Shown here: piece by piece, positions 1 through 64,000 of the stretch
Numbering within the stretch: position 1 is the first letter of the stretch
Layout of the letters: each line of letters starts with the position of its first letter
Source of the DNA: Panorpa germanica
Lineage: Eukaryota > Arthropoda > Insecta > Mecoptera > Panorpidae
Length of the DNA: 64,000 nt
Direction of reading: 5' to 3'
Assembly: GCA_963678705.1 (NCBI GenBank)
Contig: OY783209.1
Location: 15,190,001-15,254,000, forward strand
Position numbers and translations under genes: made by a program
The notes under the pieces: model-generated
What the model saw: only the letters and a program-made list of their open reading frames with translations
Database searches by the model: none
Told to the model about the DNA's origin: nothing

Positions 1-1683
1 GTCCCATAATTGCTGCATGATGAGTTTGGCTTTCACGATTATGGGACACAACAGCCCTAATGGATCAAAAATTTTGGCAATATTCGACAAAATGGTTCTT
101 TTCGTGACCTTCGGTGATACGTTCGGATCACTTATATTATATTCAATGACGTCGTTAGATGCGTCCCATTGTAATCCCAACGTCTATATGGTATTGTCAT
201 CGATGGATAATTTTTGTTTCACATCTTCAGATGGAAGGCCTTCTAACCATTTTGGTTCATTCGATGCCCATTGTCGCATTCTTAATCCCCCAAGAGGAAG
301 CAGTTTACGTAGTTGTTCGCTAATTTCAAGAGCCCTTTCAATCGTATCAGATCCTTCTAAGCAATCGTCGACGTACATTTTTTGAAGAAGGGCTGTCTGA
401 TTTGTGAAGGGCGGCTAATGGGAATTTATGACCTTCGTCTCGGGCTAGTTGATGGAGGCCTCATATGGCCAGGAAGGCAGCTGGAGTCAGTCCGAATATA
501 AGCACTTTGAATTCGTAAATTTTATTACTCCACCATGGTCAATCCAGGGTATACGTAGATATTTTCGATCTTCTGGACGAATAACAAATTGCAGATACAC
601 TTTTTCAATATCGCCAGTGAGGACATATTTATATGTGCGAAAGCGAATGAGAGATGTAAATAAACTATCCTGTAACATGGAACCGGTCATTAACTACTCG
701 TTTAGAGATATTCCAGAGTTACTCTTGGCCGAGCCGTCGTATACAATTCGCCTTTTAGTAGTGATGCTGGTTTCTTTAATTACTGCATGATATGGTAAAA
801 AAACGTCATTGGAGTCAACTGACTCCTTAACTTCGTTCATATATCCACGATCGATGTATTCTTGAATACAGGCTGCATATTGTTTCTCGGTCATCACTCG
901 TGGGTCGCATGCAATATCTTCAGCAGATGCGAGTACGCTTGAAGATACCTCCTCTATTTCTGAGATTCTTTCTGGTTCAAATCAAATGTTTGTAGCCTTA
1001 CACGAGAGTGTGGAATTTTCTTGAGTATTTTCTTTGAGCATAACGTTTCCTCCAATATTCCGAACTAATAATGTGATTTGTAGACTTACATTATGGATTC
1101 GCGAAAATATTCGCTTGTAAATAGCGTTTACTCGATAAAATTTATAAATAATTTCTTCAACGGCGTCGTCATGCTCCACGGCTGCATCGATATTCCGCAA
1201 TTCATCATGAATATTTTTGAGTCCGGCTATAGCTGCTTCAACCTTTTCTACGCACACTTTCGCGAAATCTGCATCGACGTACTCGCTACCATCGTCTAGT
1301 AACTTTGAAAATCGTGTAATTTTCAATTGTATTTGATTGCGTTAAGTACTCTTAATCGTTTCTTGATTTCTTCAGCCATGATGGATGGCTAATGGATTGA
1401 GCTAATTGTTGCTTTTATATGCTACTAGGCTTGAGCCACACGGCTTCACACTCCAAGCTTTCTTGAATGATAAAAAATTCGAAGATTTGTGTTCTTCATG
1501 CACAATGAACGAATGGCATTTATGCACTACACAATCTGTTGCACAATAATACGTTCGATTAGAGTACGATGGCTTGTGTTCTGGATGCACTATGAAACTA
1601 ATGGCATTTATGCACTACACAAGCTGGCACAATCGAACGATTTATTTAATACTTTTCTTACTCACATCCGGCTCGAAGGACCA
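1..1683 (-). mobile_element. BEL/Pao LTR retrotransposon fossil, internal part
   Basis: Reading the minus strand, a Gag-like amino-terminal segment begins near 1380, and a reverse-transcriptase segment covers about 900 down to the window edge (YVDD at the active site, with RRIVYDGSAKS upstream). Between Gag and the LTR lies a leader of about 300 bp that opens at 1683 with GGTCCTTCGAGCCGG, a phrase I associate with BEL/Pao leaders. The copy runs off the left edge, is incomplete, and is broken in several places, so it is a fossil. Family assignment rests on the RT and leader and is fairly secure; age is probably old. Confidence 0.8.
1488..1645. repeat. Two-unit direct repeat, period about 88 bp, in the BEL/Pao leader
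   Basis: The phrase ATGGCATTTATGCACTACAC occurs at 1513 and again at 1601, each time preceded by TTGTGTTCT and followed by ACAA. The two units are clearly related but diverged, and lie wholly within the leader between the LTR and the Gag-like start. Confidence 0.75.
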
Positions 1684-2045
1684 TGTTAAGTTTTATAAAA
1701 AACCTTTGGTTTTCTATAAGGGACGTCGCGTAAGAAGTTAATCGAGCGCGAAATTTATTATGTATTTTAATTATATATATTTTATTCTATAAATCGCTAT
1801 CGCTAATTCTATATAATCGGGTGTAAGGGATTTATTTGTGAATAAAATAACGGATGTAAGCTGTTACCATATATTTAAACTTTTAAAGTACGAACTTATA
1901 ATTACAACTATTATCTTAGAACTATATCTTAACACTAAAACTAACAAAAAATTTAACTTTAAACCAATGTACAATGTACAATGGAAGAGGACAACAATAT
2001 AACAAAAATTCATTCCTCTTTGGCGGAGAAGGTTCTATACGACAA
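1684..2045 (-). repeat. Probable LTR of the BEL/Pao fossil (outer end unresolved)
   Basis: The boundary at 1684 reads TGTTAAG on the plus strand, so the LTR ends in CA on the coding strand immediately before the leader. The outer end is a guess, because no second LTR is in the window to align with it. The sequence is AT-rich and contains no open frame of note. Confidence 0.4.
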
Positions 2046-3751
2046 TGAAATATTTAAATAATTTAATGTGATGTAAACAGAGTTAAATTAAATATTCCAT
2101 GTTCAAATGAATCTATATAAAATGCGTAACAAGGGTTTGCTTCTACCAATGCAATACTGAACAATTATATTAATTACTGTTCATAAAACTTTATATTTTA
2201 TTAATTATGAACAAACTTTAAGTACATGGACATAATTCTGTAGTATAAGAATTACAAAATTATAATTTTCAAAAATTAAACAACAAATTTAAAATATTTT
2301 TAGATTTTAATGAATATTATCAAATCCTAAATGTGTTACCGTCAAGGTTTTTGTGTCGAGTAAATAAGATTATATTTCAAAAAAATAGGGTCAAAAGTTA
2401 CGAGATTATATAAAATTTGATAACCCTGAAAATTGTAAGACATATAGTATAAAAAGGGAATAGCTAATCATTTTAACAGCGAATTAGATATTATTTACTA
2501 CTTAATACACAAGTATAATTAAGTGTCACTGATCGAATAAAATTGAAAGCAATTGTTACGATAAAGGTAGGGTGTAATGCATTATTAGTAAAATTAGGCT
2601 GTAATTTAATTTAAATTAAATTGTACTGTCTCCTAAGCATAAAAAATAGGGTTAAATTAATCTAATATCTCAAAACAGATAATATGTACATTGCCTTACT
2701 TTTAATATTATTTAAGTAAAACCTAAAAATATTTAATATATTATTATAAATAGATAATGATTGTAATTTATAATTTACTTATTTTATAGGTATTAGCATT
2801 AATATAGCCTTTAATCCTTTTTTTTATGAGTATAATGTATTATTAACGTACTATTCTTAAATCTAAGTTTTATTATTTTATATATACTTTATTAAAAACC
2901 CAAACAGTTTTATGGTTCCGTTTTTCAAAAAAAAAGTCATTTTAATAATAGTAAAATAGATAGAAATAGACAAAATGTTACGGGAAGGTGTGTATGGAAG
3001 AGACAGTTTTAAAAACCAGCTGAGAGATATAGATTTATTTCAGTTAAATAAAAATGCCTTAATGTAGTTATTTAATTATTACCAAATATAAAAAATAGAA
3101 AAGAAAATACAAAATTAACTATAAAGCAACTTTTACACTTTTTAAAAGAAATGTGTAAATCGCCTCTTTCGTACAATGCAATATAAAATTTACATATACA
3201 ATACAATAATAAAGCAATTATTCTCCTTGTTAAAATTAGAATAATCACAAACAACATTACTTCTTCGCTTCAAATTTTTTGATTTAGTCCGCTAACGCCA
3301 ATATGCTATTAGAACTGTCAATCGTCGGTGAAGGGCCGCTATTCACTGTTGTTATTTAATGACTAAAACTTATTATTGGTAAATTTTTTTAGAAATAGGA
3401 GAAAATGATTTCGCCTCTATATTATCTGTGTTTGGTTGTTACCAAAATTATTCGTTGTTATCTTATTAAATTTAAAGATTACAAATAAAGCACATATACA
3501 AAAGGAACCTTGAACTAAATACAATATTCACATTACTTCCAAGGAGCAAAAGTTCATATCTATTTTTAATTAGTTTGTATATATTTTAAGAGTGCATAAA
3601 GAATTATCTGATCGTCATCATTAAATTTTAACTCTATGTATTTATTTTCATTACCACTTGTTTTGTTTATAATTTATTAACTACGTTTTCTGTTTGGATA
3701 AAACTAAAAAATCCGAGAGGTGATTGTTTAAGAAAATCACGCCCTTGTATT
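2046..3751. other. AT-rich stretch, nothing recognised
   Basis: I see no long open frame, RNA gene, clear inverted ends or tandem array here. Short open frames have the low-complexity composition expected by chance in AT-rich DNA. Confidence 0.6.
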
Positions 3752-3949
3752 CAGGCCGGATTTGTGGGACGGTTAGGGGGGCTACTGCCCCGGGGCTTCC
3801 ACAAGAGGATATCCCCCACAATAAAGATAAATGAAATAAATTTTTGAATAGACTTGACGTAAAAAAATTGTTCCTTTTATTCGGAAAATAATTAGGGGCC
3901 TCCGATCCTTCGTTGCCCCCGGGCCTTAACACATCTAAATCTGGCACTG
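3752..3949. mobile_element. hAT-type MITE, 198 bp
   Basis: The left end reads CAGGCCGGATTT and the right end, in reverse complement, CAGTGCCAGATTT, giving imperfect inverted ends with the CAG start typical of hAT elements. The 8-bp flanks CTTGTATT (3744-3751) and CTTTTATT (3950-3957) agree at 7 of 8 positions, as expected for a hAT target duplication that has since acquired one change. The interior is G/C-rich near both ends (runs of G and C), unlike the surroundings. The 88-codon minus-strand open frame across it is incidental. Confidence 0.75.
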
Positions 3950-6369
3950 CTTTTATTTCACGCTCCTTACTTCTCTCATTACTTCTTATCTCTGATATCT
4001 CCTTGCATTATTATAGCTGTTTGTGTCTGTCGTGACAATTTTCTTATATTATTAAATCTACTACAATAAATATTCGGCCAGTACTCGGCAACAATACGAC
4101 TCAGAATTAAAAATAAACCGACTTTAAATACTTTAAAATGAAAATGAGAAGTAAGAAACTTCTTAACAAAATTAATATCTTATTTATCTTATATAAACTT
4201 CTTCTTTAAACATTTAACATCTTCTTTATACATAATCTAAATATACTATTTAGTTATACTAAAACAAATCTCCTTTACTTTTAACTGTACTAGTAATTTT
4301 TTTTCTTTCTAAACAGATTACGTACAATTTTATTATAAAAGTATTGCAATATACATAAAAATGTAGTGTAGAAAATACAATTGCTGAGAGCATTAGTGAT
4401 TTAGGCTGCTTTTATTGGGTTAATAGTTCACTTTCACTTTAATACGACCAAAAAATATAAATTACTGTATCCGGTTTGAAAATTTTTCAGAGGTGGTAAC
4501 TCTAATCGCGGCCATTCCGTGCTATGATACAAAGAGGCGGTTGCAACAAGTGGCATTGTAATGAAGTTTCTTAAACAGAAAAATTTAAATATTAAAATTG
4601 AGTCATACAATAATTAAATATCTGTATGCTCCGCTTTTCTGTATTGGTCAATCTGTCAATCTTTAAAAATTCAATAAACTCAACAAAACATAGAAATCTG
4701 TTATTAATTTTTACTGAATTTACATTGGCAGACACTTTAGACTACACATCCTTAATTAACGAATTTGCTAAATTTAATCTTAAAGGCGTAGAACAGCAGT
4801 AGATTGTTATAGTTGATATCACTAATTTAAAGTAGTTTGAATATTCAAAATGAAAATAGTGCATACTATGTTGTATACATAATATTTAAATATTAGCTGT
4901 TAGTAGCGTTAAATATTATGTTGTTTTTCTTTAAATATCAATAAAATGTTTCATTAATAAAAAAAAAACTTTTAATGGGCGGTGCTTTAAATACCTGCAG
5001 CATGGCACTGCATATAAGGGACTATTTACTAAATAAACTCATTAATACATTACCATACGACACTTTAAATCTGCCGAGAAAGATAACAGGTAGTCAGTGA
5101 TAGAACTTATATCTCAAATAAACCGCCGGTAAGTGCAAAATACACAAATATTACTGTAAAAATAATAAAATACATAACATAAACAAAAAAATCAAGTTTT
5201 TCTTTATGATGTGTCTTATCATCAAATTAGAAAAATTACAATAATCGGTGAATATGACCCACTAGAAACACATTAAATACAAGAGAAAAAACAAGTTTTA
5301 TGTAAAATTTTGCTTCATTTACAGATAAATGTTATATAAAAGTTACATAGTTAAAATAAATGAATCCTACTAACTTAGTAAAGTTGTTTATATTTTATAT
5401 ATTAGCACATTAAAAATAATTTAAATGAAGAAGAGCATTTATGTCTTCAAATCCTAACCCACAACCTTGGTTGTTATCAAAATCAAATTGATTATGTGCT
5501 CACAATACTAGGCACTCTATATCATTCACAATATTGGTGTTATTACTAATCAGATTACGTCACCTGAAATATTGCCAATAAAAGAGAGAGTGTCGAAAGT
5601 GGGCCGTCGTTAAATAAAATGGTAATAAAAAAACCAATTTAAATAAAATCAATCCAAGATAAAATCAACGTTTTTGAGTCGGATTCTGCACTTTCTGATA
5701 TAAATGTGCAATTTAATATATTAAAAGAGTGTAACGAGGAGATAATTTTTAGATGTAGAGCTGCTTTCTATCTGTGCATCTTAATTTGTAAATGTATTTT
5801 TCTTTGTGGCAGCTGTTCTAACAGATGTTCCATATTCAATAAACTCAAGGCCGCTTAATCAATTAGCTATTCTTTATCCTCTCTTTAAATTTATGCATCA
5901 AATATTAACATACTTTTCTAGAACCATTTTTTTTTTAACTAACTGGGTCAATTTATAATCTAGCAACACTGGTTATTGTTTTACGAGTAGTGGATCCAGT
6001 GACCCACTTCTTTCTACTTTAAATTATCAAAGCAAATACAAACAAATTAGGACTAGTTAAAACTATTACTAGTTTATATTGTTACAGTGTTTAAAATTCA
6101 TACACAGGAGCAGGTCTAACACATTACCTTAATTTTAGTGACCCACTAATAAAGTTTCAAATAAATGATGAAACAATGTTAATGCACTATTATTATAATG
6201 TTCGCATAATTATCATAAATAAAGGCGAGTTAATGTTTTTCAAATTTTGATATTTTATACAGGAAGGGTTTCTAAGACTTTCTTCTTCTTTTTATCTGTT
6301 AACACTTTATTTAAATGCCTTTTCAATGGATCCATTTCTTACATTTACAAATGCAACGCAATTATAATA
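3950..6369. other. AT-rich stretch; scrap of Helitron-family sequence near 6225-6300
   Basis: No gene is recognised. At about 6230-6300 a short segment (TTTTTCAAATTTTGATATTTT and onward) matches the part of the Helitron-like family seen again near 13470, so an older fragment lies immediately left of the complete copy. The phrase AGTGACCCACT occurs twice near 5997 and 6139 without further structure. Confidence 0.5.
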
Positions 6370-8566
6370 TCCTATATTATAATGTTTCAGGTATATTTGA
6401 CTTGTTTATCTACCTATTATACTGTTCGTAATTTTTACTATTTATATGAAAAAAGGGCGCCTACAAAGTTTTTTAAATTTAGATATTTTGTAGAGGAGAA
6501 ATTTCTCTGGAAGAAGTAAATGTGGAAAAACTAATAATTTTCAAAAAATACTTTTGCAAATATCTCAGAAACTGGAAAAGATAGAAAACTGAAATTTGGC
6601 GTGTATATTAAGATCATAATTGTGCACATTTACCAATAATTTTAAATTCAATATTTAAGTTCAGTAGCGGCGTGAATTTCGGAGGGTAATGTTAGAATAG
6701 AGTAACTTTGTATATAGGCTCCACTGTAAACGGTAATTACTGAAAAAAAATAAAAACCACGAATTTCCAGTGGCGGAAATTGGGACGATAAAAGCCAGAA
6801 ATATTAAATTAAATAAATTTAAAATAAATAAATTGGGGTATGCATTGAGACACTAATTGTGCATATTTGCTAATAAATGGAACACTAAAATTTTTATTCA
6901 GTAGCAGCGCGAAACCGCTTCGAAAACTACAAATTTCCATTAGCGACGGGAGCCGGGGTGCCAAAGTCCAGAAGTGTCAAATAAATATAGATGAACGGCT
7001 ATAATTTAGAAAATATGTTCTTAGATACAAACAAAATAGATCACAGTGCTGAGATTTGAAAAATTAGTTCCGTAGTGAATGTATGTGGGTGGCACTAATG
7101 ATAAAATATAAATACAAAGCTGAAATTTGGAATGTAGATATAGAGATTGGCATATTAATAACGAAAATATAAAAAGAACTACATTTTCATAAGTGTAACA
7201 TTTAGGCAGGGGTGATAAACCGAATATAAGAACGATATAGAGGTACAACGATAATATTTTGCATGTAGAATATTAAGTTGAAGCAAAATAGTTCTCCATA
7301 AGTTTGATATTTAAATTACATTCAGTAGTATAATTGGATTGATATTTGGTGCAATTGTTGTACTGTGAAATCGAACAGGAGTAAGGGGGTAGGGGGAAAA
7401 TAGTCAATAGCCCCAAATATCAAATTAAAACTAGGTATTTGCATATTTGCGAAACTAAATTTAACGTTAATAGCAAATTTGAGGAAGTTCGGGCGGGGAA
7501 GGTTTTGCAAAAGAGCTCAATTTTGAAATTTATTATGTCTCTCTAAACGATCGTGTATAAAAGGTAGAGAGAATATTTACGAGCAAAATAGATTGATCTT
7601 ACTAAAATTTGGCAATTTAACTTCATGAGCGGGGATAAATGGGGAGACTAATATTATATCGTAAATATAAATATGAAAATTAGAACGTAAGTTTACAGTG
7701 TAGTTATAGTTATGTCTCTGGGAGGTAACCGTGCTGCAGAATATGTGCTTTGATGCTGAAGTGTAGGCGGCAGTGCAGGAGGATTAAATCGAAAGTGCAA
7801 GAATGGAATCGATAAGGGCTGGAGATGAGATAATTATAAGCTAGGTGCTAGGCTTTCTTAAAAACATAAATGAATTGATGTAATTAGTAGGTTTACATTG
7901 AAATGAGTGAAAATAAATTTTAACCTGCATTTATCTTGTCGCATAATTATTAAGAAATAATGTACTTCTAAGGATGAAATTTCGTATATAGGTTGTCAGT
8001 AAAGTATTAATTTTGAAAATTATTTGTTAAGAGATTAGTACACAGGGCGTGGAAGCGCAGGATTGTTTAATGATAGCGCTAAAGCGGGGGCGCTGGGAAA
8101 GTGCTCTAATGAGCACGTTCTATTTAGCAAATAACTTTTATTTAATCACAGATATTATATTTCACTAATTTTGTATGGTATAACTGTTTATTCGTAAAAG
8201 ATAGAAATGTGAAATTTTGCTTGTGCATTTCGCTATTAAATGCAAACATTTTCAAAATTTCTACATTTATAATTACGGCGCCGAGAAAATTAGGGGGCCC
8301 GCTAGAAAGTTATAACTTTGTAAGTGGGCCAACTTTGGTACCTAATTTTGAAAAAAAGTTAGTTAAATAACGAATAAATTTAAAATAATTCATATTTTGT
8401 TGAAAAAATATATTTTTTTAGTCAGTTATTATGAAAAATTATTTGTTGTTATATGTAAAATTAGAACGAGATAAATATATCAATTTAAAAATGGAATTAA
8501 AATTTAAAATTAAATTTAAATTATACATAAAAGACAGTCGTCACTTGCGACGGGGATAAACCCTAG
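6370..8566 (+). mobile_element. Helitron-like element, copy A, both ends present (2,197 bp)
   Basis: The copy begins TCCTATATTATAATG directly after an A and ends with a short hairpin (GTCG...CGAC), about 11 bases and then CTAG, followed by T. This is the A-to-T insertion with 5' TC, 3' hairpin and CTRR end that defines Helitrons. No target duplication is seen. Two further copies in this window (43835-44647 and 58488-60530, both minus) share the start, and the 43.8-kb copy also shares the end. I see no Rep/helicase coding, so it is a non-autonomous derivative. Its interior holds several diverged blocks with phrases such as CAGTAGCGGCG recurring every few hundred bases. Confidence 0.75.
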
Positions 8567-8759
8567 TTTAATAATACATTGTTATAATATAGAAAAAGTT
8601 AATTATAGATGAAGCCAACAACATATAATTAAGATAGAGATAATAGGTATAGAATAGGCCAGTCAACGTTTTTCTGTTGATACTGTGAAAAGACTCTTCA
8701 TATTCGCTTCTCGAAGTGACTAATGGATGATATTTTTTAAAATCTAATTAATTTCTTGA
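8567..8759. other. Short AT-rich spacer
   Basis: Nothing recognised between the Helitron-like end and the 3' side of the LINE remnant. Confidence 0.5.
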
Positions 8760-11480
8760 ATTCTGGTGTTATGTTGAAGGTAGTAAACATTTTATGTCGT
8801 TCTGATCTTAAAAAGATGTCAAATTTATCTTCCCCATGAAGCGCTCTATATATGGTTGCAGATATTAGCCATATTTTAGCAAAGTGCATGGCGTCACATC
8901 TGCTTGTGGGTACCATTTCAAGAATGTTTACAGGGGTGGTGATGCTTCTCGGTAATTGAAACCTCAGGCGAAAGTTATTAATTGTCTTTTCCCAAATTAA
9001 CCTTGACTTCGCACACGAATAAATACGATGATCGAGCGTATCTACATTTGAACATTTCTCACATAAGTTATTATCCGCTATATTATGTCTTGATCTTTTA
9101 TCTCATGTGGCATATTTTAATATTTTAATTTAGTACAAATCAAACCTAAGCCTAAGTTAAAGGACATCCTTGGCGAACTGATTTTTGCATTAAAATCTCA
9201 TTGGCCAATGACAGTTTATAATTAATTTCGATGCGGAATAATTGGTAAATATTTTTGAAGGATGACAATAACTGATCAGAAAATTTGATTGATTTCATTA
9301 CAGCACATAGGTAAGGGTGAGATATTTCCACTGAACATGTTTGTCCAAAGTCTATTATATCTCCTAATAGTGGTCTGATCGTATTTTATACGACTTTCAT
9401 AAATATCTTAAAATCAGTATTTAATATTATTATAGGGCGGAAGCCATCCACTTTTATAGGCTTGGAGGATTTTAGAATAAAAGTTATAACACCAGTGGTT
9501 AGGGATCTTATGCTTTCTTTATCCATTTTACCGACATACAGCTTATTAAAGATAGTCTCTAAAACGTCCCGTATTTCATCCCAAAACATTTGGTAAAACT
9601 CAAGGGTAAACCATCTGGTCCAGTAGATTTTCCTTATTGTATTGAATTTTTGAAGAATTCATGTCTAATTTCCATAGAGTTGAGAATTTAATTATCATTA
9701 TCATTTTTATTTTTTAATATATGTCTGGCTTTCTCCTCTTTGTATTCTTTACCTACTTGGTTTATGGATTTTCTTGCTTCCTCCATAACGAAACGAAACG
9801 ATGATTTGAGGCGGTAGTTTAGTCTCTATTCATGTATTTGTCTTATTTTGTTTTTAGATTATCTTGATTGTATGTCAAAATCGTTGTACATCCTGTACAA
9901 TTTCTTTAAGACCGTTTTATAGAAGTTTAAAGTTTCCGTTCCTTAGCCTTCAGTATCGTAAAATGCTTGTAGCGCTGTAGGATCTTAGGTTTGAATACAT
10001 TAATCTACCATTTGGTGCGGTCTTGAAAAGAGGCCCGTTTTTTAAAGCTTGTTATAAACCTATTATAAGACTAATAGGTTTTTTGGGTTCATTTATGGTT
10101 AATTTCGTATTCAATTTTCAATAACCGCGGCCAAATATAAGTAATCTGGCATCAGTTTTCATTTGCCATATCAATGCTAGGTGGTCAGATATGGCATTTG
10201 ATACAACTAAGCATTTCTGAATAGATGGTTTGAGATCTTCAGAAGCATAAACTCTATCCAGTTACAGAAGACAATAGTTTTATTGGCAAGCTTTATGCGC
10301 TGTTGTCTAAATTTGGATCCAGAAAAATTATATATTTTTACTAATATATGACCTTCAATAGTTATCGATAGTTATACGTCCATCTTATTCACATTTGGTA
10401 TTAACCTTAACAAAAAAGCAGTTCCTTTATTATTTATGCCAATGTTTGAAATATAGGAATATGATTTGAAGAAAATTAAATTTTCTATATTATCTTCTTG
10501 TAATAAAATTATATCCAAATCGTGATCTATAATAAATTGTTTCAGCATAATCTTAGATGTTACAGGGGATATTCCATTGATGTAAAATGTTGTAAATGTA
10601 CTTTGTACCATGTTAATAACATATGGAAGAAATAAGGTTATTAACTAAATTATGTAATCTTTTCCATCTACTGCTTTTCATATCATTTTCATTTGTTTCT
10701 TTGGTCGTTGCTGTTTTTTTAATTTCCTTTTAAAATACTATTTCCATTTTGGATGTGGTGGGCTTATCTGAGCAAACTTCTTCAATCTCAGAATTTGCTA
10801 GGGTACCCTCTTTTGACGATGATTTTCTGCAATAGCTGCATAGCTGTGCGTGATACCACTAAAATTAATTCGATTGCTTATTTTCGCTGGGAAATTTTTT
10901 CCTAAATGATCTATCTTATCTTTAATTCTACAAGTTTACAGGTTACCAACCTTAGCTAACCCAAATCTTTCCGTCAATCATTGGTGTATACGAAGGAATT
11001 TGTTTTTTCAACATCATTTTTAATGACCTTGTTCCATTATAGATAGGGAAGGGAATACCCTTACCCCATGTTTCTTTCTTTATGCCAATTACCGTACAAT
11101 AGCCTTGCAACGCATTTTGATTCGTATATCTTGAATTTCAAATTCAATATTGTGCATTCGGACTATGGTAAATTTATCTAACGGTAATTCTATACAAACA
11201 TTATACATATTGTCATCCTACCTTTATTTTTTTTTATAATTAATTCACCAATTTGTTATTTCAATAATATCATCAATCAATAAATGGTCACCAATTTTAA
11301 CCAGCATCTTGTTTCCATTAATCTGAATTGCCATAACATCCTCAACCGATAATTTTAAATCATTTTTCAAAAACATATTTAATTCAATAAATTCAGTAAA
11401 TGTCATTTTATATGTCACTTGGACGAAGTCTACACTCAAAGTATTTTTTCTACTATTATGTTTCATTTTTTTTTTCAAAT
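8760..11480 (-). mobile_element. L1/Tx1-like LINE, degraded, minus strand
   Basis: Read 5' to 3' on the minus strand the remains lie in the order of a two-ORF LINE. A basic ORF1-like segment lies at 11478-10930, containing LSVEDVMAIQING and a later IPSYTPMIDGK phrase. An AP-endonuclease start lies at 10611-10372 (INGISP...DLDIILLQE...NNKGTAFLLR). A reverse-transcriptase piece lies at 9589-9386 (FRPIIILNTDFKIF). A C-terminal zinc-binding segment lies near 9090-8770 (CEKCSNVDTLDHRIYSC). Stops and frameshifts separate all the blocks, so nothing is expressible. The N-terminal endonuclease resembles proteins usually annotated as Transposon TX1 149 kDa in arthropods; clade assignment is from memory and moderate. 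Confidence 0.65.
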
Positions 11481-11850
11481 TTTTTTCTAAATTTTTAACA
11501 CCTTTTTAATAATTTATTTAAACAATATAATAAATAAAGAAATTATATTTCTAATATAAAGCTCGTCTGTCGGACAACAGTGACTGTTCGGCCGAACGGT
11601 CAACACAGTTAATATTTGGACTCGACAGAACTTACGTTTTTAGTTAGTTAAGTGCATATTGTGAGGTTTTAATAAAATAGGAAAGAATTGATAATTTATG
11701 GTAAATAATAAACTTTAAATATCGTTTCTTTAAATTTCAGGTATGATAGTGATTTAAGTAAAACAATGTAATTAATAAATTGTGTCCTATTTCTTAATAA
11801 AGTGCATTATTAGAACCTCAAATGTTCAATTATTTTTTAATAATTCCTTA

Positions 11851-12531
11851 TACGAAGCGTGTTTTTTAAGTAAGTACCGTTTTGGAATTAAAAAAAGACG
11901 TGCAAAGATATCGCAATAATTTTATTTTTACATGAAAGCCTGTACCTTAATCTACTTTTCTACATAATTTCCGTGAATATTGAGGCACTTGTCATAACGT
12001 GGCACCAGTTTTTAAATACCCTCCTCATAAAATTCTGCCGCCTGACTTGTCACAATGCGATACAAAACACTACGAGAATATTGAGGAAACCAGTCGCACA
12101 TTGATGAAATTGTAAAGCGTCTGTTTTCTCTCACCTTTTCTTCCACTTTCTGCACAAAATCTTCATTAAAGACCGAAGGACGCCCACTCCGTTCTTCATC
12201 ATGCACATTTGTGCGGCCATCTTTAAATGCTCTCACCCATTTCCTTACCATTCCATCACTCATAATGTTTTGTTCGTAAACTTCACAGATCTCACGATGA
12301 ATATCGATCGGTTTTACGCCTTTAGCACTAAAAAATCGTATAACAGCCCGTACTTCACAATCGGCGGGACGCACGATTGTCGGAGGCATCTTAAACACTC
12401 AGTAAAAAACGTATACAATGAAGAATCAGACTGTAATGGCGTCAGTGCGTAGACAAGAGATGAAGGTAACCAGTGCGCATGCGCGGAACGCCGACCGCAA
12501 AACGGTACTTACCTAAAAAACATGCCTCGTA
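11851..12531 (-). mobile_element. Internally deleted mariner transposon, 681 bp
   Basis: The ends are imperfect inverted repeats of about 33 bp (left ACGAAGCGTGTTTTTTAAG, right in reverse complement ACGAGGCATGTTTTTTAGG, both continuing into TAAGTACCGTTTTG). TA flanks both sides (11849-11850 and 12532-12533). The uninterrupted paralogue at about 33080 reads CCTTATATGTTAGGAG, confirming insertion at TA. A full mariner is about 1.3 kb; here the transposase amino end is joined directly to its last residues and the whole catalytic region is gone. Confidence 0.92.
11978..12398 (-). pseudogene. Mariner transposase, amino terminus joined to carboxy terminus
   Basis: The frame starts MFKMPPTIVRPADCEVRAVI at 12398 and keeps the paired helix-turn-helix DNA-binding region (KPIDIHREICEVYEQ; then VRKWVRAFKDGRTNVHDEE; then RSGRPSV as the linker). 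After about residue 113 it jumps to the family's extreme C-terminal end: SQAAEFYEEGI, a stop codon at 12012-12014, then KLVPRYDKCLNIHGNYVEK in the same frame. All DDD catalytic-domain sequence is missing, so it cannot transpose on its own, though it still has ends that a related transposase could recognise. The extra stop within the C-terminal tail shows some decay after the deletion. Confidence 0.92.
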
Positions 12532-12935
12532 TATTAGGAGATATTAACAATTAAAAAAGTCATTTTGTCTTTTTAATTATAAAAGGAATTCAAAATTGTA
12601 CAACATTCCAAATGCATTTGATCTCGCAACCGCTAGTTGCTATCTCTTTTATACAACAGAGCGTAAAAGAGATATATTCTTGACAAAACTCCAACAAGTT
12701 TACAGGTTACCAACCTTACAGCTCATAAATCTTTGCTATATGTAGCATATTTATATATGAAACTATCAAATATTATTTACAGCTATTTCAAGGAACTTTA
12801 AAATTTCGATAATATATCTACCGTAACAGGGTTAAATGAAATAAATACTTATTATTCTTTGACTTGCCTTGGTTATTTCAACTACAACAGCTATAAAACA
12901 TTATCACAGCACTGATCTAATCAACCAATGGCCAA

Positions 12936-14687
12936 TAATTGAAAATCTAAATTTTAAGTTCAGTAGTGTCGCGAATTTATGGGGGTAATATTAAAATACA
13001 GCTGGAACATTGGAATTTGATATTTATGATAATAATTAATGGGGGTGAATACGTTAAGGGGCGACGGCTCACGGAATTAGGGCGATAGAGCACAACAAAT
13101 GAGCTTCCTGTAGTGGAGGTGCAGAGGAATTGAACTGAAAGTCCAGGGGCCTTAAAGAACTATTGAACTAATAGAAATTAATTTGTGACGATCAGAAACG
13201 GAGTACTGGACATTGTTCAATACTGTAATTACTTAGAGTAAATGTTTACTTTAAAGCAAAATAAGTAAATATAAATTTAAAAAAATATGTATTTTATCAA
13301 TTTAACAGATAAGTAAAACCTAGTTACAAATATTATGTACACGTCGGTTAGCCAAAGGAAGAATCTAATGTCTCTATATTGTTTGTAATCCTAAAATGGT
13401 GTTCCGATTCCACTTTTAATATGGAAAACCTATAAGTATCTTCTAAATGGCGCCTACAAAGTTTTTCAAATTTTGATATTTTGTAGAGAAAAAATTTCTA
13501 AGACTTCTAAGAAAATACATTTGCAAATATCTGACGAACTGAAAAAGATAGAAAACTAAACTTAAGAGTATGTATTAAGATCATAATTGTGCAAAATTTC
13601 CAATAATTGTTCAATCAAATTCCAAAAGATGAATGCAGTAGCAGAGCGAATTTCTGGAGCCAATTGTAGAATAGAACTACTAGTTTACCGTGGCTATAAT
13701 GTTTTACGTTTTGTAAATGATGAACAATAACATAATTATAAGTGTATTATAAGTGAATATAATTGATGAGTCGACACGTGAGTTTAAGTTTATTTATTTT
13801 GATGTAATGCAAGAGAGCTGCTTGATACGATGTTCCTTTATAACTATTTCAGAACTAACTATTTTTGGTCATACCGTGTGAGGTATAAAGTAAAACTATG
13901 AGATGGGGAAATATCAACATCCAATGGGCGGGAATTATAAGAACAAGGCCGGTAGTTGGAATAATAAAGAAATGTACTTAGAATAATAAGGAAAGCAGGT
14001 AGGTAGCATAATAAGCAAAGCAGTTAGGATAATATAGGTAAACCTATGTTAAAAGACCGTAATAGAAATACATTTTACGCCTACAATAAAGTTATAAAAA
14101 TAATATATATTGTATTTATAATGTATTTTTTTACAACGTAAGAATATAAAGAATGTAAAACATGAAAGAATTATAAAAATAAATATGTTTTATCTTATAG
14201 CTGATATTAAAACTACACAGTATGATTATTTGCACAAACTAAACATGCAAAGTATATACGTTATATAAACGTTATATACGGGATAAAAGATGAAAGTTTA
14301 ATGTAGAATATTAGATAATCTAAATAGTTATTTAATAGGATTTATAGCGAGTGCATTCGGTGGCAGAATGTCGAAAACATAATGGAAACTAGGGATGTGC
14401 ATTGTAATATTAATTCTGCATATTTGCCATTAGCGGCAAAACCAAAATTTAAATATAATAATAGTGCAAATGTGGAATCTCTGTAAACGATCATTTAAAA
14501 AGCTAGAGAACTATAATTGATAAGCAGTTATATTTCAGTATATCTATTTTATATAAGATATACTGAGCAAAATATATTATGATATGAGCAAAATAAATTC
14601 CTGTTCCTTAAATTTCTGAATTTAATTTCGGAAGCGGTGGTAAATGGAAGTCTAGATGTAAGTGTGAAATTTAGTATGTAGCTTTAC
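12936..14687 (+). mobile_element. Helitron-family fragments (12940-13250, 13440-13700, 14330-14687)
   Basis: Several blocks match the complete copy at 6370-8566 and the relatives at 53-54.8 kb and 58.5-60.5 kb. They include AGTTCAGTAGTGTCGCG near 12958, the segment around GGCGCCTACAAAG near 13449, and TGAAATTTAGTATGTAG just before 14687. AT-rich sequence without recognised features separates the blocks (13250-13440 and 13700-14330). Neither terminus is present, so the fragments may come from one decayed copy or several. Confidence 0.6.
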
Positions 14688-15048
14688 GCTCTCCGCACGT
14701 GAGGCGACTGATTGCAAACAAGTCGAGCCGTGTTTCGTGACTTTATAGAATTTTTAACAATAGCATAATATTGGATTTTATTGTGTCGTATTTGTATGTA
14801 TGCATGTATCTACATACTATTAAATAGTATTTGTGAACATCTCTGTTTATAATGTCAATATCAAAAGCATGCAACCACATGTGCAACTCAAAACGTGCTC
14901 AAAACCAGTTGAGTTTCGTTCGTGTCGTGTGTTTTGTCTCACTCGTATACACGTTCGTTCTCTCACTAACAACACAGTTCCATTCTCATTCGGTTTAGGT
15001 AGATTCGGAGCTAAGGTTTGCAATCAGTCGCCTAATGTGCGAACGCAC
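14688..15048. mobile_element. MITE with long inverted ends, 361 bp, TTAC target duplication
   Basis: The left arm CGCACGTGAGGCGACTGATT (from 14694) and the right arm (15016-15041, reverse complement CGCACATTAGGCGACTGATT) match with two differences over 26 bp, including GCAAAC at the inner end. Both arms extend outward with weaker pairing. TTAC flanks both sides (14684-14687 and 15049-15052). The related Helitron-family sequence at 38260 reads GGTTTACAGTGCAG without the insertion, which supports the boundaries. It encodes nothing convincing. A 4-bp duplication leaves the superfamily open. Confidence 0.8.
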
Positions 15049-15384
15049 TTACTGTGGAATGTTAATTACGTAAAAGAATGGCACAGAGATTGATGAGCAA
15101 ACCCGCAGCGATATCGAATTAGAAGTTCAAGAAGGGAATCAATGCGATAAAGGGCAATGGGATGCGGGGGCTCTGTGTGGTAAGGGTGCTGCAAAGCGTG
15201 TACCATGGTGTTGATGGTAAGTGCATGATAATTAAAGTGAATTGAGTTAAAGTTACGGAAACGAGAACGATGCAAAAGCCAGAAATAGCCAATAAAAGAA
15301 AATTGAAATTGAATTGAAATTAAAATTCGGGTATGTGTAAAACATCAGTTATGCATATTTGTCAATAAGTGGAAAACCAAAATT
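15049..15384 (+). mobile_element. Continuation of the Helitron-family copy after the MITE
   Basis: Sequence such as TGTTAATTACGTAAAAG, continuing the TTTACAGTG-type segment interrupted at 14687, matches 38270-38300 and 54160-54180. It ends near 15384, where a LINE 3' segment begins. Confidence 0.6.
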
Positions 15385-15990
15385 TATGAAAGGAATGGAA
15401 TGGCGATCTAGAAGGCAAAGAGAAGAAGAGAAGGAGACACAAGTGTGGAAGATGAGCTCAGGAGAAGGGGCAAGGATGTACAACAACAGATATAAAAGGA
15501 TTTGGGAGAGAGAGATACCACATTACTTAAGAGAAAAAGAAACAAAAAACATGAGAAGGATTGCCAGATTTAGATTTTGAAACGAGGAGAAAGGAAACAG
15601 ATACTGGGCAAATAGCGAGAAAGGAAATGTAGAGTGAGCAGACGGAGTTTGAAACACTAGAGCACATTAAGTTTTCTTGTCAGAAAAAAGTAATGAGTGA
15701 GAAGAATATTGTGCAGTTATTAAAGGGAGGCAGTGACGGGAAGAAGTGGATGGCGGAAATAGAGAAAAGGTCAAGGAAAGAAAAGAAACGCCAGAGCAGA
15801 AGTGATTTTAATCTGAAGTGACAAAGAGACGAAGAGACAAAGAAGACAAGAGGTGTAGGTTTTTTTTCTTTTGGAATTGGAATGTAATTAAACCTTTTGG
15901 AATGTAATTAACCACAATGATATGTAATTTATGGATTTAGGGCGGAAGAATGTAGTGCATAATGCAAAAACATTACAATGAATAATAATA
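15385..15990 (+). mobile_element. LINE ORF2 3' end and tail, degraded
   Basis: A basic, charged frame (YNNRYKRIWEREIPHYL, then RRIARFRF, then in shifted frame a remnant of a CxxC...H...C segment) is typical of the C-terminal end of insect LINE ORF2 proteins that have a terminal zinc motif. It is followed by a 3' tail ending in an AATAATAATAATAGTAGT-type simple repeat. The upstream part of the element is absent (5' truncation), and there are several stops and shifts. Confidence 0.6.
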
Positions 15991-16239
15991 ATAGTAGTAT
16001 TAAAGAAGGTGAGGAAGCAATGACGTTGTGTACTATATAACTTTTTCCAAACTTTTACTTCTTTAATTATTAAAGAGGAAAAATGACTATTTCAATCGTT
16101 AATAACTTTTTTTTTTAATAGTTCTTTTTAAGTGCATCAACTATTGGTAGTTATTAGCACTTTCCATCAATATTACATTTTTATATACATTTTTTTTCTT
16201 ATAAAACATAACTTACACAATATATAATAATTACATTTG
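15991..16239. other. AT-rich spacer between two LINE remnants
   Basis: Nothing recognised. Confidence 0.5.
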
Positions 16240-16990
16240 AATTATAAATTCTTATTTTTCTTTTCCGTTGCTCTAGTAACTCTTTCTGTTCTCTTGTATT
16301 TCTTGTTCGCATTTTCTTTGTTATGTCGTTGCCTGACGTTTCTTTTCCAATACCATGTTTGAATCCGAGCTATCATCCTCATTATCTGACTCGGTAATTG
16401 TAGTTTCAGTTGTTGTGCTCTCATTCTTTTTCCTTTTATATTCTATTCTTGGAACTGGTAGTTTAAATATATCTTTTTCTTAGCCAATAATATTTACCAC
16501 TTCAGCTTATTTCCTTGCACTATTTTTTTCCTTTTTCATTAACCCAATTGGGGAAGTCATGTTCGTTGATAACACCTGGTAATCTATTTCCTATTGCTTC
16601 TACATTGTTTTCAATTATTGTCTTGTTTCCTGTTATTGACGCATAGCTCAGAGTTGTTCTTCTTCTGAGGTTCTATTTTTTAAGGTTGTCGGACAATCCT
16701 GTCACAAATGGTCCAGGCCATCACATAGTCTGCATGTTTCCCTTTGGTTTCTATAGCTTACCCATACTTTTCGTCCCATCATACTAATGTACGATAGGAT
16801 TTATTTTTTTAAAATCATTTTTACTGTCCGTATCCCATTTTACACCGGAAATGGCATCTCTTTCCCTTAAGTTTCTTTTTTTATGTTAATTATTTTTCCA
16901 TAATCTTGGAGTGCATGTTATATGGTAATTTCTTCCATATTATATTCAATATCGTGTAATTTTACTATCCTATACCTGTCAGCCCTTCTA
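16240..16990 (-). mobile_element. LINE ORF1 fragment with zinc knuckle, minus strand
   Basis: The minus strand holds, in order, DIEYNMEEIT, HALQDYGKIINIKKET, a segment around YISMMGRKVWVSYRNQRET, a CCHC knuckle of the form CRLCDGLDH..QDC near 16700, and an acidic, Ser/Thr-rich C-terminal part near 16400-16300. This is the layout of a LINE ORF1 nucleic-acid-binding protein, and resembles the ORF1 remnant at 10.9-11.5 kb. Frameshifts and stops break it. Confidence 0.6.
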
Positions 16991-17066
16991 GTAGTTCATA
17001 TCTGATCCGGGAATCTAATTTGAAGACACAGCAGTCAGTGCCCCTTGCCCACAGTTGTCTAATAAG
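16991..17066 (-). repeat. Decayed tRNA-derived SINE head
   Basis: On the minus strand GACAACTGTGGGCAAGG, then GACTGCTGTGTCTTC, then GATTCCCGGATCA match the start of the better-preserved SINE at 52874-53145 (there GACGACACAGTGGGCGAG, GACTGCTGTGTCTTC, GATCCCCGGACCA). Only the tRNA-like head survives, abutting the LINE ORF1 fragment. Confidence 0.7.
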
Positions 17067-18957
17067 TTCGTTTTACATTTAAGAATATTTTTAGCTATTT
17101 TTAGTTAATTTCAGGTTACGACTTACATATGTTTTGTGTTACATTCATTTAATATATATTGCATTCAGTAATTATCTAAAATATCAAATAAAGAGAGTTG
17201 TTTTATATTAAGTAAATATTTAGAACAAATATCTCACATTATCCCAAAAGTCTTAAATTTATTCTTAAAAACTCTAACTCAGAACTCCCTTGTACGCTAA
17301 GTCAAAGAACCACTTGACTTAGAACCCTTAGGTTAATATAGCAAATAGTATAAATATATATATATGTGGTGGTGAAAATATAAATATATTCCGGTTGACG
17401 CCTCAAGTGTAGGGTAGAATTCCAAAATCATCCCAGTTGAGATTCCTAGTGTAGGTATGACAATAATCCTATCCTTATTTACGTTCCACTTTAACAATTT
17501 AATGTTATCAATCCTAAAGTTGAGCCCCCAGCATACCATAGTTCATTATGAATAAGTAACACTTAACTAAAGTTAATAATAGTTCATTTAATACTTCCAC
17601 ATAGAAAATAATTACAACATAATAAAGTTAATCTATCAAAAGAGAGTCCACAATAATAATAACACTTGTTAACAAACAATACTTAGGTTTGAAGACCTTA
17701 TTACAACGATTGCTTATAACAAATAAAATGCGCATTAACATAGTACAATCACACATTTACAATGATGAGAATAACCTAGCATTCAACACTAAAGTTCTGT
17801 GTAAACACTCACTATTTATGCCTATAACAATATCTAATATTAAAACTAGTAATATTGATTACAATTCTAAATGATATTAACCACTCGTTAAATAACATTT
17901 CTTAACTTTACAAAAGACGCCATAAACACACTGTGTATCAGCCTTTCTTTTAATTCTTTCTTTAGTCCTTATAACAATATCAACTATTACAACTAGTAAT
18001 ATTGATTGCACTTTTAAATGATATTAACCACTCGTTAAAACATTTATTAAATACTATTAAGAACTACTTAATATATTTCCTGAATATACAAATGATCTCC
18101 ATACAAACTGTGTATGTTCTCTGTTCGCCATTTTCTTATTCCACTAACTGTTGCTTGTGCCACATGTCCGTAATGACTCGTCAGCATACACTACAGCGTG
18201 TGTCTGAGTTTGAGAGTTCGGGGTTTACATGCTGCATCACATGTAATGGCAAGCATCTGGTGTCGAGAGTACATTATAATATTATCCTAATATTATCAAA
18301 GATCTTAACCTAAATTACAGATTACTATATAACTATGGTTTCTTATAAACTAATTATAATTAAACTTAAATCTAATCTAAACCCAATCCCACATATATAT
18401 ATATATATACATACACATAACACTATCCTACCAAAAATCAAAGAAAAGATATTTAAAGTTTATTATTTAAATTGTCAATTACTTTTTATCTAATTTTATA
18501 ATAACTTGACATTATATACAGTGAGTTCTGTCAGCTGTTACTCGTTGCACTACACAGACTACAATGATAGTAGCTATAACTAATATATAATATACCGTTA
18601 GCTCACCTGACCAGAATGCAATTGAAATATCTCTGGTCAGTGTTACCAACTAAAGGATTACAACTTATTTGCATTTATAGTTCTTAGAGATTTTTTAAGT
18701 CAGTTTGTAAAAGTACAAACATCAAACAGATTTTACTTGCTCAACAATCTTGAGCTGAACGTGTTTATATGATTCAAGCAATAGATCAATATATATCGAA
18801 GATAATTGACATTGCCATAAAATAGTTTCTAAATTATCAAAGTATCTAAAAGACACAGCACACAAGGTGTAAAACAATTAAAAGTTAAATTCAGCTAAAT
18901 AGGTAAGATTCAAACAACTCGAAACGAAAAAAACCAAATTAAAAAGAATAAATAGTA
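17067..18957. repeat. AT-rich stretch with a diverged two-unit tandem repeat at 17824-18100 (period 147)
   Basis: ATAACAATATCTAATATTA at 17824 and ATAACAATATCAACTATTA at 17971 start two related units, each containing AACTAGTAATATTGATT and GATATTAACCACTCGTTAAA. A weak internal repeat lies at 17390-17450, where a CCC/AGT-rich phrase occurs twice at about 36 bp. No gene or element is recognised in the rest. Confidence 0.6.
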
Positions 18958-18960
18958 TTA

Positions 18961-19088
18961 CCGACTTACTAATGGAAGGCATTAACTAACATGTTATAAA
19001 ACATATAAAAGGTATAAACTGATAATGAGCCCGTCCCATGGGCTTTATACCTGGTATATATTTTATAACAGGTTTATTAGTAAGACGG
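18961..19088. mobile_element. Palindromic MITE, 128 bp, TTA target duplication
   Basis: The whole element folds back on itself. CCGACTTACTAAT at the left pairs with ATTAGTAAGACGG at the right; ATGTTATAAAACATATA pairs with TATATTTTATAACAG; GGTATAAA pairs with TTTATACC; the tip is GAGCCCGTCCCATGGGCTT. TTA flanks both sides (18958-18960 and 19089-19091). A 3-bp TTA duplication fits PIF/Harbinger-derived MITEs, but that is inference from the duplication only. Confidence 0.8.
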
Positions 19089-19091
19089 TTA

Positions 19092-19735
19092 GTGTTTTAA
19101 TTAAGTGAAATATAAAATTATGAAAATAGTAAAATATTAATAAAATTTTTATGAAATAAAAGTTTTATTTCAACGACCAAACCAAACCAAAATAATGATA
19201 AAATAATAGTAAACTAAAATAGCAAATTACACAGTACCAGAATTTTGCATAATTTGTTTATTTATAAAGTACCAACGAGTCCCAAGGAAGCCTTAAATAA
19301 ATATCGTGCACTTTAGGAAGTAACTTCTTGTTTGATTGTAGTAAGTTAGAGATCTAAAAAATTTAAATTAAACTTTATAAATTACTGTCAAAATGTGGTG
19401 GTATAACTATGTTTTTCTTGAATATAAATACGATACCATTTGATGTTATTAACACTCACGTATTTGAATGACTGTAAAATATTTTAATTATCATGAAAAG
19501 TTAGAATATATTTTATATTGGTTACGGATAGAATAAAAATTTGAAGTTATTTGCTCGCATTTTTACGGTTATTAATACATAGCGATTTTTTTTCTATTAA
19601 ATTATCATTTTTACGAGCATATTTTCTGAACTTCCGACTTCTAGATTTTCCAAATATATTTCGGTGTAAAATGAAAATTGTTATTAAGTTTTATATTTTC
19701 ATTTAGTTTTACAACTTTACGAAATGTCATAACAT
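19092..19735. other. AT-rich stretch upstream of the GMC gene
   Basis: No coding sequence or element is recognised. It would contain distal promoter sequence of the gene at 19820. Confidence 0.5.
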
Positions 19736-19819
19736 ATATAAAAGAAATATAACACTTTTATGTACTGTAATATATTTATATTCTGAAAATAATTTCAGAA
19801 TAAACCTTAAGTTCCAGTA
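19736..19819 (+). promoter_or_regulatory. Possible TATA box and 5' leader of the GMC gene
   Basis: TATATAAAAG lies at 19736-19745, about 75 bp before the start codon at 19820. Alternatively TTTCAG at 19793-19798 could be the acceptor of a 5'-UTR intron with the promoter further upstream. The sequence does not decide between the two. Confidence 0.3.
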
Positions 19820-21888
<2,069 letters not shown>

Positions 21889-21997
21889 TAGTAGCATATT
21901 TTGCATATGTTGCATATTAGAATAACCGTAAAAACAGTTAACTTCGTCTGTTGGGTAGAATACACTTACCAACTTTAGGTAATTATATTTAATGTAT

Positions 21998-22073
21998 AAT
22001 AAACGTTATGATATTGTACTTTAATATTCTTAGAATTATAAGATTATATGTATAATTTATTTAGAATAATAAA
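21998..22073 (+). terminator. Polyadenylation signals of the GMC gene
   Basis: AATAAA occurs at 21998-22003 (110 nt after the stop codon) and again at 22068-22073. Either would give a short 3' UTR. Confidence 0.5.
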
Positions 22074-22268
22074 ATTGATTTGGAATTGAAACAACACAAA
22101 TTACGTATGTAAACTTATGTTTTATCAATTGTTCTTCATGTAATATTCAGATTATTCTTTGTTTTATTATTTAGGACATTCAATTATATATCTTATTATT
22201 GTAAGGTAATATTATCATATAACATCTGACAGGCCGCTCCACTAATTTAAAATATTGCTGCACTATAG

Positions 22269-23451
22269 GGATTGAGAAAGATGACTTTGACGCCAACTGC
22301 CGAGAAAAATGTAAAGCAAAGTGGTGGCAAGTGGTATAGAAAACAATAAGGAATTTGTTAAATTAATAATTTTTTTAATCTAATCGAAATAATTTTAAGT
22401 AACGTCTTCTTCAAAAGTATCGTGCTGTATCCGTGGCTGTTTCAATATGCCATATAAAAACAAAAACCAAAATACAAGTGTGAAATTTTATCGTTTCCCT
22501 GCGAGTACTCTGAATCAGAATGGATAACCCTTAAACGTCAACAATGGATAAATGCAGTGAAAACCTATGTGTAAGTAAATTATTTTAATAAAAAAATTTA
22601 ATTAATCACAATCAAATTTGAAAAGCTAAGTATTATAAAATAGAATATTAAACTATATAATAATTATTTTATGAAATAAATAAAATAGTAATAAATAAAA
22701 GTAAAATTTAAAAAATTTGTGTTTCAGAAAATATCCAAAGGATTGGGAACCAACTAAAAATACACGCATTTGTTGTGATCATTTTGTGAATAATCAAAAG
22801 TCAGAACATCCTCGGCATCCTTCATACACACCAACAATTTTTCCTGGTAAAGTAAATACCAAAAAATCCACTCAGTCATTTGAACGTTTCGAACGATTAC
22901 GGCAACAGAATGTACAAAGTGAAATGAATATCAATAATAATAATAATAATAATAATAATGAAATTGAAATTCAAGAGGATAATTATGTAGATATTGAAAC
23001 ACAGAGCGTTGAAGATCATTATGCTTCTGATGCTACTCCACAAAAAACAACTCGTAGTATAACATGTCAAACTGATGAAATTGTTGATGAAAGTGTTTTA
23101 GATGAACATAAGTATTTTTTTTGTAACATAAATTCCCGTGATGGTGTAACTACTGCAGAAGTGCAAGTAAACATTCCAATTAAAAGGACAGCCGAAAAAA
23201 TGTGTGATGTTAATTTGCCGCTTTTACGAAAGAATGTTGAAGATGTTGGGTGTGATCCAATTACTCCAGATCCTATTAAATCTGATTATCAAGGTTCAAG
23301 ATTATCAAGAACCCGAATTAAATTATTTTTTGCATTATTTATTTCTATTAATACTATTTCTACGCTGTTTACATCACAATCCTTTACATTTATGACACCA
23401 GAGCGCTCCACTTTCGGCAGTAGTGCTGCCTCTACAGTTCTTTCTCAATCC
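22269..23451 (+). mobile_element. THAP-domain DNA element with inverted ends, about 1.18 kb
   Basis: GGATTGAGAAAGA at 22269-22281 is repeated in reverse complement at 23439-23451, and ACTGCCGA follows on both sides within the next 30 bp, giving imperfect inverted ends that bracket the THAP coding exons. TATA lies just outside both ends (22264-22267 and 23453-23456), but the flanking DNA is so AT-rich that this may be chance. The element lacks a recognisable catalytic domain, so it is an internally shortened copy of a THAP-transposase element; P-element-like and Kolobok-like families both carry THAP domains. Confidence 0.55.
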
Positions 23452-23505
23452 ATATACTATTATATGTTTGAACGCGTGACATATACCTACTGCATCTTGT
23501 TCTAA
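22426..23505 (+). pseudogene. THAP zinc-finger protein fragment, two exons, frameshifted
   Basis: The first exon contains CCIRGCFNMPYK and SVKFYRFP, then shifts frame to SESEWITLKRQQWINAVK, ending at the donor GTGTAAGT near 22570. The second exon (acceptor TTTCAG before 22729) continues KYPKDWEPTKNTRICCDHF and YTPTIFPGK. Together these give the THAP zinc finger (C..C...C..H), a sequence-specific DNA-binding domain common in transposases and their host-domesticated descendants. The following region to 23505 has a poly-Asn run (AAT repeats near 22940), an ITCQTDE phrase often seen between THAP and transposase domains, and PLLRKN, but no catalytic domain. No in-frame ATG precedes the finger, and the frameshift makes the copy nonfunctional as it stands. 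Confidence 0.7.
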
Positions 23506-24769
23506 CCTGAATAGAAGACTACCTCTCTTTTATACGTGTTTACGTTATTGATAGTAGTAGTACTGTTACTCGAAATACCACAATTTAATGCACAGTATAA
23601 ACCGATGAAACTGATCTTTCAGCTAAAACCATCAGTCCACCGTCATATTTTAATATTAAATTCATTTTTTTAAATATTTATTTAATTTGATTTGATTAAT
23701 ATTTTTTTACGATCGGTCATGTGTGCAATAAACTTTTATGGAACTTCAGCAGGAGTTGAATTTTTTGATTTAACTAACTTTAATTTTAATATTTCACTGG
23801 CTTAAACATTAAATATAAATATTCAATTTCTCACCTACACTCTACATATAGTTTTAATAGCTAATTCAGCATTCTTTGCTAACTCGTCTTTCTGCGACTC
23901 TTCACCGTTGTTTTTCTTGAAAGTATACCCCAGGTATCGGGTACCAAGCCCTAATTAAGTGTGGACATAAAAATCATAAAAGAACGGGAAAGAAATAATT
24001 TAAGGGAGGAAAGAATACTCCTTAAAATTTGGAAGCAAGAAATCAGCCAATAAGGAAGCAGCAACCAAAAGATGGCGTACTTGGAAAAACGGATAAAAAC
24101 AAGAACCGAGGGAACATCGAAAGAGTCTTATTAGAAGTAAATCAATAATTGAAAAAGTAAAACTAAGAGTCTTACACTTCGGCCTTCTCTCGGAAAGGCC
24201 GAATTAATTCACGTTGTTTGTTTTTGTAACTCTTATTTTTAAATAATTTTAATATTCTTGTTTTTTGTTTAATTATATTTCATTTATCTGTTGTTTTTTA
24301 AATGTGTGTTTTTTTATTTTCATGTAAGTAATATACTTTAATTCTCCCATATCCAATGTGCATTTTCATTACTTTATTAGCTGATTTCCTAATTTACAGC
24401 TTAAATTTAAATTAGGTGGCGCTGAGTAGATAACGTTTTAAATGCATTAGAAAGTAAAGTAAAACTCGCGATTAACAAAATACTTTGAATATAGAGTAAT
24501 TGCATAAAATAATCTCGGTGAATAAAGATATTAAATAATTTGATTAAATTAGTAAATTAAAATAATTTCGGTAAATAAAGTATAAATACCAACGAAGTTA
24601 AAAATGATAAAAAATATTTATTAAGAGTTAACCCTCGGTGAAGCATTAGGGGGGGTTATAATTGAATACATTACTTTCATGATTTTATTATGTATATCAC
24701 TTACTAAATATCCTAATAGATACATTAAAAAAATTTAGAATTTTAGAAATTTTAGAATGGTCATCAAAG
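23506..24769. other. AT-rich stretch with one strong hairpin (24178-24203)
   Basis: TTCGGCCTT (24178-24186) pairs perfectly with AAGGCCGAA (24195-24203) around an 8-base loop. At 24470-24600 two AATAAT(C/T)TCGGT(G/A)AATAAAG units form a short imperfect repeat. Upstream parts of the BEL/Pao fossil may lie here, but I cannot recognise them. Confidence 0.5.
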
Positions 24770-27655
24770 AAAATGTGGTAGGATGCATCATACTTTGTTG
24801 CACTTATCTCTGAACGATCTTAAAATCATTTTGCTAAAATTCTAAAAGCTAATCAAACTTTGCTTTCTACAAATTAAATAATTCATCGATGATACAGGTA
24901 AATTGGTTATAACAAGGCATTACTTGATAACGGAGAGTCAAACTAATTTTATAACTAAACATCCAGCTGGTAAATTAAGTAATAACTTAACGAATACTAG
25001 TGTAATTATATCTAGAAGTAACAAAGAATGTACAAAAATCACTTCTAAAATAAATGTAAATATACAATCTCTAACTTCACAGTATATAACAACGATTGAT
25101 TATCTAGTGAGTAACAAAATAAGTAACAAAATACTACACTCTGAATATATATTTCAAATTTAATGATTCCTATACAAATCAAACTGGCAGATCCACTTTT
25201 TAATAAGCCAGACAGCGTTGATTTATTAATGGGATCTTCTGCGATTTACTTAGGATCGGAAAGATAAAGGCAAGGCAAAATGTTACTTAGTAAACAATTA
25301 AATGTCCAGAAAACCACTTTACGATAGATAGTTGTAGGAACCAAAATGTCAAATAGACATAAAGCCTTACATTGTTACCACTCTCAAATCAACATTCAGC
25401 TAACCAAATTCTGGAAAGTTGAGTCAGTAGAAAACTGTAGTGCTCTTACTGCAGAAGAACTTGTAGCGGCAGATTTGTAGTTACTATCTCTGACTACGTT
25501 ACTACTGACTCTAAAACAAAAGCTATTAAGTGTTTGTTGTCTCTCGAGAAGAAATTAATTCAGAACACCGAATTAAAAAGTATGTTCGATGCATTCTTGC
25601 GCGAATATATTTTACTGGGACACATGTCTGTAAGCCTATTCCAAAATATTACTGATAGTTCTTATTTCTTGTCCCATCACGGTGTTTTAAACGGAAATCT
25701 ACAAGTTCCATTAGTAAGCTTATTGTAGTTTTTAATGGATCCATGCCTACGTGAACTGGTAGTTGAATCTACTATTCAAAGTAACTTATTAACTTTACTC
25801 ACTAAATTTCATTTGCACACATTTGTAGTTATAGCGAATATAGTCTTGATATATAGACAAATATTAGTACATCCATGACATCGTGATTTACAACAGATAC
25901 TTTGCTGATTTAATCCTCAGGATTCGTAATTATTATTAATTAGGAGTTCAATGTAGTTAGGTTATAAGTTTCAAAATTCATATCCTAATGCGGCAAACTT
26001 TATTATAAACGATTTTTATGTTAATGATATAATAACAGGTTCTAATGACTTGAAGGAACTTTCTGAACGCTGTCGTAGAACTAATTTAATTTTGTTCAGC
26101 GCAGGGTGTAAATTAAGAAAATAGTTATCAAATTCACATACATTATTATCAGATATTAAAGGTGCTAACTTAGATATGCATTACATTATCGATTCTAATG
26201 ATTTAGAAAGTGTCAAGACTCTTGGAGTAAAATGGGAATCTGAATCCACACCTTTGAGTATATTATTACTTTCAAGCCACCTGATAAATATGCTAAACGC
26301 CAATGTGCACAATTTTGTCATTTATTTCCAAAATATTTGATCTGCTAGGATTACCATCACCTTGCATCATTACATTTAAAATATTGATTAAAAAATTATG
26401 GTTACAAAAATTGAATTAGGATGATAAATTACTACAAAATTTAGTTGAATTTTGGGTAAATCTATTACAAAATTTACCTGAATTAAATAACGTTTCAATA
26501 CCTCGGCAAGTTATAATCTTAGACTGCGTGGATATAAAGTTACACGGTTTTAGTGATGCCTCGGAAAAGGCTACGTATATTTTAAATCTTTCAATATTTA
26601 TGGAGATTCACAAGTATCGTTAATACATTCTAAATCTAAGGTTGCATCACTAAAATTTCTTAGTGTTCCCTGTTTGGAGTTAGGCGTAGCTTTAATATTG
26701 AGTAGAATCACTCAAAAATTAATAAGCACTTCACCTATTGAGATTAATAAAGTTATACTGTGGTCTGATTCGACAATAGTATTAGCTCGGTTAAAACTTT
26801 CACCACATACCTTAAAGGTATTTGTAGGTAATAGCATCGCTGAAATACGATTATGACAATTATGCCGGAACAGTTTCAATGGTGTCACGTATCTACAACC
26901 TGGTGATAATATTTCACGTGGTACAACTTCTAACCAACTCATAAATAAAAATTTATGGTGATCAGGCCCATTCAGGTTAAACAAATCTTCTGATTTGTAA
27001 CCAGTGAGTGATTTTACTTTAACACAAATACCTGAAGCAAGAAGTATTATTATTAATAGTTTATTGGTTACTTCGTTATTCAACATTTTTAAATTAAATT
27101 CTAACATAATTGAGTTGAAGCGAATTACAGCTTATTGTTTCTCAGTTTTATAAGAATAGCCCAATAGTATCGCTCAATTCATTTATTGAGGATAATGGAA
27201 TTATTAGAGTTGGCAGTCGTTTGATTCATTCAAATTTTTCTTATGATAAAAAACATCCTCTTGTATTGCATGCAAGTCATACTCTAACTAATATGATTAT
27301 GTAACAGGAACATAATAGTAATATATATATATATATATAATAGAAACATAATAGTAATAGTATATAATAATAATAATAGATTGTTGCACACTGGACCTCA
27401 AGTTTAACTGTTCTCAATTAAAGATTAATATTGGCTTCAAAAAGGTATTTCTTTAGCAAAATCGATTGTTCATAAATTTGTTTTAAATGTAAACCTAGAT
27501 TATTCCTCCAATTATGGGTTTGTTACCTCACGAACGGATAAACTTCGAATATTTTTTAGAACTAGTAGACTTGATTATGCCGGTCCGGTATTAATTAAAA
27601 ATCGGTACTCTTATTAAAGCATACATTTGTTTATTTATGTGATTACTATTCACTC
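24770..27655 (+). mobile_element. BEL/Pao LTR retrotransposon fossil B, protease to integrase
   Basis: In order on the plus strand: an aspartic-protease-like segment near 24900 (SQTNFITKH), the protease-RT linker (LADPLFNKPDSVDLLMGSS near 25185), reverse-transcriptase pieces (25950-26330), an RNase H-like segment with WSDSTIVLARLKLSPHTLK near 26760, and the integrase zinc and core regions (27180-27600, including HPLVLHASHTLTNMI). The copy is broken in many places and no upstream LTR is seen. It continues at 28371-28865 and 32192-32244 beyond two insertions, so it is older than both. Confidence 0.8.
27300..27380. repeat. Short AT microsatellite inside fossil B
   Basis: A run of TA dinucleotides is followed by ATAATAGTAATAGTATATAATAA-like units between two copies of GAAACATAATAGTAAT-type sequence. 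Confidence 0.6.
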
Positions 27656-28370
27656 CGAGAAAGGAACTCACTCTACAACCGCCAACAGACAGTTGCTCTG
27701 TCAACAACAGAAGCTGAATTTATGGCAGCCTGTGCTGCAACAAAAGAAGCTATGTGGATAAAGCAAGTGTTATGTGATATTGGTGAATATAAATAAGACA
27801 CTATGTGTTTACATTTGGACAATCAAACTGCCATCAGTGTAATCAAGAATATAAATTTTCATAAAAGATGTAAACATATTGATATTAAGTATCACTTCAT
27901 AAAAGAAAAATATTCTCAAAAGATTATAGATCTTAAATCTGTAAGCACTGCTGATCAATATGCAGATATATTAACTAAAGCATTGTCAAAAGATAAATTC
28001 CAATTCTTAAGATCTAAACTTGGTATGTTTAACTACAACTCTTTTGTAAAGTGATATGTTAGAATATCTTGTAGTATAACTTGATTAATATTTTCATGTT
28101 TTTTTTTGACACTCAATTAATTATGATTTGTTGTTAAAATGTCTAAATTTAGAGGGAGTGTTGGATTTAAATTTAGCGCCCTCTCGGGATTGACACTACT
28201 ACTATTCTATCTTTCTTTTTACACTCGGTAATACTGTAGGTAATACTGTACTCTGTAATACTGTACTATGTAATTCTATACTCTGTGACATCTTAATGCA
28301 AGTGTACATTTAGTTATTAAAATAAACCTGATTAATATAAAATATTAGTTTATTTCTGCTAAATATAACA
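27656..28370 (+). mobile_element. Ty1/copia 3'-end remnant with LTR, nested in BEL/Pao fossil B
   Basis: A copia-type RNase H (LSTTEAEFMAACAATKEAMW, then HLDNQTAISVIKN, KHIDIKYHFIKE and QYADILTKAL) ends near 28054. A purine-rich tract (AGAGGGAG) precedes an LTR at 28159-28370 that begins TGTTGG and ends AACA (212 bp), with AATAAA at 28321. BEL/Pao sequence is found on both sides. Only the 3' part of the copia element is present, and it is broken. Confidence 0.85.
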
Positions 28371-28865
28371 AGTTCCAATCAATATTCATGTATTTTATGA
28401 TGATTTGTATACTTTTTGACAAGTAGAAGCAATATTAAATTCCCGTCCATTATGTCCTCTGACCCCAACGACTTAACTGCTATCATTCGTGGACACTTAA
28501 CATTCGGTCGCCTCATTACTAGTATCACACCAGTAACGCAACATCCAGTTAATTTAAATAAATTGCAACGCTTCTCTCATAAACAAGATTGTATTCAATA
28601 CTACTGGAAAAGATGGTCATCTATTTAAATTAATCAGTGCCAGCAAAGAACTATAGGAAACTACTTGTTTAGACATTAGAATAGGGTCTGCTAATAAAAG
28701 TCCTAATATCAAATCGTTCTAATAAAAGAAGACAACATGCCACTAACGCAATGGGCATTAAGACGAGTAAATAAATTATTTCCAGGCACAGATTCTCAAG
28801 CCCGAGTAGCAGTATTAAAATCGCAATATGGCGAAACTACTAGAGCCGTAAGAAAAATTGCCTTA
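28371..28865 (+). mobile_element. BEL/Pao fossil B, integrase C-terminal part
   Basis: Plus-strand segments SSDPNDLTAIIRGHLTFGR and QDCIQYYWKRWS (28450-28620), then PLTQWALRRVNKLFPGTDS (28737 onward), are the distal part of a BEL/Pao integrase. It is interrupted at 28865 by the DUF4806-carrying element. Confidence 0.85.
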
Positions 28866-28879
28866 CCCATACAGGATCA

Positions 28880-29095
28880 AACCATCGGCCCAGTCTTGGT
28901 ACAGGCCTGGTTCAGTACTGTAAAGATCTGGGCCAAGTATGCACACCAGTCTTGGCCCAGCTTTGGGAATAGCCTGGAATGATAACATCGTGCCAGGATT
29001 GGTTGTCAAGATTGGGCCAAGCTAGATCGTCAAGGCTAGGCCAAGCTTGATCACCAATACTGGGCCAGATTTGTATACCAGTTTTGGATTAAAAA
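28880..29095. repeat. Left subterminal cluster of GGCCCA/TGGGCCAAG motifs
   Basis: Units such as CTGGGCCAAGTATGCACACC, TTGGGCCAAGCTAGATCG and TACTGGGCCAGATTTGTATACC recur at roughly 25-40 bp, containing the near-palindrome TTGGGCCAA in both orientations. Comparable units occur at the other end of the same element. Confidence 0.75.
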
Positions 29096-29284
29096 AATTT
29101 AATAAAAGCTTAAGCTAATTATAATTAGCGCATGCTTTAAGACACAAATAATTACATCCATATACTTAAATTAAATTTATTTAATTATTTAAATTATGAG
29201 ATAACATTCATATGACATTAACTTTCAATACATACTAAGATTTATATTTTAGTCGACATCTTTGTTTATAATAATATACCCAAC

Positions 29285-29640
29285 ATCACAAATATCATTA
29301 TTAATTGTACTGATAAGAACATAAAAACTAACAAGATCAAAATATATTTTTAAAGTAATGCTTATTTATTATAATAGATGTGATTAGTAATATTTAATTA
29401 ATAAATATTACTGTATCTAATAAAAAAACAGGTACACTGATGCTTTTCAATTAGCACTTTGTTATAGATATATATCACAAATATTAATACTGATCGTACT
29501 GATAAGAACTTAAAAACTAACAAGATCAAAATATATTTTTTAACGTTATGCATAGTTAGAATAATAGATGTAATTATTAATATTTAATTAATAAATATTA
29601 TTATATCTAATAACAAGGCCGGTACACTGAGATTTACTTC
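29285..29640. repeat. Tandem duplication, two units, period 189 bp
   Basis: ATCACAAATAT begins units at 29285 and 29474. Both continue through CTGATAAGAAC, AAAACTAACAAGATCAAAAT and ATTTAATTAATAAATATTA, and end with GGTACACTGA. Divergence is visible but modest. Confidence 0.85.
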
Positions 29641-29663
29641 TCAATCAACGCTTTTTTCCCATA

Positions 29664-30661
29664 CTATAAGGTAAAAGGCCCAGTTTCTGATAGTATATCA
29701 TTTTGTAGGACATCTTTTCCTCGCTGTGCTCGTCCACCGTTCCTGTCGCCTGCACCAGATAAAAATTTACTGACGATAGTCAATATTTTTATTTTATCCT
29801 TTGCATCATGATATTTTGCCTGGATAAATTCTGAAAAAAATGAAATCGCAATCAGTAAATCACAATTACTTTTCAACTCGAATATTGCAACTTACCTTTT
29901 ATCAGTTTGTACGACTCAGTTTGATTGAAAGCTTTCTTACCAACTCCTTTCATTATTCTTCCACATACACTGTACTCTAATTGCACATTTTTTTTCAGCA
30001 GCTTTGTCATTATCGCTGAAATATCATCTTCATATTTCGTGTGTCCAGCAGCTACCATCTTGAATATCTCTTTCTACAAATATACGTGTATAATTAATTA
30101 ACAAGTTATCAATAATCAATAACTAATGATGAATAGTAAACGTAATGCGTACCACGGTATCTTGTGTGTCTTCTTTTGTATTAAGATCCTCTTCAAACTT
30201 GAGAAAACCTTCAATACTGTCAAACGGTAAATCTTTACCTATTTCTTTCAAAGCTTGAGTTTTCTCTGGTAATTCCGCTTTGTATTCTACAGCTCGCAAA
30301 ATCTTGTCGTACCTGTTCGATACCGTTAATAAAAGGCTTCGTTTCATTTTATCACATTCTCTTACCACGCATTTTTCAAGGAATTTTGCGAGACCATCAT
30401 AGTCGGTTATCCCTAGAAATTGTACGATAACTATAATAGTTTTTCATTGCTATCACTGGAATCAAAATATTTATTATTACACACTGATGAACCACCTGGT
30501 TCTGGAATGTTATTAGAAACATTGTTTTTATTCACATCACTATTAATAGTTTAATCACTAACATTTGGTTGAGTAATGTTTGAGTTGGTTAGTTTATTTG
30601 AAACTTTGCTTGTTTTGTGTAACGCGTGTCACTTTTTCAATCGAAAATACGAGTCAGACAT
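29664..30661 (-). pseudogene. DUF4806-domain protein gene, spliced, stops in the upstream segment
   Basis: Three minus-strand exons join in phase: 30412-30153, 30073-29896 and 29830-29664 (introns of 79 and 65 nt, GT-AG). The product runs GITDYDGLAKFLEKC, then LPFDSIEGFLKFEEDL, KEIFKMVAAGHTKYEDDIS, LKKNVQLEYSVCGRIMKG and GKKAFNQTESYKLI, and ends ETGPFTL. The pattern of an FDSIEGFLKFEEDL helix, then Y...GR...GKKAF, matches the DUF4806 family, whose biochemical role is unknown to me. An upstream segment starting MSDSYFRLKK at 30661 may be the first exon (donor near 30496), but it has two in-frame stops, so the copy is probably dead or that exon is wrong. It is the only gene of the 3.3-kb element. 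Confidence 0.6.
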
Positions 30662-30774
30662 AGTTATAATATTAATAATAAAACATTTAAATCATACGTA
30701 ATATATTAAATGACTAATATTAAATGTACAATAACAAATAAATAGAGAACATTTGACTGCTTCCACATAGACAC

Positions 30775-30860
30775 TTGTATATAATATATATAATATATTA
30801 ATTATTAAATAATATATATAATATATTAATTATATTAATTATTTTATAATATTTAATATT
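30775..30860. repeat. AT-only imperfect tandem repeat
   Basis: TAATATATATAATATATTAATTAT-type units follow each other upstream of the DUF4806-type gene (minus strand), within its likely promoter region. Confidence 0.5.
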
Positions 30861-31354
30861 ATTTTGTTAATGCTAAGATGCTTAAGCGCGTGTTGACTGC
30901 TTGACGATTCAATTAATAATGTCTGTTTTAAGTCCGAACGTAATGTCGGCATAGCAGATGGTCATAACACAAAAGGCAGTTAGCCTTGAACCAGGCTTGC
31001 GGATGAGCTACAAAGCAAACCGCCTATGTGTGTCACAGATGTCTGTAGTCGTGTATTAGGGGGTGTATTGGAGTTCTTTAGCACTTATATAATTTATCAT
31101 GAGAGCACACTTTAACTTTAACTTTAATTTTTATCGATACACTACTGGTATTAAAGGGACTTTAGCATTTATTATATATCTGAGTTCTGGTGGGCGTGAA
31201 TTTAAATTTAGTTCTATCGTATTGGTATCGGTATCGGTGTCCATGATTCACTGAAATACAAACATAAACTGCATGCAGAACATAGTGATGTCGCCGATAG
31301 ATTTCATTTGAAGCGTATTGCAGCGTAACAACAAGCGATCTTAGGTATCCCCCC

Positions 31355-31635
31355 AGTCTGAGGCTGCTGTTTGCATTTACAAAGGTTCGGATAGGATATC
31401 GTTGTAGTAGTGGTAACGCTTGGATAAAATTCGCCTTTATACGGTTCTAATGTGCGAGGTAGTGCCGCCCGTATTCGGACGGCTTTGTAGCGTGCAGTCT
31501 GAGAGCTCCAGAGAGATCTCATTACATTTACATGGATCGGATAGGTAAAGCGTAGTAGCCCGTACACGTCCGGCAGAAATTCGCTTAAATACGGTGCCAT
31601 ACTGAGACAGGCCTAAGATATAACTATTGCATGCG
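31355..31635. repeat. Diverged tandem duplication, two units, period 140 bp
   Basis: CAGTCTGAG begins units at 31355 and 31495. Each continues through CATTTACA, GGATAGG, a GTAGTAG phrase, AAATTCGC and ATACGGT. This G/C-richer block differs from its AT-rich surroundings. Overlapping minus-strand open frames across it look incidental. Confidence 0.65.
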
Positions 31636-31844
31636 TTTATGAACACCCTCTGTTGGTATAAATTCCTAGTTTAATGACTTCCTCTATTGGCGTTAATTCA
31701 AATATTATCAATGCTATGAAGCATTTGTTTACAACAAGATTATGAAATATTAATAAAAATTATTTTTAGAACAATTTTTTATTTATTGTGAGTAAATTTC
31801 TGTTTATGAATGAGCTTAATTACATAGTGTTAAGTTTCCTAGTG

Positions 31845-32180
31845 TTGGCCCAAAGTTGGGTGAATTAAGAGATGACCAAGACTCGATTTCCCAGTATTGG
31901 GCCAAGTCTAAATCACCAAAAAATGGCTCAGGCTTGGTTGACCGAATCTGGTTCAAAGCTGGGTCACCGTAGTATGGCCAGAGCTGAGATTTTCAGTGTT
32001 GGCCCAAAGTTGGGTGAGTTAAGAAATGGCCAAGACTTGATTTCCCAGTCGTGGCCCAAGATAGGGTGAACATAGGATTGGCCAAGCCTCAATTATCCAA
32101 ATTTAGACCAATCTTGGCGCGCCGAAGTCTGGTTTCCCGTGACTGGGCCACGCTTGGCCCCGTTGTCGAACTACGGGGAC
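31845..32180. repeat. Right subterminal cluster of GGCCCA/TGGGCCAAG motifs
   Basis: GTGTTGGCCCAAAGTTGGGT occurs at about 31852 and again at about 31997, and CAGTATTGGGCCAAG, ATGGCCAAGACTTG and GTGGCCCAAGATAGGG fill the space between and after. Spacing is irregular, at about 30-40 bp. The motif is the same as in the left cluster. Confidence 0.75.
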
Positions 32181-32191
32181 TCCTGTATGGG

Positions 32192-32432
32192 TACTACCCT
32201 TGGACAATCTTGATGTACCCGTCGATACATCAATGGAGGGAGTATGTTCAAGAAACAATTTAAATATTTAGCTTTTTTTCATTAAATATTTATAAATTTC
32301 TTTTGTTTTTAAATTATTGTATTATCATAGTCACCAATAGTCACCTTACCATTTTTATGTTCATCACATCGCCAGAATCATTTGCTTTATTTATTCATTT
32401 TTAATAAATACAATAGTAAGTTCGTTCTCACA
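32192..32432 (+). mobile_element. BEL/Pao fossil B, last internal bases and probable 3' LTR
   Basis: BEL/Pao sequence resumes at 32192. A purine tract (GGAGGGAG) ends just before TGTTCAAG at 32245, the expected start of the 3' LTR. AATAAATA near 32403 could be its polyadenylation signal and CACA at 32429-32432 a possible end, but no partner LTR is in the window, so the right boundary is tentative. Confidence 0.55.
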
Positions 32433-33046
32433 ATTATTAAAATAAAGGTTTAACAAATTTTATGTTTTAATTAAAATTATACAAATCAGCAATTATATAC
32501 ATTTATGTTTCCTTAATTGTATAAAAATAAACACCCAAAACCAAATAATCATATACTTTCTTTTCAGTACTTATCAAAAGTATTTTGCATCCCTGCACAG
32601 GACATTCACTCGTAATACTTGTTATTTGTGTGATATACTTATACATTAGCACATATTTAGTACCTGTACATTATGAATATTAGGATGGCCTTATTTTTCA
32701 ACATCCTCATTCTCAAGGCCTTAGTCTACAAAAACTATTCAAGTGACCTACAAGTAAGGAGAAAAAAAAATAGGTCATTTGGACATTTCAGAAATTCTTT
32801 GAAGCATTGATAAATGTTTGAATATAGAAAAAAGCTTCGTACCCTTATGCGAATTCGATATATACAAAATAATTAAAGAAAAACTGTAAAAATAAAAATG
32901 AATATACAAGAGTAAAGTAAATAAAGAGCCTAATTTTAAAATCCAAAATTGAGACTCTGAATATAGAAGAGAAACTGATAAATATATTCCTGCAATAGGC
33001 TTGTGCCTATGTCTTAATTTCTATAAAAATATACTACATATATTTA
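32433..33046. other. AT-rich stretch, nothing recognised
   Basis: No open frame, inverted ends or array that I can support. Confidence 0.5.
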
Positions 33047-33430
33047 TAACCTTAAATATCCAATTATTTTTTAATAACACCTTATATGTTAGGAGATATT
33101 AACAATTAAAAAAGTCATTTTGTCTATTTAATTATTAAAGTAATTTTTTGTAGTTGCTATCTCTTTTATATAACAGAGTGTAAAAGATATATTCTTAACA
33201 GAACTCTGACAAGTTTACAGGTTACCAACCTTACAGCTCATAAATCTCTACTATATGTATTTATATATCAAAATATCCATTATTATTTACAGCTATTTCA
33301 AGGAACAATCAAATTCTAATATTATGTCTGCCTTAACAGGGTTTATTGATTATTTCATTATATTTATGGACTTGATTATTTCGACTACCAACAAATACAA
33401 AACATTACCAGAGCACTGCCCTTCTCAACA
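33047..33430. repeat. Dispersed repeat family R, copy 2 (uninterrupted)
   Basis: It aligns with 11800-11850 plus 12532-12935 through its length, from CCAATTATTTTTTAATAA to AAAACATTACCAGAGCACTG. At 33080 it reads CCTTATATGTTAGGAG where copy 1 carries the mariner, so this is the empty-site version. Confidence 0.8.
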
Positions 33431-33890
33431 AATATCTGGCTTACTTATAAATGCATTTCACGTCATACAAATGGTCTACCATTTCTAGCGCTAAAATTAC
33501 AATTCAAATTTTAAATTGCTATATCTTCGTCAACATTTAGATATTTAATAAAACAGACACGCTAATACACATTTATTCACATCAATTTCAATCAATAATT
33601 GAAAAATCGACCACTAAAAAATGACCCATTAATGTATGCAACAATTTTTGTATATCTGATAGGTATTGAGCTGTACTGCTGTAAAGTAAATCATTTCACT
33701 GAGAATAACAACTGATTCGAGAGGTTACAATTTTATTCATGTTTCGGAAACTCATTACACTATATCGTACATTCAGCTGTATTAGTTATATATGGTTCTG
33801 TTTAGCTTTATCAACATTTATTAAACAGTTTGTTGTTGTATGCGTGGTATGACTGTCAGTTTTACTTCTTTGTTCGAGAAGAGGTTATCG

Positions 33891-33895
33891 TCAGT
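33891..33895 (+). promoter_or_regulatory. Possible initiator (TCAGT) for the UGT-like exon
   Basis: TCAGTTCGATT at 33891 matches the arthropod initiator TCAGT and lies 72 nt before the ATG at 33963. A second TCAGT is at 33856. No convincing TATA box precedes either. Confidence 0.35.
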
Positions 33896-33962
33896 TCGAT
33901 TAATGCTTTACGTTATCATCGAATAGAAGCAATTTATTTGCAAATTGTTTACATTTGCAAAC

Positions 33963-34093
33963 ATGAAGGACTCCTCGTTATTCGCATTTTTGTTATTGTA
34001 TATCTGTAAAACTCTCTGTAAGGAAAGTGTAAACGAAATTAGAGGAAATGTTTTGCTGCTGCAGCCAACGCCATCTCCAAGTCATCATGTTTG
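33963..34093 (+). CDS. First coding exon, UDP-glycosyltransferase-like, rest of gene not found
   Basis: The 131-nt exon encodes a hydrophobic signal peptide (MKDSSLFAFLLLYICKTLC) followed by NVLLLQPTPSPSHHVW, which resembles the first beta strand and loop of insect UGTs (typically ILGLFPTPSPSH or similar). It ends with a clean donor (TTTG|GTGAGT), phase 2. UGTs glycosylate small lipophilic compounds in the ER lumen, and this residue stretch is where the catalytic His lies in the family. No matching downstream exon appears before 64000 on the plus strand. Either the next exon is more than 30 kb away, or this is an orphan exon left by rearrangement. The match is short, so the assignment is moderate. 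Confidence 0.55.
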
Positions 34094-35149
34094 GTGAGTT
34101 TTAAAGAACCAAATTAAATGTTATCTTAAGTAGATGTTTTTTTGATAAATATTAACAGGACAGGAGTTAAACGTCGTTTTTCATCGCTACAAATATATAC
34201 TCTTATAATTTATTATTTAAATAAAATTCAATTTATTTTCCTTTTACATTGTTTTTTTTCTTAATTTATATAATGATTTTATACTATTTTAAGTTTTATA
34301 TTAGAATGTTATACTAATAATAATGATACAAAGACGTAATTGCGTTTCTTTGTAAAAATAAAAGATTTATTGACAACTCTTAACGAATTATATCATTTAC
34401 CAAAGATTCACTCACCAGTAAAAATGAAAAAAAAACAACATTTAAAACCTTTCTTTCAGGTATCTTTAGATCTTTCAGAAAAGTTTATTGCTTACAATAA
34501 TAACAGTTCACTCTCTTATTTAGTTTAACGTCACAACTGTCAGTCGTAACATCTAGTAGGCTTTGTCAGTAAGGCGGCAAATACAAATTTAAAAAAAGCG
34601 CTCTTAAAGAGTAACAATTGCAAGTGACAATGTATGTAATTGTTCACTTAATAACAAATACTGGAGTCAATTTTGTAATATGCTAGAGGTTTGATTCTAC
34701 TTTCTTGTGTTCGACATTAACTTCATAGATTGAATTGTAGATCTTCTTCAGAATTCTGTATTGTCCAACACTGAATATTCATCCATTTTCTTCCTATTTA
34801 GTCGATTTCCGTTTTACATAGACTCATACGCAGGTCAAATATCTTTTTATTATAAATATGTAATTCCTAATAAATATGTATGTTTAATAATAAATATGTA
34901 TGTTTATGTGTTTTCAAGAGCTAGTTTCCTATCTCTTTTCAGATCTTCTTTAGTACATCTTGATTTCAATTCAAGTGGTAAAATATTCACATTTTCGCAT
35001 TCCAAAAGGTATTTTGGGGCAGACTTCATGACTGTGTTCTGTTTCAACAGCAGTGAAAACTATTCTTATGTTTTCCGTCTTCAGTTTTTTTTTAATTCTT
35101 TGGAATTAATATTTAAGCCTTGTGTCACGTTTTTAATTAGCTTTATAAA
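34094..35149. other. AT-rich stretch after the UGT-like exon
   Basis: If the exon at 33963 belongs to a live gene this is intron. A 130-codon plus-strand open frame at 34761 is Phe/Tyr/Ser-rich and resembles no family I know; I treat it as chance. Confidence 0.4.
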
Positions 35150-35470
35150 ATAATTATAGCTTTGATTTCTTAATGTGAAAATATAAACATATCTTGTGAA
35201 AAGATCCAGAAGATGTATGTTATTTTTTTTTATCGTGATTCTCTATAGTCTCCAATCGTATCAAGAGATATAATTTCAAATTGACGCGTTGCTGGCATTA
35301 AACTATATTTTGGCTTCCTCCTTGATTTGTTTTTTATAAAAAATTCATATTCCTCACAAATTTGTTTATTGTTTTTAATTACACTCTTTGCTATGTAGAA
35401 TGAAGTTATTTTATTTGTTATCTATGTTCTCCCAATGTTGCAGTAAGTATCGTGAACATCTTTTAATAGA
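35150..35470 (-). mobile_element. Gypsy-type LTR retrotransposon fossil, integrase piece
   Basis: The minus strand reads KSVIKNNKQICEEYEF, then KPKYSLMPATRQFEIISLDT, the end of an integrase zinc region and the first catalytic segment as found in gypsy-like elements. Only this short piece is recognisable; it is broken and old, and is joined directly to the LINE remnant beginning near 35540. Confidence 0.5.
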
Positions 35471-35499
35471 TTTGTGCTAAGTAGTTCTGATAATACGAT

Positions 35500-36350
35500 T
35501 TTTTTTCTTTTTTTTTTTTTTTATAGTTAATATCATCCTCCAATGTAAATTTTCTATTTTGTAGGTCTAGATTGGTGTAGTTCTCTGTTGAATAAGTAGG
35601 TATGAGTATAATTTGTAAAATCATGATTCTACATATTACTACTTCCAGCCTTCTATTTAGTCCGACCCGTAACATCCTGCAATTTGATCCCATCTGTATA
35701 GACTTTATTGGAATCTTGGTATTCTTCTAAAATACTATTCAGTACCGACCTGTAAATGGTTGGATTGTTATTACTTTTACTCATTTTTAACAGAGTTAAG
35801 TATATTTATGGTAGTCTTATGATCCATGGTGCTATGCTATTGAAGATTGTTTGAATTGTTATTATGTTAAACAAAGAATATTTATATTTGAAATTTTTTA
35901 GTCTGATTAGAAGCGGTTTTTTCAGTTTTGAGTTTCTGTGGTGTAATGAGACACATTGTGGAACTATTGTATTTCTGAAATTTATGTTAGTGGGATTCGA
36001 TATGACTGATACATTATAATTTAGATATAGTTGGTATCGTCTAAATGAAGGTGGTGGTTCTCCACTTATGGCATATAGGCTCTTTTCGAGAGATGTTTTA
36101 AATGCACCAATAGACAATCTTAAACCTGCATTAGAAATACAGTAGTTTACTTTGGTAATATTTTTATTTGCAGTTTCATATATAATTTCACCATAATATG
36201 TTTTAGAGCGGATCAAAGTTTGAAAAATATACATAATTGTTTTTGGTCACATCCCCAAGTATTGCATGATATAACTTTTATAACGTTTATGACAGTAGTA
36301 CACTTTGTTTTTAAATTTTTGATATAGGGAATTTTTCTTATTCAATTCAT
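35500..36350 (-). mobile_element. I-type LINE ORF2 remnant (end of RT and start of RNase H)
   Basis: Minus-strand segments FQTLIRSKTYYGEIIYETA, NAGLRLSIGAFKTSLEKSLY and EPPPSFRRYQLYLNYN are the thumb region after the RT of I-type or R1-type LINEs. EEYQDSNKVYTDGIK near 35730 is the start of the RNase H domain. Stops and frameshifts are present. The related ORF1 remnant at 36954-37640 lies upstream on the same strand, so both may come from one copy later split. Confidence 0.7.
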
Positions 36351-36509
36351 AATTTACAATCTGTTCCTGAGAGACATTCATCAAATATTGTTGGTACATA
36401 AAAAGGACATGTGAGTTTTCCATCCACCGATGATGTACTCTTTAATTATTGCTCAAGAGTATTACTCAATTAAGGAAATAACTTCTATGCTGGTGTTGAT
36501 AAGTTCATT

Positions 36510-36830
36510 GGTTTGTGATTGTAGATTTGTACAGCTGATTCATTTGGATGATTTCGAAATCTTCGTAGATATTTCTTGCTGATGACTTTAATTTCATCCT
36601 TTATAAGGCCTACGTAGATCTTGATGTATAATCCAGTTTGGAATTTACCTTAGAGGAGTTAACAATTTGTTTAGGCAGTTTACTTTGGAAACGTTAAAGG
36701 ATTTCTATGTTGGAAGTGCTTGCACTATCCCATAGTTCTATGGCGTATGGCCATTTAAATTTTAGTATTGCCTTGTATAAAAGTAGTTTGTTATAGGTTG
36801 TTATAGATTTTGCTTCATTAACTTTAATCC
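36510..36830 (-). mobile_element. Jockey-type LINE 3' fragment
   Basis: The minus strand gives LLLYKAILKFKWPYAIELWD and SNIEIL.RFQSKL, then KYLRRFRNHPNESAVQ, the conserved C-terminal end of Jockey-clade ORF2. It lies between two I-type LINE fragments. Confidence 0.7.
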
Positions 36831-36953
36831 TTCATATACGAGTATATAGAGAATGAATTATTATTATCTGTTGAGCCTACCATAGGTGGGAAAACCTCAT
36901 TGTAGTTCCGGAGTAGGTTGAACCTATTTTGTGTGCATACTATAAAAATCTGG

Positions 36954-37640
36954 TCAGTGTTCCCTTTCTGCTATTTCGTCGCAAGCCTCATGATAGCTTA
37001 AATTATAATCAGCCATAGTTTGTTTAATTTTATTTTGTACTAATCTCTCAGGGCAGTCTTTATCAGTTGCTTGGTGGTTACTGTAACAATTTGTACACCT
37101 TGTTGTTGTAACTGCATTTTCACATTGTGTTCGGTACTTCCACAGGCTCGACACGATATGTATTTGGTAAATGTATGGCCATAATTTATACACGTGTAGC
37201 ATTGTACAGTTGGTTTGATGTATAACTCAACTGCTCGGCGTACTCTCTATAAATAAACATATTCAGGTAAATTCATTCCTTTAAAAAACAGTTTAAGAGT
37301 TGTCGATGGTTCGTACTTAATAACATTTTCAGTAATTACTTATCTGTTAAGTCTTTGGATTATAGTGATTTCAAAATTATTACATTTAATGTTCTTTAGT
37401 AATGTTTCCTCGGTGTAATCTAAATCTACATGCTTAATAATTTCAGTTTTTATGGTTTAGAAGTAGGTCCAAACTTATTATACTTAAAAATCGAATCCGC
37501 CACAATATTATTTGCAATTTCTACTGTTTAACAGTCAATGGCTCTCTTTTTTCATAGTTTTTTATTTCTATGATATTATTTTTATCCCTTACTGTACAAA
37601 TTATTTCTGCTAGCTTTGTATACTGAAGAAATTTTCTGAC
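36954..37640 (-). mobile_element. I-type LINE ORF1 remnant
   Basis: The minus-strand sequence parallels ORF1 of the young LINE at 42.7-44.9 kb. YTEETLLKNIK-like and QRLNR phrases, LFFKGMNLPEYVYL and VQCYTC..YGHT are followed by a knuckle (CTNCYSNHQATDKDC) and KQTMADYNLSYHEACDEI. Several stops and shifts. It is older than, and diverged from, the young copy. Confidence 0.7.
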
Positions 37641-38159
37641 CTTGTTGTGTTATTATTATGACCTTATAGGTGCAATAATTATTGCATTTGGTATTGTATT
37701 TGTTTAAATTTACTATTACACAACATACATCTAATGTAATGTAACGTATTATTAATTAGAGGTTCCCAAATATACCTCCGCTAGAGCACACATCATTATC
37801 CATTACACAAAATGAAAAAAGAAAAAATGTAAAAACTAATATTAAGTAAATTCACTTTATCAATCGAAAATAAAACAAACTAAATTAGTATTTTTGAAAC
37901 TGAAAAAATGAAATACATATTTTTATTTAGTTCTTTGTATATGAATGCTAGTATGATTATATCTAACAATGCGACCAACAATATACGTTTTGACTGATAG
38001 ATCGAAACTTCTATGGTGGAAATATATGTCGAACTGCAATGCCATTTTTTTATAATAAACTTAATTTTTTCTTCATTAATAATTTCTTTTCATCGTCATC
38101 GACTAATAACGACTTCTCCAAGTTGTCCGTTTATGCCGACTACGGTTTTAAGCCGAAAT
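37641..38159. other. AT-rich stretch, nothing recognised
   Basis: No supported feature. Confidence 0.5.
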
Positions 38160-38560
38160 ATCGAAAAATCAGAATAGAAACTATGTATTGAAACATTAAT
38201 TATGCATATTTGTTATGGCAATGTGTCAACCAAATTTCAGTAGAACGCAATTGGAATAAAATTTAGTATGTAGGTTTACAGTGCAGTATTAATTACGAAA
38301 ATGAATTTCGAGGTGAGTGGGTTATTTATGGATAAGCATTTACAATTTAGAATTAACAATAGAAAAAGAAAAATGACTGGAATAGCATTATTTATGGAAC
38401 GGGTTTATTGGAAATATAGGAGAGAGAGTAACTGTTCTTACATTCTGGATAACGCCTTAAAATCACAATTTATTCGCTGCATTTTCCTCGTCCATCTATA
38501 TTATTCATATTTAGGTGGCACGTAGTGTACTATATGCCAACTAGGCACAACTATATCAAT
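38160..38560 (+). mobile_element. Helitron-family fragment
   Basis: AATTTAGTATGTAGGTTTAC (38263), GCAGTATTAATTACG and a segment around AACGGGTTTATTGGAAATAT match 53170-54180 and parts of 14660-15080. It serves as the uninterrupted comparison for the 361-bp MITE and the foldback MITE. Confidence 0.65.
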
Positions 38561-39419
38561 ATACATTAACACTTCCTTTTATTGAAAAAGTTTGTGCAGG
38601 CAGATTCACACTCATCATACATACTTCAGCCGTTCAAGTATGGTTTACCTATGCTGTAAGCTGGTATAGCCCTCCATAGATTCTTCGTTTGTACACTAGT
38701 AGTTCTTGGCCTGACGAACTTCCCATTTTAAACTCCTCTGAGTTAGATACGAACTTACTACATTTTACTTTGCCCTGTGCTGCTAGTAAAGAAAATAGAT
38801 TCTTTTTTATATCTAGTACTATCAAACATCTGGCCTCTTTCCCAACTGCTTTAACATGCTGCTGTTATCATTTTAAAAACACCAAAAAAATAAGATGAAA
38901 GTAATTAAAAATACTAAATCAATTATTAATCAGAGAAATTTGACTCGGAAGCTTAGATCCGGCAAGCGGTGAGGGTGCTAGAACAGTCGCGGGTCGCTAA
39001 CTAGCGACTGTTCAAATTACAGAGAGGGCAGCCCTTCCTCTAAAATAAAATTAAGAAATAAAAAACTAAACAAAGCCAACAACAACATCCCTCAGTTAAA
39101 AAGGAACTCCAAGTCACGCAACCAAAATCTGGCGGATATAATATTGTTATGGCACACATTCCATACAACACAAAACTAACAGTGTCTCTTCAGTATCTTT
39201 GCTGACCACGCACTCTAGAGATAGTAAAATAGTATATAAGTAATGTATTAGTCTTAATCTAATTAGTTCAAGTTTATGTATAATCTGCATCGTGCAGATA
39301 GTAATTAGCTGGCTCACCATTTGAGTTCATGTATAAACTGCATCGCGCAGTTAGTAATTGAATCAAATAAATATTAATTAAGTAAAATAAAATAAATTGT
39401 TTTTTTTATTAAAGTATAA
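38561..39419. repeat. Unassigned stretch with a short direct repeat at 39263-39361
   Basis: GTTCAAGTTTATGTATAATC and GTTCATGTATAAACTGCATC start two related units, each containing a small hairpin (CTGCATCGTGCAG and CTGCATCGCGCAG) and ending TAGTAATT. No gene is recognised. Part of 39000-39170 may be upstream ORF1 of the adjoining LINE. Confidence 0.5.
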
Positions 39420-39960
39420 ATTATTCAAACTTTAATTATATACAGAAAAAAGACATTAAACAGAGCACGAAGGAGCAGCAATAATTATTATTCAACAATA
39501 GAATCGCTGCTTAAAAAACTTTTCGATGAAGGAATATAAAATAACCTCCCTAATAACTATGTGTGGAAAATAAACGTACAAAACACAGACACTTATAGAG
39601 CTTTGTCTGTAAGACTAAATTAAGAAAAATATCAGTGGCATACGTACGAAAATAAAAATGAGAGAACACTTAGAGTTATGGCGAGAGTACTGCATAAAAC
39701 ATGCGCAAAAGAAGATATTCTGAAAGACCTAGAAAGAAGAGTATTCAAAATTCTCGATGCTGTCAACATTCTATGGAAAGAAAAGTACGTAAATGAACAA
39801 GGTACTATCACGTCTGGGCTACCTCTGTTCATGTTCACCTTTTATAATAAAAAAAATATGGAAAAAATATTTCAAATCAGAACCATTCTCAATATGGTCG
39901 TTAATATTAAATCGATGAGAATTAACACTATCATGACTAAAAAAAGTAGATAAAACATGA
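39420..39960 (+). mobile_element. LINE ORF1 fragment with PRE_C2HC-type domain
   Basis: The plus strand encodes WHTYENKNERTLRVMARVLH, then KEDILKDLERRVFKILDAVN and SGLPLFMFTFYNKKNMEKIF, matching the region upstream of the zinc knuckles in Jockey/R1-type ORF1 (PRE_C2HC). A few stops are present and the knuckles are missing. Confidence 0.7.
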
Positions 39961-40142
39961 AAATCTTATACGTGTACGAGACAAGACATAATATTCTATA
40001 GTCTTATTGCAGTTCCGAAATTGCGGACTCAAGTAAAAAATTCAAAAACTAGAACTATTTCTGAGAAATGAGAAAATAACTTGACAAATCAGTCATTCTT
40101 AAACTTAAGAGGATACTTTATATTATCCAGGTAGCTCATGAT

Positions 40143-41740
40143 TTAGTTTTCTTCATGTGATTCATAATTCGTTGTATGCGGTTGAAAAACTTGTTGCAGA
40201 TGAACAGCAAACGCATGCGCTTTCTCTTTGGCACTTCTAGCCCAGCTGTTATCTTCTTTGCGAATTGGTGGCACTGATTGCTTTGGTTGTTTCATCCGTT
40301 TCGTAGCCTTACATAATGAATAATCAGTACATTTACATGGCATATATCCTTCAAGATACTGTTGGAGAGTTTTATCCTTTTTAGCCGCTGCGTTATGCGT
40401 CATTGCCGTCTTCAGCCTTCTTCTTTCTTTTACCATTTGTCTTATGTGTACTGGGTACAGGTTGGGACTTGGAGATTTGTACTTGGTTAGAGGAGTAAAT
40501 TTCCATGCTGTCATTTGAAATATGTTAATGACTTCTTCTAGGCCTTTAGGTGCCTTGAGTCGCATGTTGAGGCAAGTATTTTCAGATATAAGCTGGCGAA
40601 AATAGTCAAAATCAGTACGTTTGCTAACAAGTGTTATAGGACGTTGCATTACAATTATTTTTGTACTCATTGTTAGAATAATCGAGGATCACAACTGGAT
40701 TCAACGTGTAAATAGTTTTCTGATATACTTTTCGTTATAAAGATATCTAATAAGTCTGGTATTTTTTTCGGATCTGTTGGCCAATACGTCGATTTGCCTG
40801 TTGTGATGCTTACCAGGTTGTTTTCACTAATAACTTGAAGCAGTTGTCTTCCACGAGGTAGGGACAGCCTTAATCCCCACTTTAGATGTTTTTTAGTACA
40901 TTTCTAATTCTTTTCTTGTTCAGACAAGCCGTTGGCATTCCATTCAGCTCTTCTTAGATAAGTAGGTATTACATTTGCTTGTAAGCTTCTTCATGACTAG
41001 ATCAATCATTGGATCCATTACCTTGTCCATCATTCGCTGAAACATATTTTCTATTCTGTCAAATACCTGTTGCATCATTGACATCATATCTGGTTGGTTA
41101 AGCTTGTCTTTTTTGGTATATGTTTCCGTTGGCTCTACTGGTCTATTTCCTCCGACTATTTATGTGTAAGAGACTCCGTTGGTTAACTGGTGTTGATTAG
41201 CAATGCTTTGAATTTGAGCCACTGGTGGACGCACAGAAATATTTCTTTTTTTGTATGGTTCATAATTTTTTTCTTATGTTCCTGGTACAGCCTACATCCC
41301 TTACAGCTGGCAGGGTATTTCTGTTGACAGCTCGCACATTGAGCTTTTGCAATGTATGGAGTCCCTCATTTCACAAATCTTTTTGAATGACAATATAAGT
41401 TTCTAGTGTCTCCAAATCTCTGGCACCGTTTGCACTGTACTACTTTTTTATCATTGTAGGTAGGGTGCTTCAAACGTAACTACTGCACGGTTAAGTTAAA
41501 TATATAAAACTTTGTACATTTCTTTATTGTTAGCTTTTGGTTCGAGGTCTATGAAGAATACCGGCAGTGCTTCCTTTGTTTCCCTATGCCATACATTAGT
41601 TATGCTTTTTACCACGTGTCCTTGTGTTTGGATTTTTCTTTTCATAATAGGTTTATCCTCAGGTGTATGTAGTCCTCTTACAACTACCCGATACGATCGT
41701 GATTTAATTTATACGTATACTGACTTATATTTAGCCTAAG
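40143..41740 (-). mobile_element. Jockey-clade LINE, ORF1 end and early ORF2
   Basis: Read on the minus strand: ORF1 with IQTQGHVVKSITNVWHRETK and LPVFFIDLEPKANNKEMY (41700-41520), then knuckles around VQCKRCQRFGDT and CASCQQKYPASCKGC (41440-41290). An intervening region is poorly preserved. Next comes the ORF2 stretch between endonuclease and RT at 40670-40143 (LKAPKGLEEVINIFQMTAWK, SLCKATKRMKQP, WARSAKEKAHAFAVHLQQVF). A 175-codon frame survives, but RT is absent. Confidence 0.8.
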
Positions 41741-41769
41741 AAATTTTTCTCAGATTACTTTGTAGGTTT

Positions 41770-42493
41770 AAAAGTAGCTTGGCATAATTTTCACAACATG
41801 TTCTATCTTTCTAAATCTTTCTAAATCTTTCTAAACTATAATTTATGCATTGAAATATAATATGATCAAAAGTTTCTTCTTCACCACATTGACATCTATC
41901 GTCAGATTTAATATTAATTTTGTACAGGTGAGCTGGAGTTTTTCAATGATTACTTTTGATTCTGATTATAGTTGATACAATTTTGCGGGGCTCATTTCTA
42001 AACGATCTTTTCTTACTTAAATTTGGATGTAACATATAATAATCTCTTCCTTTTAACTGACTTTTGTTAATGAAATCTGTGTTTCTTAAATTGAAGTTTA
42101 ATTTTGTGATTATATTAAAAATTTCATATGAAGGTAATTTAACTTTCATCTCAATTTCTAAATTTATTGATTCTTTTGCCAATTTATCCGCAATTTCGTT
42201 TCCTCTTATTCCACAATATCCTGGTATCCACATAAATTTTATGGTATTATTCTTATTTATTATATTGAAATACATCTCCTTAATTTTGCATGTCAAAATA
42301 TCATTATTTGATTTGTTATCATTAGAATTTAATATTTTTAAAACACTTAAAGAATCCGTTATTGTTATAATTTTATTATTGTTGATATTTTCATTAATAT
42401 GCAATGCTTTTATTAATGCTAATTTTTCACCAGTATAAGAGCAAACTTTGTTATTTAATTTAAATGTATAATATCTTAAATTTATTTGTTCAT
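41770..42493 (-). mobile_element. Old I-type LINE, RNase H and C-terminal zinc segment
   Basis: The minus strand carries ITDSLSVLKILNS, MWIPGYCGIRGNEIADKLAK and CQCGEEETFDHIIFQC, the RNase H and terminal zinc motif of an I-type LINE. The domain's start is on the other side of the young LINE (48849-48970: IYTDASIDLE), so the young element inserted into this one. A 153-codon frame survives. Confidence 0.85.
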
Positions 42494-42706
42494 ATATAGC
42501 AAATCCTCACAGTCGAGTTGTAACGCTTGAAGTGAACGGTTCGAATAGTTTTTGATAATAATTAATAGCAGCTGTATTATTATAATTTAAACATCAATAG
42601 TATTTTTTGTTGTTTTTTATTTTATTTTTTGTTTAACTTTTTTAAATTTTATTTTAGTGAAGTGAAAATATTTTTTTTTTTTGTTAGTTACTGGTTACAA
42701 ATAAAT

Positions 42707-44987
42707 ATGGACGGGGCAAGGGGCCCCATTAAAGACTTATAATCTACTTGTAGATAGATTAAATAATACAACAAGTGATAATGATACTAGTGTTTCATAT
42801 TTAGCCAGTAATACAACTAAAACATTCGTAACAAATCTTTACAACACAGAAAATACCAATTCAGTTTACAAGGTCATAATTACCAAAAAAGTAAACAATG
42901 ACGTAAAGTATAATTTCAGTTGTCTAAAACTAGGACAATTAATATGTAAGATAAGTGATAAAAAAGACATTATAGATATAAAAAAAGTTGGGAAAAACAA
43001 GGTTATAGTTCAATGTGCCACAGCTAGTTTAGCTAATAAATTTGTTACCGATTCAACGCTAAAGAAGCAGGAATATGAAGCTTATATACCATATTTTTGG
43101 ACAACTAAAGCCGCAATCATTAAAGGTGTGGATTTGGATGTTTTGGAAGAAGATTTACTTAACAATATAGAGTGTGCACCGTTTAAGGTGAAAAGAGTGC
43201 AACGTTTAAATAGGAAAACCACAGAGGACAATAATATTAAATATGTTCCTTGTACAACAATAAAAGTGTTCTTTGACGGTTTGACGCTGCCTGAATACGT
43301 GTACATTTGGAGAGTAAGGAAAACGTGTGAACCGTATATCCTCCCCTCTATTCAATGTCATAACTGTTTAAGATATGGTCATTCTTCTAAATTCTGTAGA
43401 TCGAAATTCACAATCTGCAAATTTTGTGGAAACAATGATCATAAAAATAATGAATGTAAAGCGGAATCACATTATTGCTTTAATTGTAAGGGTGCGCATC
43501 AAGCTATGGACATTAATTGCCCGGAAAGAGAAAAACAAAGAAAAATTAAGGAAGTAATGGCTCAGCACAATCTCAGTTTTCAGGAAGCAAGGCTGGAAAT
43601 AGACGGAAATGGAAATAAGGACTACCTATACTCCGTAAGAACTGAAAATAGATTCGATTTATTTAATAATTTTAATAATAACTTCCCTACAATTGAAATA
43701 GACAACAATACTAAATACAACATTCCAGCATACAAACCGAAACCATTAACAAGGAGAAACAATAAAAAAACAACAACGATTCATAATAACAAACCACCAA
43801 CTCACATTCAAACTGATAAACATTATAATACAAACTAGAGTTTGCCCCCGTCGCAATGCGACGTCTTTTTGGCGTGTATCATTTAAATCCAATAAAATAA
43901 TTCGTAATTAAATTTCATATTTAACTGTTCTATTTTTAAATTGAAATAATAAATAAACTCGCGCACATATACATACATATAAATTGACTAAAAAAATATT
44001 ATTTTTTTTTTTCAAAATAAAAAATATTTTCAATTTATGCGTTATTTGACCAACTTTTTTTCAAAATTAGGGATTTTTTTTTTCGATTCGTAAATAAGTT
44101 ACCAAGGTTAGCCTATATACAAAATTTCAACTTTCTAGCACAATTTTTACTCTCGGCAAATACTGCCCCCCGTGCAGCCAAACAAAATTTTGAAATTTTG
44201 AATTTTTTTTTATTAATAATATACTTAATTATTCTAGAATCCAGAATATGAACTTTCTCCAAAGTTCCCTACCGGGCCCCCGAATTTCTTCAACCCCCCC
44301 TTTTTCAATTTTTGAATTTCTAATTTTTGAGAAATGTCAGCATTGAATACCTTAATACACATGCAAAATTTCAACTTTCTATCTTTTACGAATTAAAAGT
44401 AATACAGCAAAAAAGGGTTCACTTTTTTTCCAGTTTTTCCAAAATTACGGGTTTCCAGGAAATTCAGGGAAAAATACGAGGACGCCAAAAGTCTTAGAAT
44501 TTTTTTCTCTACGAAATAGGAAATTTTTAAAAACTTCCCTGGAGCCGTTTTCGAGATGCCATACAAAATTTGAACCAAACATATAAACATATAAGAATAT
44601 AAGATCATAAGAATATAAATATACACCTGGGACATTATAATATAGGATAAAGACAGAGATTCCGTATCAGCAGTAACGAAGAAAAGAAGAATGGATCTAA
44701 TTACTAATACCTCATCAGATAATGTAGAACTTTTGAACGAAACGTTAAAAAAAGTTAACTCTTTAATTGAAAGATCGAGTTGCTCCAATGATACTAACAC
44801 AAATAAGACAAATCAACTTATAGAAAATAAATCACAATACTGTTCGTCTTCTGCAACAAACAGAGAAACCCTACATGAATTAGATAATTACACAAGTAAA
44901 ACTAAAGAGAGATATAATTTAAGAAGCAATAGCCAAAACAAAACCGATAAGATTCTGAAGAATTCTGATAAGATAGATAATGTATAA
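42707..44987 (+). pseudogene. LINE ORF1 (Gag-like, three zinc knuckles), interrupted by a Helitron-like insertion
   Basis: Two blocks, 42707-43834 and 44648-44987, join in phase across the insertion to make about 488 codons. The ATG at 42707 is in a different frame from the rest; a one-base gain within the first ten codons (MDGARGP... against ...LKTYNLLVDRLNN) explains it. The knuckles CHNCLRYGHSSKFC, CKFCGNNDHKNNEC and CFNCKGAHQAMDINC lie in a row (43350-43520), followed by a basic Asn/Lys-rich tail. The protein would coat LINE RNA. The stop codon (44985-44987) overlaps the ORF2 ATG at 44980, as in I-type elements where ORF2 is translated after ORF1. Confidence 0.88.
43835..44647 (-). mobile_element. 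Helitron-like element, copy C, 813 bp, inside LINE ORF1
   Basis: On the minus strand it begins TCCTATATTATAATG after an A and ends with a hairpin (GTCGCA.TGCGAC), GGGGGCAAACT and CTAG, followed by T. Both ends match copy A (6370-8566). No target bases are duplicated, and removing it rejoins ORF1 of the LINE in frame, which fixes its limits to the base. It encodes nothing recognisable. Confidence 0.85.
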
Positions 44988-47900
44988 TATTATTCAATGG
45001 AATTGTAGAGGAGTCAGACATATTAAAGAAGAACTTCAATTTATGTTACGGAAACATAATATACATATATGCATTTTATCAGAAACATTTTTAACAAATG
45101 CTTGCAATTTTAACATGAAAGGATATTTTATTGAAAGAAAAGATAGAATGCAGCAAACAAACTACAATCCTCATGGGGGGGTCGCTATTTTAATTCATAA
45201 ATCAATAAAATATAAACGAATAATGTTAAACAATCCATTTAATTCAGTCGAAATAACAGCTATCACTATAACAGCTAACAAAAATGAAGAAATATGTATT
45301 TTATCCATCTATGCCAAACCTAACCATAATCTATCAAATCTAAATTGGTCTCATATAAAACAACAAATAAATGTACCTGTCATACTAGCCGGAGATTTCA
45401 ACGCCACTCACCTTGCTTGGGATATATATTGTCCAGGGAGTTTCTATGAAGGTAACGAACTCCTAGAATTTATAGAAAACGAAAATCTACATATTCTCAA
45501 TGATGATAATCCAACTAGGGTTAGCAGTCCAAACTATAGAAATAGCATATTAGATCTCACTATAGTATCTCCAAGATTAACTCAACAAATTACTTCATGG
45601 CAGGTACTAAAAGATAGTATGGGTAGTGATCATTTTCCAATATATTTTTGTTTAGAAGACAATACTAACAGACAAACTTCTGAACATATTACTAGAAGAA
45701 ACTTCCGAAAAGCCGATTGGGTGGGATATAGAATAGATATAGAAGAAAAAATTACAAATATAAATTTAACTGAAGGGTCCGAAAATAACGAGATAGAAGA
45801 AACATACTCACAATTTACAGAGATTATAAATAATTCCGCTAATGAAAACATACCAAATACCACAGTTTACAACATAACCCCCAGAAAAATAAAACCGAAT
45901 TGGTGGGATACAGAATGTAATAAATTTATTGCCCAAAGACAATTAGCATTAACAACCTTCAACAGAAATATGACAATAGATAATTACTTAATGTATAAAA
46001 AACAACAAGCAAAAACCAGACGCTATTTTAGGGCTCGAAAAAAAATTGAATGGCAGAAATTTTGTGAAACGTTAAATCCATACATGTCAACAAACACTAT
46101 ATGGGAAAATATAAGGAAAGTTAATAATAAAAATTATAGTAAAAAGAAAATAAGTGATGACGAAAATTGGATAGATGAATTTATTGCTAATAAATTCCCA
46201 CAAAACCACCTAAATATCACAATCCCAAACACTTCAACCATAAAAAATCAATTCCTTGATAAATCTATCAAAATTAATGAAGTAAATTTCGCTTTAAACC
46301 ATAATAAAAATAGCAGCACAGGACATGACAGAATAAACTATAAAATGATACAAAATCTTCCACTGAACGCAAAAATTTATCTTACCCAAATTTACAACCT
46401 CTCACTAAATTCTGCAAACATACCTGAAGATTGGAAGAAACATATAGTGGTACCGATCCTAAAACCCACCAAGGACCCAAATTACGAAGAATCATACAGA
46501 CCTATAACATTATTATCATGCCTTGGAAAAACGATGGAAGCAATAATAAAAAACAGATTGGAATGGTTTATAGAACATAATAAAAAATTACCTGACCTAC
46601 AATTTGCTTTCAGAAAAGCAATGAGTACTCAACACAATCTTAACATTCTGAACATGGATATACAAAAAACTTATAGCAGAAATCATTTCATGATTGCTGC
46701 TTTTATTGACATCGAAGCAGCATATGACAACGTAAATCTCCTTATATTGAAAGAAAAGATGGAAAGTTTAGGAATTTCATCGAAAACAACAAACTGGATT
46801 ATAAATTACTTTCAACACCGAAAAATAACCATCAGATACAACAACAAGTTAACGGGTCCTATAAATTTCAATCACGGTATTCCACAAGGTTCAATCATTG
46901 CCCCTTTATTGTTTAATATATATACTAAAGATTTAACATCAATATCAGATAACAATACAAAAGTACTTATGTATGCTGATGATATAGTAATTTATAGTGG
47001 AGGTCATACTCTAGAAATAGCTCAAAAGAGACTCCAAATCAAACTAAATAAACTGGTCAGTATGTTATCAGATATCAAATTGAATATATCTTTAGAAAAA
47101 AGTAAATTAGCCATATTTACAAGACATAGAATAATCTGTAGCCCAAAAATAAACATTAGAAACAAGATCATTATTGTAAGTGCTAACATAAAATTTTTGG
47201 GTGTATTCTTCGATACAAAAAGTACATGGTCAAAACAAATTGATTTCATTATTACCAAAATGCACAAAGGACTAAGTCTAATGCGATGTCTGGCCGGGTA
47301 CAAATGGGGTGCACATCCTTTAACTTTAATAAATATATATAAAGCTATAATAAGACCACATATAGATTATTCTAGTACCTTGATCTGTACCGCTAATAAT
47401 ATGAGGAAGAAAAAGATTGAAATAATTCAAAATAAATGTTTAAGAATAATTTTAGGAGTAATGCAATCAACTCCATCACAAATTCTAAATTTTGAAACTA
47501 ATATAACTCCTGTCAACATAAGGATACAACAAATTGCAGACAATTTTTACTGCAAAAACATTCTAAACTCATTTGAACCAATATCCTCAAGAATCGAAGT
47601 ACTTCGTGAATTATACGATAATCCCTATTGGTTAATGAAAAATAAACCTGCACTTCTAGAAAGCTATGACAGATACAACAACTTAAACATAGAATCATAC
47701 AAAGTCATACCTTATTTTAAATTTACATTAGAGACAAGCATATTCAAAATAAATACAGAAACAAGCTACTTCGAAAAGAATGACAACAACTTAATTACAC
47801 AAAAGAGGTATATGGAGTATATTGGGAAAGATGGAATAAATTGGGATTTATGGTTCACTGACGGTTCCTTGCAAAAAGATACTAATTCTGGGGGAATAGG

Positions 47901-48702
47901 AATATATAACCAAAGTAATAATCTACAATACAAATATAAAGTAAATAATGTTAAAAGTTCATATTCCGTAGAATTAATAGCGATCATGAAACTAATAGAA
48001 ATACTGCAAACTAAAGATAGTATAAATATATTAATAATCACAGACTCTAATAGTGTATGTCAATCTTTAAACAACAACATTTTTAAAAATAATAACAACT
48101 ACAAGATTTGTTCAATTAAAAAATATCTTTTAAAATCAAAGAATAGAGGTATAAATATTAAAATCCTATGGATCCCCGGTCACTCTGGTATAAAAGGAAA
48201 TGAAATTGCTGACAAACTAGCTAAGGAAGCTTGCCTTAATGGGGAATTCCTTGATATCAAATGGAATTATAAAGATGTCAAAATAATTGTCAATGAAAGA
48301 AGTAATATAGACTGGCAGGTTAACTACAAGCAAAGAAGTGTAACTACAGGTAAACAATTTTTTTCTAATAACCCAAAAATACTAAAGACATTATGGTTCA
48401 CAAAAGATCACCCCCGAAGATTCATAACAACTATGACGCGAATCAAAACAGGCCATTGCAGAGTTCCATTTCATTTACACAAAATAAATTTATTGAGAAC
48501 CCCAAATTGTATATGTGACGAGGAGGGAACATTAGATCATGTTATTTTAGGATGCAGACTATTAAAAAAAGAAATTGACGATTTGATGTACAACTTAGCT
48601 GAGGAGGCTTTTTTTCCCGCAAACATATCCTACCTGATTAGTATAGAAGAATGCTCAAAGAAAATCTATAATTTCATAATAGCTAATAAAATTGAAATAT
48701 AA
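44980..48702 (+). CDS. LINE ORF2: endonuclease, reverse transcriptase, RNase H, 1240 aa, intact
   Basis: An uninterrupted frame. The AP-type endonuclease spans residues about 1-225 (IIQWNCRG, SETFL, AGDFNATHLAWD, SDHFPIYF). The reverse transcriptase spans about 440-720 (SYRPITLLSCLGK, AAFIDIEAAYDNVN, HGIPQGSIIAPLLFNIY, YADD at 665-668). RNase H starts at WFTDGS (Asp961), with VELIAIMK, ITDSNSV and WIPGHSGIKGNEIADKLAKE (from Trp1064). A terminal zinc motif CICDEEGTLDHVILGC starts at Cys1177. The protein nicks target DNA and copies the LINE RNA there. All catalytic residues are visible. The EN-RT-RNase H order places it in the I superclade (I, Nimb or LOA-like); Jockey elements lack RNase H. 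It could act on other copies even though its own ORF1 is broken. Confidence 0.95.
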   Translation: MYNIIQWNCRGVRHIKEELQFMLRKHNIHICILSETFLTNACNFNMKGYFIERKDRMQQTNYNPHGGVAILIHKSIKYKRIMLNNPFNSVEITAITITANKNEEICILSIYAKPNHNLSNLNWSHIKQQINVPVILAGDFNATHLAWDIYCPGSFYEGNELLEFIENENLHILNDDNPTRVSSPNYRNSILDLTIVSPRLTQQITSWQVLKDSMGSDHFPIYFCLEDNTNRQTSEHITRRNFRKADWVGYRIDIEEKITNINLTEGSENNEIEETYSQFTEIINNSANENIPNTTVYNITPRKIKPNWWDTECNKFIAQRQLALTTFNRNMTIDNYLMYKKQQAKTRRYFRARKKIEWQKFCETLNPYMSTNTIWENIRKVNNKNYSKKKISDDENWIDEFIANKFPQNHLNITIPNTSTIKNQFLDKSIKINEVNFALNHNKNSSTGHDRINYKMIQNLPLNAKIYLTQIYNLSLNSANIPEDWKKHIVVPILKPTKDPNYEESYRPITLLSCLGKTMEAIIKNRLEWFIEHNKKLPDLQFAFRKAMSTQHNLNILNMDIQKTYSRNHFMIAAFIDIEAAYDNVNLLILKEKMESLGISSKTTNWIINYFQHRKITIRYNNKLTGPINFNHGIPQGSIIAPLLFNIYTKDLTSISDNNTKVLMYADDIVIYSGGHTLEIAQKRLQIKLNKLVSMLSDIKLNISLEKSKLAIFTRHRIICSPKINIRNKIIIVSANIKFLGVFFDTKSTWSKQIDFIITKMHKGLSLMRCLAGYKWGAHPLTLINIYKAIIRPHIDYSSTLICTANNMRKKKIEIIQNKCLRIILGVMQSTPSQILNFETNITPVNIRIQQIADNFYCKNILNSFEPISSRIEVLRELYDNPYWLMKNKPALLESYDRYNNLNIESYKVIPYFKFTLETSIFKINTETSYFEKNDNNLITQKRYMEYIGKDGINWDLWFTDGSLQKDTNSGGIGIYNQSNNLQYKYKVNNVKSSYSVELIAIMKLIEILQTKDSINILIITDSNSVCQSLNNNIFKNNNNYKICSIKKYLLKSKNRGINIKILWIPGHSGIKGNEIADKLAKEACLNGEFLDIKWNYKDVKIIVNERSNIDWQVNYKQRSVTTGKQFFSNNPKILKTLWFTKDHPRRFITTMTRIKTGHCRVPFHLHKINLLRTPNCICDEEGTLDHVILGCRLLKKEIDDLMYNLAEEAFFPANISYLISIEECSKKIYNFIIANKIEI

Positions 48703-48848
48703 ACTGTATTTTATTATTAATATCGACATTATTATTATGTAAATATTTTAAATAATTATTGTAAAGTTTTTATGTAATGGCAAGCAGGTTGAATAAGCCA
48801 AAGCCTTTTTTAATAAAATAAAAAAAAAAAAAAAATATAGCAAATCCT

Positions 48849-49560
48849 GCTTTATTTATTTATTTCTTTCTAAATCAATGGATGCATCTGTATATATTAT
48901 TTTTGTAAAATTTGTAATAAATTGATGCTTTAGATTTAAATTTTTTTCATTATTTATCGCATTCACAACATGCCATAATCTCATGGTGGTCATTACCTAT
49001 TTTCTTCATTGTTAGTCGTGGTCAGTAGCAATAATTTTAGTTCTGCTATTGCTTTGATTTCATGAATAAACATAGGTTTGCGGCTTAGGCTTTTTTGTTG
49101 GATTAATAGATGACACTCAGTTACTTCACTGAATGTTTTACCAACTATACCTCAATGAATGTATACCTCGATGAAAATACCTCAAACTTATTGGAACTTG
49201 GAACCGAGTAAGTACTTTCAGTACAGTTTTATTTGATTGTACTTACCTCTGATATTTTTCTTTCATTTGTTGATTTTCTGATACTTATCTAGTTGCCAGG
49301 ATGTTGCTGATTCCGAGCTCGTTCTATTAGCTACTGTTCTTTTCTCATTTTTGATGCATCCATTGAATCTGCTTCAGATTTATTATTTAGTAGCTGACTT
49401 TTTGTTATCATTTGCGTAAGCCTTTCTAGTGAGTTACTTTTCTTGCCGCCCAAACTTAGCTTTTGTTGGATGGTTTTCTTTGACGATCGTATTTAGCATT
49501 TTTTGGTCAGTGTAACGACTGTTAATTATAGGTCATACCGACCCCCCATAACCGTTGGTT
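48849..49560 (-). mobile_element. Old I-type LINE, upstream part of RNase H and unclear ORF1-like debris
   Basis: Immediately right of the young LINE the minus strand has IYTDASIDLERNK, completing the RNase H at 41770-42493. Further right (49260-49500) a Lys/Ser/Gln-rich translation recalls the tail of a LINE ORF1 but without diagnostic motifs. Confidence 0.55.
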
Positions 49561-50269
49561 ATAATGTTCTACAGATTATTTTTAAATTCTATCTTGAATT
49601 AAATAAATAATTTAAACTATTTTTGACTATGTATCAGTAAAATATTTATATTAAATATAGTTAAATATTTATTAATACTTTCTTATTGGTAATTTAATTA
49701 TTTATTAAATAAATATTTATTATAAAAATATTGTCACAGCATAACGAACAATAGTTCTTAAAAATTATTAAATTATTTATTGAATAAGTGAAGAACGGAA
49801 GGAGGAACGGAACGTCCGCACGGCTTCGATAACTCAATAGAAGCCGACGTACTGGTCTACTGATACTAATAATACATAAGATATTATGGACTTCTTCATC
49901 ACCAAAGGTCTATCAAAGGGCTCATTATGGCATCTATCTATCTCTCTCTAACTCATCATTTCATATTCATATCTTTTAACAGTAGAATCTATTTGCTACG
50001 GCCATAGCAGATATTAAAAAAATCTTTTTAAACATCTTAAGTTTAAAAAGGTTTACAAAGTTTGAATTACATAAAACTATACGATCATAATTTTGTTTAT
50101 GACTAAGGCAGGGTCATATAATAATGTTTATGATGAGGAGAGGTTTACGTTACTTTAAATAGTATGAAAAGAGGAGTATAGATCCCTTTTAGGGTTAGGG
50201 TAGGTCTAAAATTGCGACTCGGGAAAGCACGGCAAAAATGGCAAAATAGCGGTTCTCAGACGACAAGAC
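49561..50269. other. AT-rich stretch, nothing recognised
   Basis: No supported gene, array or terminal repeats. Confidence 0.5.
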
Positions 50270-51670
50270 GATTCTCAATCATTTGAGTAATAAATTGAAA
50301 TAAAAGATCCGAGTAGTAAAAAATCTAGCTATTAGTGCACATCTACAGGAACTTTCAGTCTGCAAGGATACAAATTATTTTTTGTGGAAAGCAGCAAAAG
50401 GTATCAACACACCAGTGACGCAAGCACCACCTGTTAAGGAAAACTTTAATGAATAAAAGAAAAGTGATAGAGAAAAAACAGAGTTATTTGCACAGCACAT
50501 GGAAAAAATATTTAAACCCTTTGCTAGACAATCAGCCGATGAAAACATACCGCTACTGAAAAGAAACGATAATGTCGAAATCGATCGAGTTACGCTATCA
50601 AAACTCAAAAAGGAAGTTAAATGTAACTAGCACCTGGTTCGACATCATCACTGGACAGATACTTAAAGGTTTACCCAACCAAGGCTTGTAAAACTATTGC
50701 ATATCATAAATGCTTCTCTTCGACTGAAATATGTCTGGGAAAGGATTCAAATGACAAAAAATTTACAGGCCTATATTATTGCTGCCAATAATATCCAAGT
50801 TCTTTTAAAAATTATTGCTAAAGCGCCTTAAGCCTATAATAAAAGAGAAAGACCTAATCCCAAACCACCAATTTGGCTTTAGAGATAATCACTCCACAAT
50901 GGTACCAGATGCACAGAATATTTCACATAATTGAAGATACCTTAGAAGGAAAGAAAATACGTTCAAGCGTTTTCCTTGATGTGTCTCAAGCGTTTGACAA
51001 AGTATGCATTGAGCGACTGCAACTTGAATTGCAACAATATCTGGGCATCAATTCTGTGAAACACTAAAATCATATCTGGCAGACAGAATCTTCCGTGTTA
51101 AGTGTGGCAATGAATACTCAGACTTTACGAACGTCTGTGCAGGAGTACCGCAAGGTAGTGTGCTTGACCCAACACTGTACTTGCTCTACACAAGAGATAT
51201 ACCACATGATGATGACACCACCTTTGCGGATGATACTGCTATCTTGACCGTTGGAAACACTATTAATGAAACCAAAATAAAACTCGAAAAGCAGTGGAAA
51301 ACTAAACAGTGGTCAACTTTTAGATAAAAGTTTGGCGAATTAAACTCAATGAGTCTAAATCAACACACGTAAATTTTACAAACTAAAACGATTCTAAAAA
51401 TCTTTCCATGGAGCTTTGAAGAAATACAAACGTTCCAAAATAAAGTTCTGCGAAGAATAGGTAATTCACCCTGGTATATCCGCAATGACGACATACATAG
51501 AGACTTGAAGATTAACACAGTCCGAGAAGAAATTAAAACTATAGCAGCGAAGCACGATTTGAGACTTCCTAACCACGAAAACGTAGCCGTAACGTAAAGG
51601 ATACTTGATAGTAAAGATTTTTAAACACTTCGCAGGACAAATTGGCTTACCATGATGAACCATTTTTGAC
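50270..51670 (+). mobile_element. Jockey-clade LINE ORF2 remnant, plus strand
   Basis: In order: NYFLWKAAKGINTPVTQAPP (50370), a segment around KKSDREKTELFAQHMEKIFK (50450), the RT start (AYNKRERPNPK, near 50840), FLDVSQAFDKV (near 50970), GVPQGSVL-like sequence (51140), a decayed FADD motif (51227), and the C-terminal FQNKVLRRIGNSPWYIRNDD and HRDLKINTVREEIK (51430-51540). Numerous frameshifts and stops. The segment at 50650-50735 is the counterpart of the unit repeated at 60531-61809. Confidence 0.8.
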
Positions 51671-52180
51671 ATTGGTTTTTAATATGACCTTTTTCTTTAC
51701 AATGGAAACACCATATCTTTTTTGTCTTTTATACAATTATTCTTTTTCTGCTGCTCTGGCTCTGTTGACTACTAGTTTGCGTTACCCAAACATCTTGTTC
51801 ATCTGAACTTTCCCCATCACCACCTACTAGATGTTTTTCGTGTGCACACACTTAAATTATCAACGCATCAATGACGCTTCTGACTGCTTTGTTATCATTA
51901 CCTATGCTGCCTTAAATTTAAACATTCATCTGGCAATGTCTTAAATTCCAATAGCAGCTCTGGTGTTAATTGGTGCTATTAATCCTCTTGTACTATCCTT
52001 TATATCCACAATATAATATATTGCAGGAACCATAAATATGTCACATAATTTTGATATCACTATTGATGTATAACCCAGTAAACAATTTAGTGAAGTGCCT
52101 TATTTGGTGAAGTTCGAGTCACTCGTACAATTCTATTCTAACGCTTTACAAGTTCTCTACCTGTCACAGATTTTGTGTTA
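51654..52180 (-). mobile_element. Ty1/copia fossil, Gag piece
   Basis: The minus strand contains a knuckle CFHCKEKGHIKNQC preceded by a Ser/Gln-rich linker (VTQTSSQQSQSSRK) and GGDGESSDEQDVW. This is the end of a copia Gag. Only this piece is recognisable, broken, immediately after the Jockey remnant. Confidence 0.65.
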
Positions 52181-52859
52181 GTTATTCTTTCTAGTATTCT
52201 TTCTTTTTCCAACATCATTCATTAAGTATTTCTGTTTCTTTCCCACATGGATATATTTTTTTTAAGTTCACTTTCATCTCATTTATTCCAAAGTGAGAGA
52301 GAAACGAGATGCGGTTAGACAAGTAAAATATATTTTTCACCGTTACACTTGTATAATATTTCGTTCAGTACAGTAGTTTAAAGTATATGCTATCCTTTTT
52401 CAACAAATATTTCTTTAATGGTAATAGACAGACGCTATCTCCCTCAATCCCCGAATATAATGTATATAAACGAAGTTAGCATCTAGCGATGGTAAGACAG
52501 AGGTTTTAAACCTAACGCAGACAACTGCCGATCGTGGATTTTTGAATCATCAAAACAATGTAAAAAACTAATATAACGAGTATTGTTGAAGATGAATAAT
52601 ATTCATTAAAAAAATCACGATTTGTACTAAAAATTACATCTATTTATTTCTTCATTTAAATATTTATAATTTGCAGACTCTAAAAAGTAGAATTCCATTA
52701 AGTTTTATATCCCTGCTAGTGTGAAGTTTATAACTCCGGTCATAAATCATAAACCGACTCCGCTTTTAATTCAGCAGTGAACCGTCGCTGCAATGTCTGT
52801 AGCTCATAAAAAGGGCCTTTCCTATGAACGACTGAATAGAAAACGAACACGTTCCAGAC
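52181..52859. other. Unassigned; short open frame at 52793 cut by a SINE
   Basis: MSVAHKKGLSYERLNRKRTR begins at 52793 and runs into the SINE target duplication (KIHD). I do not recognise it. It could be a chance frame or the amino end of an unknown gene. The rest holds nothing I can support. Confidence 0.35.
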
Positions 52860-52873
52860 AAAAAATTCATGAT

Positions 52874-53145
52874 TTTTTTTTTTTTTTTTTTTTTATTAAC
52901 GTCGGCCTATTTCCGATGCTGAGTCCTATCACCGACGACCTCCTTCAATGTTGGCAGTATTTATGGTGTCGTGGCCTCATATATGTGGGCTACACCACTG
53001 CCTAATAACTGTACGATTATGTATGACCATAATCAATATAAGTTCATAATAACCAAACCCAGAAAATATATATTTGGTCCGGGGATCGAACCCGAAGACA
53101 CAGCAGTCGGCGTCAAGCATCAATGCTCTCGCCCACTGTGTCGTC
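52874..53145 (-). repeat. tRNA-derived SINE with poly-A tail and 14-bp target duplications
   Basis: On the minus strand it starts GACGACACAGTGGGCGAGAG, has a box-B match GGTTCGATCCC, an unrelated body and a 3' A-run of about 20. AAAAAATTCATGAT flanks both sides (52860-52873 and 53158-53171), with an extra T-run at the 5' junction. Length is about 270 bp. The tRNA-like head recurs, decayed, at 16991-17066. Such SINEs are transcribed by RNA polymerase III and mobilised by a partner LINE. Confidence 0.85.
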
Positions 53146-53171
53146 AAAAAAAAAAAAAAAAAATTCATGAT

Positions 53172-54800
53172 ATGTAATAGAAATTAAGTAGAATTTACTG
53201 GGAAGTGTTTATAATTTAGAATTAGTAATATGAAAAGAAAAATAACTGGAATTGCATTGTGTATAGAACGGGTTCATTGAAAATATAAGGAGTAGACCAG
53301 GATCGATAATTTTAGAAAGGAAAAAAAATTAAAGTAGGATGAAACCTATTGGAAAAGGAAGGGAATACCACTAAAATGAAAGGAAAAATAAATTACGGGC
53401 GATCTGAGGTTGGGAAGGAGTAGGAAGGTGAGTTTTTAAGGGTAAAAATTTAATATTTTAAATCTTCAAAATTCCAGTGTGTTTGGGACATAAAGAGGTA
53501 AGTTTTTACCAAATATTATGAAAAAAAAAAAATTTTTGTAAAAGATAAAAATAAAAAATCAAAAATGTGGTTTTTTGGATTTTTTACATGAGTTTTGAGG
53601 TTATGGAGAAAAAGTGTAGATACAAAACTTGTAGATCTTTTTATTATCTACGATTTTTACCCTTAGAAACTCACCCCCCTACCCCTTCCCAACCGCTGAT
53701 CGCCCGTAGTTTATTTTTCTTTTCATTTTAGTAGTATTCCCTTCCTTTTCCAATAGGTTTCATTCTACTTTAATTTTTTTTCGTTTTTAATTATTTTTGA
53801 CGGCTTCGACCTTGGTCTAAGAGAGTAATTGCTTTTACATTCTTAATATCGCCGTACACTACATGTCAACTAGACACAACTATTTTAACATACATTAACA
53901 TAGTTAAAGACAGGAGGAGGCGCTGTGGGTCTGTAATCAGTTTCTCTCAAGAGCATGTGCTCTGCCGGTGGAGCTGTGGTTGCAAAATTAGAGGTTAGGC
54001 GTTAGGTTCAATTAGGTAGGTAGGTAAAATTGTTCTATACAAGGCTTTATTGAAGTAATTTATAGGTTTAGATTGAAATGAGTGAAAATAAATTTTAACA
54101 AACAATTATTTATAAATAATGTATATATAAAGATGAAATTTAGTATAAAGGTTTACAGTGAATTATTAATTACGAAAATGATCTAGTGAGAGATTAAGAC
54201 GTAAATGAGCGGAAGCGCAGTGGTATTTAATTTGAATTGCAGAAGCGGATAGCTGAGAGGCAGTGCTCTTATAAGCGATAGCACTTAGGGAAGGTGCGTT
54301 AATAGATGATGTGTGTGTGTGAGGAGGCGATCTGTTGAGCAGGTGGACGTGAATTAAATTAAAAGTGCAGAAATGATAACGATAGGGTGTTTAGCAGCGG
54401 TGGTGCTGTGGTTTGGAAAAATTTAGGGCATGGCACTGACTATTGTTTAGCATAGTACATATAAGTATGAAATTTAGTTAGAGGTTTAAGTGAAATAATA
54501 ATTTTGAAAATGGATTGCTAAGATATTTACACACAGGAGGGCCGAAGAGCAAGACTTTTTTATTTGAATTGATGGAGCGGAGGCACTGGGGATAGTGCTC
54601 TAAGGTTATGCGGCGGTCAGGGCTGCGGAGAATGTGCCGCGGTGTTAGAAGTCTGTGTTCGGTAACGGAGGTGTAGAGGATACAATGAAAATGCGGGAAC
54701 GATAGAGAACTATGGAGCTAATAGAGGGTTATTGACGGCGATCAGGGGTGAGGTACTGGATACTGCTCAATACAGGACTTAAGGATGTATGAGCAAGAAA
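53172..54800 (+). mobile_element. Helitron-family fragment D, split by a foldback MITE
   Basis: The segments 53200-53290 and 53820-54790 match 38300-38560, 7980-8100 and 13050-13250 (for example AACGGGTTCATTGAAAATAT; TTTACAGTGAATTATTAATT; GGCGATCAGGGGTGAGG). At least two related sub-blocks follow each other (54130-54340 and 54460-54640), each with an AAATTTAGT...GGTTTA...GTGA start. No terminus is visible. Confidence 0.65.
53295..53817. mobile_element. Foldback MITE with about 150-bp inverted arms, 523 bp
   Basis: The left arm (53295-53448) and right arm (about 53645-53817) pair over long stretches: GAAACCTATTGGAAAAGGAA, TACGGGCGATC, GGTTGGGAAGG and GTGAGTTT all recur in reverse complement. 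The ends read GACCAGG and CCTTGGTC with TA on both sides (53293-53294 and 53818-53819). Sequence at 38400 is the related uninterrupted Helitron-family segment. The TA flanks suggest a Tc1/mariner-type origin, but no known family terminus is recognised. Confidence 0.8.
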
Positions 54801-55384
54801 ATAATTTTCGATTTAAGAGCTCAAAATTTTTGTACGTGTAGATTCCTGGTCAATGAATTTACTGTTAAAATTTCAGGGTAGGTAACCGTTCATATTTTAA
54901 AGAAATTATTTGTTGAAAATTGACATAAAATACATTGGTCTTGTGGGGAAATGGGTACAAGTGATCATAAATCAATAAATATGAGTATGTTCTGTATTAC
55001 GTAGCATAAAAAAAAACTATGCATTAGAAAGGTGAATATTGGCGTCACACGTCAATATTTTAAAAATACTATGTAACCGTTCATCCTGGAAAGATAATTA
55101 GAAATGAAATTCAAATTATGATATTTAAAAAAATATTTTTCGCCATATTTGACACTTGGCAACGTTGCACTGCTAAAATAAGCGTCACAGCACGGCAGCG
55201 GCAAAAACGGTATATACAAATTTAAATATAATCTCATTCAGAGCTGTCAAAATAAATATTACGTGATAGTAACAGCAAAAATTAAGTACAAAAATTAAGA
55301 AAATAGCATATATATAGAATTAAAATATTTATTAACACTTTAAGAATTTAATAACATAACACATTTCAACAAAAAATTATTTTT
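54801..55384. other. AT-rich stretch 3' of the Mutator-like gene
   Basis: May contain the 3' end of the Mutator-like element, but I find no inverted partner for its sequence beyond 56770. Confidence 0.4.
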
Positions 55385-56767
55385 GTTAATTTTATGAAGG
55401 ATAAAAATCCTTATGCAGCCAAGTTAATAGACACAGTGTCAACTTTAGCAGATTGTAAAAATTATTTTCCTCCATTAGTTGTAAGATCATTAACAGCAGA
55501 CGCACTCGGTGGTATTCCTCTTGTCGGTAAAATGTAAACATTATATTCTGAGTAGTTGTATTTTGCTGCAATCTGAATTGTTTCACTGGCTTTTCCAAAA
55601 CCGGTGGTTTCTAAATCAAAGAACACAACTGCTGCTGCATTATTAATCGCAATTGAACTTTTCAATCCCAATGTCTAATCCACTCCGCGACTGATAACAA
55701 AATGTAATCAAATGTAGCATGATTCAAATCAGACCATTTTATAATTTGATGATCAGCTTCTCTCCGTAATCTAGCAATGCTACTTAAATCATCATCTCCA
55801 ATTAACGCCCCAATTTTTACACGTTCAGCTGTAAAGTGTTTATACTGTCTTTATAACTGCGTGCAAGCATTTAAACAGTCATGTCTGCCTCCATGGCCTT
55901 CGAACTCCAACTGAAATTTTCACGGTAGTCATGATCATTCTTATCATGTTCTTTTTACATCTCATGCATTGTTTATTTCTCGTACTATATGCAACAACGT
56001 AGAATGACCTAAGAAAAACCAATTGTAATAATTCGAAATAATTAAATTTAACAAATTTTTAATTTTAAATATTTATTACCAGTTAAACTATTATACGTTC
56101 TTCCTGCTTCCTTTTTTGCCACCCAGCATCTATACTCAATATGAACACTACTGTATCCTCCTTTGAAATAACTTTAGGTGATTTTGAACTATATTTTAAG
56201 GAAAAAAATGCTATATTAGTAATAATATAAGTCATTTCTTAGTTTATAATAATGTTTATGAATCGTACTACCTTTGATGAGCTATTGGGAAACTTCTCTT
56301 TATTGTCATGCAATTTCGGCAACTTATTCGAGCAATATTTTCAATAGCCATCACTACGCAAATCAAATCGATTCGTATCGTTTTAGAAGAGTATGGTCAA
56401 CTGTTGGAATATTGGGGCAAACAAGAATATTGTTTAAATGAGTTATTCTAATCCCACCGGTTAGAGTTGTTAGAAAATAATAGTCATAATTAAAGAATAG
56501 AAAAGAAAATAAATTAAATATTACTATCTTCTTTTTATAGAAATATTTACCCATAGCAGTTTCTCCATTAATAACACATTTACCAGTGGTGGTTTGTTGT
56601 GATGTTTTAATCTCGGACATTTTTTTTACATCTTCTGACATCGTCTTTTTTACAAATCGCAAAGACAGGGCATCAGTACACGAATCACACCACATATCAT
56701 TAGCTATTTTATTGATGTCAATAATTCGTCGGCCTTCAACAATTGATCCTAAAATGTTAAACTGCAT
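55385..56767 (-). pseudogene. Mutator-like transposase followed by a DEDDh exonuclease domain, broken
   Basis: On the minus strand the product starts MQFNILGSIVEGRRIIDINK (56767) with a CDSC..A...RFVKK zinc-like region. ARISCRNCMTIKRS follows (about 56330), then the first catalytic segment LSIDAGWQKR (about 56130). The second comes near 55800 (KIGALIGDDDLSSIARLRRE and KWSDLNHATFDYI). This is the Mutator-like transposase order. From 55650 down it continues as VVFFDLETTGFGKASETIQI, the Exo I motif (Asp-Leu-Glu) of a DEDDh 3'-5' exonuclease, with SASAVNDLTTNGGK. Frameshifts and stops break it in at least four places, and introns may account for some gaps. Terminal inverted repeats were not found. 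Confidence 0.7.
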
Positions 56768-56876
56768 AGTGAGGTTTTATGAAAGATTTAATGCGTATGT
56801 TTGATAATTGTGAAAGTACCAAACATCCGACAACTTCTAAAAAATTTGTAAACAATTTACATGTATACATGAATAA

Positions 56877-57290
56877 TCTTAATATATAAAAGAAAGACGG
56901 GTTTGTTACAACACTTATAACTCGAGATCTGCTGAACCAATATTCATGGTTATTGATTCGTTGAATTTGTCTCCGCCCGAATAGCATAATACATCTTAAA
57001 AACAATGAAAATATATCTTAATATATAAAAGAAAGACGGGTTTGTTACAACACTTATAACTCGAGATCTGCTGAACCAATATTCATGGTTATTGATTCGT
57101 TGGATTTGTCTCCGCCCCGAATAGCATAATACATCTTAAAAACAATGAAAATATATAAAACAAAGACGGGTTTGTTACAACACTTATAACTCGAGATCTG
57201 CTGAACCAATATTCATGGTTATTGATTCGTTGGATTTGTCTCCGCCCCGAATAGCATAATACATCATAAAAACAATGAAAACTCGATATG
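56877..57290 (+). repeat. Helitron 5' end, present three times in tandem (about 137 bp each)
   Basis: TCTTAATATATAAAAG begins unit 1 at 56877 and unit 2 at 57016, each after an A. Unit 3 starts near 57151 without the first bases. All contain GACGGGTTTGTTACAACAC, TAACTCGAGATCTGCTGAAC and CCTTAAAAAC-like tails. The start and the ACAACACTTATAACTC leader are typical of autonomous insect Helitrons and differ from the TCCTATATTATAATG family elsewhere in the window. Units are over 95 percent alike by eye. Confidence 0.75.
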
Positions 57291-57689
57291 TGTAATGAAT
57301 ACTTAATCATTTCAATAAATGCTGATTTCATGTCAAACATTTGTTGTCCAATCCTGTCAAATACTGTAACAACTATTCATGTATGCGTTCAGAAATTTAT
57401 TTTTTGTAAAATGTCTCGAAAGTTCAGGTACTGTTATATTTGTTTGATTTAGACATTAATTTGTGTAAATTATTTATTAATTATTTAATTTTTAATTTAA
57501 AAAAATAATACCTAAGATTTATTGTACAGGTTAACAAAAGTGTAAATGTCGTTTTATAGGTTATCTATAATTTTTCTTGATAAGCTATTCATATGTAGTG
57601 GTTATATACTCTTTGAGCTATTGTCTATGTCTCGAAAGTGGTTTTTTGTGGTTTTATGCGAGTGCACATTCAGTATTAATATTAATAAC

Positions 57690-58045
57690 AATGCCGCGTA
57701 CTAGAAGATCTAATCTTTCCCAGTAATGCAATTAGGCAACGGAATATCGCGAGTCAATTATCTGATGAAGAACGAGCAATTGCACAAGAAGAGCGCCGCG
57801 TTAGTATGGAGCAAAGAAGGGCCTTAATTCGTGCTTCTCAAACACAAGAGCAAAGAGAGGTAGCCCGTGAAACGGCTAGGTTAGAAACGAGAAATCGTCG
57901 AGCTTATCGTACAGATGAACAGAGGAATAATCTTCGAAGTGCAAGAAGAAATGATTCAAGTATTGATTTGAATCGAGCAGCGTTTCTATATGATTGCACC
58001 ATCGACTACAGCTTGCACCGTTTAGTTTGCATTGGTCCAATGGAC
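57690..58045 (+). pseudogene. Autonomous Helitron protein, amino-terminal fragment
   Basis: From MPRTRRSNLSQ (57691) through a charged coiled segment (SMEQRRALIRASQTQEQRE, then TDEQRNNLRSARRND) to SIDLNRAAFLYDCTIDYSLH and LVCIGPMDVV, this matches the start of Helitron Rep/helicase proteins. A stop and a shift occur before the first long frame (57806). The coding ends where a copia LTR begins near 58046, so Rep and helicase domains are absent. Confidence 0.75.
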
Positions 58046-58488
58046 GTTGTTGTTATTTTATGTCTATTTTGTATCGACAATATCAGTCAATTATACCAGT
58101 AGTGCCATCTACCTTTAACTATGTAATACTGTATTTTTATATGAGTGTTAAATGTGAGATTTGGAATAAAGTTTAGTTCGTATCTGTGACTCAAGCGTTT
58201 GATTTATTAGAGGTTATGGGACCAGTATTTTTTAGTTTTTCTCGCAATTTTCGTGGACATTATTAGTGAAATAGTCTTTGCAGATTGAGATAAACTGTAA
58301 TTAACGCTGTGACTGTGAAAATGACGACGAACTATCATGTCAGTGTGCCTAAACTGAAAGGTCGGGAGAATTACAGTGAATGGGCTTTCGCGGCTGAGAA
58401 TTTCTTAATTCTGGAGGGGCTGTCTGATTGCATCAAGTCGGAGACAGTACCAGAAGAAATAGGAGCAGCAGGTGACGCTCTAGCCCTT
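58046..58488 (+). mobile_element. Ty1/copia fossil: probable 5' LTR and Gag start
   Basis: TGTTGTTATTTTATG near 58046 is a plausible LTR start. GAGGTTATGGGACCAG at 58210 is the primer-binding-side phrase typical of copia elements. Gag then begins MTTNYHVSVPKLKGRENYSE at 58321 and runs to about 58485, where Helitron-like sequence replaces it. The element is a truncated, broken remnant inserted in the Helitron coding region. Confidence 0.75.
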
Positions 58489-58564
58489 ATCCTTCCCGTT
58501 ATTGTACTTTCAATTTAATCCCCTGAACCGCCGCCCACATTTTCAGCACCAAAGCACATATTCT

Positions 58565-58985
58565 TCAACACGGTTACCTCCCAGAGCCATTATTATCTAT
58601 CGCTACTTCTTCTAACACCACCGTTACTTGGTGTCCTGAACCCCGGCGCCACCCTCTTCTCCCATCAGGCACTACCAATTCAATATTACAGCAATTCAAT
58701 TACATAATTAAAACTGCACTGTAATCTTACTTTCTAATTTTCGTATTTATATTTACGATATAATATTATTCTGCAACACGGTTACTTCCAAGAGCCTTTA
58801 TTAATCTATCGCCACTACTTCTAACACCACCGTTACTTAGTACTGAACCCCAGCGCCACCCTCTCCTCCAATCAAGCACTACCAATTCGATATTACAGCA
58901 ACTCATTTACGTAATTAACTGCACGTACGTACATTTACTGCACTGTAATCTTACGTTTTAATTTTCGTATTTATATTTACGATAT
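58565..58985. repeat. Tandem duplication within Helitron-like copy E, period about 210 bp
   Basis: CAACACGGTTAC begins units near 58565 and 58775. Both contain CTAACACCACCGTTACTT, a GCGCCACCCTC phrase, GCACTACCAATTC and TTACGATATAATATTA. Confidence 0.85.
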
Positions 58986-60367
58986 AATATTAGTCTCCAC
59001 ATTAATCCTCGCTCCTGAAATAAAATTGTCAAATTTAAGGCATAGCAATCTATTTTGCTCGTAACAAATCTTTATACCTTTATAACCTTTATCTACCTCT
59101 ACTTTTATAAATGATCGAAATTTCATAATTGAGCTGTTTGGGCCTTTCCCGCCCCCACTTCCCCAATTTCACGCCGCTACTTAGGTTAAATTTATTTTTC
59201 GCAAATATCCGCATGCGTAGTTTCTATTTTTTTAATTTGATATTTGGGGCTGTTAACTATTTCCCCCCTACACCTCTCACTTCTGTTCGATTTCACAGCA
59301 TAACAAACGCACCAAAAATCAGTTCAATTCTACTATTGAATGTTATTTGACTATTTAACTTAAAGAGAACTATTGTGCTTCTATTTAATATTCTACAGGC
59401 AAAATATCATCGTTGTACCTCTATTTTGTTCATATACTCGGTTTATCACCCCCACTCTAGTGTTACACTTAAGAAAATGTATTTTTTTTTATATTTTCGT
59501 TATGAATATGTCAATCCATATCTGCATACTAAATTTCAGCTTTGTATTTATATTTTAGCATTAGTACCCACCCACATACCTGCGCTACTGAACATGTTTA
59601 TCAAATTTTAACACAGGGATTTATTTTATTTGTATCTAAGAACATATATTCTAAACTATAGCCTTTCATCTCTATATATTTCATATTTCTGGTTTTTGGC
59701 CCCCAGCGCCCGCCGCCTCTGAAAAGTTGCAGTTTTCTATAGTTTGTCTTTAATGACACTCTATATAGGGCCCACGTTCCAAATATCAACGTTCTAACTC
59801 TGTTGCAACATTGCCCCCAAAAAATCACGCCGCTACTGAATTAAAATTTTGGTAATTCAATTATTGGCAAACATGCGCAATTAGTGTCTGAATACATGTA
59901 CCTTAAGTTTTAATACTACTTTTTCAATATTTCTGGCTTTTACTGTTTTAACTCCCGCCGCCACTGGAAATTTGGGGCTGTTTTTTTTTTTTCATTAATA
60001 ACTGTCTACAGCGAGCCTACATATTAAATTTGAACGTCCTAACTCTATTCTAACATTGCCCCCTGAAATATGCGCCGCTACTGAACTCAAATTTCAAATG
60101 TCCAACTATTGGCAAATGTGCACAATTATGATCTCAATACACACACCAATTTTCAGTTTTCTATCTTTTCTAGTTCGTTAGATATTTGCAAAAGTATTTT
60201 TTCGAATTTTCCAGTTTTTCCAGAATAATCTTTTCCAGGGAAATTCAGGGACAATTTCAGGGACAATTTCAGGGACGCAGAAAGTCTTAGAAATTCGTCC
60301 TTTACATAATATCAAAATTTAAAAATTTTTGTAGGCGCCGTTTAGAAGATACCATATAGATTTTGTT

Positions 60368-60395
60368 ACCGGAAATATATATAAATATATATATA

Positions 60396-60466
<71 letters not shown>
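60368..60466. repeat. AT dinucleotide microsatellite, about 95 bp
   Basis: Nearly pure AT with a few interruptions, inside Helitron-like copy E. Confidence 0.95.
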
Positions 60467-60467
<1 letters not shown>

Positions 60468-60530
60468 TCTATGAGTTCTTATGAGTTTTCCATGTTAAAT
60501 TGGAACATTACGAACATTATAATAGTAAGA

Positions 60531-61809
60531 TTATATATAAAAATATAAAAATAGGGGCTTATAAAACTGTTGCATATCAGAAAACGCTTCTCTTCTCTAC
60601 TGGACAGGTACTTAATGAATTACCCAACAATATACTTATAATTATATATAAAAATATAAAAATAGGGGCGTATAAAACTGTTGCATATCAGAAAACGCTT
60701 CTCTTCTCTACTGGACAGGTACTTAATGAATTACTCAACAATATACTTATAATTATATATAAAAATAGGGGCTTATAAAACTGTTGCATATCAGAAAACG
60801 CTTCTCTTCTCTACTGGACAGGTACTTAATGAATTACCCAACAATATACTTATAATTGTATATAAAAATATAAAAATAGGGGCTTATAAAACTGTTGCAT
60901 ATCAGAAAACGCTTCTCTTCTCTACTGGACAGGTACTTAATGAATTACCCAACAATATACTTATAATTGTATATAAAAATATAAAAATAGGGGCTTATAA
61001 AACTGTTGCATATCAGAAAACGCTTCTCTTCTCTACTGGACAGGTACCTAATGAAATACCCAACAATATACTTATAATTATATATAAAAATATAAAAATA
61101 GGGGCTTATAAAACTGTTGCATATCAGAAAACGCTTCTCTTCTCTACTGGACAGGTACTTAATGAATTACCCAACAATATACTTATAATTGTATATAAAA
61201 ATATAAAAATAGGGGCTTATAAAACTGTTGCATATCAGAAAACGCTTCTCTTCTCTACTGGACAGGTACTTAATGAATTACCCAACAATATACTTATAAT
61301 TATATATAAAAATATAAAAATAGGGGCTTATAAAACTGTTGCATATCAGAAAACGCTTCTCTTCTCTACTGGGCAGGTACTTAATGAATTACCCAACAAT
61401 ATACTTATTATTATATATAAAAATAGGGGCTTATAAAACTGTTGCATATCAGAAAACGATTCTCTTCTCTACTGGACAGGTACTTAATGAATTACTCAAC
61501 AATATACTTATAATTATATATAAAAATATAAAAATAGGGGCTTATAAAACTGTTGCATATCAGAAAACGCTTCTCTTTTCTACTGGACAGGTACTTAATG
61601 AATTACCCAACAATATACTTATAATTATATATAAAAATATAAAAATAGGGGCTTATAAAACTGTTGCATATCAGAAAACGCTTCTCTTCTCTACTGGACA
61701 GGTACTTAATGAATTACCCAACAATATACTTATAATTATATATAAAAATATAAAAATAGGGGCTTATAAAACTGTTGCATATCAGAAAACGCTTCTCTTC
61801 GACTATAAT
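60531..61809 (+). repeat. Tandem array, twelve units of 111 bp (two of 103 bp), derived from a Jockey LINE
   Basis: ATAGGGGC(T/G)TATAAAACTG recurs at 60551, 60662, 60765, 60876, 60987, 61098, 61209, 61320, 61423, 61534, 61645 and 61756. Spacing is 111 bp except for two 103-bp units that lack eight AT bases. Units are almost identical. Each holds about 75 bp matching Jockey ORF2 (compare 50650-50735: STGQVLNELPN and GAYKTVAYQKTLLFS) plus about 35 bp of AT-rich linker. Because 111 is 37 codons, long repetitive open frames run through it by arithmetic; they are not genes. Confidence 0.95.
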
Positions 61810-62810
61810 ACATCTTCAGGCAATAAAAAGTGGCTGAAGTAATTATGATACTAAAACCGGGCAAAGATCCAAATACCAAAAAAAACATAATGGCTTATAA
61901 TATTACTGCCAATAATATCCAAGAGCCTGTAGCCTATAATAAAAGAGAGAGACCTATTCACTTAACTATCGACCAGGTGCACAGAACATTTGACATAATC
62001 AAAGATACCTTAGAAAGAAAGAAAATATGTCAAGTGTCTTCCTTAATGTGTCTCAAGCGTTTAATAAAGTATGGATAGAGGAACTGTAATTTAAATTTCA
62101 ACGATCCTCGATCTCCCGAAACAATTCTATGAAATACTAAAATCTTATCTGCAGACAGGCTTTTAGGCATTTCATGTTAAGTGTGGCAATGAATAATCAC
62201 AACATCTGTGCAGGAGTACCGCAAGGTAGTGTGCTTTGCACAACACTGTACTTGCTCTACACAGAGATATACTACAAGATGAGGAATCAACAATGGCCAC
62301 CTTTGCAGATGATACTGCTATCTTGGCCGTTGGGAACACTATCAATGAAGCCGCAATAAAACTTCAAAAAGCAGTGGACAAGGGCAGTACTTGAACAAAA
62401 GTATGGCGAATTAAACAAAATTAGTTTATATCAATACACGTAAATTTCACATACTGAAAGAATACTAAAAATCTGCATATACTCATAAACGCAAACAGAA
62501 TTCCTCATGAAAATGAAGCTAAATATAAGGTTTTGTTAAGGTGGAAAGCGCATATCAAAGAGAAAAAGCAAGATCTGAACTTAAAATACAGGAAAACGTA
62601 TTGATTAATTGGACGACGCTCTAAACTAAACAATGGAAACAAGCTGCTTATATATAAGCAATTTCTAAAGTATAGACGTCTGGAGTGCAACTCTGGGATT
62701 GCTTATTTCAATTTACCTCAGGGATGATCTCATTTTACGAGGGACGCATGCAAATTGGCTAAAAATTAGTTAGTTATGGTGGACAGGCCCTTCATATTTA
62801 CATGAATAGT
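61810..62810 (+). mobile_element. Jockey-clade LINE ORF2 remnant downstream of the array
   Basis: Continues in the same sense as the array: VAEVIMILKPGKDPN (61832), YNKRERPIHLTIDQVHRTFD (61937), SLMCLKRLIKYG-type motif A region, GVPQGSVL (62212), FADDTA-like sequence (62307) and scattered C-terminal sequence to about 62800. Closely related to the copy at 50270-51670. Many shifts and stops. Confidence 0.8.
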
Positions 62811-63019
62811 TCTAATTCCTATTAGTAATTATAACGTTTTTAATTTGCCTGAAACTCGGAAAATCATATTATCCAATATTCTTGTAACCTCTACACTAAA
62901 TATTTATGAATTATATTAAAGTCACTGCATATTTTCTACGTTTTTCACAAAATTATAAAAACAAATGTAATGAGACAGTCGAACCATTACTGGTGTTAGA
63001 ATTGCACAATGCTATGCGA

Positions 63020-63830
63020 TGCTAGTAAAATTATTCCAGGTTAAATATTTTTCAAATGAAATGAGTTCCTTAAAAAGAAATGTACCACTGCAAAACACTA
63101 GCCCACTATTGTCGCTTAACCGGTTATGCGATGAAGATTACCTATGTTGGAGGCTGGTTAGCTCATATAATATTACATCTGAAGCATTCACTTACTACCA
63201 TAAACTTATTATTCAGCGTGAATATATAAAACTATTCTATTTTGGTCTAAAACATTTATTTTCTGTTAGAGACCAGTTCACGGCCCTTAGAGCAATATTA
63301 CTTGCTAAATCTGTAGTTCATAATTGTATCATATGTTATAAATATGTATAATAAAAAACAGATATAGTCACGGTAGCAACCTTAATAAATATCTTAACAG
63401 ATATATAAATATATCTGTCTATTTATATGTTTTGTTACTAAAGTTGTAATTTTTTAGTTAGTAACGGAATTATCGACTCAATTTTTTTGTTTGCATTAAA
63501 TCGCGTCGTCGTGGAAACCCTACTACCATCTATTCTGATAATGGTACTTTGTAGTAGCAAACATTGTTTTAATCTAGTAGCATTACTACGTTTTTATCTA
63601 ATAAGTCAAACACATTTAAATTAACTATTTCTGCGTCCAATATGTCAATTATTTGGAAATTTATACCGCCACGTGACACTCCTCACTCCGTGACATTTAC
63701 TAATTGATCGTCAAATAACCAGTGCTTCTTGATCACATGCAACGTTTCTCACATGATCAAGACATACTTGAATAATACTATAAGCGATGGTCCGATGGAA
63801 TGACACAAATGGCAGACTTCGAGTAATTCT
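63020..63830 (+). mobile_element. BEL/Pao LTR retrotransposon fossil C, integrase region
   Basis: YYHKLIIQREYIKLFYFGLK and LAKSVVHNCIICYKY (63200-63350) are the integrase zinc region. RRGNPTTIYSDNGT (near 63515) and IIWKFIPPRDTPHS (near 63650) are core-domain segments. Broken and incomplete at both sides; no LTR is recognised. Confidence 0.75.
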
Positions 63831-64000
63831 GTAATCCGCGGGACTTCATTACGCGGATTTATTACAATTTCTGGTTCAATGTGGTTCATCAAATTTGTTA
63901 ATAGTAGACATATTAAAATAAGTGAGATCCATTATTCAAGTTAGTGGAGACCCCTAACAACTTGCACAATGAACTCGTCCTAATCTTAAGAAACACATGC
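63831..64000. other. Unassigned end of window
   Basis: A short inverted pair (AATCCGCG and CGCGGATT near 63831-63860) is the only structure noted. Confidence 0.4.

Follow-up and report, generated by a model that had tools for sequence, protein, structure and literature searches.

A complete, transposase-less copy of a CACTA-like transposon in Panorpa germanica, carrying a truncated second gene

Introduction

A mobile element that carries one gene, without a recognisable transposase beside it, raises the question of what the gene is doing there. Such an element lies in a 64,000-nucleotide stretch of the Panorpa germanica genome (assembly GCA_963678705.1, contig OY783209.1, positions 15,190,001 to 15,254,000), here called the window, and an initial annotation assigned its gene a DUF4806-type domain. 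That annotation offered two readings: either the gene is cargo of a non-autonomous element, or DUF4806 proteins are part of an unrecognised transposition system. Neither accounts fully for the element, as relatives have a CACTA-like transposase upstream of the gene. The window element is complete but has no transposase; it is a copy of a CACTA-like transposon that was active recently, and its gene is the element's own second gene (gene 2), truncated and with a new in-phase exon in front.

The element and its insertion site

The features that delimit the element, in window coordinates, are as follows.

28866..32191, unstranded: whole element of 3,326 bp, a non-autonomous family-1 copy (ends, TA duplication, empty site, relatives)
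28864..28865, unstranded: left target duplication, TA (sequence)
32192..32193, unstranded: right target duplication, TA (sequence)
28866..28876, plus strand: left terminal inverted repeat, CCCATACAGGA (104 genome occurrences)
32181..32191, minus strand: right terminal inverted repeat, reverse complement of CCCATACAGGA (sequence)
28887..29072, unstranded: left subterminal cluster of GGCC-centred repeats with the core TTGGCC (motif count)
31813..32191, unstranded: right subterminal region of GGCC-centred repeats, a block common to the transposase-bearing relatives (motif count, alignment)
31008..31614, unstranded: segment absent from 2.9-kb copies (parts recur in relatives L041, at 5259-5666, and L042 of family 2, at 6149-6484)

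To the left, the flanking sequence encodes part of a retroelement polyprotein (Pfam DUF5641, E 6.7e-12), a domain that belongs to BEL/Pao elements, and the target is a retroelement of that type. When the flanks are joined and one TA is removed, the resulting empty site finds a match at all 40 scored places (from 115 candidates), spanning positions 1-131 of the 134-position query at 91-92% identity, and the boundaries of the element are therefore exact. The complete 3.3-kb element with perfect 11-bp ends and the BEL/Pao-type surroundings that were first described thus stand. The segment at 31008..31614 is probably a separate repeat, since parts of it recur in the two relatives.

Counts of the 11-mer CCCATACAGGA across the 464-Mb genome are 49 + 55, compared with 18 + 13 (31) for a reversed-pattern control, and the best 100 of these 104 end places yield 17 further convergent pairs, 2.7-5.2 kb apart, so that the anticipated further loci with the same ends do exist. 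Long aligned blocks between the window element and related copies are about 94-99% identical. Throughout, genome searches score the best candidates only, and locus counts are lower bounds.

Target duplications were tabulated for 18 copies, using the outermost ends and tolerating one mismatch per end. Nine of the 18 have a 2-bp duplication, which is TA in four, AT in three, CA in one and AA in one. Five copies without one (L020, L021, L023-L025) share identical flanking bases and so probably represent a single event; the flanks of L011 and L012 are also nearly identical. By the same rule no 2-bp repeat is present at L009, L013, L014 or L015. Because other copies have AT, CA or AA, the TA reported earlier holds as the duplication of the window copy, but not as a rule for the family. 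The same table bears on membership of a TA-specific superfamily (Tc1/mariner-like or similar) in place of CACTA: the TA of the window copy would suit it, but the duplications AT, CA and AA in family 1, which rule such superfamilies out, together with TG in family 2 and the CACTA-like character of the associated transposase, leave it with next to no probability.

The window element has 11 sites of the motif GGCCCA/TGGGCC, where 200 shuffles give a mean of 0.56 and a maximum of 3, and 10 of the 11 sites are within about 350 bp of an element end, bearing out the clusters noted inside both ends. As had been suggested from the letters of the sequence, this is a complete non-autonomous cut-and-paste element, with subterminal repeats of the kind to which a transposase would bind.

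Family-1 relatives and their transposase

A genome-wide protein search with exons C-E of the window gene (below) places the gene, by its exon C, at no fewer than 33 family-1 loci. With ends taken from the best 100 of the 104 end places, both exact ends are within 6 kb at 18 of these loci, one end at 13, and neither at two. Just inside the right end, six longer copies (L013, L014, L017, L022, L026 and L028) have a transposase C-terminal ORF, complete or fragmented, that measures at most 164 aa, and such C-terminal sequence is present in at least 11 family-1 loci. At eight of the 11 the gene follows downstream on the same strand; six of these have it 1.8-3.5 kb away, and the other two 6.3 and 14.8 kb away. 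There is no downstream gene at the remaining three (C16:1544534, C2:4536915 and C16:384389). Relatives carrying a transposase, which the first reading of the element had proposed to look for, are thus present, and this arrangement on one strand argues that the element belongs to a known kind of system and that the gene is not captured cargo.

The C-terminal ORF has relatives at C2:17305543 and elsewhere that are long, CACTA-like transposase-type frames. The spacing between the two catalytic-type aspartates is 79, 79 and 78 residues in L041, L040 and L043, respectively, with a CxxC after the second; L041 (C16:863273-864815) alone belongs to family 1. Its transposase has an internal stop, and an array of TPR repeats takes the place of the missing 5' part; no other long family-1 transposase came to light, and the searches found no intact autonomous copy. 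Further downstream, and on the same strand, L041 has an open frame whose translation starts MSDNIEKP, another open frame, and then exons C-E and a duplicated left end; the two open frames look like 5' exons of a longer gene 2. The 561-aa ORF of L040 is 32-33% identical to the C-terminal ORF and matches Pfam DUF4218 at E 0.0023, below the cut-off. Transposase_21 (PF02992) gave no hmmscan match in the transposase ORFs, and none in a genome profile search whose controls also lacked a match. An AlphaFold2 model from a 15-row transposase alignment has a pLDDT of 37.7, too low for a fold to be read from it.

Gene 2 does not accompany every such transposase. Ten other transposase loci (four of the L040 type, six of the L043 type) have no gene-2 match within 30 kb among the matches listed, and gene 2 is therefore not universal; either a single branch has it, or elsewhere it is too diverged to see. 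At three of the ten (L049, L050 and L051) no gene-2 ORF was recognised among the frames of at least 70 codons in the roughly 5-6 kb that follow downstream. Many shorter transposase matches occur elsewhere, mainly on C3.

Two further families with the same gene

Searching with exons C-E also reveals, in many places, a distant relative with about 26% identity, which defines family 2; across matching exons the two families share 26-38% identity. The ends of family 2 are CCCATAC, and its gene order is that of family 1. Its copy L048 extends from CCCATACAAA at 582 to TTCGTATGGG finishing at 4927, with a TG duplication and a tandemly repeated right end, and has on the minus strand an N-terminal frame (3517-3257), a domain frame (2102-1611) and then a last exon that, by reading, ends AGDREGKK. 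The N-terminal frames of the two families give no significant alignment (E 0.15), so that homology between their second genes rests on exons C-E. An identical 164-aa exon at 13 family-2 loci indicates recent spread.

Both ends are within 12 kb of the family-2 gene at 21 of 25 loci and one end at the other four; together with the 18 of 33 family-1 loci above (ends from the best 100 of 104 places), this shows that the gene is for the most part enclosed by an inverted-end structure, so that neither of the outcomes named at first as refuting the observation is seen. Upstream on the same strand, a remnant of the transposase 3' part is present at 24 of the 25 (the exception is on C135), mostly of 42-43 codons with 74-83% identity to L042, where it reaches 167 codons. 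Another nine pairs of family-2 ends enclose nothing that matches a gene-2 exon, and eight of them have a transposase remnant.

Family 3 is represented by L052 (on C1), with 11-bp ends CCAGGTAGGAA at 1304 and 2627 that start CCA, where families 1 and 2 start CCC, and with no clear target duplication. It has homologues of gene-2 exons D and E, 42% identical to family 2 over 57 residues, with exon E interrupted by a stop (by reading). Subterminal repeats again lie mostly close to both ends: 17 TTGGCC and 21 GGCCGA in L048, and seven TGGCCC and eight AGCTTGG in L052. A second gene-2 alignment omits the exon C rows, which had been misplaced.

These families bear on the proposal that there is an unrecognised system whose transposase is the DUF4806-type protein itself. 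The greater number of family-1 loci with exon C (33) than with a transposase C-terminus (11, among the matches listed) and the recent spread of family 2 with an intact exon would be expected of it; however, the remnants upstream of 24 of 25 family-2 genes, the transposase upstream of gene 2 at eight of 11 family-1 transposase loci, and ends and duplications of the TRC CACTA type make it very improbable. A system consisting of DUF4806 proteins only is ruled out by those remnants.

The gene in the window copy

Four segments, all on the minus strand, make up the gene.

30496..30661, minus strand: first exon, 55 codons including its ATG, with a GT donor at its end (phase fits that of exons C-E)
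30153..30412, minus strand: gene-2 exon C (GT-AG splice, phase)
29896..30073, minus strand: gene-2 exon D, where the domain is best conserved among the three families (alignment)
29664..29830, minus strand: gene-2 last exon E, ending in the stop codon (the family-2 domain exon has a similar last exon after it)

Exons C, D and E have predicted GT-AG introns, are in phase and are open through to the stop codon. The three in-phase exons of the original description are therefore sound, with the qualification that a further predicted exon with an ATG is present upstream, and it contains two in-frame stops in the window copy. The sequence shared with L041 stops 34 bp upstream of exon C, and beyond this point the small copies have, in place of L041-type sequence, the ATG exon (30661-30496 in the window) with its in-phase donor. 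At the 29 loci with this exon its open frames are 68-97 codons long, so that no longer transposase frame follows it.

Among 26 copies the first exon is open, with ATG and donor, in 15, and several have none or only part of it; exons C-E are open in 13, one of which (L022) lacks the start of exon C, and broken or incomplete in the other 13. The frame is open from ATG to stop in six (255-256 aa in those listed). Pairwise pN/pS is 1.56 for exons C-E (26 copies) and 0.83 for the first exon (21 copies), so no purifying selection is visible among the copies. Divergence among the copies is 1.9 and 2.5% in the two introns and 2.6-3.0% in the exons. The copies thus drift, with no visible maintenance of the gene. 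The gene of the window copy is a damaged remnant.

Such drift, and the broken or incomplete exons C-E in half of the copies, would also be expected if the gene were a captured host gene carried as a passenger. That reading appears quite unlikely, however, as homologues occupy the same place and orientation in two families as far diverged as 26-38% identity, both adjoining transposase sequence, and two genome-wide protein searches gave loci of families 1-3 only, among the matches listed. A genome search with the DUF4806 profile (PF16064) gave nothing at E<=0.001, its controls being likewise without a match.

The re-fused protein could also act as a repressor of its parent transposon, in the manner of KP, the repressor derivative of the Drosophila P element. 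Consistent with such a role, the fusion retains the conserved C-terminal domain, six of the 26 copies remain open throughout, and the new first exon is at 29 loci compared with 33 for exon C; but pN/pS near or above 1 and the two first-exon stops in the window copy itself argue against it, and we regard it as unlikely.

Comparison with known systems

One of the closest known systems is En/Spm of maize, which encodes a transposase and a second protein, has clusters of subterminal repeats, and gives rise to internal-deletion copies (dSpm) that are moved in trans. It differs from the elements described here in having CACTA rather than CCC ends and a target duplication of 3 bp rather than 2 bp. 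The elements of families 1 and 2 agree with the animal TRC elements (SmTRC1 of Schistosoma mansoni, and relatives in Tribolium and Aedes), for which PMC1636069, in the passages that treat them, gives CCC ends, two aspartates about 80 residues apart and a CxxC, with 2-bp duplications in seven of 14 SmTRC1 copies. These passages, which also recount the En/Spm transcripts, describe a transcript on which two ORFs lie in tandem; the product of the second is also encoded by other transcripts, probably those of truncated copies. The likeness thus extends to a second protein downstream of the transposase and to truncated copies that keep the second gene (PMC1636069). Outside the transposase domain, the same passages report no detectable conservation, whereas the domain of the second protein here recurs in three families of one genome and is weakly DUF4806-like. 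Families 1 and 2 are set apart from TRC by their common CCCATAC ends and GGCC-centred subterminal repeats. Spongebob (EnSpm-4N1_HM), of Hydra and insects, likewise has CCC ends and 2-bp duplications, but its TIR, CCCAGCCAACATTGAC, differs, and no second gene is described in the part of PMC4298943 that concerns it.

The DUF4806 label

The window gene matches DUF4806 weakly, at 13.7, 13.8 and 14.8 bits compared with a curated cut-off of 25 bits, over nearly the full profile length (positions 7-83 of 90); the E-values, from lowest to highest, are 0.036, 0.076 and 0.08. Four other full-length copies have no DUF4806 match at E<=1, and the proteins of families 2 and 3 have none. The DUF4806-type domain of the initial annotation therefore survives as a weak match that falls short of the cut-off, and from sequence comparison the proper label is DUF4806-like, unproven. 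An 11-row alignment of the family-2 exon gave an AlphaFold2 model with a mean pLDDT of 47.3, of which an N-terminal helix is the only confident part, too little for a BEN-like fold to be read from it; the same alignment found nothing below E 0.24 among solved structures and no relative in the viral contigs scanned. One protein had no match in NCBIfam.

A table of enriched domains in PMC7642931, many of whose entries are transposase-related, includes 69 and 54 DUF4806 domains in two Hydra species; DUF4806 is named together with DUF5641 as enriched in a beetle in PMC13270666; and a DUF4806 gene is named in PMC11445403, with nothing more said at that point. Around the mentions of DUF4806 in the open-access literature searched there is no link to CACTA, and the passages of PMC5704228 in which BEN domain and CACTA both appear do not connect them.

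Origin of the window copy and its wider meaning

In relatives of the same family, transposase sequence near the right end is followed, in the same orientation, by gene 2. Both ends of the window copy and their GGCC repeats are retained, as are the last three gene-2 exons; the transposase and the 5' part of gene 2 are missing. We consider it probable, with good confidence, that the element arose by internal deletion from an animal CACTA-like (TRC-type) DNA transposon and that gene 2 is the transposon's own second gene. The first exon would then be the former first exon of the transposase, joined on by the deletion, and a transposase supplied from elsewhere would have cut and pasted the window copy by way of its 11-bp ends, leaving the 2-bp duplication. 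By analogy with maize, we lean slightly towards the gene-2 protein being the counterpart of TNPA, a DNA-binding partner that would bring the GGCC repeats at the two ends together so that the transposase can act. Wider, and distinctly more tentative, is the speculation that animal DUF4806-type (BEN-like) proteins are largely such DNA-binding second proteins of CACTA-like transposons, again as counterparts of TNPA.

The second protein of the published schistosome element was without detectable relatives; here the second gene recurs in three families of one genome. In two of these it adjoins transposase sequence, and many copies that have lost the transposase still carry it. If the wider speculation holds, expansions such as the 69 and 54 domains tabulated for Hydra (PMC7642931) would mark CACTA activity, and deletion copies would spread DNA-binding domains through genomes, sometimes re-fused to new exons. 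Should gene 2 be DUF4806- or BEN-like, this would give an orphan animal domain an origin, along with a role in binding transposon ends that can be tested, and the counts of DUF4806 genes in animal genomes would in part be counts of transposons.

Other features of the window

Three further features were recognised in the window:

20257-21885, GMC oxidoreductase-like ORF of 543 aa (PF00732, E 5.8e-42)
42705-48699, LINE-like element
60753-61839, repeats that translate without interruption into a repetitive peptide (KIGAYKTVAYQKTLLFSTGQVLNELPNNILIIIYKN)

The LINE-like element contains a 1241-aa ORF that matches endonuclease, reverse transcriptase and RNase H. Ahead of this ORF lies another, of 377 aa, which has no clear match.

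Organization of the CACTA-like copies

One terminal segment, 175 bp long in family 1 (the CACTA-like family of the window element) and 113 bp in its relative, family 2, is tandemly duplicated in many copies (loci L010, L011, L013, L014, L015, L019, L022, L041 and L048), such that two successive inverted repeats occupy one end. On contig C208 (31119-44088; loci L023-L025) three family-1 copies follow one another at a spacing of about 4.5 kb; their ten flanking bases are identical, and are also found at the copies on contigs C95 (L020) and C141 (L021). At L041, which carries gene 2 and a broken transposase, a TPR-repeat frame extends to the border of the transposase copy:

L041 3-2177, 42-aa TPR repeats, almost identical to one another, in a frame of 725 codons

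Polymerase B-like sequences

On contig C1, family-1 ends enclose a palindrome with 99.67% identity over 5,716 bp, within which there are DNA polymerase B and Endonuclease_7 matches; it was apparently inserted into the gene-2 region:

L028 3286-9001 and L039 6446-742 (C1:9044735-9061529), near-perfect palindrome, 12 kb

The Pfam scan behind the polymerase B label covered the L028 frames, and other ORFs are so labelled from the appearance of their sequence:

L036 7200-9998, polymerase-B-like ORF
L035 1861-4941, polymerase-B-like ORF
L050 1-1689, polymerase-B-like ORF

ORFs of this appearance adjoin family-1 copies on C98 and C95, and a transposase of a further group (L043-type) on C5. The family-1 ends on C98 are 28.8 kb apart. 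Polymerase-B-like elements are possibly associated with CACTA-like ones on a recurrent basis.
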